A stretch of DNA of 64,000 nucleotides from Branchiostoma lanceolatum. Its lineage: Eukaryota > Chordata > Leptocardii > Amphioxiformes > Branchiostomatidae. The notes under the pieces were generated by a model. It did no database searches. It was not told the DNA's origin and saw nothing but the letters and a program-made list of their open reading frames with translations. Of this stretch, positions 1 to 64,000 are shown piece after piece. The stretch lies in the NCBI RefSeq assembly GCF_035083965.1, contig NC_089723.1, positions 32,057,193-32,121,192 of the forward strand, written 5' to 3'. A program made the position numbers and the translations under genes. How positions within the stretch are numbered: position 1 is the stretch's first letter; each line of letters opens with the position of its first letter.

Positions 1-750
1 GGTGGATGACCTACATACAGGGTAAAACGAACCAACGTGCAATCAACCCTGAGAGTAAAATGACCTCTTTCTGACCTAAATCCTGTGCCTCTAAATTACA
101 GTACGAGTCTCATGGGACTTCGTGCCTCATCCAGGGGTGAACCAAAATTGGGATCACTGATACAATTTGAAATTCAAATGGCTCCACCTTCTTTTGATGT
201 CTGTAATTTTGTTTTCATGAAGCCCCGTGTTTTTTTTAGAACTCTAAGTACTACATGTGCCTACCGTTTGCCTAGGTTGATTTGGATTATCTATTGCAGA
301 TTGCGTTGTTTACGCAGCTCAACAGCGTGTGAAAAGGATCTGGTTTTAATCATGGATATTCAAAAAGTATCGATTCTTTAGTCTGATGAAGACTGGAGAC
401 GTTTTAACCCAGAAGGCACGAAATGTCTGAACCCACCGCCCACCCCTGTCTGCTATACCAGGTGAGCAACTGTAACTGCACTGCATCTAGTGATGAACCG
501 AACCGGGCGGCTTCAACAGTACAACTGTACACCACTGTAATACCTTTACTAAAGCTACAAAATGTGTACCTCTAAAAATATTGTCGTATGTTAGTACATA
601 GGAATGGAACAATGTGGACAAAAGTGTTAGTCTGTCTACATGGATGGTTGTTTGTGAGACCTAACGTTACCTGGTATTGCTCCAACTGCGATTCAGTGAA
701 GGCTGCCTGCTTATTTCCCATCTCCCTTTAGGATGACAGCGTCTTCATAG
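1..750 (+). CDS. 3' terminal exons of an unrecognised gene (partial)
   Basis: Four short exons can be joined in one open frame: 1-21, 102-136, 382-461 and 732-750. Each acceptor ends in AG and each donor is GT (gtaaaa, gtgaac, gtgagc), and the phases agree at all three junctions (1, 0, 2). The joined tail has about 51 residues. It begins WMTYIQVRVSWDF, continues through SDEDWRRFNPEGTKC and NPPPTPVCYTR, and ends MTASS before TAG at 748-750. A poly(A) signal follows about 50 bp later, so this would be the C-terminus of a protein whose body lies outside the window. I do not recognise the family. The consistent phases and the nearby poly(A) signal argue that it is real, but each exon is short and chance is not excluded. 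Confidence 0.42.
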
Positions 751-797
751 CGACCCAGAAAACTCTCTCGTCTCCTCCTGACCACCATCAAATTTAC

Positions 798-803
798 AAT
801 AAA
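798..803 (+). terminator. Polyadenylation signal AATAAA of the upstream gene
   Basis: AATAAA lies 48 bp after the predicted stop at 748-750, which fits a very short 3' UTR for the partial gene at the left edge. Confidence 0.4.
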
Positions 804-839
804 CGTCCCTTGCCCGCCGGCAACAGGTCATTTATGGGT

Positions 840-1317
840 GAATAGAACGAAATTTTCGGAATCCGATTTTTCGGAGATTTGTGGCTATCACAACATGGCC
901 CGTGCACGCATGTCTGCAACGTGTGACGTCAGTACACAGTTTACGACCTTCCAGCAGTAGATCGATTTTGATAGTTTATAGATCATTGCTTATTTTGGAC
1001 CTGTTATTTGTGCTCATCTGAATATCACGTTCAAGCAAAAATACACAATATTTCTGTAGTGTCGTAAAGGCGTAGCGAGTCGGGGGAATTGATGTCGTAA
1101 TATCGCTGTTACCGCAAAATGTACCTGTCCGGCGCAAACTAGACATTCCAGTATCCCGGAAGTAAGGCTGTTCGATTCCAGTGGCGGGATTTACCTGGAT
1201 TTGAACGTGATCTCATCTTATCTACAGTGTAAATATGCAATACAATGGTCATCAGAGATATGTATACACTACCACGAAGGTTTTAAGCTTCAAGAGATGA
1301 ACTAGTATGTTGAGAAA
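840..1317 (+). promoter_or_regulatory. LRRC61 5' flank with a CRE palindrome
   Basis: This is the short gap between the upstream gene's poly(A) site and the LRRC61 start codon. A perfect CRE palindrome, TGACGTCA, lies at 924-931. No TATA box is evident. A promoter role is inferred from position and from this one motif. Confidence 0.35.
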
Positions 1318-4300
1318 ATGTCGGAAGATACGGAAAAGGGCGCAGGTGAGTTTCCTTCTCTGTTCAGGTGTCGTTTACATGTTGCCTAACAACAAACAAA
1401 TCGTACTACCAAATTCACGCAAAGAAAGATGCCCCGAGGATTTAAGATAGATGTGTTTCTGTGCTTGAGTCTTCTTATCAGACGTTCGCCCACCGATTAA
1501 TGGAAGATTATGAGATTGTATAAAAGTATTAGTACTACTAATGAGCTACTAATAGTAGCTCATTGTTGTACGAAGCGTATGTAAACAGAAAACTGTACAG
1601 TAACTTCCAGCAATGTCAAAGAAACATTTTATTAGTAACTCTGATGATGCAAACTAGATCACAAAATTCTGTTTGAAGAATCTGGCTTCTAAGTCATGAC
1701 ATCCAAAATGTTTATTTCTTCTTATAAAAAACAATCTTATATCAATTACATTGGGAAGTGGCTATTGACATGACGATCCAGCCATCAGTTGAAAAATTAG
1801 GACGGGATCATCCTGTCACCAGTGGAAAAATCTGCACTGCTGACAGGATTATCCTGTCAGCAGTGCAATATTTTCTACTGCTGACAGGATCATCCTGTCA
1901 ATTGCCTCTGAAGGCATCACATTATGCATGGGTGCATTATGTAAAAACAATCTTGACCCAATTCTACTAGTGAGGCAAAGTGAGACTTGATAGCCATTGT
2001 TTATATTTATGTCATGAAATGAAAAATTGTCTTACTTTTTTCTGCTGAATTATAACATTCAATATATTTCCACCAGGGTACATAATTCTGCCACCATACA
2101 TATGAAATTCAAAAGATACGTCCAAACAGATCTCCGACCCAATGTCCCCCAGTATGATGTACTCCTGTATTACATAAAACTGTGCATGCCTTGCAGTGGG
2201 GGTTGCTGCACTAGAGACCTCCCAAACCTACTGTTTTTGAAAGTGGCAGATTTATGTAACCCAGTGGATTAATGTTACTAGGGGTTACATATCTTTGAAA
2301 CTGTTTTCATGAAACCTTTGCTTTTTTTTTCAGGAGAACCAAAGCCTCTTAGCCAGGTGACTCAACAGGCTCTGAAGACTCACAGTGGGGAGTTTGAGTT
2401 GGACAGCATCACTTACATCAACTTTCGTGATAGAGGTGAATGTCTACTCTCCAAGCAGAGGTCGAATGGGCAGATCGTCACCGTTTTATCATATGCAGTT
2501 TTATTTTTGTCATATGCAGTTTTATTTTTAGCCCATTCTAAGAATCGGCTAGCGACAAAAATAAAACTGCATATGATAAAATGGTGACGATCTGCCCATT
2601 CGACCTCTGCTTGGAGAGTAGTGAATGTCCAGTAGTACTCATACACTAGCTTTATAGAGCTTTAAAATTCATGTTCAGTGTCCGTCTGAATTAGGAATGA
2701 TGATATACATTCTCTGCTCATGTTTGTTTGTAAACCGCCTCATGGCATAACACACAAGGTTTGTACAACTTGAACTCACTACAACCTGCATTTCCAGATA
2801 AGATATTGTTCATTTAGAATCATTGAGCCAAATTTCATTGATAAAGTTATGTAATTGTTCTAAGGTTTAACCTTTATTATCACGCTGAAGTAGCTGTTTG
2901 GCTACCAATTCGAATTCTCTATTGGTTATACTAATAGTGTTAGACAGTAGGGATTACGATAATTCTTACCCAGGCTTTGCTTTTAAAAACATCTTTTGTG
3001 TACTTGTACTCCTTTGTGAAGAGGCTTCATGATATTACTTACCCACTTGTTACATGTATTTTTTGTTTTGTTAGGTATCAACGACCTAGGTTGTATTGGA
3101 GAATGTACAAACCTGCAACATCTGAATGTCTCGATGAACGACATCTCACGCCTGGCACCTCTCAGCCCACTCAAGCACCTGGTAACCCTGGACATATCAG
3201 CCAATAGGATCACCCAGCTGGGTCAGGCGCATTTTTATATCAATGATGCAGACTTTGAACTAGGTTTTTTTCTGTTGTAAGGAGTTAATTGACTGCTTGC
3301 TTTTAATTTTCTTCATTGTAAATTTCAGGATAAGAAATAAATTGCAATCACGGTGTGCAATGTTTATGTATATGTATTAAACTATTGTCTGAATCATTTG
3401 TCTGTAATGCAGCTATTCTAATTAGACCTTGGTTCTAGCTGTACTCTTGCCAGATATATACTCACATGGTATTCTACCCCACTGCAAACAAGTATAAAAT
3501 AGAACTGAACATACCACATTTCTTGATCTTATGTTTGTCATTATGATTCAACTTAAAGACAAATAAGTTACTAGGTTTAGCCAGGTGTGAGATGATAAAG
3601 AGAATATTCTTCAGATCATCACCATTTATTGGAATTCTTGATTACAGATGCGCTTAAAGATGCCGACAGTCTTCACACCCTTAATGCAGCTGGTAACCTG
3701 ATCAGCAGGTAATCTATTAGAAATGTTTGCGGGCATTTAATTTCGCAATAGGGAGAAAATTGAGTGTTCAGTGTGGTTTTGAGTTCGTGTTTGAAACAAT
3801 AGTGGCGCTACAGTCACACAATGGAACGGCTTTTCACTGTGGTTTTAAGTTCGCGGTAAAGAGCTCACCCCGCAAACCTCGAACATAAAACCACCGGGAA
3901 CATTTCTGCATTTACAGTATAAGAAAGTCGTATGAAAGGTTTATTGATATAGCCTGTTCGCCCTGTTGATTACACCTCCAGCATTGACAAGCTGGCCTGT
4001 CTGGCTAAACTGGAACATTTCTCCAACCTCAGACTTCAGGATAAAGTACACGAACTCTTCAACCCAGGTGAGAAACTGTTGGATATTGTATTACATGTAT
4101 GTTACCTGGCATTGCTATGTTGTTTGTGTTTACAATGTCCTAGCATTTGATAAAGAAACAAAAGTCTGTATCCAACTCTAATGAAAGTGTTAACCTCCCT
4201 CCTCCTACCTTACCCTGTAACCAATACACTTTTGGTGCCAAAAGGCTGACTCAGTTGGGAGTTCCATTGGTACTTGTTGCCAAGTTGATGAGAGATAGAA

Positions 4301-7062
4301 GTATGTTTGGCTTTGAATCCTATCATCCTGAACTGTTTTCAATTTCTATTTTGATTTCCCATTCTCTTTTTAATCAAGAAAGATCTCATTAGATTTTGAG
4401 ACCAGTATTTAAGATTAGAGGGACTGATTCCATTGACTGCAGCCATATGTAATCCATTCTTCAGGCAGATATATGGTAATATATTCTATTACAGATTAAG
4501 GAATTGATTGATATCAACAGCAATACATAGTTTTCTAATCTCTTCCCTGCAGTGTGTCATGGTGCTTCCTACAAAAAGCGGTTATTATCCATGATGCCAA
4601 GGCTGAAAGTTCTGGATGGTGAGTCAAAACAAATCTGGAACCTTTCTATGTGCCGATACAAATGCATGGCCAGAAATTAGAATAATTATTGTGCTCTACT
4701 GTTTGTACGTTTGTAAGTTTTCTACATATTCCTAACCTTCTGTAATTATAAAGTAAATGCATGGTTGTTTATTGTATACTTTGCAGCAGCACTAAGACTA
4801 AGTGAGAGTTATGCAAGGCTTCAACAAAGCTCAGTGTACATGTATTTTAAATCTTACAAAAGTACATAGCAACGAGGCATGCCTAAGTCAATGGATACTG
4901 GTGTCATGAGGAAGGTTTTATGTTTCACTCCTTGGCTGTTTATCCTTCCAGGTGAGGTGTTGTCAGGTAAAGGGTCTGAGGTGTTCAAGATATGCTCCGA
5001 GATTGATGCCGCCTTGCAAGGTAGGACAACAAAAATGAAGCACGTTCCTTTGCTGGGGGGATCCCTATGCAACTTTACTTTTGAAGTACCATTCATGCTT
5101 TGTCAGATCTATTTACTTCTCTTGCATCTATACACAGTGGATGTAGAAACATGATGCCTTTGTCACTCTTGTAATCAACTGTTAAGTTGTAGCTCCTCAC
5201 TGTAGCAATGCTAGCCTTGAAGAAAAGTTATACCATGAACTGTAGCAAGAACACGTGTAACACTGTTATACTCCTCATCTGTCCTCCAGCTACAGAGAAT
5301 GGATCTAGCAGCACCTCTGGTCTTCCTCTGGTAGATAACTTTCTACTGTCTTTAGAAGATTTTAGCTGCCTCACAGAATATACGGGATAGTTCTTCCGTA
5401 TACCTATAAGCATGATAATGCATGTGTTAAAAGTTTTGTGATGGGTCTATTGTTTTCTTTCACAAACCCCTTTTCACCCCCTCCCTTCAACTTGGCAGCT
5501 GCACACGACTCTGGACTCTATGCCATAAATACAAGTAAGCCCCCTAGTGGTGCTAGTGGTGAGTGCAGTGTGCAGTTTGTTGGTGTGGCTGGTGTGCATT
5601 TTGCAGTGATTGTCCACTAATGATAGTAAATTCCCACACCCTTAGGTAACCTTAGGGCTTGCTGACTAAACACAAACTGTTAACGACTGTACGTGTAGAA
5701 TTTTGAGTTTGAAGCCTGTGCACCTACACTAGCACTGCAAAAGTGGCAAACCATGCTATGTGTGAAAAAAAATATGTAGTCTGAAAATAAATACATGCAC
5801 ATGTATACACAAGAGATATATCAGGTAGCAGTCATCTAAGGCAAATTAACCCAACCAGAAGGCAAGTATTAGTAACACAAGAATTGCTTTGTAGCTGTTT
5901 TAGATCTGCATAACCAGTAATGGATTGATACCTTAACCTTTTTGTAGTGTATATTTACTAAGTGCCAGCTAGATCAAATAGAACATTTCCCTTGACCTTG
6001 AAACTGTTGAATTGGCATTGCCCTGCCTCCATGAGAAGTACAAGTTTTGGAGGGAACAAAATCTGTAACTGACAACCACCTGTTCCTGCAGTACTAATGC
6101 AAGAGTGTAGGGGGAGCTAATGTGTGGCAGAGAGAGAGACACTAAATCTTTTTAACTATCAAAAGCAAGGACATTATGTAGTCCTTGTCAGAAGTAAAAG
6201 GTATTTGAATATCAGGGGCAACTGTAATCCTATTTAACATGACACACTAAGTTTGGAAATAAGTTTAGAAACAAGCTTCACTTTGATTTCTATTTTGTAC
6301 TGCAGTTTCCCATCACTTTGTTCTCTAAGGTCAGGATCTAGCTAACCACTCCCAGCACATTTTCTCACTATCCATGACATGCACAACATGTCCTGATAAT
6401 CTATTTAGTTGTGTGAATTATGAATGCTGTTGAGACATGCACTCTTAATCGTTGATAGGCACACCCACTAGTGGCCCAATCCCAGAAATGAGCAAACCCC
6501 AGCCCTGGTTTGCCAGTGACTCCCTGAGGTTGAAGGACAGTAAAGATCAGGATGCTGCCATAGATGATGTTACCAAGAAGTTCAAGGGTAAGGAATCAAA
6601 GTACTTGGTCACCCTATTATCCTCCTAACCCAATGCTGACATACATCTATCCTGTATCAAATAATGTACGGATTATATAGTACAGCAGAGCTAGGACATA
6701 ATAATGATAATACGATGACTTATTAAATGTAATGTCCTTGAGCATAGATTTTCAATGTGTTTAATGTATGTACATGATACATAAGTTCCAAATACCTGTC
6801 CTTAATTTATTTTGCAAGAAAATTGCTATCATAGACATTCAAAGAAATTTTTCCAAGTTGGCTTGTTAAAGCCTTAATCTAAGGTAGCTAAATGTATAGA
6901 CAGCACAAGTCATGTGACAACTGCTGTTTATCATATCATACAGATGTGTTGGTAGACTGCCAAAGGCTCCAGGAAGAGGGTCAGAGGGCACTGGACCAGG
7001 TCAAGTCATCATCTACCCAGCAAGGCATTGAACATCTGAAAAATCTAGACCTCTCCATGTAA
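1318..7062 (+). CDS. LRRC61: LRRC61, leucine-rich repeat-containing protein 61
   Basis: Exons: 1318-1345, 2334-2435, 3075-3221, 3648-3708, 3982-4067, 4553-4618, 4952-5020, 5290-5319, 5499-5558, 6459-6587 and 6944-7062; 897 nt, 298 aa. All junctions are GT-AG and the phases agree. The order matches vertebrate LRRC61 as I remember it: an N-terminal TGEF-like stretch (here SGEFELDSI), then INDLGCIGECTNLQHL, LRR-type repeats (LNVSMNDIS, LDISANRIT, LNAAGNLIS), a C-terminal cap (LSMMPRLKVLDG) and GKGSEVFKICSEIDAAL. The end contains a short helical segment (QRLQEEGQRALDQV). It is probably a cytosolic scaffold; its biochemical role is not known to me. Exon 8 could instead run to 5330, but only the end at 5319 keeps the frame. 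It is longer than the human protein (about 259 aa) because of a low-complexity Ser/Pro linker in exons 8-10. Confidence 0.9.
1795..1905. repeat. Three palindromic GACAGGAT-ATCCTGTC units
   Basis: Three near-identical palindromes of the form GACAGGAT(C/T)ATCCTGTC stand about 30-45 bp apart. Two are flanked by extra complementary bases (CTGCTGACAGGAT / ATCCTGTCAGCAG). They lie in LRRC61 intron 1. They could fold as separate hairpins or pair with one another. They may be a decayed MITE. Confidence 0.6.
2067..2290. repeat. Dispersed repeat, copy 1
   Basis: The stretch runs from CACCAGGGTACATAATTC to GTGGATTAATGTTAC. It is similar over about 200 bp, in the same order, to 7080-7283. It lies in LRRC61 intron 1, just upstream of exon 2. 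The family is unknown; no terminal repeats are clear. Confidence 0.6.
2445..2620. mobile_element. MITE inserted at the LRRC61 exon 2 splice donor
   Basis: This 176-bp element has 67-bp terminal inverted repeats (2445-2511 and 2554-2620) that differ at one position. It is flanked by a perfect 9-bp duplication GTGAATGTC (2436-2444 and 2621-2629). Nine-base duplications are typical of Mutator-like elements, so it is probably a MULE-derived MITE. The first two bases of the duplicated target are the GT of the LRRC61 intron 2 donor, so the insertion left a donor-like GT on each side. Near-identical arms mean it is young. Confidence 0.85.
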
Positions 7063-7079
7063 CAATTCTACTAACATGA

Positions 7080-7283
7080 TTCCACCTGGGTACATAATTC
7101 CACCACCCTGAATATATATGTCCCAACAGATCTCCAACACAACATCCCCCAGTATAATAATGCACTCCTGTATATCTAAAACTGTGCATACCTGAGGGTC
7201 CTACACTAGAGATCTCTCAAGTCTCAACCCACTGTTTTTCAAAGTGGTGGATGTATGTAACCCTGCAGATTAATGTTAATGGT
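7080..7283. repeat. Dispersed repeat, copy 2
   Basis: Similar to 2067-2290. It starts 18 bases after the LRRC61 stop codon, so it would form the start of that 3' UTR. Its right end is where the foldback element at 7284-8889 begins. Confidence 0.6.
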
Positions 7284-8889
7284 AACAAAGACCAAAACGA
7301 CAATGCTACACAGCTTCCCCAACTCAATTCTTAACAGTCCGAGGCATGATTCCAAACGCTCCGAGGCATGATTCCAACCGGTCCGAGGCATTTCCAACCG
7401 GTCCGAGATACATTTCCTTACGTGCCGCGGTAGAATTCTAACCGCTCTGCGATACATTTCCTTACGTGCTGCGGTAGAATTCCAACCACTCCGCGCCAGT
7501 GAGAATTTCCTGCCCTACGCGCTGCCCTGCGTTCCTCGACAGAATTCCTTTCGCGCTACCGTACCACGGCACAGCCCCGTCCCCCACGCTCATACAGTGG
7601 ACGATCCCAGGTGGGTCAAGGGTCACTCGTGTTGTGAATGTGAACAGCCAGTCAGGTCGTGTCGATGTTGAAAACTTTTTCAGTGCTTCGTTCTGACTAT
7701 CACCGTCTCTAAAAATATGTGCGTACAAATTAAAAGGAAGCCCTGATTGTCAATATCAACTACAATATCAACTACAATCGACGGACAATTGGCGTTTATA
7801 GATATTCCTTTTTTCCCCTCCCGTGTCAGTAGATCGACTGAAAGGACGATATAGTGGGCGTTGACCCCTCTAGAAATCTGCCTGTCGTGGACTCAACATT
7901 GCTACCAGCACACACACACACACTTTCACCACAAAACAATGTTGTGTAATATGCACATTAGATATTGGCCATAAAATTCATTGACAGAAACATACGGTCG
8001 ATAATACAAAAGATATTCTTGTTCAGTCACGGAAAAATCCTGTTATAGCCCCAGCCATGAATGAAATCGAATGTTATAGAAATGCTATCTGTTACTAGCA
8101 GTCTGTGTTGTCCATGTATGAACTTTCATCAAATAACTCGATCATGCGATATGCTGAAAGGACTAAAAATAACCGTGGCCAACTTGAACTTTTGCCACCG
8201 TAGGATTGTCCCGCGAGACAGGTCCGTTTATTTCAGGTTAAGAATCTGAAATAACACAGAAACAAAATGCAAGCTATAGTATAACGTTATATAAAAGGAG
8301 AGCTAGCTGAGGAAGAGAAGGATGCCCCCGTACCGATCCCGTCAAGTACACCGCCAACTCATATGATATATATACTATAGTCTGTAGCACTGACAGTGTC
8401 AGGTTTGAGGTCTCTTGAACTTTAATATCATAATTTAAACAGAGCCAAGCCGGTTTTATTGCTGCCACGGTTGTTGCAACAACAGCAAATATGCCTATGA
8501 CACACGGCGACGAAAGTTTATATTTTCGCAGTTCACATTCGACACGCGTGACCCTTGACCCATCTGGGACCGTCCACTGTATTAGCGTGGGGGACAGGGG
8601 ACTGTGCCGTGCCGTAGCGCGAAAGGAATTCTGTCGAGGAACGCAGGGCAGCGCGTAGGGCGGGAAATTCTCACGGGCGCGGAGTGGTTGGAATTCTACC
8701 GCAGCACGTAAGGAAATGTATCGTAGAGCGGTTAGAATTCTACCGCGGCACGTAAGGAAATGCATCTCGGACCGGTTGGAAATGCCTCGGACCGGTTGGA
8801 ATCATGCCTTGGAGCGTTTGGAATCATGCCTCGGACCGTTAAGAATTGAGTTGGGGAAGCTGTGTAGCATTGTCGTTTTGGTCTTTGGT
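7284..8889. mobile_element. Foldback DNA transposon with long inverted repeats (hAT-like target duplication)
   Basis: The left arm (about 7284-7645) is the reverse complement of the right arm (about 8528-8889). Each arm holds internal tandem sub-repeats built on CCGAGGCATGATTCCAA and CTTACGTGC(C/T)GCGGTAGAA. Flanks TTAATGGT (7276-7283) and ATAATGGT (8890-8897) match at 7 of 8 bases, an 8-bp duplication as in hAT elements. The central ~880 bp shows no transposase. Open frames in the arms are by-products of the sub-repeats. It lies in the LRRC61 3' region. Confidence 0.8.
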
Positions 8890-8897
8890 ATAATGGT

Positions 8898-9730
8898 GGT
8901 TAGATGGGTCTTCCATCAGTTGTGCGAGTTGCAGTATCTGTGCTCAAAGGAAAATGTTTTTTTACATGCAGAGGTCTAAGGCACAGTGCCAGAACTTGTT
9001 GATGTCCAATGTGGTTGCTGCTCTAAACAAAATGAGCCTTCTGGCCATTAGACTGATTACAGAGGCTATTTAAAGAGGATTTTTTATCAGTGATTTTATC
9101 AATCATCCTTGTCAAAGATCTTTAAGGTCTGTGTTGAATCTCTGGGTATTCCTTATCAGGCTGTCTCAAGGGATTGCCTGTTTCCTCAGAATATGTCTTT
9201 ATTGCATCTCAGAACCAATGTGTGTGCCTTATAGTTATAACCTTAACATCAACCAAACTGTGCCAACATGCTATCAAGGCAAAAGTGTGATACTTATAAA
9301 TTTATTAGGATATGTATTCACAATGACACCTACATCATTGGTTTCAACTTCGGATTTGCTGTTTCTGCATCATTCTCAAAATACTTAAATAATCAGCTTT
9401 TTGGATTTGAAAAATGTCTACCCGGTTATTATGTTTGCTTGGAGATAGCTTTGAATTCTGTCAAAGTTTACAGATATTTCCTTTTCATTATTTATCATTG
9501 AATAGAATATATGTATATTTCAGAGCCAGACCTATGAAGGGAAACCTTTTTTTAGTACTTTTAAACCCTTGGTCTATGCCATCTATGGATAGTCGATACA
9601 AGGACATGGAATTGATTTTATTGTTGTACATAGTATGAGCTTTTGTTGGACAAAGATTGTTTCCCTTGCAGCCAGGGATTAATGTCATTCATTTATGTCC
9701 TTTCACATTACTGTACGTAGATGCAGACAG
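8898..9730 (+). other. Probable distal part of the LRRC61 3' UTR
   Basis: AT-rich, with no splice-consistent coding exon seen on either strand. It ends at AATAAA at 9731-9736. If the LRRC61 transcript runs to this signal, its 3' UTR is about 2.7 kb and includes the foldback element; an earlier poly(A) site is possible. Confidence 0.4.
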
Positions 9731-9736
9731 AATAAA
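9731..9736 (+). terminator. Polyadenylation signal, LRRC61 side
   Basis: AATAAA on the plus strand, 30 bp before the minus-strand signal of the converging HMGA gene. Confidence 0.5.
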
Positions 9737-9766
9737 TTGATAGACAACAGATTGTCATATGAAACT

Positions 9767-9772
9767 TTTATT
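9767..9772 (-). terminator. Polyadenylation signal, HMGA side
   Basis: TTTATT on the plus strand (AATAAA on the minus strand). It would end the HMGA transcript and give a 3' UTR of about 3.4 kb. Confidence 0.45.
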
Positions 9773-12700
9773 GGTACATAAAATACAACACTACAAATTG
9801 GGGCTTCCTGTAAACATGGAGAAATATAGAAATCTCTCAACAATCTTTCAATTTTCCAAAGCACTTTTCTGTAAAAGCGGATTGCCTAAATACCTGTTCC
9901 AGCTAGAAGAATTTTAGTTTGGTGACAAGTCCCCAAACTTGTTCCCAATATGCTTTCCATGTTTACATGAAAAAAACTACAAACAAATACATGGTAACTT
10001 ACAAACTTCATATCATCACAATGTGTTATAAAGATGATACATAGCTGCCAACATCAAGGTTTGTACATCTTAAAAGCAAATATTTTTACAAGAGCAAACT
10101 TGTAATTTTTTGCCAATAATTTGGTAGAACAAATTAATCCTAAACCATTTAGGCCTGCTAGTTTTGGTTCGGTCCATCTTTGAGTATTTTGTAAAAAAAA
10201 AGATTGTAATCAGTTGTAACTTTTTTGCACAAGTGGCACAGGCTAAAGTTGCCTTGACTTACACCAAAGAAAGTAGACGAGGCTAGACCCTGCCAGGGTC
10301 AGAAATCATTGTTGGCAGCAACGTACAACAGTGCTTAGTCCCTATGTTATAGTGCAAATCTGAGACACTGTTCTAAACACACACTATCAGATCAGCACTT
10401 GGTACAAAAACATCTAACCAACAAGTTGAGACTCACTGTCCTTTATCCCAATCTAGGATCATGTTATATCCATGGCACAAACAGTTTGGCTGGTATTGCT
10501 GTACCTATCTCACCTGACAACCATATTGAACATTCATCATGCACACAATAGACCACAGTTGGAGAGGAAATCTGAGCTGACATTTTTACCTACTGACATC
10601 AACTGGGCAACCTTGCTTCATTTCTGTTAGCAGGAAGGTTTTTACTTTTAATCTATTGATGTCCTGTAATGCTCTCTAAAACAATTTTGTTAACTGATTA
10701 TGGAACTGGAGTGAGACTATAGCCAACCAAAGGATCCTGTTTTGAAACATTTGGCAACTAGTTAAGAAATAGCCATGTCATTTTGAGGTTACTTTCGCCC
10801 AATGTCAACAGTATGAAATGCTGTTACGGTACCGTAGTCTTCCCAGCCTTCTCTACCCAGGGCCAGAGGTGGTGTGGTTCAGTAGGCATACTATTCCACC
10901 CTAACCACCCAAACTATTGGTAGGACTTACGTGTACATGATCAAATAGTGTTCAGAATAATGTAAGAACCTATAGTACCAATGACATGGCATAAAAATCA
11001 TCATGATACTGATGGTAGCAGGTGGTGATGTTGAAAGTAAGTTGCACATGGATCTGCTTTGTTGAAGAGTTAGACACTGAGCAGAGATGCTGGCTCTACT
11101 AATCATAAGGCATGCACATGTAGCACCAAGTCACATCACACATAGCACCTGTAACATAACCTCAGGATACAATAATACACCACTTACTGACACTTGGACA
11201 ACTAAGGCCTACACATAACTAATGGCAAGCTATATGCTACTTTCTGCAAACATGTATCTGACTTACAGAGGGTCGTGTTAGCATTGAGTGATTATTGTCA
11301 TATCGACTTCAACATCTGACTTTGTTACAGTCTGACAACCATGCAAGATTTCACTCTCAACGTTGCTAATTTTGCAACGGAACTGTCACATAAGGTACAG
11401 GTGTGTACTCCAGGGTATGCAATTACTAACATATTCAGACCATGGAAATGTTTCGTCAATAAAACAGAACATGAACAAGACTTGTTGATAGAACTGTACA
11501 GAGGAGAGGCGATGATGTAAAAATGTACTTCTCTTGATGTCAAATCTATGTATTCCAATTCTGGTAGCTTGTCATGGCTAGAGTAACATTTTGGTCTAGC
11601 TAGGTGTTATATCTTTTGTGTTTTTTTCAAGTATGCATTATATGTTCAGGCATACCGAACCCATGTGACATGTCATTTGGATGTGTATAACTGAAGTTAA
11701 GCTTAGCTTAGATGCTTTAATAACCTTGATCAAGCAACATTAACAAAAAGAATGAATACATAATGGCTGCAAGATTATTCAGACCGTAGCGCAATCTCTA
11801 ACCACCAATAGTTACCACTGAGCTAAATACAAACTCTTGACTATACCCGGGTATCAATATACTCCAGTACTACACAACTATCACTGACCAAACCTACACA
11901 AGTCTATACATCAGATGAAAATTGACATCATTACAACCTGTTTGTACAGAGTGGAGTGATTCCTGCAGGCTTGGTTTGGTTTCAATCAGGCTGAGTAATT
12001 ATAGTGTTTGAGTTGCCCATATCTAGGAATCATAACTGAAGTGTTCGGAGAATTGAATGTTTTTGCACTTTGGGGTTTTGACTTTTGAGTGTCAAAACTT
12101 ATAAAGGATGACCTTTGTGGATAAGCATGCAGCAGATGGAAACAAAAACACCCTCACACAAGCTCCAGGTGTAGTATCTTCATCATGCTTCAATTGTACT
12201 TGTATAGGTCTATTCTATAGGTCTGTTGCTAAAAAAAAGTGGAAAGTTAAATGTTGTAAGCCAATTATTTGTTACAGTTGCTGTTTTTTTTCTGCAGCAA
12301 AAGCCCTGATAATCATACTATAACCACTGCTTCACTTTCTGAGTTTTTTTTCTTTAAGTTTACACCCATGGGTAAAGTAACGTGCCATTTTCAGAAAGTG
12401 TAGTCAGAATTTTTGGTCCCGAATAAAGATCATTGTTTGAATGTTTACAGTTGTACACATTCAAGTTTTTCTCCTCCTAAACATGCCTCTTCAAATTGGC
12501 ACATCCACAAGTTTGATGAAGAGTTGGATTTGATCAAAGATTAGGTGAGGAATGTATTACTATGTAGAATATCCATCAATGTCAAACACATACCTAAAAG
12601 TTTAAAAAATAGCTGCGATGTGGTTAAGGTAGGGTATGGGTATTCAAGTTTCACTGCTGTCATTTCACCCACATAGGTGTACACATAGCCTTTGAAGAAC

Positions 12701-13164
12701 TATTAATTTGTTAGCAACATATAGATATTGAAACATGAACTGTTAAGAGATCATAAACCCAAAAAAGGTTGACATGCTATCAGACATCTTTTGCATTCAA
12801 AGTGATGTCAAATGAATCATTGATGTCGATTCTTGGTGACAGCAGGCAACTTGATGCAGATGTACCGGTAATCTTTTTCTTAGAAAGTGGAACAGAAGAT
12901 TTTGCAGTCACCTGAAGTTCAAGCATATCTACAGTCACGATTGGCACACCATTTACTGCACTGAATTGTCTCAAAAATTATTGAGTCCAATAACATCACT
13001 TACACATTCAAAAGTTGAACTTTTTAAGAGAGAAGAAATCTAGTCCTTACAGGATCTGTGAACCAACAGGTGTATACAAAGTCCTAAATACACAGATAAA
13101 TTCAAAGGTTATAAAGCTGAGACTAAGAAAAAAGGATGGCTGGCACGGAAGATCGCAGCCTGAA
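9773..13164 (-). other. Probable long 3' UTR of the HMGA-like gene
   Basis: A 3.4-kb AT-rich stretch in which I find no coding exon. Several short open frames exist but none has splice support. Long 3' UTRs are known for vertebrate HMGA2. I saw no 7-base let-7 seed match (GAGGTAG on the plus strand). Confidence 0.4.
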
Positions 13165-15737
13165 CTACTGCCCCTCCTCAGCAGAGTCGTCTGTCTTTTC
13201 AGCAGGCGCGTCAGCGTCCACTTTGTTATCTGACTCAGTCACTACGGCGGGAGTCTCCTTCTTGGGCCGGCCTCGTTTCTTGGGAGTCTCAACCACCTCA
13301 GTCTGGAGTAAGACACAATTGTTACGCTTAAATTTTACTAGCAAATACCCACAAACGCCAACTCTGATGAAGTTCGCGCTGCACTAATTTTTTGCTTGGA
13401 ATATGTTAAGGTTGTGCTCCCATTTATTAATCCATCGATTCGAAGTTGAATAAATCAGACTTGACTATTCTTACCTGGCTTTTAGTGTATGCGCAGCAAA
13501 ATGTTTTTTTAACAAATGCCCACTATATCAGCCAAAATATCGGCCATCATGCCACTGGCGCTAAATCTACCACCATAAACATGTTCAAGATTTTATCCCC
13601 TGAATGTGTTCTCAGTTTCTGTGCTGTACATGCCTCTTAAGTTTCAATTGTTATGAAAATACAACTGATTCATATTTGTTAACCAAGGACATTTCTTGAC
13701 CTTCACATGATTTGTGTCGCAAAAGTCACTTAGCTGTTAGTTTTCAACAGGTGCAAAATAGTCAAATGAGTAAATTCAGTGAATACTTCTTCTTAAGTTA
13801 ATGTCTTGCAAATGACAATGTTGACCTCTGACCTTCTCTTCAACCTCTTCAACGTCCTCCTCCTCTGCGAGGTCTTCCTCGTCCTTTTCAGCTGCCTTGG
13901 CAGGTTGCGCCTTGCCTTTCTTCTTGGAGCCCTTTGTAATATCAAGTAAGAAGAAAAATTTTAAACTAAAACTTTATTGACAAATCAGCTTGGCAGTCTC
14001 TTTAATAGAGAGACTGAATTGCGCAGATTCACAATTCGTCTTTTCTAAAACCTCATCATTGTTAAAATAGATTAAAAACTCTCAGAGCTTTCTTTTTTCA
14101 ATTGTTGAAAAAGAAAGTCTTGTGGTAAAGCGGGTCATGTACTATACAAATTTTCATCAGTCTGCAAAGTGGGTCAGGTGGTGTGGGGAGTGTGGAATTT
14201 TTTTCTGTGAGGACGGACATATAAAACATGCTAACCACAGTTTTGAGTAGTTATATTCAGTGACACCTCCATTTTGGAACACTCACCATTATTCTGCGAT
14301 GACCAAGTGTATGACATTCTTTCTCCATGTAAGCACATTTCCTTGAGACAACTTACCTTAGGCCTTCCCTTTGGCCTGGCTGCCTCTGAATTGACACTCT
14401 TGGGCGGGCGACCTCGCTTGCCCTGACCACTGTCCACCTTCTTGACTGGAGGCTCGTCATCCCCCTCCGACTTTCGCGGACGTCCACGGCCGCGTTTGCC
14501 GCCGGGGTTGGGTGGAGGCGGGGCGTAGTGCTCGGGTGCCACTACAGGCCGTCGGCGTAGAGCGGACCTTCCCTCAGCAGCCGGCTAGCATCAATGTGGG
14601 ATGTTGGGTACATTGGTGAAGGTTAGACATCCAGGTAATAAGATACGCAAAAAAAAAACAGTTACTCAAGCAACCGGATTAAATTTTGAAACAGGCTTTT
14701 CAGACAGCATCCGCTGTCTTTTGCCAGTGAGTAAAGGAATAGAACTGGGGAACCAGGATGTCAGGTAGCTTGGTATAATTGAATTTCTTAAAAATATGGA
14801 CTATTCTTTTCCAACAATAGCATTATGCACCTTTACTTTGCCACATTTCTACGCAATGCCAGGCTACAGCTGCTTATTTCCTTATAAAACTCCTATTTGG
14901 CTAGAAAAAAATTCACCAGTCGGGATCAATTTGAAGATGTTTGTGTCAGGTCAGAAAAAATCAACTAAGAGCATTGTGGATATTAGATCATTCAAACTAC
15001 TGTGAATGCATGATAAGGCTTCCAATACACATAATGCAAATTTATGCAACACAAGTGTTCATTCATGACCCATGTTTGACCCTCTGGCTCTGCTGTGTTT
15101 TTTTTTACCTTTGAACAACAAAATAACAGGTTGTCTTTCTAGTGTCCTATTGGTGGCAAAGTACGTAATGGCAAGGAAACAACAGCGTTACATATGTTAC
15201 ACAAAAGGCAATATGTTCATGTAATGTAATCATGATGATGTTTATACATGATTGCATGACTGCTTATGCCAGAGAGCCAGCAAAACATCAGCAGCGTGCC
15301 CTACTATGACGTACTACCGCTCTTGACCAATCAGACACAAGGAAGAACTAGGGGGTGTTCTCTTTTATCTGTGGGAATACATCAATGGTCCAAATGGGTT
15401 GTAGAGTTCATCTTAATAAACAGAAATGCTTTGTCTAGTACAGAAAAGGTTATAATTTACGGCGCCACCAAATGCGAGTTTGGACAAACATCCCGACACA
15501 AAGGGTTAGAATTAGGTCACGTAGTCTCAGGTAACGTTGACATTTTTTGTGTGCAAACTTTAAAATGCTATGAAAGGATTCAATGGAATATTTGCAACCA
15601 GTGAGTACAATTGTTACCTGCGCGTCCGATTTCTTTGGCCGCCCTCTCCCCTTCTTGGTGGCGGGCTCTCCTGGTCCCTCGGCTGCGGCGGACGGAGCGG
15701 TCGCCGCTGCTCCCGAGCCGGGCTCTGAGTCGGCCAT
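13165..15737 (-). CDS. HMGA: HMGA-like chromatin protein with five AT-hooks
   Basis: Exons on the minus strand: 15618-15737, 14357-14584, 13833-13931 and 13165-13302; 585 nt, 194 aa. All introns are phase 0. AT-hook motifs, which bind the minor groove of AT-rich DNA, are at about residues 28-37 (KKGRGRPKKS), 70-79 (KRGRGRPRKS), 96-103 (KRGRPPKS), 110-116 (RPKGRPK, weaker) and 157-164 (KKRGRPKK). Exon 3 is an acidic stretch (DEEDLAEEEDVEEVEEK) and the C-terminus is also acidic (EKTDDSAEEGQ), as in HMGA proteins. The N-terminus is Ala/Gly/Pro-rich. The protein is about twice the length of human HMGA1/2 and has two more hooks. It should act in the nucleus as an architectural DNA-binding protein. 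Identity rests on hook pattern and acidic tail; another AT-hook family is possible. Confidence 0.82.
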
Positions 15738-17655
15738 AGTTACACTCTGAGTAGTGGAACTGTGACTGTTGTTGTAGTACACACAAAGCAGAAGAGTGCT
15801 CCCCCGCTGCACAAAAATCACGATCCTGCGGCAATTTTCCCGGAGAAAAATCCAGAAATTACGTCAAAAAGCGCCAAAAATCTTCCACCAATTTTTCAGG
15901 GTGAAAGAAGAGCCGAACGCGCCAGTGGGGAGGAGAAATCGCGGAGAAAACGGCAATTTTTGCTGGAAAATCAGACGGCGGCCATAGTTGACAGCGTTGA
16001 TAAATACTGCAGCTCCCTGCACAGGAGCCTGACGGTTGGTGGCATAATCAGCGTGAGGCGCGAAAAGTTTAAATAGACGTGCCAGGCTTAACCATTGTCG
16101 GGACGGTCGGAGTAACAAAATGTGATTTTCCCCATATTTCCTTCCATGAACAACTCCAATGATATTTAGCACGCACAACAATAACATGCTGATTTAGCAA
16201 ATATAACCCTACATTGCATTTATCGCATGGTTGTACATGCAAATCACGTTGATACCGTATATCACCGATAATGAGTTTTTTCTCGTCGACCGTTACTTTT
16301 CACTTCGCAAAGCGTTATTGCTGACATGGTTGCTAACTTCGGATTTTTGTTAAATTTTATATTCCTCTGTTGTAAACGTTACAAGGTTTAATGTCGGCGT
16401 GGTCGGATAAGCGTCCGCGTGCTCGCATACCTTATAAGGCTTTAAATATGTAGGTTAATCTCTAAGCAGATGTAAGGATATGATCATCCCCAGCGTTTAA
16501 CGCCTCTTTTTTCAACATTTATTTACTACTTTTTTGTAGCATTGAACTATTTTTGTGCAATACTAGAAAAAAATACTAACTGAATATATACTATTAAAAC
16601 CGGCGTAAAAGACTCAGGATTAGCCTTACTTTACATCGGCCCCAAGACTGGTACCCGTGCCTTTCGTCCTTGCGTGCGTCCGCGTCAGTACGTAACTGAA
16701 CAATGCATAGAACTAACGTTATATCTAGTATTACTGATATTGCTATATTACAATAAAGGTTATTATTATTATCTTTGTTGGGAAGAGGTTACAATTTAAG
16801 TGTGGTAGAGACGTCTAGTTTGGCTATAAAACGATAAGCTTTATTTTTCCAGTGACGGTTTTCTAAAATACCCACTTCTCCAAAGCCATATATAATAGAT
16901 ACCGTATACCATATTCATCTGCTGACAGGATACTCATATCTCCTGCATTACTTTTCATAGGAATAAGCACAGTTACGTTTTTGAATTTACAAGGAATATA
17001 CAGGATGGTTCACAACATGAAATGTGACACCGGACACCGCGACGATTTACGCAGAAATGATATGCCGCTTATTCGTATAACGTTGCACATATGCATACAG
17101 GGCAATGACAATCTCCGTTAGATAGTGGTTTCAAGCAAACATGATGTTTAAAACCTTACGATAACCATCAAAATAAAGAAAAAAATGTGGCCGGTACATA
17201 TTGAATATCTTTGCCAATAAGGAAAGGTAAACACTTATAATTATCAAAACAGCGACGATTCTATTTTATCCCCGGTCTCTGTTCTCACGTATTTTGATTA
17301 GTCTGGCCCTGGATTACGGAGCTCACCATTTCGCTTTTGTGAGGCAATGCTGGTTTGAATATATGAATATATATATGTAACTATTTGCATATTCTATAGA
17401 TGCACACAACCACGCTGACACCTAAACCATCGTTAGCTGTAACAAAACTCAAGTCACATGATTCAAGCTGTCAACCATAGCACATACTGCTACATGTATG
17501 TAGATATCTGTCTATTTTTTTTAGCCGCGTATATGTGGATTTGGTATAGCCTACAGTCTTAGACATTGTGTAGATAGGGCTAATGAATAAGACTAGTGTA
17601 AGCAAAAGAAGCCATCCTACAGTCGCCGCGGCTATCTATTCTTATTCATTTTTCA
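15738..17655. other. Intergenic: HMGA 5' flank and the 3' side of MS4A-like gene A
   Basis: The first ~350 bp should hold the HMGA 5' UTR and promoter; it is relatively GC-rich and contains no CRE or TATA that I can point to. The rest is AT-rich. I found no coding exon, RNA gene or clear repeat. Confidence 0.4.
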
Positions 17656-18255
17656 TTATTCGTCGATGAGAGGGACATCATCCTCCTCGTGTGCCTGAAA
17701 GGCTTGGTTCACGCCAGGAGCTCCGGGATCAGTAGGCTGGTAACCGGGCGGCGGGGACGCGGCCAGGGGCTGGGCGGTGGTCTCATGCTGGGGCACGGCC
17801 GGCTGCTGCTGGGGCTGGGGCTGCACAGGGTACGGGGAGGACCCGGCCTGTGGCTGTGGGGCGATGGGCTGCTGAAACTGAACTTGCGGCACAGGCACAG
17901 ACTGTACGAGTGGCTGCTGCTGACCTGTGGCATGGGTATGGGGGTGGATGTGGCGAGGACGTATTGGATGTTACCTGTAAGAAAATGCAGAAAAGGGTGA
18001 CGTTTGGACAGGCTACATTGTAAGATCAAGGCAGTCGTCTGCCTTAGTCACATTTTAAGATTTTCTTTAAGTCAACATTATATCATTTGTACGATAGCAG
18101 TGCAAAAGTCATTCTACTTTTGTGTCGTACCAAGGAGGTTGGTCGTACCAACGTGGATCTCTTCTGAGGAGATCTATGGCAGCACTTATAGAGTTGAAAA
18201 TGTAACGTTACGAGGGACTAACGTCAGATAAAACTTACCACCGTGTCCGACAGTT

Positions 18256-18729
18256 AGGGAGACTAAAGGGATTGCGCCTGCGCCCAGACCGCACGATGAG
18301 AGACCAAGTAAAAAACATGGTTTAAACCATTGAAAATTCTTTTTGGTGTTTTTTTTGGTGAAATCTGGGCAATATAGGATAGGCTGTGGTAGGATAGACT
18401 CTGTATTTGCTGAATTAGTTGAAATAAATGGTCTTTCTCTACCTTGTGGGGTTTGGCACCCCCCTGATATAGTGGGATGGTCTTCAACTGGGTGTTTGAA
18501 GCCTGTAGGGCCTATCCAAGGGCTCTGATTAGGGGGGGTTATCTGGAGAATAGCCGTATAGAATTTGTCAGGGATGAATCTGATGACAGTTGACATAACT
18601 GGTTAGTATTTGAGGGTAAGTTATTGTAGTCTGATGTTTTGATTCCTGAGATAATGACACCTTCTTTTTCTTAACTTCCCCATAGGGCTACATGCATTAC
18701 TGCCATTTATTGTATCCCTTTAGTCTCCC
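18256..18729. mobile_element. Non-autonomous DNA transposon inside exon 5 of gene A
   Basis: Inverted ends GGGAGACTAAAGGGA (from 18257) and TCCCTTTAGTCTCCC (to 18729). Flanking CAGTT is present on both sides (18251-18255 and 18730-18734), where gene B has one copy in GACAGTTGGCAG. That fixes the insertion point and a 4-5 bp target duplication. No coding capacity is seen. It contains runs of T and G but no transposase motif. Confidence 0.8.
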
Positions 18730-19019
18730 CAGTTGGCAGGGCTCGGATCATCTATGGCTGAGCAGGTTGTACAGGAGCGCCTCCTTGCGTCTGTTGCCCT
18801 GCCGGGATGATCACAACGTTACCTTCCGCCTGCATGGTGTACTGACCGGGTATCTGAACCAGTCTGCCGCCTGCGCCCACCTGGTAGGCAACTGCTGGTG
18901 GCTGGAAACAGATAAAAGTGTCGTATGATTTCTGTGCTGTTTTATTGTGTTTTGTTGACGTCAATGCTTTCATGGATAAATAACATTGCCAACGGGGAGA
19001 TCTTCAATCATGTTTTGTA

Positions 19020-19052
19020 AATAACATAACATAACATACATAACATAACATG
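19020..19052. repeat. AACAT pentanucleotide microsatellite
   Basis: Imperfect (ATAAC)n run in intron 4 of gene A; absent from the matching intron of gene D. Confidence 0.6.
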
Positions 19053-21561
19053 AGTTGTATTATGATTGTCTCAATTTCCCATTGGTTGTTTCGTATTCCA
19101 TTAACTAACCATTTATTGCAGTCGCTCTTTTGATAGAGGCTGTGTCCTGGAAAACATAAAACCAAACCAGTCTCAGGAACAGTCCATTTTTATTACTTGC
19201 TTTCCTGTTCGCCATCTCGTCTGAACGTGTGTATCCTTATATCATGTACCGTTCTTGACTTTTCCAGAAGAATAACTAGTATGCTAGAGTACCACTTGTG
19301 TTACTGGCTTGTGTTACTCGGACTTGATATTGAACCATACCTGGTAACTCTGGTTGTCACAGCTGCAGCAGTTGTCCGAACCGCCGGCTTTACAGCAGGG
19401 GCAGACGGCACAACACGTCATGACGGCGGTGGTGATGGACAGACCCGCCTCCAGCAGGGCCAGGAGGATCAGCAGCGCGTCCATCACTAACGGTACCTGG
19501 GAAGTAGAACCCTTTACGATTTTTCTGTCATCATCACACTTTCCAAAGAGATCTTAAGGTTTTACTTTTTGATGTGAACGAAACATATTTTTGCATAAAT
19601 TTAAAACAAAGCCATCGTTCGTATTAGAACACCATAGGCTACAGTATTTACTTCATTCTCTGGAATGCTGGTTTTGTTGCACTACTATTAATGTCGACTG
19701 GCTGCTCTAAATGTTCCATGTGTGGTTTGGAAAAGGTTTTACCGTGTTGTGACAGGGTACGTAGCTTCCGGAGATCCAGCACCACCGTGACGTTCTCCAT
19801 TGGTCCCAGCTTACCGCAACGGCCGCGAGCCACAGCATGACAGAGGTGAAGAACGCCGACAGGATGGACAGGACCATGAAGGCGATCATCTGTAAAATGC
19901 AAAGAAACGGACTTAAGATAAGTTACTATTTTCATTGAAGCCTCGATATATAGTACTTGATGTAATTATTCGATGCAGTCTTTCTTGAAAGGGATTTGTT
20001 ATGAATCGATAGAAATGTCAAGTAGACGGAAAATGAGCTTTCGTCATACCCAAGTGGTTCTTCAGTCTGATAAAAAGTTTTCCATATTGCTGGGCAGTAG
20101 TGTGCACTTTCCCCGAGAAAGTTAGGGACGGATATCCTCCATTGCAGACTCATTCTGGCTGTTTTTATTTACGTTTTTTTTCTTTTTTCTTATTGCTGGC
20201 CGAAACGAGAAAACGGTAAATTGAAGAAAAAAGGCCGGAAGGAGTCTGCAACGGAGGCTAAGGAATGTAGCGTTTGACTCACCATGCAGGTAGTCTTGCG
20301 GACCGCTGCGAATATGCCGACGATTCCGGTAGAAAGGAACTTGGCGTGAAAAGAAGGAACGTAGTAAGTGAATATGTTTAGAATGGATCTATCTAACGTT
20401 ACATTTAGCTCGGATTCTCTGAGTCGGACAACATAGATGACATGCCCAGCCTCTGTGTACTGTTGCAAATGTTGCAACCTGACCATTACTCGAGATGTTA
20501 GAACTTAGTACATAGTGTCCTCGCTCCAGGCTCGTTTGTAAAATACTTTGAGCTGTATCAATACAAAAAAAAGTTGGCTCTATGCACCACGTGCAGGAGG
20601 ATAAGTGAGTGAGTGAGTGTATCAATACTTGTATAATGGGATGCCAGTGTAGCCGAGTATCAAGGGAAGCACAAGCCTTACCAGCGCTCCGATCCAAATG
20701 GGATACCCAGTGTAGCTGTTGCTAGCCAGAATCACGATGATAACGACGCCCAAGACGATGGCGATCCCTCCGCACACCACCTGTGTGATGGACAGGGCTT
20801 TGGCGGCGGAATTGCCGAAACATCTCGGCGAGCGAGCGGGCTGCTGCTGGAACATGGTGGTTCTTTCTAACTTCACCACTGAAGAATAAGGCATGATGTT
20901 GTAAGATTCAGAAAACATTCCATTCTGACATGTTGTTACATGGCACTGATATTCTGAACGCTGCTGTGGTGCTAAATATGACAAGAGTCGTACGTTTCTA
21001 ATAGCGTCGCACTCTGCTGTAAACATGCCGCCTGGTACTAGTATTGCCCTTAAGGTCTGTCGCGCTTCGCTGCAATGGAATCCGGTCAGGCAGGTTGAGG
21101 TCAACAGCAAACACCCGAGTCTCGCTATTTACTGTCGCCAGTTCTGTTGTAGTTTTACCTCGCCGCTCATGTAGGTACGCTGTTTACTTGGTCGAGCAGC
21201 CTTCGTATCCCCTGTTTGGCCTATTGAATCAGTTAGTCGAGCCTGAGATTACTGTTTCTGACTTATAAAGAAGAGATGCTGCTTCAGTGAGCATTAGTTC
21301 AGTGCCCAGAAGTGGTCCATGTGGCTTAGCATTGAGCAAACTCGTTACAAAAACCTGATCACAGCTAGCTTCGGATACGATGACAAATGTTGCTTTCTCC
21401 TATATTGGCCTTGGAGGATGGATTGGCCTTAGCTGTCTTTTCGGTCACGCCTAAGCGAAATTGGAAGGCGCCAACTAGCAATCACGGTTCATCATGATAC
21501 TCAGTAAGATCTAAGAATGTTCCTATTCTAACTCAGTATGCTGATTTATGTATAAAGGTAA

Positions 21562-21840
21562 TTGGTGAAGCCTTCGTTGTCCATGCTGGAGATTCAAGTT
21601 CACAAGAATGCCACCTACAACAGTTTGAAACAGCACAGACTAAAGTTTGATTGGCTACGTGATCATTACCAACTTCTCATTAATACTTCCGTGTCGATTT
21701 GGTCCCTTTCCTGTCGCCATATGGCTTGCTTAAACCACCATTTCCTTCTTTATGCTACGATGAATGCTTTAATTTTGTTTAAACACCAGTTAACACGCAT
21801 TTCGTTCATAATCACAGCAAATTGTGAGACATTCTAAAAC
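21562..21840. repeat. Conserved intron 1 block of type 1 genes, copy A
   Basis: This stretch is related to 26157-26440 and 36557-36856. It lies just downstream (in the transcribed sense) of a likely non-coding first exon. All three copies keep GATTGGCTACGTGATCA, which reads as a CCAAT box on the gene strand. Plus-strand open frames across the copies look alike but shift relative to one another, so I do not call a gene. Confidence 0.5.
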
Positions 21841-21851
21841 GAGTACTACGT

Positions 21852-21940
21852 ACCTGGTGTCTGGCGGTGACTGCATGCGAGGAAGACGATCCTTATTGTC
21901 TGACGTCATGCGCAGTTAGTTGAAAGGTCAAAGCCCCGGG
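21852..21940 (-). promoter_or_regulatory. Likely promoter and non-coding first exon end, gene A
   Basis: On the gene strand, CACCAG|GTACGTAG gives a strong donor at 21852-21853. Upstream of it lie a perfect CRE TGACGTCA (21901-21908) and AAAGGTCAAAGCCCC (21923-21937), a DR1-like nuclear-receptor site of HNF4/RXR type. The same order and spacing recur upstream of B and D. Confidence 0.45.
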
Positions 21941-22118
21941 GTACTCATCAAGGCCGCGAAAGCACGATTGTCTCTGTTTGCAGAACTGGTAGATCAGTAC
22001 CCTGTTTATGTTACCTCTATAACTTTGCTGGGAAATGAACTAACCATGCGCTTTAAAATTTATTCAGAAACGTTTTCCAGAAGCAACGCCTGCCATACAA
22101 AATGAATTTATAGCTAGT

Positions 22119-22525
22119 GATGAACAGATGTTTGAAATGCAAAGTATCATTTCAAAAAAGGCACTACTATTTTCTCTGAAAGAGATGCAGAAGATATCAC
22201 CATGCGTCTTTTATTAATGCTCCCCGCATTCTCTTTGTCTTCATTACATGGATGGAGCTCTACACTTCATGTTGAAAACATCGCATGTTGGGGTCTAAAA
22301 ACTTCCAATCGCTAATTTACAGTGATGAACAGATGTTTGATACGCAAAGTGTCATTTAAAAAAAGGACTGCTAATATCTGTGAAAGAGATGCAGAAGATA
22401 TCACCCTGCGTCTTAGTATCAATGTCCCCCGTATTCTTTTTGTCTTCATTACATGGAAGGAGCTTTACACTTCATGTCGAAAATATCGCATGTTAGTTTC
22501 GAACTTCCAAGCACTAACCATACAT
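22119..22525. repeat. Tandem duplication, period about 205 bp
   Basis: GATGAACAGATGTTTGA starts at 22119 and again at 22324. The following ~200 bp are similar (both hold GATGCAGAAGATATCACC and TCTTTGTCTTCATTACATGG). It lies between the promoter of A and the 3' end of B. Confidence 0.7.
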
Positions 22526-22731
22526 ATATTTACACAGTTTGGTCTTATCGATAGTCGATAGCAAAACTCACACATAGTTAGCATTATCTGTGACAACCAG
22601 TCCACTGATACTAAACCATACCTTAAGAGCAATATACCAATGGCTGTCGCCAAAGCAGGACAAGTTGCATTATTCAAGTTATAAACAGTCGCACTCATGT
22701 TATTATATCTAGGCTAAAACAGTTGTATTGT

Positions 22732-22737
22732 TTTATT
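22732..22737 (-). terminator. Polyadenylation signal candidate, gene B
   Basis: AATAAA on the minus strand lies about 10 bases after the stop codon of gene B, implying a very short 3' UTR if used. Confidence 0.3.
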
Positions 22738-22746
22738 CATTTTCCG

Positions 22747-25578
22747 CTATTCGTCAATAAGAGGGACATCATCCTCCTCCTGTGCCTGAAAGGCTTGGTT
22801 CACGCCAGGAGCTCCGGGATCAGTAGGCTGGTAACCGGGCGGCGGGGACACGGCCAATGGTTGGGCGGTGGTCTCATGCTGGGGCACGGTCGGCTGCTGC
22901 TGGGGCTGAGGCTGCACAGGGTACGGGGAGGACCCGGCCTGTGGCTGTGAGGCGTTGGGCTGCTGGAACTGGACCTGTGACACAGGCACAGACTGAGCGC
23001 GTGGCTGCTGCTGACTTGCGGCTTGTGGCATGGGTATGGGGGTGGATGTGGCGAAGACATATTGGATGTTACCTGTAATAGATGCAGAAAAGGGTTACGT
23101 TTGAACAGGGTACATTGTACGATCAAGACAGTCACACATTTTAGAATTTTCTTAAAGTTAAAATTACATCATTTGTACGATAGCAGTGCAAAAGTCATTC
23201 TACTTTTGTGTAGTACCAAGGAGGTTGGTCGTACCAAGGTGGATCTCTTCTGATGACATCTGTGGCAGCACTTATCGAGTTGACAATGTACGAGGGGCTA
23301 TCGTTCTATTACGTAACGTCAGGTAAAACTTACCACCGTGTCCGACAGTTGGCAGTGCTCGGATCATCTGAGGCTGAGCATGTTGTACAGGAGCGCCTCC
23401 TTGCGCCTGTTGCCCTGCCGGGATGAGGATAACGTTCCCTTGCGGCTTGGGACCCTGTCCGGCCCCGACGTTCCCCTGGACAGCAGCCATGTTGGCAGGT
23501 GTCTGTGTGACGAGCAGCGGTTGTTGGGCCATGGCTCCTGCGGGAAGGGCCGTGACGTGTTGGGGCTGGCTTGCAGGGAACGGTGTCATGGCGATGGGCT
23601 GCCCCCCCTGCATGGCGTACTGACCGGGTATCTGAACCAGTCTGCCGTCTGCGCCAACCTGATAGGCAACTGCAGGTGGCTGGAAAAAATCAAAGTGTCG
23701 TATCATTCCTGTCCTGTTTTGTTGACAATACTTTGTCGGAGAAAAAACAAACAGGGCATGCATTGTCAACGGAGCAATCTTCAATCAAGTTTTGCAAGTA
23801 TGGGTGTGCCTTACTACTGGTTATTCCGCATTCCTTTTCGACTGTTGATTATTACCATCCCTTCCTACAGAGGCTGTGCAAAGACGTAGCAAAACATCAA
23901 ACCAAACATCTCATGGACAACCCGTTTTCATTTCTTGCTTGTTTTATAGTCTGTTCGTTATCTAGTCTGACCGTGTGTATCCTTGCATCCTCATGGCATG
24001 GACTTCAGTACTTGACATTCCGCCGAAAAATGGCGCCGGGTACTATTTGATGTTACTATGTGTTACCTACTTAACATTAAACATAGTGTTCACCTGGTAG
24101 CCCTGGCTGTCGCAGCTGCAGCAGTTGTCCGAACCGCCGGCTTTACAGCAGGGGCAGACGGCAAAACACGTCATCATGGCGGTGGTGATGGACAGACCCG
24201 CCTCCAGCAGGGCCAGGACAATCAGCAGCGCGTCCATCGCTACACGGGCACCCTGGAAAGTACAACGATTTTTCTGTCAATATCAAACTTCCGAAAGAGA
24301 TCTTGAGGTTTTAATTTTTGCTGTGAATGAAAACAAAATTTACATCAATTCAAACAAAGCCATCGTTCTTATCAGAACACTGTAAAGTACAGTATTGAAT
24401 TTACCCTCTGGAATGTTGTTTTTGTTGCACTACTCTTAATGTAGACTGGCTGCTATAAATGTGTGGTTCGGGAAAGGTTTTACCGTGTTGTTACAGTAGC
24501 TCTGGATCTCCCAGCACCATCTCCATCGATCGTAGTCTACCGCAGTGCCCGCGAGCCCCAGCATGATAGAGGTGAAGAAGGCCGACAGGATGGACAAGAT
24601 CATGAAGGGTATCATCTGTAAGTTGTAAAGAAACAGACTCGAGGTACTATTTTGTTGAATTACGATATGTTGCATTTGATGTAGTCTTTCTTGAAAGGAA
24701 TTTGTCATGATGGAAATCCCAAAGAGACGGAAAACGAGCTTTCTTCAAGTGGTTCTTAAGTCTGATAAAAAGATTTCCATATTGCTGAACAGCGCACGCT
24801 GTCCCCGAGAAAGTTAGCAACGAATACATCGTTTGACTCACCATGCAGGTAGTCTTGCGGACCGCTGCAAATATGCCGACGATTCCGGTAGAAAGGAACT
24901 TGACGGGGGAAAAAAGGAACGTCTAGTCAGTAAACATGTTTAGAATGGATCTATCTAACGTTACATTTGATACACAGAAAACTCTGATTCTCTGAGTCGG
25001 ACAAAATAGATGGCATCACAGTGACCAATATTAATGTTACAAAAATTGTTGTCTGCAAACTCCCGCTGTCCGGGGATCTTATGGCCCCCTCTCCGCAGAA
25101 GGGCGGGCGCTGATGGGCCCCTGAAGCGCGATTCAATCAGGCTACAAAAGTTGGAACCTGAACATTACTCGATATGTTGGAACTTAGCATAGTGTCCTCG
25201 CTGCTCAAGCTCATTTGTGAAATGCTTTGAGCTGTATCAATACATAAAGTAGTCGGCTCTACGCACCATGTACAGTCCTGAGGATGAGTGAGTGAGTGAG
25301 TGAGTGAGTGAGTGAGTGAGTGAGCAAGTGAGTGAATCAATACTTGTATAATGGGATGCCAGTGTCGCTGTGTTCAATGAAGGCACACGCCTTACCAGCG
25401 CTCCCATCCAAATGGGATACCCAGTGTAGCTGCTCCCGGTCCCAAGCACGATGATGACGACGCCCAGCACGATGGCGATCCCTCCGCACACCACCTGTGT
25501 GATGGACAGGGCTTTGGCGGCGGAATTGCCGAAACATTTCGGCGAGCCGGCGGGCTGCTGTTGCTGCTGCTGGAACAT
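22747..25578 (-). CDS. MS4A/CD20-like four-pass membrane protein gene B (type 1)
   Basis: Exons on the minus strand: 25396-25578, 24842-24898, 24484-24615, 24094-24252, 23334-23679 and 22747-23072; 1203 nt, 400 aa. TM1 is about residues 24-48 (LSITQVVCGGIAIVLGVVII), and TM2 about 56-73. RKTTCM at the exon 2 end matches the MS4A pattern after TM2. TM3 is about 83-106. The loop 107-128 carries WCWEIQSYC (two Cys) and an NNT sequon. TM4 is about 130-152, then a Cys cluster (CPCCKAGGSDNCCSC) that could be palmitoylated. The tail 178-400 is Pro/Gln/Ala-rich with PPPGYQP (PPxY, a WW-domain ligand) and ends EEDDVPLIDE (DxxxLI sorting motif). Family assignment rests on the TM1-TM2 pattern. MS4A proteins modulate membrane signalling and trafficking; the exact role here is unknown. 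Confidence 0.82.
25284..25336. repeat. GAGT tetranucleotide microsatellite, copy B
   Basis: About a dozen GAGT units in intron 1 of the gene B coding region. Open frames reading SLTHSLTHS are artefacts of it. Shorter in A (about 20605), similar in D. Confidence 0.85.
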
Positions 25579-26038
25579 TGCGGTTTCTTAATCGACCCTT
25601 GAAGAATGAGGAAACAGCGTTGTAAGATTTAGGAACGTAACATACATATGACTTCTGACATGGTGTAATAATGAGCACTATTAAATATTCTGAGTGCTAC
25701 TTTGCCCGGCAAAGGCATTGGTGATCATTGGTACGAAATACGCCAAGTATCGTTTCTACTATAGCGTTGCACCCATCTGTTTGCATGCCTATTGAGAACG
25801 CTTTACTGCCCTTGTAAGTGACCTCGTCGGTCCTCGCTACAATGGAATCCAGACATGCAGGGTGAGGTCAACAACAAACACCCTAGTCACGCTGTTTACT
25901 TTGTCGTCAGTACTGCTGTAGTTTAAACACGCTTAGTTACGGGTGGTTTTGGATATGATGACAAGAACTAGTGTTTTTTGTGTTCATCGTTTCGTAGCCA
26001 TAGTTGTCCTTTTGGTCAGGCCTGAAGGAACATGGAAG

Positions 26039-26092
26039 ACGCCAACTAGCAATCAGGGTATATTATAATATACCCTGATTGCTAGTTGGCGT
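26039..26092. repeat. 54-bp perfect palindrome in gene B intron 1
   Basis: ACGCCAACTAGCAATCAGGG and its exact reverse complement meet at an AT centre with no spacer. The related positions in A (about 21470) and D (about 36497) have only the single-copy GCCAACTAGCAATCA, so B gained an inverted duplication. Confidence 0.9.
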
Positions 26093-26156
26093 AATATTAC
26101 AATACTCTTTTGTCTTAAGAACTAAAGGTGTCTCTCGTTTGACTCAGTATGCCTGA

Positions 26157-26440
26157 TTGGTGGTTAGTGAAACCTTCGTTGTCAATGCAGGAAATAAACG
26201 TTCACCAGAATACCACCTACAAGAGTTTGAAACAGCTGAACTAAAGTTTGACTGGCTACGTGATCACCACAACTTCACATTTACTTCCGTGTCAGTTTGT
26301 TCCTATACCTGTCTTGTTTTGGCTTGTGTGAACCACCTATTTCTTCTTCATGCTAAGATGAATGCTTCAAACACCAATTTTACACGGATTTCACCCATAA
26401 TCATAGCAAATTGTGGGACATTCTCAAGGGAGTACTAGTC
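26157..26440. repeat. Conserved intron 1 block of type 1 genes, copy B
   Basis: Nearly identical to 36557-36856 and related to 21562-21840. Holds the same inverted CCAAT box near 26250. Confidence 0.5.
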
Positions 26441-26445
26441 TACGT

Positions 26446-26523
26446 ACCTGGTACCTGGCAGCACAGCGCGAAAGTCGACACCTATTGTCTGACGTCATGC
26501 GCGAGTTGAAAGGTCAAAGCCCC
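26446..26523 (-). promoter_or_regulatory. Likely promoter and non-coding first exon end, gene B
   Basis: Donor TACCAG|GTACGTAG on the minus strand (GT at 26446-26447), CRE TGACGTCA at 26490-26497 and DR1-like AAAGGTCAAAGCCCC at 26509-26523. Confidence 0.45.
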
Positions 26524-26539
26524 CAGGTACTGTACTCGC

Positions 26540-27937
26540 GACATCGTTTGCAAAGCTGGTAGATCAGCAGACTGTTTATGTTAGATCTGCAATTTTGATG
26601 TGAAATGAACTAACCATGCGCTATATTCAGAAAAGTACCAAAAGTAACACTCATAATACCAGATAAACCTAGTGTTTAACAAATATTTCCAAGGAAACCT
26701 CCTTGATGTTTCGTAGTATTATTTCACAGGGGTTCTATTACCTATGAAATCAGTAAAGGGGGGTCCTATGTGTATTGAATTTCGAACCAAAAACCTCTTC
26801 AAACGCGTTACAATTAGGTGAAGGTCTTCTGATATGTAACACGTTTGAGGAAGCTGATTCCTAGATGATACGATTTTGATAATTGAAGAGAAAATCAGTT
26901 TTAAAAGGCTTTTGATCAGCATTAGCACTGTGAACATCCTGTCTGTAGGAACAAACAGTGGTATCTGCACTTTCCTCCCCGCCTCAGTAGAATAAATTCG
27001 ACAAATGTTTACTGCGCAACGCATTGTTACCTTCGCCGAGAAGGTTACATCTAATTATACATATCATCAAACCAGATAAGCAATGATTGCGAGGTTGACA
27101 GTGAGATAGGCAGTGCATTCTGAGACCACCACCACTTGCAGACTTTGTCCCATCATTTAAAACACACACTTAGCAGCAGTTAAGGCTTCACAAAGGATTA
27201 CTAGTACTTCACACAAGATGTGCTTAACTCCAGGAGTGCTATCTGTGAAAGAGGTCCAAGATCCAGAGACATATTTCCAACGTCTGACGTTATAATGTCT
27301 CCCATTACGTGGGTGAAACAAGGACCTTCAACTATTTTAGTTTTCTTATAGTAGATTCGATGTTATCGTGTTAATCGACATGTAATTGACCCTAGTGCTT
27401 AAGTTTTGTTTGACAGCAACGCCCTTCTAAGATTTCACTTATAAGTGCCCGTTCACTGTATATGTTTTGTGTCAGATGTTTCGAAAGTAAAGTAAGTGTT
27501 CATCCAACGTAACAGTAATTGTTGCTATTCATTGTATATTTATACTGTAGGGCAAAAGAAGTCTCTATGCTGTCTGGCCATGGCATCATTTGTATCTCAA
27601 AAATGTAAAGAATGTGCTGTTGATGACACATCTGTAAGAGACGTATGTGTTGCCTTCTTGTCGGAATCAAAACTGTTAATTGAACGTAACAGCAATTGCT
27701 CATATTGATAATTGCATTGTTTGACATAAGACTATAATGCTGTTTGACAAACATTTTTCATTTCAAAATATGAAGACCATGCTATTGCTCATTCCTGAAA
27801 GTTCTCTGGCCTAATCATGATGCACGTCTTTGGTCTACGGAATATTGTTGCGTTGAGTGATACAAGCGAGTAGAGCCTATAGCTATGCATGGTTTCACTG
27901 GATGTGGTCGTCGGCGGATCGCGGGCAAGGTACCCGC
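26540..27937. other. Spacer between B and C
   Basis: No coding exon found. About 26930-27937 is homologous to the sequence 3' of D, E and F, so it is the 3' flank that travels with type 2 gene ends. Plus-strand open frames at 27496-27708 are shared with 37932-38144 only because of the recent duplication. Confidence 0.5.
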
Positions 27938-30597
27938 TTAATCTTCGATGAGAGGCGCATCGTCTTCCTCTGTCGGCATGGCCTGGTTGGCAGCGGCGTG
28001 ATGCGCGTCAGACTCAGCAGGCTGATAGCTGGGGGGAGGGGAGGGTCCCGTGGGTGGGGCAGAGACTTGTCCCTGGGGTACGTTCGGCTGCTGTTGTGGC
28101 TGAAGTTGTGCTGGGTGCGGGTAGGGCACGGCCTGGCTGGGCTGCTGGAACTGAACCTGTGGCACGGACTGTGGCTGCTGCTGACCTGCTGCTTGTGGTA
28201 TGGGTGTACCCGCGGCGATGACATACTGGATGTTACCTGAGGCAAACAGAAGACGTTTTCAGCGCATGTACATGACTAAATGATGCGTACTAGTATCTTG
28301 TTCTTAAGCAGGTGTAAATTTTAGCTACCTAGTATGTGATAACTGAGATATCAGAATCTCTCCAGCTGGTTTTTGGTTTCTTTCTGTTTTCAAAACTTAC
28401 CATGCCCACCTGTTGACATCGGTTGTGCTATTTGATGCTGACGAGATGCAGGAGCTACATTCTGCACCGGGACAAACACAACGTTCCCGTGCGGCTTGGG
28501 ACCCTGTCCGACCCCGACGTTCCCCTGGGCAGCAGCCATGTTGGCAGGTGTCTGTGTGACGAGTAGCGGTTGTTGGGCCATGGCTCCTGCGGGAAGGGCC
28601 GTGACGTGTTGGGGCTGGCCGGCAGGGAACGGTGTCATGGCGATGGGCTGCCCCCCCTGCATGGCGTACTGACCGGGTATCTGCACCAGTCTGCCGTCTG
28701 CGCCAACCTGATAGGCAACTGCAGGTGCCTAGAAAGATATTTACCGTCGATGAATCTCCAGTTTGTGCAATAAGAGTGATGAAAATCTGACTTCTTCAGG
28801 TGGCAATGCAGAATTCTATATTCCTAGAATGTGATGGAAATCTTATCACTGTTGATACCCCAGATAGTGCCCAAGACATATGTCAGTTTAGTTGTTTGAC
28901 ATATTTGATGTATATGTCTTATGCCCCCAGTATTTTGACATGGTCAGAAGGGTCTTCAGTTTTCCTTTTTCTTTAAAATGTTGTCTTAGCCTGCAATAGC
29001 GGGGCCTTACCTGGTATCCACTGTTGTTACATGTATCACAGCAGGTACAACTGTCCGTACTTCCCTCGGTGCAGCCCGGACAGATGGCGTAACACGTCAT
29101 CACAGAGGTGGAGATGGCCAGGCCCAGCTCCAGGAGGGCCAGGAGAATCAGCAGGACGTCGAACGCGATGATGGCGCCCTAAAATCAGATACAACTCTCG
29201 TCACAAAAGCGGGCAGAGTACCATGATTAATACTTTCAGGCTGAGAAGACTGCCTTACTTCAAGGTGATTCAAACCTTGCTTACTCCAATGTGCATCTAG
29301 GGTGGTTAAATCCCACCAGGAAGTTACTTAAAAGACCTATAGTATGTAAGAGTTATCTCCATTCACAGTTGAGCCTCATGGTTCCAATTAGTTGGTAACT
29401 GGGAGACCCCGGTTCGAATCCTGGAAGGGTATCCTTTACCCTGTTGTAGTTGCACCGTCTTTCGGGAAGAGACGTAAAATGGGGGCCCCGTGTTCGAGGA
29501 GGTGCCTCGAGCGCGTCACAACAACCTCATCACTGGGTACCTACTGGCTGTGATGATACAACACGCCAAACACGGTGAATAATTATTTCTATGTGACCGT
29601 ATGTGATGAATGACACCGTATGTGGTGTATGGTGTCAAAGCATCAATGTCAACGTACTACAGGGTGGTTATAGAAAAGGGCTTACCGTGGGACATACGCT
29701 ATATGGCAAATTGAAGCACCATCCCCAGACATCACTTGAAAGTGCGATGGCTGCAAAGACGAGGGTGACGGTTCCCGACAGGATGGACGAAAGAATGGAC
29801 AGGGCCATCAGAGGTATGATCTGTGCACAAAGAGTAGCATAGCATTAACGATAACAGAACAAAGAGCAGAGCCAGAGGGAAGCTGATTCAGTTATATCTT
29901 GCCAACATGGTATTTTTTATAACAATGGAACTATATGTATCGTATACAACTTGGGTCTGGACCAAAAGCGACAGGTCCAGAAAGCGAGCAGGCCCACTTG
30001 ACTCGACCCCTGCTTTGCTTGCCCGCTGCCACTGAACTAGGCAGCGCTGGCATTTAAACTGTCATGAATGTATGCAGTATAGTTCACTTCCTTAGACTTT
30101 ATGTGTACATGGAACATCCTATCAGAGGCCTATATCAGCAGGTAAGATATGAGTGAATAGTACTGCTGACAGGCATGGTGGCTAATTCAGTGCAACGATA
30201 AAGGTGGACTTACCATACATTTGGTCTTGCGTTTCGCCGCAAAGATGCCGATGATTCCAGTAGAAAGGAACTAAAGGTACGACAATGATATTTATCATGA
30301 CAATATGAAGGGTACTATAATCATTCAATTGTGAATTCTAATAGCACTCATTACGTACCCTAGGCCTGTTGTCAAAGTCCTGAATACCAAAAATAAAGGA
30401 CCAACAGTGTTGTGTCTTACCGACGCTCCAGTCCAAATTGGATACGCAGTCCGGAAAAGCTCACTACCCGGTATCATGATCGCGATGCCCAAAAGAATGG
30501 CGAGCCCTCCACACACTATCTGTGTAATGGACAACGCCTTGACGGTGTTCCCGCCAAAACATTTCGGAGTAGGGCGGGGTTGCTGGAACATATGCAT
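27938..30597 (-). CDS. MS4A/CD20-like four-pass membrane protein gene C (type 2)
   Basis: Exons on the minus strand: 30421-30597, 30214-30270, 29686-29820, 29011-29178, 28401-28728 and 27938-28236; 1164 nt, 387 aa. Start MHMFQQPRPTPKCFGG; initiation at the second Met (MFQQ) would match type 1. TM1 is KALSITQIVCGGLAILLG. Exon 2 is the same 19-residue module (IFAAKRKTKCM). TM3 is MALSILSSILSGTVTLVF. The loop has a Trp/Cys pattern (WGWCF) and Cys again near its end. TM4 is DVLLILLALLELGLAI, then a Cys-rich stretch (CPGCTEGSTDSCTCCDTC). The tail carries PPPSYQPAE (PPxY) and ends EEDDAPLIED (DxxxLI). Intron 3 holds a SINE. The exon 5-6 half is almost identical to gene E. Confidence 0.82.
29370..29566 (+). 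mobile_element. tRNA-derived SINE in intron 3 of gene C
   Basis: A tRNA-like head carries a B box, GGTTCGAATCC, near 29411. It is followed by a body with GAAGAGACGTAAAATGG and CCGTGTTCGAGGAGG that resembles the body of the SINE at 34144-34558. Gene E lacks this stretch, probably by deletion, because F keeps part of the flank. Confidence 0.65.
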
Positions 30598-31644
30598 GGC
30601 TCTGGAAAGACACGAGATTCCAGGGAGAAATTGTGCATTTAGACATGGATGATATTGTACAACGTGAGTAACCGCTATGACTATAGTGCAATAAAAAACT
30701 TGAGAGTGAAGAAAATGTATTTGTGCTTTGTAGAAGAATGTGCTGGCTTTAATTCAGACAGTATGAATCGGATTATTACGTTTTCCCAGTCTTTAGTTGT
30801 CAGAACTGCATTCCAGCTGTAGTTCATTCGACTTCCGCAGGTCGTCATTTGGAAAACGGCATAAAATGACAAAACGCCGCTACCAAATTTTTACTGTTTG
30901 ATTTTTCACATTTGGTAGGTTGTTTCCGGTTTGATTTCAACACATCTGTTAATCACGCCCATCCATGTCTTTAATGGCGTCAACATGCACATAATGTCTT
31001 TAACATGGGAATCCAAACTGAGAAAATGAGCTCATTGATAATGAAAGTTGGATTGCTTAATATTACATGACCTGATAATCATAAACCATGGCTACACAAT
31101 CTACAGTCCACAACAACTGGCTAATTTGTATCACCAGTTGTACAGTAAACGTTACCCAAGCCTTTAAATGCATCTCGTCTATGATATTACACACCACTGA
31201 AAATAGAAAACGCAAGAAGCCAAGACATGATCTTGGGATCAGGCCGGCTTTGTCAGATTTCGTCGAATGCGCCCTTCAGCCATTTTGGACCATGGACGAA
31301 CGCCCACCTGCTGAACAGTCTGACCCCAAATAACCGTGACCCCTGCAAAGTATGTGATACGTGACGTATACTTATAGTTAATCTTTGCATGAACCTAATG
31401 ATGACATAACCAGTATGTACGATGTGTGAAGTATCGGACTACATATTTTTCTACACATTTATCTTACCTTAAATTCCACCAATTAACGTTTGTCAAACGT
31501 ATGTTCTAACAAAATGAAGACAACTTGTTTGCGACTGCTTTAAGTTCACGTCATGTACGCTTTCTCACTTCCGAGTGTGCGGCAATGTAACACGAGTTTC
31601 CGTTCAGTGTAACATACACAAGAAGTCGAAGTCAAAACACTACA

Positions 31645-31671
31645 CTACACCACACTACACTACACTACAGA
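31645..31671. repeat. ACTAC pentanucleotide microsatellite
   Basis: Short (CACTA)n run upstream of gene C; reduced to a single trace near the matching position of gene E. Confidence 0.6.
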
Positions 31672-31730
31672 TCAGCAGATTGCTTATCAATGAGCTGGCA
31701 GTTACATAAGATGACAAAAAACGCTTGTTA

Positions 31731-31880
31731 ACCTGGTGTAACGATGCTCTGCGACGTCAGTAATGTCAGTTTCCCCCTGCTTTGGGCCTCACCCAGCGGT
31801 GTGTGTAATAGGGTCGAAGGTTAACGCCCTTACCTGCCTCCCACTTGTTGCTGTGCGACTTTGGCATTTGTGACACGCAC
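31731..31880 (-). promoter_or_regulatory. Likely promoter region, gene C
   Basis: A block conserved upstream of C, E and F. It holds GCGACGTCAG (CRE half-type, 31751-31760), CCTCACCCAGCGGTG and AGGGTCGAAGGTTA (31810-31823, DR1-like). Two possible minus-strand donors exist (31731-31732, weak GTTAAC; 31832-31833, GTAAGG), so a non-coding first exon is likely but its end is uncertain. Confidence 0.42.
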
Positions 31881-31899
31881 GTTGCCTTGATTTGTCTAC

Positions 31900-32772
31900 A
31901 TGTTGATATATGTGAATATTAATTACAAAGTAGCTCACAATTGCTTCGACTTCTTGTGTATGTTACCGAGGGGATGAATAGGAAGACATGATACTGTTGT
32001 GAACTCCTGTCTGTGTAAACAATGGTATCTGTACTTCTCACCCGTCCTGGTACAATAACATCGACAAACGTCTACTGAATAATGCATTTCATTATACAAA
32101 TATCATCAGAAAAGACAAGCAAAGATGGCGAGGAAGTTAGATAGGCGGTCCAATTTGAAACCACCACAAACAGAATGTGTTCCATAACTTTAAAAAATGC
32201 GGTTAACTATGTATCGATCAGAAGGTAAGGCTGCACAAATGATTACTTCATCCAAGATTCTGTTATCTGTGAAAGAAGTCCATGATTCATAAGATAGATC
32301 TGCAACGTTAGACGTTCTAATGTTTCCCATTGCATGGGTGGAACAAGGACCTTTAACTGTATTTAGTTTTCTTATAGTAGCTTCTTCATAAAAGCATATC
32401 ATGGTCTGTTAGCGTGTAAATCGATATCGATTGACTCTATATTGCTTACATTTTTGTTTGACAGCAGCGCTCATCTATGAATTGAGTTTAGCCAGGCGTT
32501 TCAGATTTTGTGTCTGGCGTTTCAGAATAGGAATTAAAACGTAACAGCCATTACTGCTATTCATAATCACATTGTTCGGCATTAGACGTCTCTATGCTGT
32601 CTGGCAACAATTTCATTTCAAAAACATAAAGAACATGCGACCGATGTCACTTCTGAAATGTGTCTAGTCTAATCATGTACGGTACGATATTATTGCGTTA
32701 GGTGATTCAAGCGAGTAGAGCCTATGGTTTCACTGGATGTGGTCTTCGGACGACGAATTTCACGATACCGGC
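31900..32772. other. Spacer between C and D
   Basis: No gene seen. Homologous to 42080-43010 and, more distantly, to the spacers 3' of C and E. This shows that gene D carries a type 2 3' flank. Confidence 0.5.
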
Positions 32773-35700
32773 TTAATCTTCGATGAGAGGCGCATCGTCT
32801 TCCTCTGTCGGCATGGCCTGGTTTGCAGCGATACCACTACGAGGGTCAGACTCAGCAGACTGGTAGCTGGGGGGAGGGGAGGGTCCCGTGGGTGGGGCAG
32901 AGACTTGCCCCTGGGGTACGTTCGGCTGCTGTTGTGGCTGGAGTTGCGCTGGGTGCGGGTAGGGCACGGCCTGGCTGGGCTGCTGGAACTGAACCTGTGG
33001 CACAGACTGTGGCTGCTGCTGCTGACCTGCCGCATGTGGTATGGGTGTACCCGCGGCGATGACATACTGAATGTTACCTGAGGCAAACAGAAGATGTTTT
33101 CAGCACACATACATGATTGAATGATGCTTATCTTGTTCTTAAGCAGGTGTAAATTGTAGGTAGAACTTTGTAATTGATAACTGAAATATCAGAATCTCTC
33201 CTCCAGGGCTAGCTGGCACTATGGTTTCCATTGTACTGTCACAAGACTTACCGTGCCCACCTGTTGACATCGGTTGTGCTACTTGATGCTGACGGGGTGC
33301 AGGAGCGACACCCTGCACCGGGACAAACACAACGTTCCCTTGCGGCTTGGGACCCTGTCCGACCCCGACGTTCCCCTGGGCAGCAGCCATGTTGACAGAG
33401 GTCTGTGTGACGAGCAGCGGTTGTTGGGCCATGGCTCCTGCGGGAAGGGCCGTGACGTGTTGGGGCTGACTTGCAGGGAACGGTGTCATGGCGATGGGCT
33501 GTCCCCCCTGTATGGCGTACTGACCGGGCATCTGAACCAGTCGGCCGTCTGCGCCAACCTGGTAGGCAACTGCTGGTGGCTGCTAACAGATCAAAGTACT
33601 TTGTTGGAAAAATAACATACATTGCCAACATTCAATTAAGTTTTGCAAGTATGATTGCCTCACTTTCCCACTGGTTGTTTCATATTCCTTTAACTGACCG
33701 TTTATTGCAGTCTCTTTCGACAGAGGCTGTATAAAGACCATATCATGGCCTGTCTCAGGAACAGCCCGTTTTATTACTCGTTTTCATCCTGTTCGTTTTT
33801 CTAACCGTGTGCATCCTTAAGCTTATATCATGTACTGTACTTGGCTTTCCCAGAACAATGATGCTCGATGACTACTTGTGTTACTGACTTGAGATTGAAC
33901 CATACCTGGTAACTCTGGTTGTCACAGCTGCAGCAGTTGTCCGAACCGCCGGCTTTACAGCAGGGGCAGACGGCAAAACACGTCATGATGGCGGTGGTGA
34001 TGGACAGACCCGCCTCCAGCAGGGCCAGGACGATCAGCAGCGCGCTACGCTGGGAAATAGAACGATTTTTCTGTCATCATCAAGCTTCCGAAAGAGACCT
34101 TGAGGTTTTACTTTTTGATGTGAATGAAAACAAAAAATTGCATAGTGGCGTCGAGGTGGCGCAGTGACAGGGTGTTTGGCCCCAGAACCCAGAGGTACTG
34201 GGTTCGAATACCGGGTTCCCTGATTTGTCCCGTTGACGTTGTTCCCTTGCCCTTGGGAAAGGCACTTAACACGACTTTCCTCACTTCACAGGTGAGAATG
34301 AGTACCCAGCTTCGGTTAGGGACGTCCCTCGGATAGGACGTTAAATGGAGGTCCTGTGTTTGAGGAGAGCCACACCTTGAGCACGTCAAAGAACCCACCA
34401 CACTTATCGAAAAGAGCAGGGGTCCTTACTGGTGTGAGTGTATCATATAAATCTGTCAGGATAAGCAGCTTGTACTCTTCAGTACAAACCTGTTGTGTTA
34501 CGCCTTGAGGTGGTTTACCGGGTATGCAATACAAACAAACAAACAAACAAACAAACAATTTGAAACAAAGCCATCGTTCGTAATAGAGCATCATAAGCTA
34601 CAGTATTAAATTCACTCTATGGAATACTATTTTTGTTGCACTACAATTAATGTTTATTGGCTGCTATAAATGTTGTGGTGTGTGGCTCGGAAAAGGTTTT
34701 ACCGTGTTGTCACAGAAGCTCTGGATCTCCCAGCACCATCTCCATTGGTCGTAATCTACCGCAGCGGCCGCGAACCCCAGCATGACAGAGGTCAAGACGG
34801 CTGACAGGATGGACAGGAGCATGAAGGGGATTATCTGTAAAATGCAAAGACGGACTTAAGATAAGTTATCATTTTCATTGAAGCCTCGATATATTGCCAT
34901 TGACGTGGTTATTCGATAAGACTTTCTTGAAATGAATTTGTCATGATTGAAATCTCAAATAGACGGAAAACGAGCTTTCGTCATACCCAAGTGGCTCTTG
35001 AGTCTGATATTGCTGAACAGTATGCACTTTCCCGGAGAGAGTTAGGAACGGATAGTCTCCATTGCAGACTCCTTCCGGCTGTGTTTTTTATTTAGAATTA
35101 CTAATACTGTTTTCTTGTTACATTCCTTTTTTCTTATTGCTGGCCGAGACGAAAAGGCCCTCTCGGCCAGCAATAAGACAAAATATTATAAAAAACGGTA
35201 ATTAGTAAAGTTGGAAAAAAGCCGGAAGGAGTGTGCAACGGAGGCTAAAGAACGAACACATCGTTTGACTCACCATGCAGGTAGTCTTGTGGACCGCCGC
35301 GAATATGCCGACGATTCCGGTAGAAAGGAACTTGGCGGGGGAAAGGAGCGTAGAAAGTAAAAATGTTTAGAATGGATCTAGCTCTGGTAACGTTACATTT
35401 GATACATGGAAAACTCTGATTCTCTGAGTCGGACAACATAGATGGAATGCCCAGTGACCTATAATTAATGTTGCAAAAATTGTAGTCTGCAAACTCCCGC
35501 TGTCCGGGGATTTTATGGCCCCTCCCCGCAGAGGGGCGGGCGCTGTTGGGCCCATGAAGCGCGATTCAATCAGGCTACAACATTTTGAAACCTGTCCATT
35601 ACTCGATATGTTTGGACTTAGTATAGTGTCCTCACTTCCCAAGCTCATTTGTGAAATATTTTGAGCTGTATCAATACATAAAGTAGTCGGCTCTATGCAC

Positions 35701-36030
35701 CATGTACAGTCCTGAGGATGAGTGAATGAGTGAGTGAGTGAGTGAGTGAGTGAGTGAGTGAGTGAGTGAGCAAGTGAGTGAATCAATACTTGTATAATGG
35801 GATGCCAGTGTCGCTGTGTTCAATGAAGGCACACGCCTTACCAGCGCTCCCATCCAAATGGGATACCCAGTGTTGCTGCTCCCGGTCCCAAGCACGATGA
35901 TGACGACGCCCAGCACGATGGCGATCCCTCCGCACACCACCTGTGTGATGGACAGGGCTTTGGCGGCGGAATTGCCGAAACATTTCGGCGAGCCGGCGGG
36001 CTGCTGTTGCTGTGGCTGCTGCTGGAACAT
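32773..36030 (-). CDS. MS4A/CD20-like four-pass membrane protein gene D (type 1/type 2 recombinant)
   Basis: Exons on the minus strand: 35842-36030, 35274-35330, 34703-34834, 33906-34049, 33252-33579 and 32773-33077; 1155 nt, 384 aa, frame intact. Exons 1-4 are type 1 (MFQQQ start, TM1 ALSITQVVCGGIAIVLG, loop WCWEIQSFC, Cys cluster CPCCKAGG). The start of exon 5 (PPAVAYQ) and intron 4 are also type 1. From GNVVFVPVQ onward the exon 5 end, exon 6 and the 3' flank are type 2 (AQPMSTGGHG, PPPSYQSAE, EEDDAPLIED). The switch therefore falls between 33340 and 33579. Exon 2 has VHKTTCM where other type 1 copies have VRKTTCM. Exon 4 is shorter than in B by 15 bp at its start. A SINE sits in intron 3. 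Confidence 0.82.
34144..34558 (+). mobile_element. tRNA-derived SINE in intron 3 of gene D
   Basis: Head with A-box-like GGTGGCGCAGTGACAGG and B box GGTTCGAATAC at 34201. The body includes GGGAAAGGCACTTAACACG and GGACGTTAAATGGAGG, and the tail is (ACAA)n. Flanking AATTG / AATTTG may be the target duplication. The related introns of A and B lack it. Confidence 0.8.
35132..35178. repeat. Hairpin with 18-bp perfect arms in gene D intron 2 region
   Basis: TCTTATTGCTGGCCGAGA (35132-35149) is repeated inverted at 35161-35178 across an 11-base loop. Gene A has only one copy of this stretch (about 20190), so the inverted arm is a gain in D. Confidence 0.85.
35718..35772. repeat. GAGT tetranucleotide microsatellite, copy D
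   Basis: Homologous to the run at 25284-25336, slightly longer. Confidence 0.85.
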
Positions 36031-36556
36031 TGCGGTTTCTTAATCGACCCTTGAAGAATGAGGAAACAGCGTTGTAAGATTTAGGAACATACATATGACT
36101 TCTGACATGGTGTAATAATGAGCACTATTAAATATTCTGAGTGCTACTTTGCCCGGCAAAGGCATTGGTGATCATTGGTACGAAATACGCCAAGTATCGT
36201 TTCTACTATAGCGTTGCACCCATCTGTTAGCCTGCCTATTGAGAATGCTTTACTGCCCTTGTAAGTGACCTCGTCGGTCCTCAGCTACAATGGAACCCAG
36301 CCATGCAGGGTGAGGTCAACAACAAACACCCTAGTCACGCTGTTTACTTTATCGTCAGTACTGCTGTAGTTTAAACACGCTTAGTTACGGGTGGTTTTGG
36401 ATATGATGACAAGAACTTGTGTTTTTTTGTTCATCGTTTAGTAGCTATTGTTGTCCTTTTAGTAGCTATAGTTGTCCTGAAGGAACATGGAAGACGCCAA
36501 CTAGCAATCAATTACGATACTCTTAAGAACTAAGAGTGTCCCTCGTTTAACTCAGT

Positions 36557-36856
36557 ATGCCTGATTTATGTATAAAGTTGGTTATTGAAACCTTCGTTGT
36601 CCATGCAGGAAATATACGTTCACCAGAATACCACCTACAAGAGTTTGAAACAGCTGAACTAAAGTTTGATTGGCTACGTGATCACCACAACTTCACATTT
36701 ACTTCCGTGTCAGTTTGTTCCTTTACCTGTCTTGTTTTGGCTTGTGTGAACCACCTATTTCTTCTTCATGCTAAGATGAATGCTTTAAACACCAATTTTA
36801 CACGGATTTCACCCATAATCATAGCAAATTGTGGGACATTCTCAAGGGAGTACTAG
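36557..36856. repeat. Conserved intron 1 block of type 1 genes, copy D
   Basis: See the A and B copies. Nearly identical to B because it lies in the recent duplication. Confidence 0.5.
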
Positions 36857-36863
36857 TCTACGT

Positions 36864-36941
36864 ACCTGGTACCTGGCAGCACTGCGCGAAAGTCGACACC
36901 TATTGTCTGACGTCATGCGCGAGTTGAAAGGTCAAAGCCCC
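36864..36941 (-). promoter_or_regulatory. Likely promoter and non-coding first exon end, gene D
   Basis: Donor TACCAG|GTACGTAG on the minus strand (GT at 36864-36865), CRE TGACGTCA at 36908-36915, DR1-like AAAGGTCAAAGCCCC at 36927-36941. Confidence 0.45.
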
Positions 36942-36959
36942 CAGGTACTGTACTCACGA

Positions 36960-38373
36960 CATCGTTTGCAAAGCTGGTAGATCAGCAGACTGTTTATGTT
37001 AGATCTGCAATTTTGATGTGAAATGAACTAACCATGCGCTATATTCAGAAAAGTACCAAAAGTAACACTCATAATACCAGATAAACCTAGTGTTTAACAA
37101 ATATTTCCAAGGAAACCTCCTTGATGTTTCGTAGTATTATTTCACAGGGGTTCTATTACCTATGAAATCAGTAAAGGGGGGTCCTATGTGTATTGAATTT
37201 CGAACCTGCATGGTGAAACTTTCAAAAACCTCTTCAAACGCGTTACAATTAGGTGAAGGTCTTCTGATATGTAACACGTTTGAGGAAGCTGATTGCTAGA
37301 TGATACGATTTTGATAATTGAAGAGAAAATCAGTTTTAAAAGGCTTTTGATCAGCATTAGCACTGTGAACATCCTGTCTGTAGGAACAAACAGTGGTATC
37401 TGCACTTTCCTCCCCGCCTCAGTAGAATAAAATCGACAAATGTTTACTGCGCAACGTATTGTTACCTTCGCCGAGAAGGTTATATCTAATTATACATATC
37501 ATCAAACCAGATGAGCAATGATTGCGAGGTTGACAGGCAGATAGGCAGTGCATTCTGAAACCTCCACCACTAACAGAATTTGTCCCGTCATTTAAAAAAC
37601 ACACTTAGCAGCAGTTAAGGCTGCACAAAGGATTATTAGTACTTCACACAAGATGTCTTTAACTCCAGGAGTGCTATCTGTGAAAGAGGTCCAAGATCCA
37701 GACGACATATTTCCAACGTCTGACGTTCTAATGTCTCTCATTACGTGGGTGAAACAAGGACCTTCAACTATTTCAGTTTTCTTATAGTAGATTCGATGTT
37801 ATCGTGTTAATCGACATGTAATTGACTCTAGTGCTTAAGTTTTGTTTGACAGCAACGCCCTTCTAAGATTTCACTTATAAGTGCCCGTTCACTGTATATG
37901 TTTTGTGTCAGATGTTTCGAAAGTAAAGTAAGTGTTCATCCAACGTAACAGTCATTGTTGCTATTCATTGTATATTTATACTGTAGGGCAAAAGAAGTCT
38001 CTATGCTGTCTGGCCATGGCATCATTTGTATCTCAAAAATGTAAAGAATGTGCTGTTGATGACACATCTGTAAGAGACGTATGTGTTGCCTTCTTGTCGG
38101 AATCAAAACTGTTAATTGAACGTAACAGCAATTGCTCATATTGATAATTGCATTGTTTGACATAAGACTATAATGCTGTTTGACAAACATTTTTAATTTC
38201 AAAACATAAAGAACATGCTATTGCTCATTCCTGAAAGTTCTCTGGCCTAATCATGATGCACGTCTTTGGTCTACGGAATATTATTGCGTTGAGTGATACA
38301 AGCGAGTAGAGCCTATAGCTATGCATGGTTTCACTGGATGTGGTCGTCGGCGGATCGCGGGCAAGGTACCCGC
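36960..38373. other. Spacer between D and E
   Basis: No gene seen; nearly identical to 26540-27937. Confidence 0.5.
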
Positions 38374-40712
38374 TTAATCTTCGATGAGAGGCGCATCGTC
38401 TTCCTCTGTCGGCATGGCCTGGTTGGCAGCGGCGTGATGCGCGTCAGACTCAGCAGGCTGATAGCTGGGGGGAGGGGAGGGTCCCGTGGGTGGGGCAGAG
38501 ACTTGTCCCTGGGGTACGTTCGGCTGCTGTTGTGGCTGAAGTTGTGCTGGGTGCGGGTAGGGCACGGCCTGGCTGGGCTGCTGGAACTGAACCTGTGGCA
38601 CGGCCTGTGGCTGCTGCTGACCTGCTGCTTGTGGTATGGGTGTACCCGCGGCGATGACATACTGGATGTTACCTGAGGCAAACAGAAGACGTTTTCAGCG
38701 CATGTAAATGACTAAATGATGCGTACTAGTATCTTGTTCTTAAACAGGTGTAAATTTTAGCTACCTAGTATGTGATAACTGAGATATCAGAATCTCGCCA
38801 GCTGGTTTTTGGTTTCTTTCTGTTTTCAAAACTTACCATGTCCACCTGTTGACATCGGTTGTGCTATTTGATGCTGACGAGATGCAGGAGCGACACCCTG
38901 CACCGGGACAAACACAACGTTCCCTTGCGGCTTGGGACCCTGTCCGGCCCCGACGTTCCCCTGGACAGCAGCCATGTTGGCAGGTGTCTGTGTGACGAGC
39001 AGCGGTTGTTGGGCCATGGCTCCTGCGGGAAGGACCGTGACGTGTTGGGGGTGGCTTGCAGGGAACGATGTCATGGCGATGGGCTGTCCCCCCTGCATGG
39101 CGTACTGACCGGGCATCTGCACCAGTCTGCCGTCTGCGCCAACCTGATAGGCAACTGCAGGTGCCTAGAAAGATATTTACCGTCGATGGATCTCCAGTTT
39201 TGAACATTAAGAGTGATGAAAATCTTAATTCTTCAGGTGGCAATGCAGAATTCTATATTCCTAGAATGTGATGGAAATCGTATCACTGTTGATACCCCAG
39301 ATAGTGCCCAAGACATATGTCAGTTTAATTGTTTGACAAATATGATGTATATACCTTTTGCCCCGAGCATTTTGGCATGGTCAGAAGGGTCTTCAGTTTT
39401 CCTTTTTCTTGAAAATGTTGTCTTAGCCTGCAATAGCGGGACCTTACCTGGTATCCACTGTTGTTACATGTATCACAGCAGGTACAACTGTCCGTACTTC
39501 CCTCGGTGCAGCCCGGACAGATAGCGTAACACGTCATCACAGAGGTGGAGATGGCCAGGCCGAGCTCCAGGAGGGCCAGTAGAATCAGTAGGACGTCAAA
39601 CGCGATGATGGCGCCCTACAGATCAGACACAAATCTCGTCACAAAAGCGGGCAGAGTACCATGATTGATACTTTCATGCTGAGAAGACTGCCTTACTTCA
39701 AGGTGATTAAAACCTCCTTGCTTACTTGCCGAACACGGTGAATAGTTATTTCTATGTGACTGTATGTGATGAATCACACGATGTGCATGCTGTCACAGCA
39801 TCAATGTCAACGTACTATAGCTACGGTGTGGATATGGAAAAGGTCTTACCGTAGGACATAGTCTACTTGGAAAAGGTCTTACCGTAGGACATAATCTACT
39901 TGGAAAATTCCAGCACCATCCCCGGTAGTCGTTTGAAACCGCAATGGCCGCAAAGATAAGGGTGACGGTTCCCGACAGGATGGACGAAAGGATGGACAGG
40001 GCCATCAGGGGTATGATCTGTACACAAAGAGTAGCACGCTATAAACGATACGAAATACCCACAGCAGAAGGGAAGCCGTTTTGAAAAGTCATATCTACCT
40101 TGTCAAAATACATAGTTTACAACAATGGAACAATGTCGTATGTAACTTGGATCTGGACCAAAATTAAGCGACATGCCAGGGATGTGACCGAGACTAGACC
40201 GCTGTTTTGCTTCTATAGACTAACACTAGATACATGGAACATCCTGTCAAGGTCCTATATTAGCAGGTAACGTGCACTGCTAACCGACATGCTCAGTAGC
40301 TACTTTTCAACAATAAAAGGTGGACTTACCATACATTTGGTCTTGCGTTTCGCCGCGAAGATGCCGATGATTCCAGTAGAAAGGAACTAAAAGTACGACA
40401 ATGATATTTATCATGACAATATGAAGGAGAAATCATTGCGTTGTGACTATCTAATAGCGCTCCATACATACTTTCATGTCAAATACAAAGTCCTGAATAT
40501 CAAAACTAAAGGTTCAACAAATTGTTGTGTCTTACCAACGCTCCAGTCCAGATAGGATACCCAGTCTGGGAAAGCTCGCTGCCCGGTATGATGATAGCAA
40601 TGCCCAAAAGCATCGCCAGGGCTCCGCACACTATCTGTGTGATGGACAACGCTTTGACGGTGTTCCCGCCAAAACATTTCGGAGTAGGGCGGGGTTGCTG
40701 GCACATATGCAT
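38374..40712 (-). CDS. MS4A/CD20-like four-pass membrane protein gene E (type 2)
   Basis: Exons on the minus strand: 40536-40712, 40330-40386, 39883-40017, 39448-39615, 38837-39164 and 38374-38672; 1164 nt, 387 aa. Start MHMCQQPRPTPKC; TM1 ALSITQIVCGALAMLLG. Exon 3 ends in a duplicated stretch that carries the donor twice (GT at 39881-39882 and 39848-39849). Use of the distal donor adds 33 nt (11 codons) in frame and repeats PSRLCPT in the loop between TM3 and TM4. Tail motifs are PPPSYQPAE and the terminal EEDDAPLIED. Exons 5-6 are nearly identical to C, although exon 5 also shares MAAVQGNVGAGQG with gene B rather than with C. Confidence 0.82.
39836..39901. repeat. 33-bp tandem duplication over the exon 3 donor of gene E
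   Basis: The unit GGAAAAGGTCTTACCGTAGG is followed by ACATA(G/A)TCTACTT. It occurs at 39836-39868 and 39869-39901. C and F have one copy. Confidence 0.9.
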
Positions 40713-41882
40713 GGTTCTGGAAAGACACGAGATTCCAAGGAGAAATTATTTTAGATGTATTTAGACATGGAGATATTGTACAAGATGATAACTGTTATGA
40801 CCATATTGCAATCTTTAAACTGGCGACTGCAAGTTTCATTAGCAAATTGAAAAACTTCCACAAATTGGTGAAAAGTGGAGAAGAGGGTGAAGAAAATTTG
40901 TGTGTGCTTTGTAGAAGAATGTGCTGGCTTTAATTTAGACAGTATGAATCGAATTATGAAGTTTTCCCGGTCTTTAGTTGCCAGAACTGCATTCCTGTTG
41001 TAGCCCATTTAACTTCCGCAGGTCGTCATCTGGAAGACGGCGTAAAATGAGAAAACGTCGCTACCAAATATTCCTACTTGATTTTTCACATTTGGGTGAT
41101 TGCTCCTTAATTTCAACACATTTTGTGATCGCACCCTTAATGGCGTCAACCTATACATGGTACCTTTCAAGCATGAGGCTCGGGGAAAAGTGAGCTCAGT
41201 CGTGAACTAAAACATACCTACACAGTCTACAGTCGACGATAACTGGGCAATTTATACAAGCAGTTTACGGTACAGTAAACGTTGCCCGAGGCTTTACATG
41301 AATCTCGTCTCTAATCATTATTACACACGACTAAAAGTAGAAGCCGCAAGAACGGACAGACATGATGCCAACCGGCTTTGGACCAGGACAGCCCTTTCGG
41401 ATTTAGTCGAATGACCGTCCTACATGATACCCTTGTGTCATTCTATGCCATTTTGGACCAAGGCCAAAAGCCCACCTACTTAACAATCTGACCCCAAATA
41501 ACCGTGGCCCCTGCACAACACGTGATACGTGACGTGTACTTATAGTTAATCTTTGTATGAACCTAATGATGACATATACATGTAGTACATAAGCCGTATG
41601 TATGATGTGTGAAGTGTCGGACCACATGTTTCTCTACACATTTAACTTAACTCACTAATTCCACCTTGTGTGCCCAACGTATGTTCTAACGAAGTAAAGA
41701 CAACTTGTTTACGACTGCTTCAAAGCCACGCTTTGAAAGCTTCTCTTTTCTCACTTGCCGGTCTATAACAGAAATGTAACATCCTTTAACTACACTATAC
41801 CAAAGATTAGCATATTATTTATCGGTGAGTTGGTAGTATACTAATACGGTACGAGAAGATTAGAAACGTATCTTTCAACTTT

Positions 41883-42030
41883 ACCTGGTGTAACGATGCT
41901 CTGCGACGTCAGTTTCAAAGAGTTCCCCCTGCGTTGGGCCTCACCCAGTGGTGTTCGTAATAGGGTCAAAGGTTATCGGTTAACGTCCTTACTGCCTCCC
42001 ACTTGTTGCTGTGCTACTTTGGTATTTGTG
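41883..42030 (-). promoter_or_regulatory. Likely promoter region, gene E
   Basis: GACGTCAG at 41905-41912 and AGGGTCAAAGGTTA at 41962-41975, the best DR1 match of the array. Candidate minus-strand donors are ACCAG|GTAAAG (41883-41884) and GTAAGG (41991-41992). Confidence 0.45.
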
Positions 42031-42039
42031 ACACGTCAG

Positions 42040-43010
42040 TACATTGCCTTGATTTGTCTACATGTTGATATATGTTAATATTGATGACAAAGCAGCTAAA
42101 AATTTCTTCGACTTGTTGTGTATGTTACCGAGGGGATGAATAGGAAGACATGATACTGTTGTGAACTCCTGTCTGTATAAACAATAACATCGACAAACGT
42201 CTACTGAATAACGCATTTTATTATACAAATATCATCAGACAAGACAAGCAATGACTGCGAGGAAAAGTTAGATAGGCGGTCGATTCTGAAACCACCACAG
42301 AATTTGTTCCACCGCTTTAAAAAATGCGGTAAACTATGTATCGATCAGAAGTTAAGTATGCACAAGGATTACTTCGTCCGAGATCCTGTTATAATTATCA
42401 GTGAAAGAGGTCCTTAATCCAGAAGACATATCTCCAACGTTTAACGTTTAAATGTTTCCCATTACATGGATGGAACAAGGACCTTCAATCATATTAGTTT
42501 TCTTACAGTAGCTTCTTTACACAATCGTAGTATTATGGTATATTATTGTGTTAATCGATATAGATTGACACTGACTATATTGCTTACGTCTTAGTTTGGC
42601 AGCAGCACTCATCTAGAGCCCCCCTCTCACTGGACCCGCTGACATTCCCGTCATAAAGTCAAGGGCAACACAAATCCAGTTTAGGATGCAGCGACGCTGC
42701 CAGCGTGCCGCGGGTCCAGTGAGAGGGGGGCTTAAGACTTAAGTCTTTATATGTTTTGTGTCAGGCGTTTCGGAATCAGAACTAGATTGTTTGGCATGAG
42801 ACGTCTCTGTGCTGGCTGGCAACAATTTCATTTTCAAAACATAAAGAACATGCGACTGATGTCACGTCTGAAATGTGTCTAGTCTAATCATGATAACAGT
42901 GCGTAGTTGGTCTAAGGTACAATGTTGTTACTTAAGGTGATTCCGGGAAGTAGAGCCTATAGTTTCACTGGATGTGATCGTCGTGGGTTCACAGATACCA
43001 AGGTACCCGC
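42040..43010. other. Spacer between E and F
   Basis: Homologous to 31900-32772; no gene seen. Contains the MITE at 42617-42732. Confidence 0.5.
42617..42732. mobile_element. MITE with 22-bp perfect inverted ends
   Basis: AGCCCCCCTCTCACTGGACC (plus CG) at 42617-42638 is exactly inverted at 42711-42732. 116 bp in all. The matching spacer upstream of D lacks it. Target duplication is unclear. Confidence 0.8.
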
Positions 43011-45713
43011 TTAATCTTCGATGAGAGGCGCATCGTCTTCCTCTGTCGTCATGGCCTGGTTTGCAGCGACACGAGGGTCAGACTCAGCGGGCTGGTAGCT
43101 GGGGGGAGGGGAGGATCCCGTGGGTGGGGCAGAGACCTGTCCCTGTCCCTGGGGTACGTTCGGCTGCTGTTGTGGCTGGAGTTGCGCTGGGTGCGGGTAG
43201 GGCACGGCCTGGCTGGGCTGCTGGAACTGAACATGTGGCACGGACTGTGGCTGCTGCTGACCTGCTGCTTGTGGTATGGGTGTACCCGCGGCGATGACGT
43301 ACTGGATGTTACCTGAGGCAAACAGAAGATGTTTTCAGCGCATATCATGGTTCAATGAGGTTTGTTTTGTTCTTTTAAAAGCAGGTGAAGATTTTAGTTC
43401 GAACTTTGTAATTGATAACTGAGATATCAGAATATCTCCTCCAAGCTAGGTGGCATCATGGTTTCTATTTCATTGTCCCAAACTTACCATGCCCACCTGC
43501 TGACATCGGTTGTGCTACTTGATGCTGCCGGGGTGCAGGAGTGACATTCTGCACCGGAACAAACACAACGTTCCCTTGCGGCTTGGGACCCTGTCCGGCC
43601 CCGACGTTGCCCTGGGCTGCAGCCGTGTTGGCAGGTGTCTGTGTGACAAGCAGCGGTTGTTGGGCCATGGCTCCTGCGGGAAGGGCCGTGACGTGTTGGG
43701 GCTGGCTTGCAGGGAACGGTGTCATGGCGATGGGCTGCCCCCCCTGCATGGCGTACTGACCGGGCATCTGCACCAGTCTGCCGTCTGCGCCAACCTGATA
43801 GGCAACTGCAGGTGCCTGGAAAGATATTCATTGCAGATGAATCTCAAGTTTGAACTTCGAGAGCGAAGCAAATCTTAATCTTCCAAGTGTTAATTCAGAA
43901 CATGTACTAGTATTACTAAAATGTGATGGAAATCTAGTCCTCCCATCATTGTTTATAATACTACCCCAAATAGTGCCCAAAGCGATAAAGACATATGCAG
44001 TTTAGTGTAGTTTGCGTGAACGAACGGGACCTTACCTGGTAGCCACTGTTGTTACATGTATCACAGCAGGTACAACTGTCCGTACTTCCCTCGGTGCAGC
44101 CCGGACAGATCGCGTAACACGTCATCACAGAGGTGGAGATGGCCAGGCCCAGCTCCAGGAGGGCCAGGAGAATCAGCAGGACGTCAAGCGTGACTGTGGC
44201 ACCCTGATATCGACAACCAGATACAAGTCTCATCACTAGCATCCTTCGCAGACTTCTTGGAGCGGCGTCGTTTATCTCTTTGGGGATGCGCTGATACTCG
44301 ATTATTTAGATGGGCCAAGGTTCTCTAATACCGGTGCCGAGGGAGGATCGGCGACATAACTCCCTAAGCCGGGTATTAGAGAGATTCTTGACCCGTGTAA
44401 AAAAAATCACGTATCAGCGATTCCCCCCAAAATAATTGCTACCACTTCAAGAAGTCTGCGAAGGAGGCAATCTCGTCACACAAGCGGTACAAGTGGCCAC
44501 TACTTTCAGGCTGAGAAAACTTCCTTACTCCAATAATTATAAGCACTACTGGTCGTTACATCCCGCTAGGAAGTTACTCAAAAGACCTATGTATGAATTT
44601 TCTCCATCAATTCTGTGTGATTTATACCGGTGCCGTCTTTCTCGATTTAAAGAAAGCTTTCGACACGGTATTCTCCTTCTCGACAAGTTAAGAATGAGTG
44701 GATTCCAAGACACATAACTGACATGGTGACGCTCCTACTTAAACGACAGACTGTATGTGATGATACACGATGTGCATGCTGTCAAAGTATCAATGCAATG
44801 TACATATTGATATAGAAAAGGATTTACCGCTGGACAATCAGGAAAATGCCAGCACCATCCCCACGCATCAGTCGGAATTGCAATGGCCGCAAGGACGAGG
44901 GTGACGGTTCCCGCCAGGATGGACGAAAGGATGGACAGGACCATCAGAGGTATGATCTGTACAAAGAGTAGCACGTTATAAACGGTATTACGGATAACAA
45001 AAACGTACGTAGAGCAGAGGAAGACTGATTCGGTCATGTTTACCTTACCAAAATACTGTACGTATTTCACAACAATGGAACAATATCGTATGCATCTTGG
45101 ATCTCATGAGCGGGCTCGCACCTTAATCGACCCATTTGGGTGTGTTAGCACAAATTTAAACGGTCGCTGACGACTGCATTCCTTTTCTTCTATAGAAGTT
45201 GATGAGCGCATGAACCTTCCTCTCAGGGGTCTACATCAGCAGGTAACACATGTGTGAATAGCACTGCTGACCGACATATTCAGTAGCTACTATTTAACAA
45301 TAAAGGTGGACTTACCATACATTTGGTCTTGCGTTTCGCCGCGAAGATGCCGATGATTCCAGTAGAAAGGAACTGGAAGTACGACAATGATATTCATCAT
45401 GACAAAATGAACGATAAAATCAGTGAATTGTGAATTCTAATAGCACTCCTTACGTACCCTGTTGCCCCAAAAAAAGTGTTTAATATCAAAAGTTTAAAAA
45501 TAACTGAGGATCCATATTGTTCATGTTGCGTCTTACCATCGCTCCAGTCCAGATTGGATACCCAGTCATAAAGAGTCCGCTGCCCGGTATGATGATAGCG
45601 ATGCCCAAAAGTATGGCCAGGGCTCCACACACTATCTGTGTGATAGACAACGCTTTGACGGTGTTCCCGCCAAAACATTTCGGAGTAGGGCGGGGTTGCT
45701 GGAACATATGCAT
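43011..45713 (-). CDS. MS4A/CD20-like four-pass membrane protein gene F (type 2)
   Basis: Exons on the minus strand: 45537-45713, 45316-45372, 44828-44956, 44036-44203, 43488-43815 and 43011-43312; 1161 nt, 386 aa. Start MHMFQQPRPTPKCFGG, TM1 ALSITQIVCGALAILLG, exon 2 as in C and E, TM3 MVLSILSSILAGTVTLVLAA, loop WGWCWHFPDC (two Cys), TM4 DVLLILLALLELGLAI, then the Cys-rich stretch. The tail has an extra GQ pair (PQGQGQVSAPP), a PPPSYQPAE site and the EEDDAPLIED end. It is the most upstream member of the array in transcription order. Intron 3 holds a MITE and a LINE fragment. Confidence 0.82.
44243..44464. mobile_element. MITE with long imperfect hairpin in intron 3 of gene F
   Basis: Outer arms CCTTCGCAGACTTCTTGGAG and CTTCAAGAAGTCTGCGAAGG. 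Inner arms TCTCTAATACCGG and CCGGGTATTAGAGA. About 222 bp; nearly the whole element can fold. Not present in C or E. Confidence 0.75.
44610..44750 (+). mobile_element. LINE (non-LTR) reverse transcriptase fragment
   Basis: Plus-strand pieces read GAVFLDLKKAFDTV (catalytic motif A of non-LTR reverse transcriptases, with its Asp), then ILLLDKLRMSGFQDT, then RSYLNDRLYV. These pieces are in different frames with a stop in the last, so it is a dead fragment. The pattern is of the CR1/L2/Jockey type. It lies antisense in intron 3 of gene F. Confidence 0.8.
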
Positions 45714-46689
45714 GGTTCTGGAAAGACATTAGATTCCAGGGTGAAATTATCAATTAATTATACCAGTCGATAATTTTCACCAACCGAACAACACCGAATA
45801 GAATGAAAGCATTATATAAGCAAAGACGCCTATTGTATCATTTACCCACAAATTATGTAAATGAGGCATTGATTTGCATAATTTATGGCTAATGATGCTG
45901 CAAGTATGAAATTCCGGCATTTACCATCTATGATATTACTAGTATACTGTTTACTCATTGATTACGCAAGTTGTATCTTCATTTGCATGATATCTGTCTA
46001 TGGTCCTCTCTTTTTCAATTACGGAACGTACTTTCATTCAATTTCCTCAACAATTATACAAATTAGATCCTCACATCTAATTATGTCATACCAGAAATCT
46101 GACATTTCCTTCTTGAGTTAACCTCTTACGAAGAAGATCTTAACAAAAGGCGCCCCTTCAATTCCGGGGCCAAAACTACACCAGTTTTTTTAAACATCGA
46201 TCTGCCACCAAAAAAACAAAACCCCACGAGATATCAAAACCGGGATTTCTGCCGCAGTACCATGGAAAGCCGCCCAATGCCCCAAAATATAATCCTTTTC
46301 AGATTTTGTCACAACCTTCCAAAACACCAAATATAAAACTAATCCACCCAGCGATTCCTGGGTTATCTTGATGACAAAGTCACAAACACAGGCACTGCCC
46401 ATGTCAGACTAAAACGAATAACCTTCTTGACGAAGGTAACGTATGTTGTATATAGAGTCGGCCCAGAGACAACATTTTTCATGAGTTCTACGGGTTAAAC
46501 GTATATGTTCAAAAACATGAAGACTGCTAGCGCTAGTCGACGATTCATGTTCAAAGTCCACGGCATTAATATTCCCTCGTTCTCAAATTGTTTTTCCTAT
46601 CATAATAACATTACAGGAAACATTGGCAGATTAAGTTAAGCATTGAGTCGGTCGTATAGTTATACACTAGATGAGAAGTAACGCATGAC

Positions 46690-46850
46690 TTTACCTGCTG
46701 GTGTAACGATGAACTGCGACGTCAGTAACTTCCGTTTCCCCCTGCGCTGGGCCTCACCCAGCGGTGTGCGTAACAGGGTCGAAGGTTAACGTCCTCACGT
46801 GCCTCCCACTTGTTGCTGTGCTACTTTGGCATTTGTGACACGTACATTGC
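46690..46850 (-). promoter_or_regulatory. Likely promoter region, gene F
   Basis: GACGTCAG at 46718-46725, AGGGTCGAAGGTTA at 46775-46788 and the shared block CCTCACCCAGCGGTG. Candidate donors are CAG|GTAAAG (46693-46694) and CAC|GTGAGG (46797-46798) on the minus strand. Confidence 0.45.
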
Positions 46851-46859
46851 CTTGATTCT

Positions 46860-48327
46860 GTATCTGTACCTATATATCCTGTATAACCTCCATTCGGCGT
46901 AACACACCAGCTTCGCAGGCACGCGGCGCGGCAGCAGTTCGTTACATTACACCGAACGACCTAACTTCGTCGTCAACGTGTTCAAATACGTGGATATCAA
47001 TTAAAAGTGATCTCAACACTGCTTCGATTATTTCTGTCTGTTACCGACTGGGTAAATATGAAGATATTAGGCTGTGATAGCAGAATTTTTACACCGTATT
47101 ATAATCAAAATGAAAATTTAAAGCTAATGCAAAATGTCATTAGTTATTAATAACTAGTGTTATGGTGAATGTAACTTGTGACTGTTAGAAAAACTTAAAC
47201 CTGTGTTGCCAACTATTTTTCATCATTTTCTTTCTTATTTCGAAATTAGAGCACATAATGCTGTATAAAAGTGCAAAGAGTACTTTCCTACAGGTATGAC
47301 TGTCACGAGTGATAAATTCTTATACCCTTTCATCCAAAGTGAATGAGGTTTTCTTGTTCAATAATTTAAGCATGTCAGAAGAGTATATAACATTCATTTG
47401 CACAAACATACACATGTAACAGGACGTAAAATATGTAAAAATAACATTGAAAAATATTCCAATCTAGCAGAGCTGTCCTATTTTAAAATGTGCACCTGAA
47501 GAGATGAAAACACATGTACCATGAATATATACTGCTAGATGAGTTAAAAAATAGCATTATGATCATACATAGAAAAATCAATGCAGAGTTTTGCAAGCTA
47601 TTGCCCTGTATGTAATCACCATAAAAACAATGGACTACAGCTCAAAATCGAATATACCCTGTCATCTTTGTTTACATGTTTAACTTAGTAGTAGGCAATA
47701 CCATGGCAATACCAAACAAAGCATCCATGCATTTTCATTAACACCATTGTACAAATATGCTGATATGGTTTGAGGTAAATTTTTACAATTTTTCTTTTAA
47801 AATTTTGAGTGTCTAGAAATACCACCGTTTTCCAATGGGAGAGGGGCAAACACATTTTTGGTTCAGATACTATGCAGCAGAGTTTAACAAGTAGGAAATC
47901 TACACACAAGTGCCAAGTTCAGAGAAATGAGGCAAACAGAACTAAATGTGTTGCCTTTGGAACCCATGTAAGAACATTCAAACAAACCGGAATAACTTTA
48001 TAATGCAACAATACTGATACCATTCCAATAGCAATAACAAACAACATGTAACTTCAAGTCTCTCTAGCTATCTGGGCATTCTCTTCAAAATCATTTGTTC
48101 ATACTGTAGTGAACCTGAGTATCTAGTATGACTGTCCAGTAACTGTCTGAATGTGTGCACATGGCTCTTGAGTGGGCTTGTGACCCAAAGACTTGAAAGA
48201 GTAGACATAGTTAAGGTTTGTCAGTGTAGTATCCAACTCCAGCATCAGACTATCTAGATTGCTGGGGGCAAATGGACTACAAGTGAGTCAGTATGTAGAT
48301 TGCGAACACTACACGTACAGAATGTTG
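46860..48327. other. Spacer between gene F and TAF1C
   Basis: AT-rich, no coding exon found. The part next to 48327 should be the TAF1C 3' UTR; I could not fix its poly(A) site. Confidence 0.4.
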
Positions 48328-51300
48328 TTAGAACCCCATGATGGACTTTCTCTTCTTTGCTTTGCTTGTGGAGGTTCTAGGTTTGGGAGTGATGCTGAGA
48401 GACATGTCAGTGTCTTCTGCCTGGAACCTGGAAGGTGAGAATCCTCCTGGAGTGCGGAGGGAGATCGGAGACAGGAAGGGAAGGGGCGCGGCCTCAGGTC
48501 GAGCAGGTGTGGACGTGATCACCTGGTCACCTGAGGGGTGTCGCTTTCTCTTCGCTGGTCTCACCTGCTCTGCTGTCCCAGACAACTCTCCATCTCTGTT
48601 AGACTGGAGTAAAAGATATACTGCCTTAACCAAATGTGTTTCTATAACATGCAGAATCTTAATGGATGCCAGTCTTATGTGAACTACAAAGAAACAGAAA
48701 GTAAAAAAAACAAGAGATACAGTTTTGTAAAGAAACTGACATCTCAAACTACAAATATTTCATGCATACAAGTTTTAAACAGCAAAGAAATTAATTGTTG
48801 CTGCGGCCTGTAAGCATACCAGCATTTTGGATGACTGACTTCTAAGCTTGTGTTACATTGAATGGATAATGACAAACCAGTATAATCTTTCAAAGATCTC
48901 TATAGTGCAACAAAATGACAGCCTACATCCTATATGTTCCCCTTCCACAATACTGGGAAGCTTCTGACTGCAAAAACTGCTGCAATGGCCTAGTGGGTAG
49001 AGTTTTGGCCTTGTATGCAGTAGGACCATAGGCTGTAGGCCTCGGAAGGAGAGTTTGTACTATATACCGAATATATACCGGGATATCGGGTGATAGGCTG
49101 GGCGGATCCCGAACTTACCCGAAAGCCGACGTCGCCCGAAGAGCGCCCGAAGAGCGCCCAAAGGTGCGCGCCCGAAGGGCGCCCCACAGCGCCGCGTGCG
49201 CCAAGCGAATTCCTCGCGAAGCGAGGAATGAGCGATAGGTACGAAACGTCATTTCAAACAACCTTATTTTCTGCTAATTCCTTTGACTCAGGCACTTGGC
49301 TTGGTGGCGATTCTCATGTTTGGTGTCCTATTTACCCATGGAAAATACCTAGTTGATAATATACCGATGACAAAGGACGATACGAGGCATTTTGTAACGC
49401 CCGAAAATCCTTCTTTTCCCGACATGACCGTTACCAGCAGTATGCATGGCACCGCTGTTCACGGAACAATGACATCATGGCCGGCAGATTGGACCGGGCC
49501 GGTGCCATGCACGCAAGGGGTTTCGGCACCGCTATTAACTAAGCTATCATTATGATAAGCGTTGGAAATGCCAGTATTGTGAACATAGATATCTTATTCA
49601 ACATATATTTGTCTACCAGCATTGTACATGCGTTCCTATTTGCTTCTTACGTACTCACTAGATATCGTCATTCTAGCCAGATTTACCAGCTAAAATTAGA
49701 CGATAAACGTGCTAAACCGTCCATTAAAACGACTATGATGTATCTGCAGTGTAACACATCTTTTGTTAGCATTCTGTTACTTTGTTACGTTGCCAAATGG
49801 GGACTGAAATGGACAGCAATAGGTCCGGATTGGCCCCCGAAAGATCGAAGACACCCCTTCTGGTAACGGAGACCAGGAGTGCTGGTTTCGTACCCTTAGA
49901 TATTTTGAAGTTAGCTCCTCCGAGTGGCTGTCTAGCATTGGACGACGGGGGGGCGTCGGGAGTATTTGCATAACTATGGGGCAGGATGTCTTACGCAACT
50001 GCTCAGCGGGGAAGACAAACTCGCCATTGTTTGAGTGCGCGGAGCTGAGGCCTACTGCCCATGGTAGGACAGGCCATAAAGACTTGTACACACTCACACT
50101 GCTTTACCTCCTTAGCACTTAGGGGCAAAAATGTGGCCAGTGGACTACAGCTTGCATGGCTGTGTGGCACAAAGGCTGTAGGAATGGAAATAGATGCCGC
50201 CCTATACACTACATGGTGTGGGAAGGAGTTGAACTCATCTACATGTATGACTGCAAATCATGGATAAAGGTTGGCAAGTACTAGGAATCAGTCACCCACC
50301 TTCTCTTCAAAGTACTGGTCATAGTCTCCATCCCATGTTTTCAACAGTACTGTGCTGAGGTGATCACTTGATTCAGTGGGGTCAATCAAGTTCATTTCAT
50401 AGCTGAAGGAGAAATGTCAAACTTAATAAGAATGTATGGTGCAAATAAATAATGACGCAACAGCGGGATGACTTATGCTTGTAGATGTTGTTTAAATTGG
50501 GCAGTTCATAAAACATGTGTTTGAAAAGTCCTCAGGTAAGGATGAATCCAGGAGTCTACTCACCAATAACATACTAACTCTAAATCTTAAAATAGTCTTG
50601 GTGGTTTCATGTTTGCATTGTTTGCAGTGACCTCTCCACTGTGAAATCATCACTCCATAAAAACTACAATGGACACTAAACTTTAAACACTGCTTTTGGA
50701 AGCCACCTTTTCCCCCTACTGCTAAATTGAGTCTCCTTGAAAATACATGTGAATGAATGTACAGTACCTGGGCTGTAAGTGTTGTGTTCCATCTATGTCA
50801 CCAAGACTCTGACACGTCAGGATGCTGTTGGTCTTGTGTGCCGCTGACACGCTTGAACTGAACTTGATGTCATGACAACATGATGGACAGATGTCATCCT
50901 GGCCGTCAACATCTACGAGGGTGTTATTGGGCTTACAGAGCGTGCAGCTGGGGTGGGTTGACGTGCCAGCTGAGAACGCTACATAGAGGAACGGTGAATT
51001 ATTCAATGGTGAAAACAATGACAAAAAAAACAATCATACACGGTGTCCTAGCAAAAGAAACTTCCAACAGTTATTAACCAATCAAGCATATCAATTTTAC
51101 GTTTTCCATAGAGTACATGTAGAACCAATATGCTTTATACTATACTGATACCCTAAATGAAATTCATACTCATTTATTAATTCATGGAACACAGATCATC
51201 ACGATGTATTACACACTTCTACAAATCACTACAGTATCTTGCAATAAACCCTTTTACAAAAATCTACCAGAAACATTTTTCCAATGCATCATTTAGACTA

Positions 51301-54300
51301 TTCATCCGTTAGTATTGTTAATCTTTGTACAGTACAGTACTGTTGGGATCATTACCTTTGACAAGGGGCTTGGCATTCATCATTTGAACCAAGCGGTACT
51401 GACGCCTTTCCAAAGGCTTTGCTTTGGCCATGTCTTTATATTGCACTCTTGTCAAGCTGGGATAGCAAACATCTGGGTCCTGTATAGAAAGAAAAATGGA
51501 GTAAAAAATGGAGTCTATGAGTCCAACAGCATTTTTGTCACGTGTATCTTTTAATAGGAATCTATATGTGGATCATGCCTTGTAGACGAATCAACTGCAA
51601 TAGATAGTCTAAGTCTGATGTTTTCCCATTTGTCTAATGAGTTTACATTTTGCAAAATGTGTTGTTTGGTCAAATATTTTACCCGTATTCATCAACTTCC
51701 CAATTAGCAGATAAATCTTGATTTGACTGGGGCCGGTGTTGTCAATATGATGGAGACAAACTGTTCGTCTAGGCACAAAAATGTTTTGTCAATTTGGTTG
51801 ATGGAAAGGCTGCAAGAGAAGGGAGTAAACTGAGGAGAAGAAGGAAGAGTATACCTTCGAGGACAGAGCAGGAGAATATCAACACAGCTGAAAATTGGAG
51901 TCATTACACTGAAAACGTTATTGGACATGTTTGAGGGAGGAGGACCTAGGTGATTAATGTTTTAAGAAGATAACTCTTAATAAGGCTTATGACAACTGCA
52001 AGATGAAGACACATACAATATCAGAATAGACCTACTTGGCTCTGTGCAATGACTCTGTCAACCCAGGATAAGCACCTCTCCATGGACGATTGGGACAAGC
52101 TGATTGGTCCAGATTCAGTGGTTCTGCCTGCTGCTATGTCTGTCCTGTCATCAGGAACAAAACTCTGGTAGAACATGTCACCCATGGAGGTCATCTGGTG
52201 ATTGGGAAATGTAAGGATTAGACTTTTAGAGTCATTTAATCAACAAATGTTACAAAAAAGGTGTTTCAATTTTAGAGGTTGAACAAAGGAAAGTTGATGA
52301 GGAATGTGAAATTACCTGTAAAGCAGTAAAACCTGAGTCTTTGCTTCCGTGCCTCACAGAACACAATCCAATTAGCGGTTTTTGAAGTCTTCTTTCCAGA
52401 TATCTGTTTGAGAAACTACGTTGCCGAGGTGTCAAACATGGCAGCCAACTGCTGACTTTGGATACTGAAAATGGTTGGCTCACAGACACAGGTGGGCAGC
52501 TTCCCTCATTTACATACCGAAAACAGGTGGTTTCCTGAGGTCTCTGATTGGCTAAAAGGATCACATGACTGTTCAAATCGTGGGTCGTATGGCTGACAAT
52601 ATCCATGAACACTGGAGGTGACTTCATCATGTGACTCCACTTCACTAGAGCATTCTGGGGGAACCTCTCGTCAACGATGACCAGAGAATGTTTCATGGCG
52701 ACGATATGTTGAAAACAGTTTGTGGGACAGACTCTACTGAACATGACTCTCTCTCCCTTCATTGTCCACTTTGAAGGAAGGGAAAAGAGGGGTCCTCTGT
52801 CGTTCTGTGGTCTGGACCTGACATCTTTGAGTTCCACTCCAGTGCTGTCTGAGTAGATTAGTAGGCGGGGGTGGGATCCAAAGTGACAGGCTCTCTGTGG
52901 GCTGTCAGACACAAAGTTCAGGGTGCTGTCCTGATCAGGCACAACCTGCTGTAACCTGAGGGCAGAAATAAAGGACTGTGTCAGTCATGTGGAGTCAAGG
53001 CTACATCCTGTCTTGATTTAAAAAAATCTCTAGTCACTATCCAACACCACACTCTTCATATTTTACAAAAAGAAACTAAAACTTTAACAACACACTTAGA
53101 ATCCTTACATATCAATAAAAAAGCACACTTTCAAGTTGTGATTTTTCTTAATCCCTTTCAAGCTGCCTAGCAAATATGTGCCCTCCCTTTGTAGGCTCTG
53201 ATCTCTTTATTAACCATGTCATTGACAGAGGCCCTCATGAGAGGATATAATGCTAGAAAGCAGCTTATATATACTGCTAGGATAACACCTAGGATAAAGA
53301 CGGAAAGATGCAGAAGAGCTTACATAAGTATAGCGCTCTCCAATTTTGATGTGAAAATTTGCACTCACCTTCCATTTGCCCACAGTAAATAAGTTGCCCC
53401 AGTTTCTGTAGAGATGACAACCTCTCCTGCAATGTAGGGACTCAAAGCTACAGAAGTTGGACTCTTGTCAAACTGCACTGTCTGAAGCACCTCTGCTTTT
53501 CCTTGGTCTCCCTCAGTGGGGTCAAAGGACAAAGTGGTACAGTGGTAGTTGCTTCTCACTGCAAACATGTCCTGATTTTGAACTTTTACTGACTCACACT
53601 GAAGAATTCTGCCATTCAGAGAGAACTGCTGAGTGCTGAGATCCAGCACCACTTCTGTGTTTTGCGAAATGACATCGTCATCGCTCTGTTTTACCGACAG
53701 TGTTCCAACATTGAGAACATCTAGGGAAGGAGAACTAGGGTATAGCAGCACACCCTTGCAGTCATGAGCAGTACTGCAGAGCTCCTGGTAGCACACACTC
53801 CCTCCTGTCTCATCTGAATCTGCTATCTGAAAACACAAGATATTGGTTGACTCAAAATGCAGGGAATGTACAAATACCAAAAAGTCAATAAATCCAAAGC
53901 CAAGGGACAAAAAGAAGTTACTTGAGACGTTGTAACAATGACATTGGTCAATGCTGCAATAGCTGCATCCATGCAACTGGTGGAATTGAACCATTTTGAA
54001 TCTCTAGAGAGCTTGCAAAATACAAATTTAGCATTACGAAAGCATGAGCTAGATATTCAATTTCCAACACATTTGTGCATAGATTTTCTGTTTTTCTGCA
54101 TCTTATTTCAGAGCTACAGTGTGTACATCTTGTACTTGTGTATGATGATCAGAACGAAGAGGTTATGGGCAGATAGCCACCTTAGTCAGAACAAACAAAA
54201 TCCTCGGACTTACTAATCTTTCCCTCCATCCTGTGAGGTCTTCGTTGATGTAAGTCTCCAGTAATTCCCTGGGTATGTCACAAAGCACATCATCTAGCAG

Positions 54301-56306
54301 GGCAGAGAAATCAGATGCACACTTCTGCACATACGGCATTCTCACCGGGATCCCATCCCCACTGGAGTACTGGGTGTTCACTACTTTAGTGTACTTCTGT
54401 AAGACATAAAACATGGCAGCATAGGTAGGAGGGGTCAGCAAATATTGTACTTGCATATCAACAAATCCATGACACAAAGAAGCTTTCAATATATGCACCT
54501 GCTACATGTATCTTGTTGAAATGATGACTTTGAATGTTTCCATTACGATTGACATTCTAAAATTGGATGCTGGTATGTTACATTAAACAATCAGGAGCAT
54601 TAAGAACTACTTTCTACTCATTCACCACACTCCAGATTTACAGGTATCGTAACAAAGGTGGTACTACACACACTGGTACGGTAACACAGGAATGAAAAGC
54701 TACTAGTACCTGAAATAAAGAATTGCAGGATTAGGCAAAAGAAAAATAGTTTAAACTGTCAAGTAAACAAACCAAAACGAAATAAAAATGCAGTCCGAAC
54801 CTTTGCTGGCAGGTCAATGAAGAATTCCCACAGCAGTTGTGATGATGTGTTAAACATGATGTCTGCATGGCACTGGTGCAGGTACTTGATTTGGTCCTGG
54901 ACTCTAGTACAGCTGACGAGCTGTCTCCCCTGCCCAGGGCGCATGAGGTACAGCTGCTTCACAACATCTCCTTGGTCCAGATCTTCTACGGAGCAGGCTG
55001 TGGAGAAAACAAGGCAACTGATCTATAAAGATATTCTGGGCACTGTGAAGTCCAACAATATCAAAAACACAGGTCTTTATTGCTGACAGACAATTTCTGT
55101 TATTTCCAGTTATGTTCACTTAATGTCATCAAATCTGTTCCTTTCACAAATTCTTGCATACTGTTACAGGCTGCAATTAGCCCTCAGGCAAGAACTTGTG
55201 AACTTATGACTATAACTGCGTAAACACACATATATATTATCATAACTGCATCAAGCCTGATAACAACGAACGATAACAGAAATGGAGCCTGGCATTTTGT
55301 GATTAAACCTATCGACAAAACTCAACTCAGTTAACTACTTACCAGTTTCGCCAAAAATAATTACTCAAGCAACTGGATAAAATTTTGAAACAGTCATTTT
55401 ACCAGTTTTTTCATTGGAAAGCACATTTTGCTCTTTGAAACTCAGACTTTGTGTATTGAAATAGATTACAGATATAGGATGGTACCTTGATTGGGAGGTA
55501 GAAGAGGTAAGGTGGGTTCAGGTGCATAGAGGGCCTTGTGTTGACCATTGTCGGTCCCACGACACTTTCTCGCCAAAGTGACCAGTCCATCTGTTCCACC
55601 TCTCAAATCTACAGCTTCATACAGGCCATATTCCTGGTATTAAAGAAAAGGGTTTGAGATTAAGAAGATTCTAAAAATTATGGATTGTTTATGAAAATCT
55701 TTCAGTGAATTGAGGATGATAAAGGAACTCCCACTGACTGTAATACTGTACTGTACATGTTTTTTTTTTTTTTTTAACCTTTATTTAACCTTGACAGTAT
55801 GCACAAACATACACTCTTCGGCCGAGGCCGTTTTTCAAGAGTTCAAGGGAGGAGGTCAGGGGAATTTTATGATATAACATTATCTGAAAATTACATGATA
55901 TAACATTATCTGAGGAAAATATCTAATGTTACTACATATTTAATAATGTCATTTTCCCAGCAGAAACAACAGCATTAATGAGCGTAATTTAGTAATGAAG
56001 CCTTTTCACTCGGAGATGTAGCATTTAAATCATCAGAGGAGTGAGGCAACCCAAGCAGTTTTGACACTCGTTCAAAGTATCAACTCAGTCTGTGAACTTT
56101 TTAAGGGTTGAAGTATCTCGAGCCTCATAGGATTAGCACAAGCTCATTGTGATAAAAGCTACCTGAAACAAGTGATGTCTTTGCACAGGGGTCTCCTCTG
56201 TTGGTTTAGGATCGTGGGGGAAAGTAAAACTGGGGAAGGCCCTGGGTGCACAGTTGTAAGACATCTCTCCTGACTCTGCCACTGGGGTTTCATCATCACT
56301 AGCCAT
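48328..56306 (-). CDS. TAF1C: TAF1C, TBP-associated factor of RNA polymerase I (SL1/TIF-IB subunit)
   Basis: Exons on the minus strand: 56163-56306, 55486-55633, 54801-54997, 54214-54396, 53369-53826, 52316-52955, 52036-52194, 51356-51479, 50768-50978, 50300-50402 and 48328-48603; 2643 nt, 880 aa (human about 869). All junctions are GT-AG with agreeing phases. Matches to human TAF1C recalled from memory are AVRSNYHC (human AVRSDYHC), VALSPYIAGEVVIS (human ISLSPHLPGELAIC), VDERFPQNALVKW (human VDERLPLVPMLKW), GDMFYQSF and the C-terminal KKRKSIMGF (human KKPRMGF). The middle is the WD-like beta-propeller part. The C-terminal exon is Ser/Pro/Lys-rich and ends in a basic nuclear-type signal. In SL1 the protein helps recruit RNA polymerase I to rDNA promoters. 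An acceptor just before the ATG (TATCCAG) points to a non-coding first exon near 56771-56930. Confidence 0.92.
48982..49060 (+). repeat. Possible SINE head fragment (tRNA-like)
   Basis: GCAATGGCCTAGTGGGTAGA resembles a tRNA A-box region; no B box follows. Intron 10 of TAF1C. Confidence 0.3.
49085..50050. other. Unusual GC-rich block with two hydrophobic open frames in TAF1C intron 10
   Basis: It begins with short GC-rich tandem units (GCCCGAAGAGC repeated, about 49130-49190) quite unlike the surrounding AT-rich introns. Plus-strand frames of about 90 and 104 aa follow (to 49555, and from 49552 to 49866), overlapping by ATGA. Both contain hydrophobic segments (ALGLVAILMFGVLF; SIVHAFLFASYVLTRYRH; SFVSILLLCYVAKW). 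I recognise no family and no terminal repeats. It may be an inserted mobile element or a captured gene fragment. Confidence 0.4.
55755..55870 (-). mobile_element. Retroposon 3' end with poly(A) tail in TAF1C intron 1
   Basis: On the minus strand a body (ending GGTTAAATAAAGGTT) runs into about 17 A residues. This is the usual 3' end of a LINE or SINE insert. No 5' part is recognised. Confidence 0.55.
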
Positions 56307-56770
56307 GGGCTGGATAGGAAAATATCAACATGATAGCCAGCTTCTGAAAAAGAGAAGGTGACAGTATAACCTCCTTGGTATAACTTATAAGACAAGAAAG
56401 CCTTCATCAAAAGATGTGGGAGACAGAGTGTTCTAGTAATTGCATATACAGTACTACTTCATAACAATATTGAGTAACAGTGGCAATGTTGTGATAACAT
56501 GAGTCATGACTGTCTATATAAGATAACATTAACTTAATTTGATAAATGAATAGATAAATAAATAATCAAACCACAAGCTTGCTGACAACCAGTAAATCAT
56601 TTATCCAATTGAAACTTGCACTAGTTCCTATATGAAAGTTTGATCTAGAAATACTTTATGAGATAACTATACAACAATAATTCAGCCATAGATATATCCT
56701 AACCAACGAAGTTAAATACCTCATTGCCACTAACTAATCATAAAATGAATAGTCAAAGACTCCAACTTAC

Positions 56771-57117
56771 AAACAAAACATCTTGATCTCCTGTGTTCCT
56801 CAGTTTTCATGGTCATCTCTTTCAAGCTAAACCTAACAGCCTATGTAATGATCGTGGAAAGTTTACGAACTAAACGTCCATCTTAGCAAACTACATGTTT
56901 GGGGCAAAGTCACGACTTGTTCCTGGTCTCATAAAAAAAAATTATTGTCGTCGGCCATTTTGTGGTACCACGAAACTGGATGTTTACGTTTAAAACTCCC
57001 ATGATGCAGTGTAAAATTAGTTGAGCGAAATCGATAAAGCGGTGGCTCATGGGAATGTCATGAGTCTAAAACTGGGGTAAAAACATTGGCGGACATTTTG
57101 AAAGAAGAAAGCTGACG
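56771..57117. promoter_or_regulatory. Bidirectional promoter of TAF1C and ANAPC11
   Basis: The two start codons are 812 bp apart, head to head. A minus-strand donor GTAAGT (56769-56770) would end a non-coding TAF1C exon. GCCATTTTG at 56954-56962 resembles a YY1 site, common in TATA-less bidirectional housekeeping promoters. No TATA box seen. Confidence 0.55.
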
Positions 57118-58712
57118 ATGAAAGTTACAGTGAAGAGTAAGTCCTCTGAAACATCCAAGTATCACAATAGATGCTCACGTGGGGGTATTCAAGATAAGAG
57201 CGAAGTTGCAGACTTATTTTCTTACGACGATATGGTGGACATATATGTCGGTAAATCAGAAAATACTGTATTTCCGGATGATAATTTCTTATCCTTCAGA
57301 AAATTATGGGGAGGGGGGCTATGTTCAATTTTTATGTAAGCCCTTCTAAAATAATTTTGTAGGGTCCTGTTTGACCTGACAAGTTCCATGCTTTATTTAC
57401 AGCGATATCTATGAGTTGACAGTCAGCAGTTTCTTTGATTTTGCTGATATATGTGTATGATGTGAATAAATGTTTTTTTCTTAGATACAGCAAGGAGGTT
57501 AAATATTTAACCTCCTTGGATTCAGATATTACGTTCAGTTAACTGTTTATGAGGTGTTGAGTGAAAATGTTGAATATCAGACTCATACTTCAAAACAAGA
57601 CTTTGTTACAGAAGTTCCTGAATATGATTGTTTTTGCTCAAGCAGCAGTTGCAATTGGCTAATAGACTTTTTCTTCTCTTTTGTGCCTTTGCATTTTTGG
57701 ACTCTACCTCCGCGTTTCTGCTAGGGTAAGTCTTTCTTTACTCTTACTTTTTCTCCTAAAGGATTTTGTATCGAACATTCCACAATAAATGCAGGCAGCC
57801 CAAGCATTTAAGACGTAAAACAGAATGTTGATATTGTACTTCTAGCTTAGTCTAGAAAATAAATGTTACTGATATCAAGGTATCAAGGATATGATAATCT
57901 GATCTGATCTGATGATATCTGATGTTATCTGATTACAAGGACTTGCATGTACATGTATCCCAGTGAGTTTGATATAATCTGCTACCAGTATTGTTATACT
58001 CATAATCAGACAGTTGTTCAATGATTTAATACCACTTTTTCTAGCTGGACGGCTGTGGCCTCCTGGAGATGGATGGCCAATGATGACAACTGCGGCATCT
58101 GCCGCATGCCGTTTGATGCCACCTGTTCAGAATGCAAACTCCCTGGTGACGACTGCCCTCTAGGTAAGAAAATATATTTTATACTTAATTAAACACTGAC
58201 AAGCAGCCTTTATTATTATGCAAGTATTGTCTATCAAAGAACCTTATGCAATTTTTTCAAATGTGTATAGAAGGGGCATTAGTAATACTGGATATGGTTA
58301 CCACCCCTGTAGGGATGATTGATACTTTGTAATCAATAGACCACAATCTATTGACTTGTTGGGTTTAACAATGATGCCGAACAGAAGAACAACATGAAAT
58401 CAGGGAGTGAATATACAGTAGTCAGATTTAAGTTTACCTCCCAGCCCTATCCATCTTGTTATCATGCTTCATTTTTACCTTGTTGAATAAGAAAACCCAA
58501 TGAAATAACATGATATGGCCTTTGTTTAAGAAACAGTATAACAGAAGAAAAGCTAAGTGTGAGTTGTTGTTTAATTTTCAGTGTGGGGACAGTGCTCTCA
58601 CTGTTTTCACATGCACTGCATCCTGAAGTGGCTGAACTCCCAGCAGGTGAACCAGCAGTGTCCCATGTGTCGACAGGAGTGGAAGTTCAAGGACCATGAA
58701 ACAAGACATTAA
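57118..58712 (+). CDS. ANAPC11: ANAPC11, RING-H2 subunit of the anaphase-promoting complex, with a candidate 1-nt exon
   Basis: Exons: 57118-57136 (19 nt), 57725 (1 nt), 58045-58163 (119 nt) and 58582-58712 (131 nt); 270 nt, 89 aa. The start MKVTVK matches human MKVKIK, and the rest follows APC11 closely: W8, W14, [54 protein letters not shown]. Zinc-binding residues are visible as C23/C26, C34/C37, C44, C51, H53, H56, H58/C59 and C73/C76. With E2 enzymes this subunit catalyses ubiquitin transfer by APC/C. Exon 1 ends in phase 1 and exon 3 begins one base before TGG, so one base is missing. The site TCTGCTAG|G|GTAAGT supplies it and yields codon AGC (Ser7), split over three exons. The protein is 5 residues longer than human at the C-terminus (DHETRH tail). 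Confidence 0.93.
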
Positions 58713-58978
58713 GATTAACTAACACCTGTACATAGCTGTATCTATAGTCGGTGGGAGTGTACTGACGTCTCAACGGAGGACCCAACTCGCTCGTTGTGGC
58801 TGAAATACCACTAGAGGATATGCTGAACAAGCAACATCTGTCGAGCTGTGCTATATATATTTATTTCTGGGCTCCATCAATTCTACTACGGTACTGCCAT
58901 CAGCCAACAAACTCATGTGGCCAATAGGTTGGTTTGCCTGTTAGAAGAAGAGGCAAACAGGTAGCAATGGAACAAGGA

Positions 58979-59262
58979 TATGTTCATCAGTTGCTGAGCA
59001 TAGATAAGCGATCTCCATGAGGGCAAAATTGTATCAGCCAGCCAGAAACTTCAGCCCCTGTATGGGGCTGGCTGATACGATTTTGCCCCCGTGGAGATCT
59101 GCTTGGAGATTATCTATGCTCAGCAACTGATGAACAAATCATTGTTACTTGTTTACAAAATTGTATCAGCCAGCCAAAATCTTCAGCCCCCGTATGGGGG
59201 CTGGCTGATACGATTTTGTCCCTGTGGAGATCTGCTTGGAGATAAGAGCATAGAAAGATATA
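58979..59262. repeat. Compound hairpin repeat downstream of ANAPC11
   Basis: The outer arms (58981-59006 and 59111-59136) are perfect over 26 bp. Inside them, TTGTATCAGCCAGCC pairs with GGCTGGCTGATACGA. A second hairpin with the same core follows at 59155-59219, then a third partial copy of GTGGAGATCTGCTTGGAGAT. It would lie in the ANAPC11 3' UTR if the signal at 59909 is used. Confidence 0.85.
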
Positions 59263-59908
59263 TGCCATCTCATGATGAGCTTACCAGCCTCCGTAGTGAC
59301 CGCTGGCTCAAAAAAAGTGGTCAGTACAGAGGCTGGTACTCAGGCTAGAGCTTACTGGGCTGGAGGTTGCTCCCAAAGTTTCTTTGATTCCAACTGACTT
59401 TCTAGGTGTGAGACAGGTTGGAACATTAACTGATAAAGGTTACATGTGAATGCCATGATTCCCTAGACACTGCTACATCAGCATACTGCATCAGTCCCTT
59501 TTTATTAAACCATCTCCTGTCTAAATTCTTCAATGCAGTGATTATTTGTGGCAAGCCATGTCTCCTGTGTTTGAAAAGCAATGTTTTTGACAGAATACAC
59601 AATTCCTGACTTTTTTTTTCCAGCACAATACCAATGTCTCGACCCTGAACCACTAGTATCTTTTGTTAAACAGTATGTTGTTTCCATGAGAAAGATTATA
59701 TTTCTTAAATGTGTTTTTCATTTAGATGGTATGATACTATATAAGTACAATAAAATGGAAGCCAAAAGTACAAAACATAGTCTGACAATAAATAGAAAAA
59801 GCTTTGTTGTACAGTATTTGTGTCGTCAAATCAAATGTACCTTGACTTGGCCTACTTATCAAAATAAGTGGGGTAAGTCAATATGTGACCTTTTGGTCAT
59901 CATCATGT

Positions 59909-59914
59909 AATAAA
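59909..59914 (+). terminator. Polyadenylation signal candidate, ANAPC11
   Basis: AATAAA in ATGTAATAAAGTA, 1.2 kb after the stop codon. Confidence 0.4.
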
Positions 59915-61130
59915 GTATTTATGTCTCTGCTCCTCGTCATTTTAAATACTGTAAATCTTGAAATGTTTGCTGTGGTTTTATTTTTGTGTTATTCAGGGTG
60001 ACCTCTCCACCTCGAATATGACACTGAAGTATGTATTTGAGTGTATAACTACAGTACAACTACAGTACTTCAGAACTGTTCCAACTGCAAACTTACGACA
60101 CCATGAAAAGTTCCTTCCCTCTTTGACTGCAAAATTAATGTCCCATGAAAATTAATGAATTTATTTATTTTTTTCAATACTTCATGTCCAAGCTATGTAC
60201 AGAATAGAGAAAGCACTTGGATGGGCTGGATCCAATTATGTAAGAAAAACAACAAACAGAGCAAAGAATAAAGGTATGAAAATCAGTTGGATGTTGAGAA
60301 AAGGACCTTGAACTAATGTGTCACTCATATAGCAACGAACAGTGGGAAATATGTATGAATCAGGTACATTATTGAAGATGTAGCTCACTGCGTGATGTGT
60401 TCAATTTTCCTTTGGCCAAAGCAAAGTTAGTCCATTCCAATGATAGATAAAATCCATTTCAAGTCATCCTGTTAAAAAAACAAGCAGCCCCTTGTGAAAG
60501 GAATAAAATGGGCTGTGTATGTTTTGTTATTAACCTTTGATGGGCATTTTTTATGACGTGTATTACTTTTGATTATCGGGCCAGCGGATGTTTACTTCCG
60601 AACTTAGGAAATCCCTCTTGAAGAGCGGTTTTTGTTACCGCCCATACGTCACGGGAACACACCTGCGGGGAACACGCATGCCCAGAACAATTACGTGACG
60701 CAAACCCAATGTTTACTTAAGGGGCGGACCATTCAGTACTAAGGGCATGTTTGCAATTTGTTGTGTGTGTCAGTCACCGTTACCTTTTTTAATAAAGATG
60801 TAGTTTATGGACAGAATGATTTGTAGGAAATTGTATATGTTGTGATTAAATCGCAAAATAGTACGATTTGATCGTTAAAACTACACAGTACGAACTCCCC
60901 TCGAAGTTGTTTGTGGATCGTCCCTGAGTGGAAGCGGGTTGCCAACAACTTCACTACAGACGCGAACCGAGCAGCCAATGGGCCAACCTCCCAACTCATA
61001 GCAGCACAGGCATCCCCGATTCAACCAGTCTGTATCCCATACAAAAAACCACTGCTTCCAGTCGCATGCACGAGGGTTCATAGGGAAGCTCTGTCTCGTT
61101 CTCCTGCCGTGTGACCGACTAGAGTTCCCG
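59915..61130 (+). promoter_or_regulatory. Spacer and 5' flank of the CaMK4-like gene
   Basis: 59915-60530 is AT-rich with nothing recognised. From about 60540 the sequence becomes richer in GC and CpG up to the start codon at 61131, as expected for promoter and 5' UTR. No single motif decides the start of transcription. Confidence 0.35.
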
Positions 61131-61240
61131 ATGACTGCGATGCCAGCGCCGAGCCGAGGGTCCGACACCTTCTGGATCGAGGGATCCCGCACCGAGGCGG
61201 CGTTCGAAGATTTCTACGAGCTCGGGCCGCAGATAGGACA
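61131..61240 (+). CDS. CAMK4: CaMK4-like protein kinase, first coding exon (partial gene)
   Basis: ATG at 61131, donor GTGAGT at 61241, phase 2; 36 codons. The sequence SDTFWIEGSRTEAAFEDFYE followed by LGPQIG matches the N-terminal part of CaMKIV (human DYWIDGSNRDALSDFFEVES then ELG), which leads into the Gly-rich loop of the kinase domain. The kinase domain itself must lie beyond the window. A second Met at codon 4 could also serve as start. CaMKIV is a calcium/calmodulin-dependent Ser/Thr kinase acting partly in the nucleus (CREB pathway). Alternative: another CaMK of the same group. Confidence 0.75.
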
Positions 61241-62160
61241 GTGAGTAGTGATCTCTATTTCCTGTAAAAAAAATACCGCGTGCGTACGAGTGTGTCGTGA
61301 AGGTGTATAATTAACGTCCAGTCCAGAAGCTGTTCAGCAGATTGTAAACATTGATTAGGAATTATTTACCTCAAAGATTCTGCGGTCATGTAGTTTCACG
61401 ATCAAAGACCACGGGGATCTGGTGGTACATACCGGTATACCTCACCTGGGCAGGTGTACACAAACAACAGTGCGTGCTCATGTTGGTTACCAATACACTG
61501 TGGTCGCCTTGCATGTGCCACTGGCAATGTTCCGTCAGGAATTTCAGATGCTTCAGGAAGATTAGGCGATAGAACAAAGTTTGTGCACAGTCTTTGCACT
61601 TGAATTAAGGCGGAAATGGCATTCTCCCAGGCATTCCCTGCCGCTCGGCTTCGGCCATCGCTATAAGGCCTATAAACATTCGGCAACAGGGCAACGGAAG
61701 ATTGCCAACAATACCACTGAAGTGGGACAGTTTCCCCAGGCTTTATATAGTTTGAAATATAGTTCAGAGGACTTGGCGCAGTTGTTTTATGGTCCTGTGT
61801 TTCAACCATGACATCGGACATGTTTTCCCATGCATGGGTGCGGCCAGCCCAGGAAGTGTTCAGGTGTAATGGTCTTGGGGTAGGGCAAGGCGTACAACAG
61901 ATGAAAAATATTATGTTCGTTGAAGCTGTGATGATGTAGATGTTTGTATCACTTTTTATAACAGATGAAGACATGTATTGCTCCATTATGAATTTTTACA
62001 TTTGTAAATTACTCATTTACCATAATCCAACAAGGTAACGTTAGATAAGATTTTAGAACATGACTAAAAAAAGACAGTTTATGAAAAAACAATACTAGTA
62101 TTCAATTTTTCTTGCTCAAAATGTAGTACTGTGAAGTTTCCAGCAAGAATGACACCAATA
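61241..62160 (+). other. Intron 1 of the CaMK4-like gene, first part
   Basis: No further exon recognised. Open frames around 61402-61986 on either strand have no splice support or known motifs. Confidence 0.4.
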
Positions 62161-63256
62161 TAACGTTGGGTAACCTAAATTCGGGATTTTTCCGATAATG
62201 GTTGACTGAAATCAATCTAGCAGAACAATAAACCATCCTTTTTTTCTATTATTCTGTCAGTATCATGTACTATCTTTGCACTAATCATATATATGGTAGA
62301 TTTTGTCTCTAGTCGTGCTGACACCATGATATTTCAACTTGAAACTACCGTCCGCCGCACGCACAATGAAGGTGCTGTCGGACAGGGGGGCACATTAATT
62401 CGGGAGAGAAGATTCGTCTTGAATATCTTACCGCTAATCACATTTTATACAGCAGCTATTCGTTCCATCCTTGGCTTGAGGAGAGTGCTATGGATATAGA
62501 CGTGTCCAAGTAAAAAAAATACACGAAAAAACGGCCGTACCGCAAACATCAGGCCTTCGGGAACAACCCGTGTGTTGAGTCGGTAGAACGTCACTCAAAG
62601 TTCACCCCCACCGTCATGAAAATGTGTACATTATTCAACGGGGCCTTAGCTGGATGCCGTAGAAATTGTAATACTATTATGTCCATGTGTTTCTGCTTGT
62701 GCTAAGAGCAAACTTTGAGGAAAATATCGCCATCAGTCCACTATTACACACAACATTAAGACAAAAAAGTGTTCCTCGCCAACGTTTGTCGTCTGCCGAA
62801 TAGCAGGATTCTGGGTAACGAATATGGCGGCGGGAAAATTCACCGTAGTGCCGTAGCCATTGATTCCAGCAACAAAGAGGCGTTTTGATAATTAATCACA
62901 CTTAGAGTCCAGTTGTAGGTTAGCAAAAGAGATTCTAATAAGTTGTATTGTAAATAATTGTGTTGAGCAGGAAGCGGATGTGACATTTGTCTTATAAACC
63001 AGCGAACAACTATGTAGAATAATGCTCCCACGAAGCCCTCAGACTGTGACAACAAGGGACGGAGAGTTTTTGACGTAGCCAACTTCTAATGCATGCTTAT
63101 CGAAGCTTTTCAGACAGTGTTCTGAATACGTTAGTCTGTCAAGTTTGCATTTCTAGCGGTATTACTGATGTTGCATCTAGCAAATATCCCTAAATACCCC
63201 GTTTACGAAAAATCCCGACTTTAAGTACCCCACGAATTTAGGTTACCCAACGTTAA
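62161..63256. mobile_element. TIR DNA transposon with TA target site (Tc1/mariner-like ends)
   Basis: It begins TAACGTTGGGTAACCTAAAT and ends with the reverse complement (GAATTTAGGTTACCCAACGTTA). With TA as target duplication the inverted ends start ACGTTGGG. The match resumes after a 16-base gap (CGGGATTTTTC / GAAAAATCCCG). About 1.1 kb, no transposase seen, so non-autonomous. Confidence 0.75.
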
Positions 63257-63451
63257 CACTTTTTGTCGCTAGTTGTCGTAAACAGAGGAGCCCATCACCC
63301 CCATGCATATTGATTTTTAAAGTGGCCCCTTCTGATGAACCTTACAGAAGGCGCGGTCGTTAACTTTCAATTGGCCTTCACACAAGAACCTGCTATAAAC
63401 TTTCATCAACGCCAGCCTGTGCTGTAATTACGGAGCCAAGCCAGAGTTTTG

Positions 63452-63638
63452 TAGCCTGGGTGCCATCTGATTACTACTGGGGATCGTACACTCGCTATAC
63501 ACATATATACCCTGAAAAAATTTTTTTTTTTCAGGATAGCGTACGTAGGAGCCCCAGTAGTGGTACCCAGACTAGAAAAAAAATATTCAGGGTAACGAGT
63601 GTAGGAGCCCCGGTAGTAATCGGATGGCACCCAGGCTA
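63452..63638. mobile_element. MITE in the CaMK4-like intron 1
   Basis: Arms TAGCCTGGGTGCCATCTGAT and its inverse ATCGGATGGCACCCAGGCTA. An inner pair (GGAGCCCC(A/G)GTAGT repeats) gives a nested hairpin with a poly(T) loop. About 187 bp. Confidence 0.8.
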
Positions 63639-64000
63639 AGGGTATTGAGAGTAATTACGACTTCTTTTACACATCAAATGATTCTAGAATATTTGATATT
63701 ATTCATTTAGGCATTTAGGCATATGGAATAGATACCAAGGTAACAAGGTTAACTTTAAAGATAGACCCTTTACTTAGAAGTCACTAGCGTCACTGTAGGT
63801 GGAATAGTTAAATGCATGACGCCTGATTAATAGCATCTCAATGGGAAAATTAGAGTTGATGAGTCATTCCAGACACGATGAAAGCTTTTACTGTACTTGT
63901 GGGGACCAAAATCATTGGTATTTCTGTCAGAGCACCAGACAGACTTATAGATGTACCTTTATTATAGCTAAGGCCTGATGTGATATCATACTAGTACAAT

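Follow-up and report, generated by a model that had tools for sequence, protein, structure and literature searches.

How is the reading frame of an animal APC11 gene to be closed, when the first two coding parts that are easily recognised in it leave one base of a codon uncovered between them? The gene lies in a stretch of 64,000 nucleotides of Branchiostoma lanceolatum DNA (NC_089723.1), the whole of which is called the window here, and occupies positions 57118-58712 of the + strand in four coding parts, one of them a candidate exon of a single nucleotide:

57118-57136, + strand: coding exon 1 of APC11, MKVTVK plus A (first base of codon 7); aligns to MKVKIK of human APC11
57137, + strand: exon 1 donor, GTAAGT; 6.5 bits, with A as last exon base
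57137-57724, + strand: intron 1, 588 nt; GTAAGT...TCTGCTAG; acceptor 8.5 bits
57725, + strand: candidate 1-nt exon, G, middle base of codon 7 (Ser, A/G/C); TCTGCTAG before, GTAAGT after
57726-58044, + strand: intron 2, 319 nt; GTAAGTC...TTTTTCTAG; donor 10.1 bits, acceptor 7.3 bits
58045-58163, + strand: coding exon 3, last base of codon 7 (C, then TGG), W8-L46 and first base of V47
58164-58581, + strand: intron 3, ordinary GT-AG; donor 9.0 bits, acceptor 4.6 bits
58582-58712, + strand: last coding exon, V47-H89 plus stop

The locus encodes an animal APC11. Joined together, 57118-57136, 57725, 58045-58163 and 58582-58712 give 270 nt, i.e., 89 amino acids and a stop, and this product matches Pfam PF12861 with 121 bits (cut-off 25), while its residues 1-84 align gaplessly to residues 1-84 of human APC11 (5g04_B), at 156.3 bits and 75% identity. 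A gapless K-x-W spacing is common to this protein, to human APC11 and to the three RBX1 chains with printed alignments, one residue standing between K6 and W8 here, one (Cys) in human APC11 and one in each of the RBX1 chains. Exon 1 supplies only the first base of codon 7 and the exon at 58045 only the last, so that exactly one base is missing between them, across an interval of 908 nt. With G57725 left out, a frameshift at codon 7 leads to a stop after 45 codons, and the frameshifted product has no match among the Pfam families; judged from the sequence, the APC11 frame appears to be readable only with G57725. The stop of the skipped product (58161-58163) ends at the last exon junction, a position for which the usual distance rule does not predict nonsense-mediated decay. 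No further frame break is seen in the gene, a tblastn search of the window for a second APC11 copy matched only the exons of this gene at meaningful E-values, and introns 1 and 2, when compared with each other, have no significant similarity and so give no sign of duplication.

As in a spliceosomal 1-nt exon, G57725 is a single base between an AG and a GT with strong splice sites on both sides, and the reading frame of a conserved protein needs it. Its strength was scored with splice-site matrices which, like the branch-point consensus, are generic approximations and not species-trained, so that ranks weigh more than bits. On this scale it reaches 18.6 bits (acceptor 8.5, donor 10.1), which places it at the top of the 401 AG-N-GT sites that the two strands of the window contain (runner-up 14.0 bits), and also at the top of the 25 microexons of the interval that are at most 99 nt long, free of stops and able to restore the frame (runner-up 8.2 bits). 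If AG...GT cassettes of 1-31 nt are considered, three of the 15240 on both strands of the window reach 18.6 bits, and G57725 is the only frame-compatible one of the three, the others being 2334-2356 (23 nt) and 4952-4966 (15 nt), both on the + strand. When the 908-nt interval was shuffled 20000 times with its dinucleotides kept, a 1-nt site as good as this one turned up in 10 of the shuffles, and a frame-restoring exon of 1-31 nt as good as this one in 52. By chance, about 0.007 frame-compatible sites this good are expected per intron of such length, the site itself counted. Several claims of the preliminary description come through these results intact: that one nucleotide is missing between exon 1 and 58045 (by the K6-x-W8 spacing and the frameshift without G57725), that G57725 gives a 270-nt frame and an 89-amino acid APC11 (by the translation, PF12861 and the human alignment), that a serine codon would be split over three exons (A/G/C), and that the site next to GTAAGT is a strong one (first of 401, and matched in 10 of 20000 shuffles).

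The sequence ahead of the G is also arranged in a distinct way. Positions 57666-57722 (+ strand) form an AG-free, pyrimidine-rich stretch that lies between the candidate branch point and the acceptor of the 1-nt exon; the AG-free run before this acceptor measures 57 nt, as opposed to 29 and 16 nt at the other two acceptors of the gene, and the best match to the branch-point consensus is A57662, 63 nt upstream of the acceptor. A TGC stands directly ahead of the acceptor, at 57717-57724 (TCTGCTAG). Motifs of TGC type are binding sites of the neuronal microexon factor SRRM4, for which a single short motif is a weak indication. Repeats of at least 12 nt in 57100-58200 amount to a palindrome of 28 nt and two families of short direct repeats, and none of them overlaps the 1-nt exon. 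The palindrome is perfect, lies in intron 1 (57491-57518) and consists of two 14-nt arms with no spacer; its 10-mer CAAGGAGGTT, or the complement, occurs eight times in the window with differing flanks. A short tandem repeat of ATCTG type lies in intron 2 (57891-57933).

A few features of the neighbourhood may be added. Just downstream of APC11, at 58971-59243, inverted and direct repeats are nested in one another; their arms measure 37 and 34 nt, two units of 44-47 nt stand about 133 nt apart and are 93-96% alike, and the whole resembles a foldback or MITE-like element. On the minus strand, 52253-54003 holds ORFs with TAF1C beta-propeller matches (two of ten ORFs scanned), which point to a TAF1C-like gene upstream of APC11 on the opposite strand, one that possibly shares a promoter region with it. 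Farther away, also on the minus strand, repeated ORFs at 20625-30753 resemble CD20/MS4A-like membrane proteins; PF04103 is matched by two of the ten ORFs scanned, both under the curated cut-off, and the recurrence of similar ORFs from about 17 to 46 kb suggests a tandem array. These neighbours, like the identity of the gene product to human APC11, are in keeping with an animal genome. The two other top-scoring cassettes, 2334-2356 and 4952-4966, flank an LRR-encoding ORF and could be short exons of that gene.

Taken together, we consider it very probable that G57725 is a genuine constitutive 1-nt exon of an animal APC11, recognised by the U2-type spliceosome, and that the introns on its two sides would be removed stepwise, by intron definition. 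We infer splicing of the RNA through G57725, its constitutive use, the order of intron removal and the branch point A57662 from the arrangement of the sequence. Other explanations of the frame have to be weighed, and the serious one is a loss of the base in the assembly. In that case one base would be absent from the assembled sequence, or from a rare haplotype, most simply a G of the GG at the border of exon 1 (AAGAG/GTAAGT) or at 58044/58045; exon 1 would then join 58045 directly, and the intronic AG/G/GTAAGT would be a coincidence or an unused decoy. Several details speak for it: the exon 1 donor AGA/GTAAGT is of less than average strength and has A as its last exon base, which is uncommon (9% in the matrix used), an added G would mend the frame and better the donor at one stroke (GAG/GTAAGT, 11.5 against 6.5 bits), and the serine codon would come out identical. 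Yet it leaves unexplained why the best of 401 AG-N-GT sites should be found in precisely this intron (about 0.007 expected), and the gene shows no second frame break of the kind, which makes an assembly error, in our opinion, quite unlikely.

A second alternative does without any extra exon. The frame of exon 1 stays open for 67 codons into the intron and reaches an in-frame donor, TAT/GTAAGC at 57336, a trap for annotation comparable to the spurious extension of 10 nt that has been described for APC11 of Arabidopsis. Exon 1 could run through this open frame (57118-57336) to 57335 and join 58045 in frame, adding 66 residues; with a donor of 5.8 bits and a total of 13.1 bits it is the best of the eight in-frame single-junction models, and an automatic gene predictor may well pick it. 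These 66 residues, however, would be inserted exactly where the alignment to human APC11 and RBX1 is gapless, and the match to human APC11 would drop from 156.3 to 147.9 bits, with residues 1-4 lost. The insert has no match in PDB sequences (E up to 1) or in Pfam, and its GC3 of 0.35 equals the GC of the intron (0.35), as opposed to a GC3 of 0.67 for APC11; four neighbouring ORFs on the TAF1C strand have a GC3 of 0.46 to 0.55. A frame is open for 66 codons at 5.7% of the positions of the window, so that openness is by itself unremarkable. Such a longer exon 1 is therefore very unlikely. It does correct the preliminary description, which held that no GT-AG splicing joins exon 1 to 58045 in frame and so overlooked both the open frame and the usable donor at 57336. 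Its interpretation is partly supported on the whole: the candidate 1-nt exon passes every test made on the sequence, but the case is not as clean as it was put, given an exon 1 donor of 6.5 bits and other routes that keep the frame.

Those other routes include a first exon that has escaped recognition, another microexon, a donor of non-canonical type, or a start at Met17 with exon 1 unused. Formally there is room for them, as 353 two-junction models are in frame and Met17 sits in exon 3. Against them, exon 1 has the conserved MKVxxK start and a GTAAGT, a start at Met17 would drop the N-terminal segment common to human APC11 and RBX1, and the next-best frame-restoring microexon has 8.2 bits as opposed to 18.6; a route of this sort is hardly to be expected. 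The four best of the 353 models all take G57725 as a 1-nt exon, and the best uses the donor at 57137. The second and third join donors 57179 and 57251 to G57725 and fall behind by no more than 1.6 to 1.7 bits, a near equality of site scores by which the choice of donor rests on protein length and not on the sites. A minor (U12) intron was rejected by eye from the GTAAGT donors.

If G57725 is, as we believe, spliced as an exon of its own, the way in which this could happen is constrained by its size. One base is too small for U2AF/U2 and U1 to be accommodated together, and the two introns would thus have to leave one after the other. Should intron 2 leave first, the G would be fused to exon 3, giving a normal exon of 120 nt behind the acceptor; should intron 1 leave first, a near-perfect donor, AAGAG/GTAAGT, would be rebuilt in the style of recursive splicing, the donor next to G57725 going from 10.1 bits before the removal to 11.5 bits after it. 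The site has the abutting acceptor and donor of a recursive splice site, and a donor that is rebuilt once the upstream part is removed; the residue of 0 nt in a long intron is missing, since one base stays and the whole interval is of 908 nt. Of the two orders we somewhat favour the departure of intron 2 first, because its donor, at 10.1 bits, is stronger than the 6.5 bits of intron 1, because it is the shorter of the two, with 319 nt as opposed to 588 nt, and because there is a precedent in the microexon of potato invertase, for which removal of the second intron comes first (cited in PMC4674806). Recursive splicing is, in addition, reportedly repressed by exon junction complexes (PMC6224609), an effect that would work against a donor formed anew where two exons have just been joined. 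In either order, the predicted spliced sequence across exon 1, G57725 and exon 3 is AAGAGCTGG.

An arrangement of this kind could have originated by the loss of one base at an intron border (the G of AAGAG/GTAAGT), followed by rescue through a cryptic AG/G/GT site. By analogy with Fusarium, where the proposal is that a border base was lost and a cryptic AGGGT came to the rescue (PMC12940212), we regard this origin as likely. The rescue would have taken this form because the motif tolerates no other repair, and the weak exon 1 donor, with A as its last base, which was mentioned above in connection with an assembly error, also fits a border-base loss of the Fusarium type.

The consequences would go beyond one gene. 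In the literature searched, covered mostly by title and abstract opening, no report of a 1-nt exon from a nuclear gene native to an animal was recognised, and a search for work on APC11/ANAPC11 introns in amphioxus found nothing. Confirmation by RNA would make G57725, as far as this literature goes, the first spliceosomal 1-nt exon of a native nuclear gene in animals, and this in the very gene that provides the best-proven case in plants. An animal spliceosome would then be seen to handle a one-base exon constitutively in an essential cell-cycle gene, ancient and repeated origin could be told apart simply by comparing APC11 genes, and wherever a gene model seems to lack a single base, a 1-nt exon should be looked for before the model is called broken.

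Several known systems resemble this one in part. In the recursive splicing of Drosophila, as described in PMC8605326, ratchet points likewise have an acceptor that abuts a donor, and the donor is rebuilt after the upstream part has been removed; they lie, however, in long introns and leave nothing in the mRNA, whereas in our gene both introns are short and the mRNA would retain one base. The mitochondrial cox1 of placozoans, according to PMC5436844, is like our case in that a single-base exon restores a conserved codon in an animal gene, but its 1-bp exon lies between group I introns and is non-spliceosomal. A further case is human MPC1, whose account in PMC9929638 describes a 4-nt microexon with branch points at -68 and -63/-64, and a minigene that was spliced in HeLa cells with an exon of 4, 2, 1 and 0 bp; by the authors' own account, the human genome yielded no exon of 1 bp. 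The likeness lies in a very short constitutive exon with a length that is not a multiple of 3, a pyrimidine tract and a distant branch point (candidate -63 here), the difference in that the natural exon of MPC1 has 4 nt and its 1-bp form was engineered. By these minigenes an animal spliceosome is able to splice a 1-nt exon, and we suppose by analogy that it does so in the APC11 gene described here. The CYP621A gene of Fusarium, as presented in PMC12940212, also has AG/G/GT, an exon G that is the middle base of a codon, and a phase-1 border unable to join a phase-2 border; unlike ours, it is a fungal P450 gene with read support (18 SRA reads) and with conservation across 24 aligned genes.

A case in the same gene is found in plants. 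The preliminary description cites Guo and Liu (2015) for a 1-nt exon that is used constitutively in APC11 of Arabidopsis, and PMC4674806 confirms this: the authors proved the exon, A333, by cDNA and mutant constructs; they argue that a single base cannot be exon-defined from both sides, and favour intron definition and a recursive-type stepwise removal. A survey of plant microexons, in its account of the 1-nt cases, finds the APC11 exon in most land plants, together with a second case in VPS55, and its authors infer an early-plant origin (PMC8831610). The exons of that survey are like G57725 in their APC11 location, in the GTRAGT-like donor of VPS55 and in being missing from annotations; the section on APC11 and VPS55 describes plants and makes no mention of animal APC11 (PMC8831610). 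G57725 and A333 both consist of one base between AG and GT near the N-terminus of APC11, both are required by the frame and flanked by two short introns, and both are left out of simple gene models. They differ in the base (G here, A in Arabidopsis), in the interval (908 nt against 422 nt), and in that A333 is backed by cDNA and mutant constructs, whereas G57725 is known from the sequence alone.

Whether the two are of one origin, and possibly at one place as the preliminary description suggests, depends in part on where they stand in the protein. Arabidopsis APC11 starts MKVKILRW, and the codons for Arg carry G in the middle. No Arg codon has a middle A, and if this start is correct, the middle position of codon 7, where G57725 stands, is closed to A333. 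The plant protein so argues against an identical base, and what remain are a neighbouring position with later sliding, or an independent origin. Single scans for APC11 relatives in viral contigs (18 pattern matches) and in bacterial and archaeal genome contigs (33 pattern matches) returned no relatives. That A333 and G57725 descend from one early-eukaryote pair of introns set one base apart, which would persist unannotated in scattered animals and plants because the N-terminal segment tolerates no change in length, seems to us unlikely. A repeated origin in the same gene would, on its part, call for a reason, and we offer as a suggestion the same intolerance of the N-terminal segment to changes in its length.
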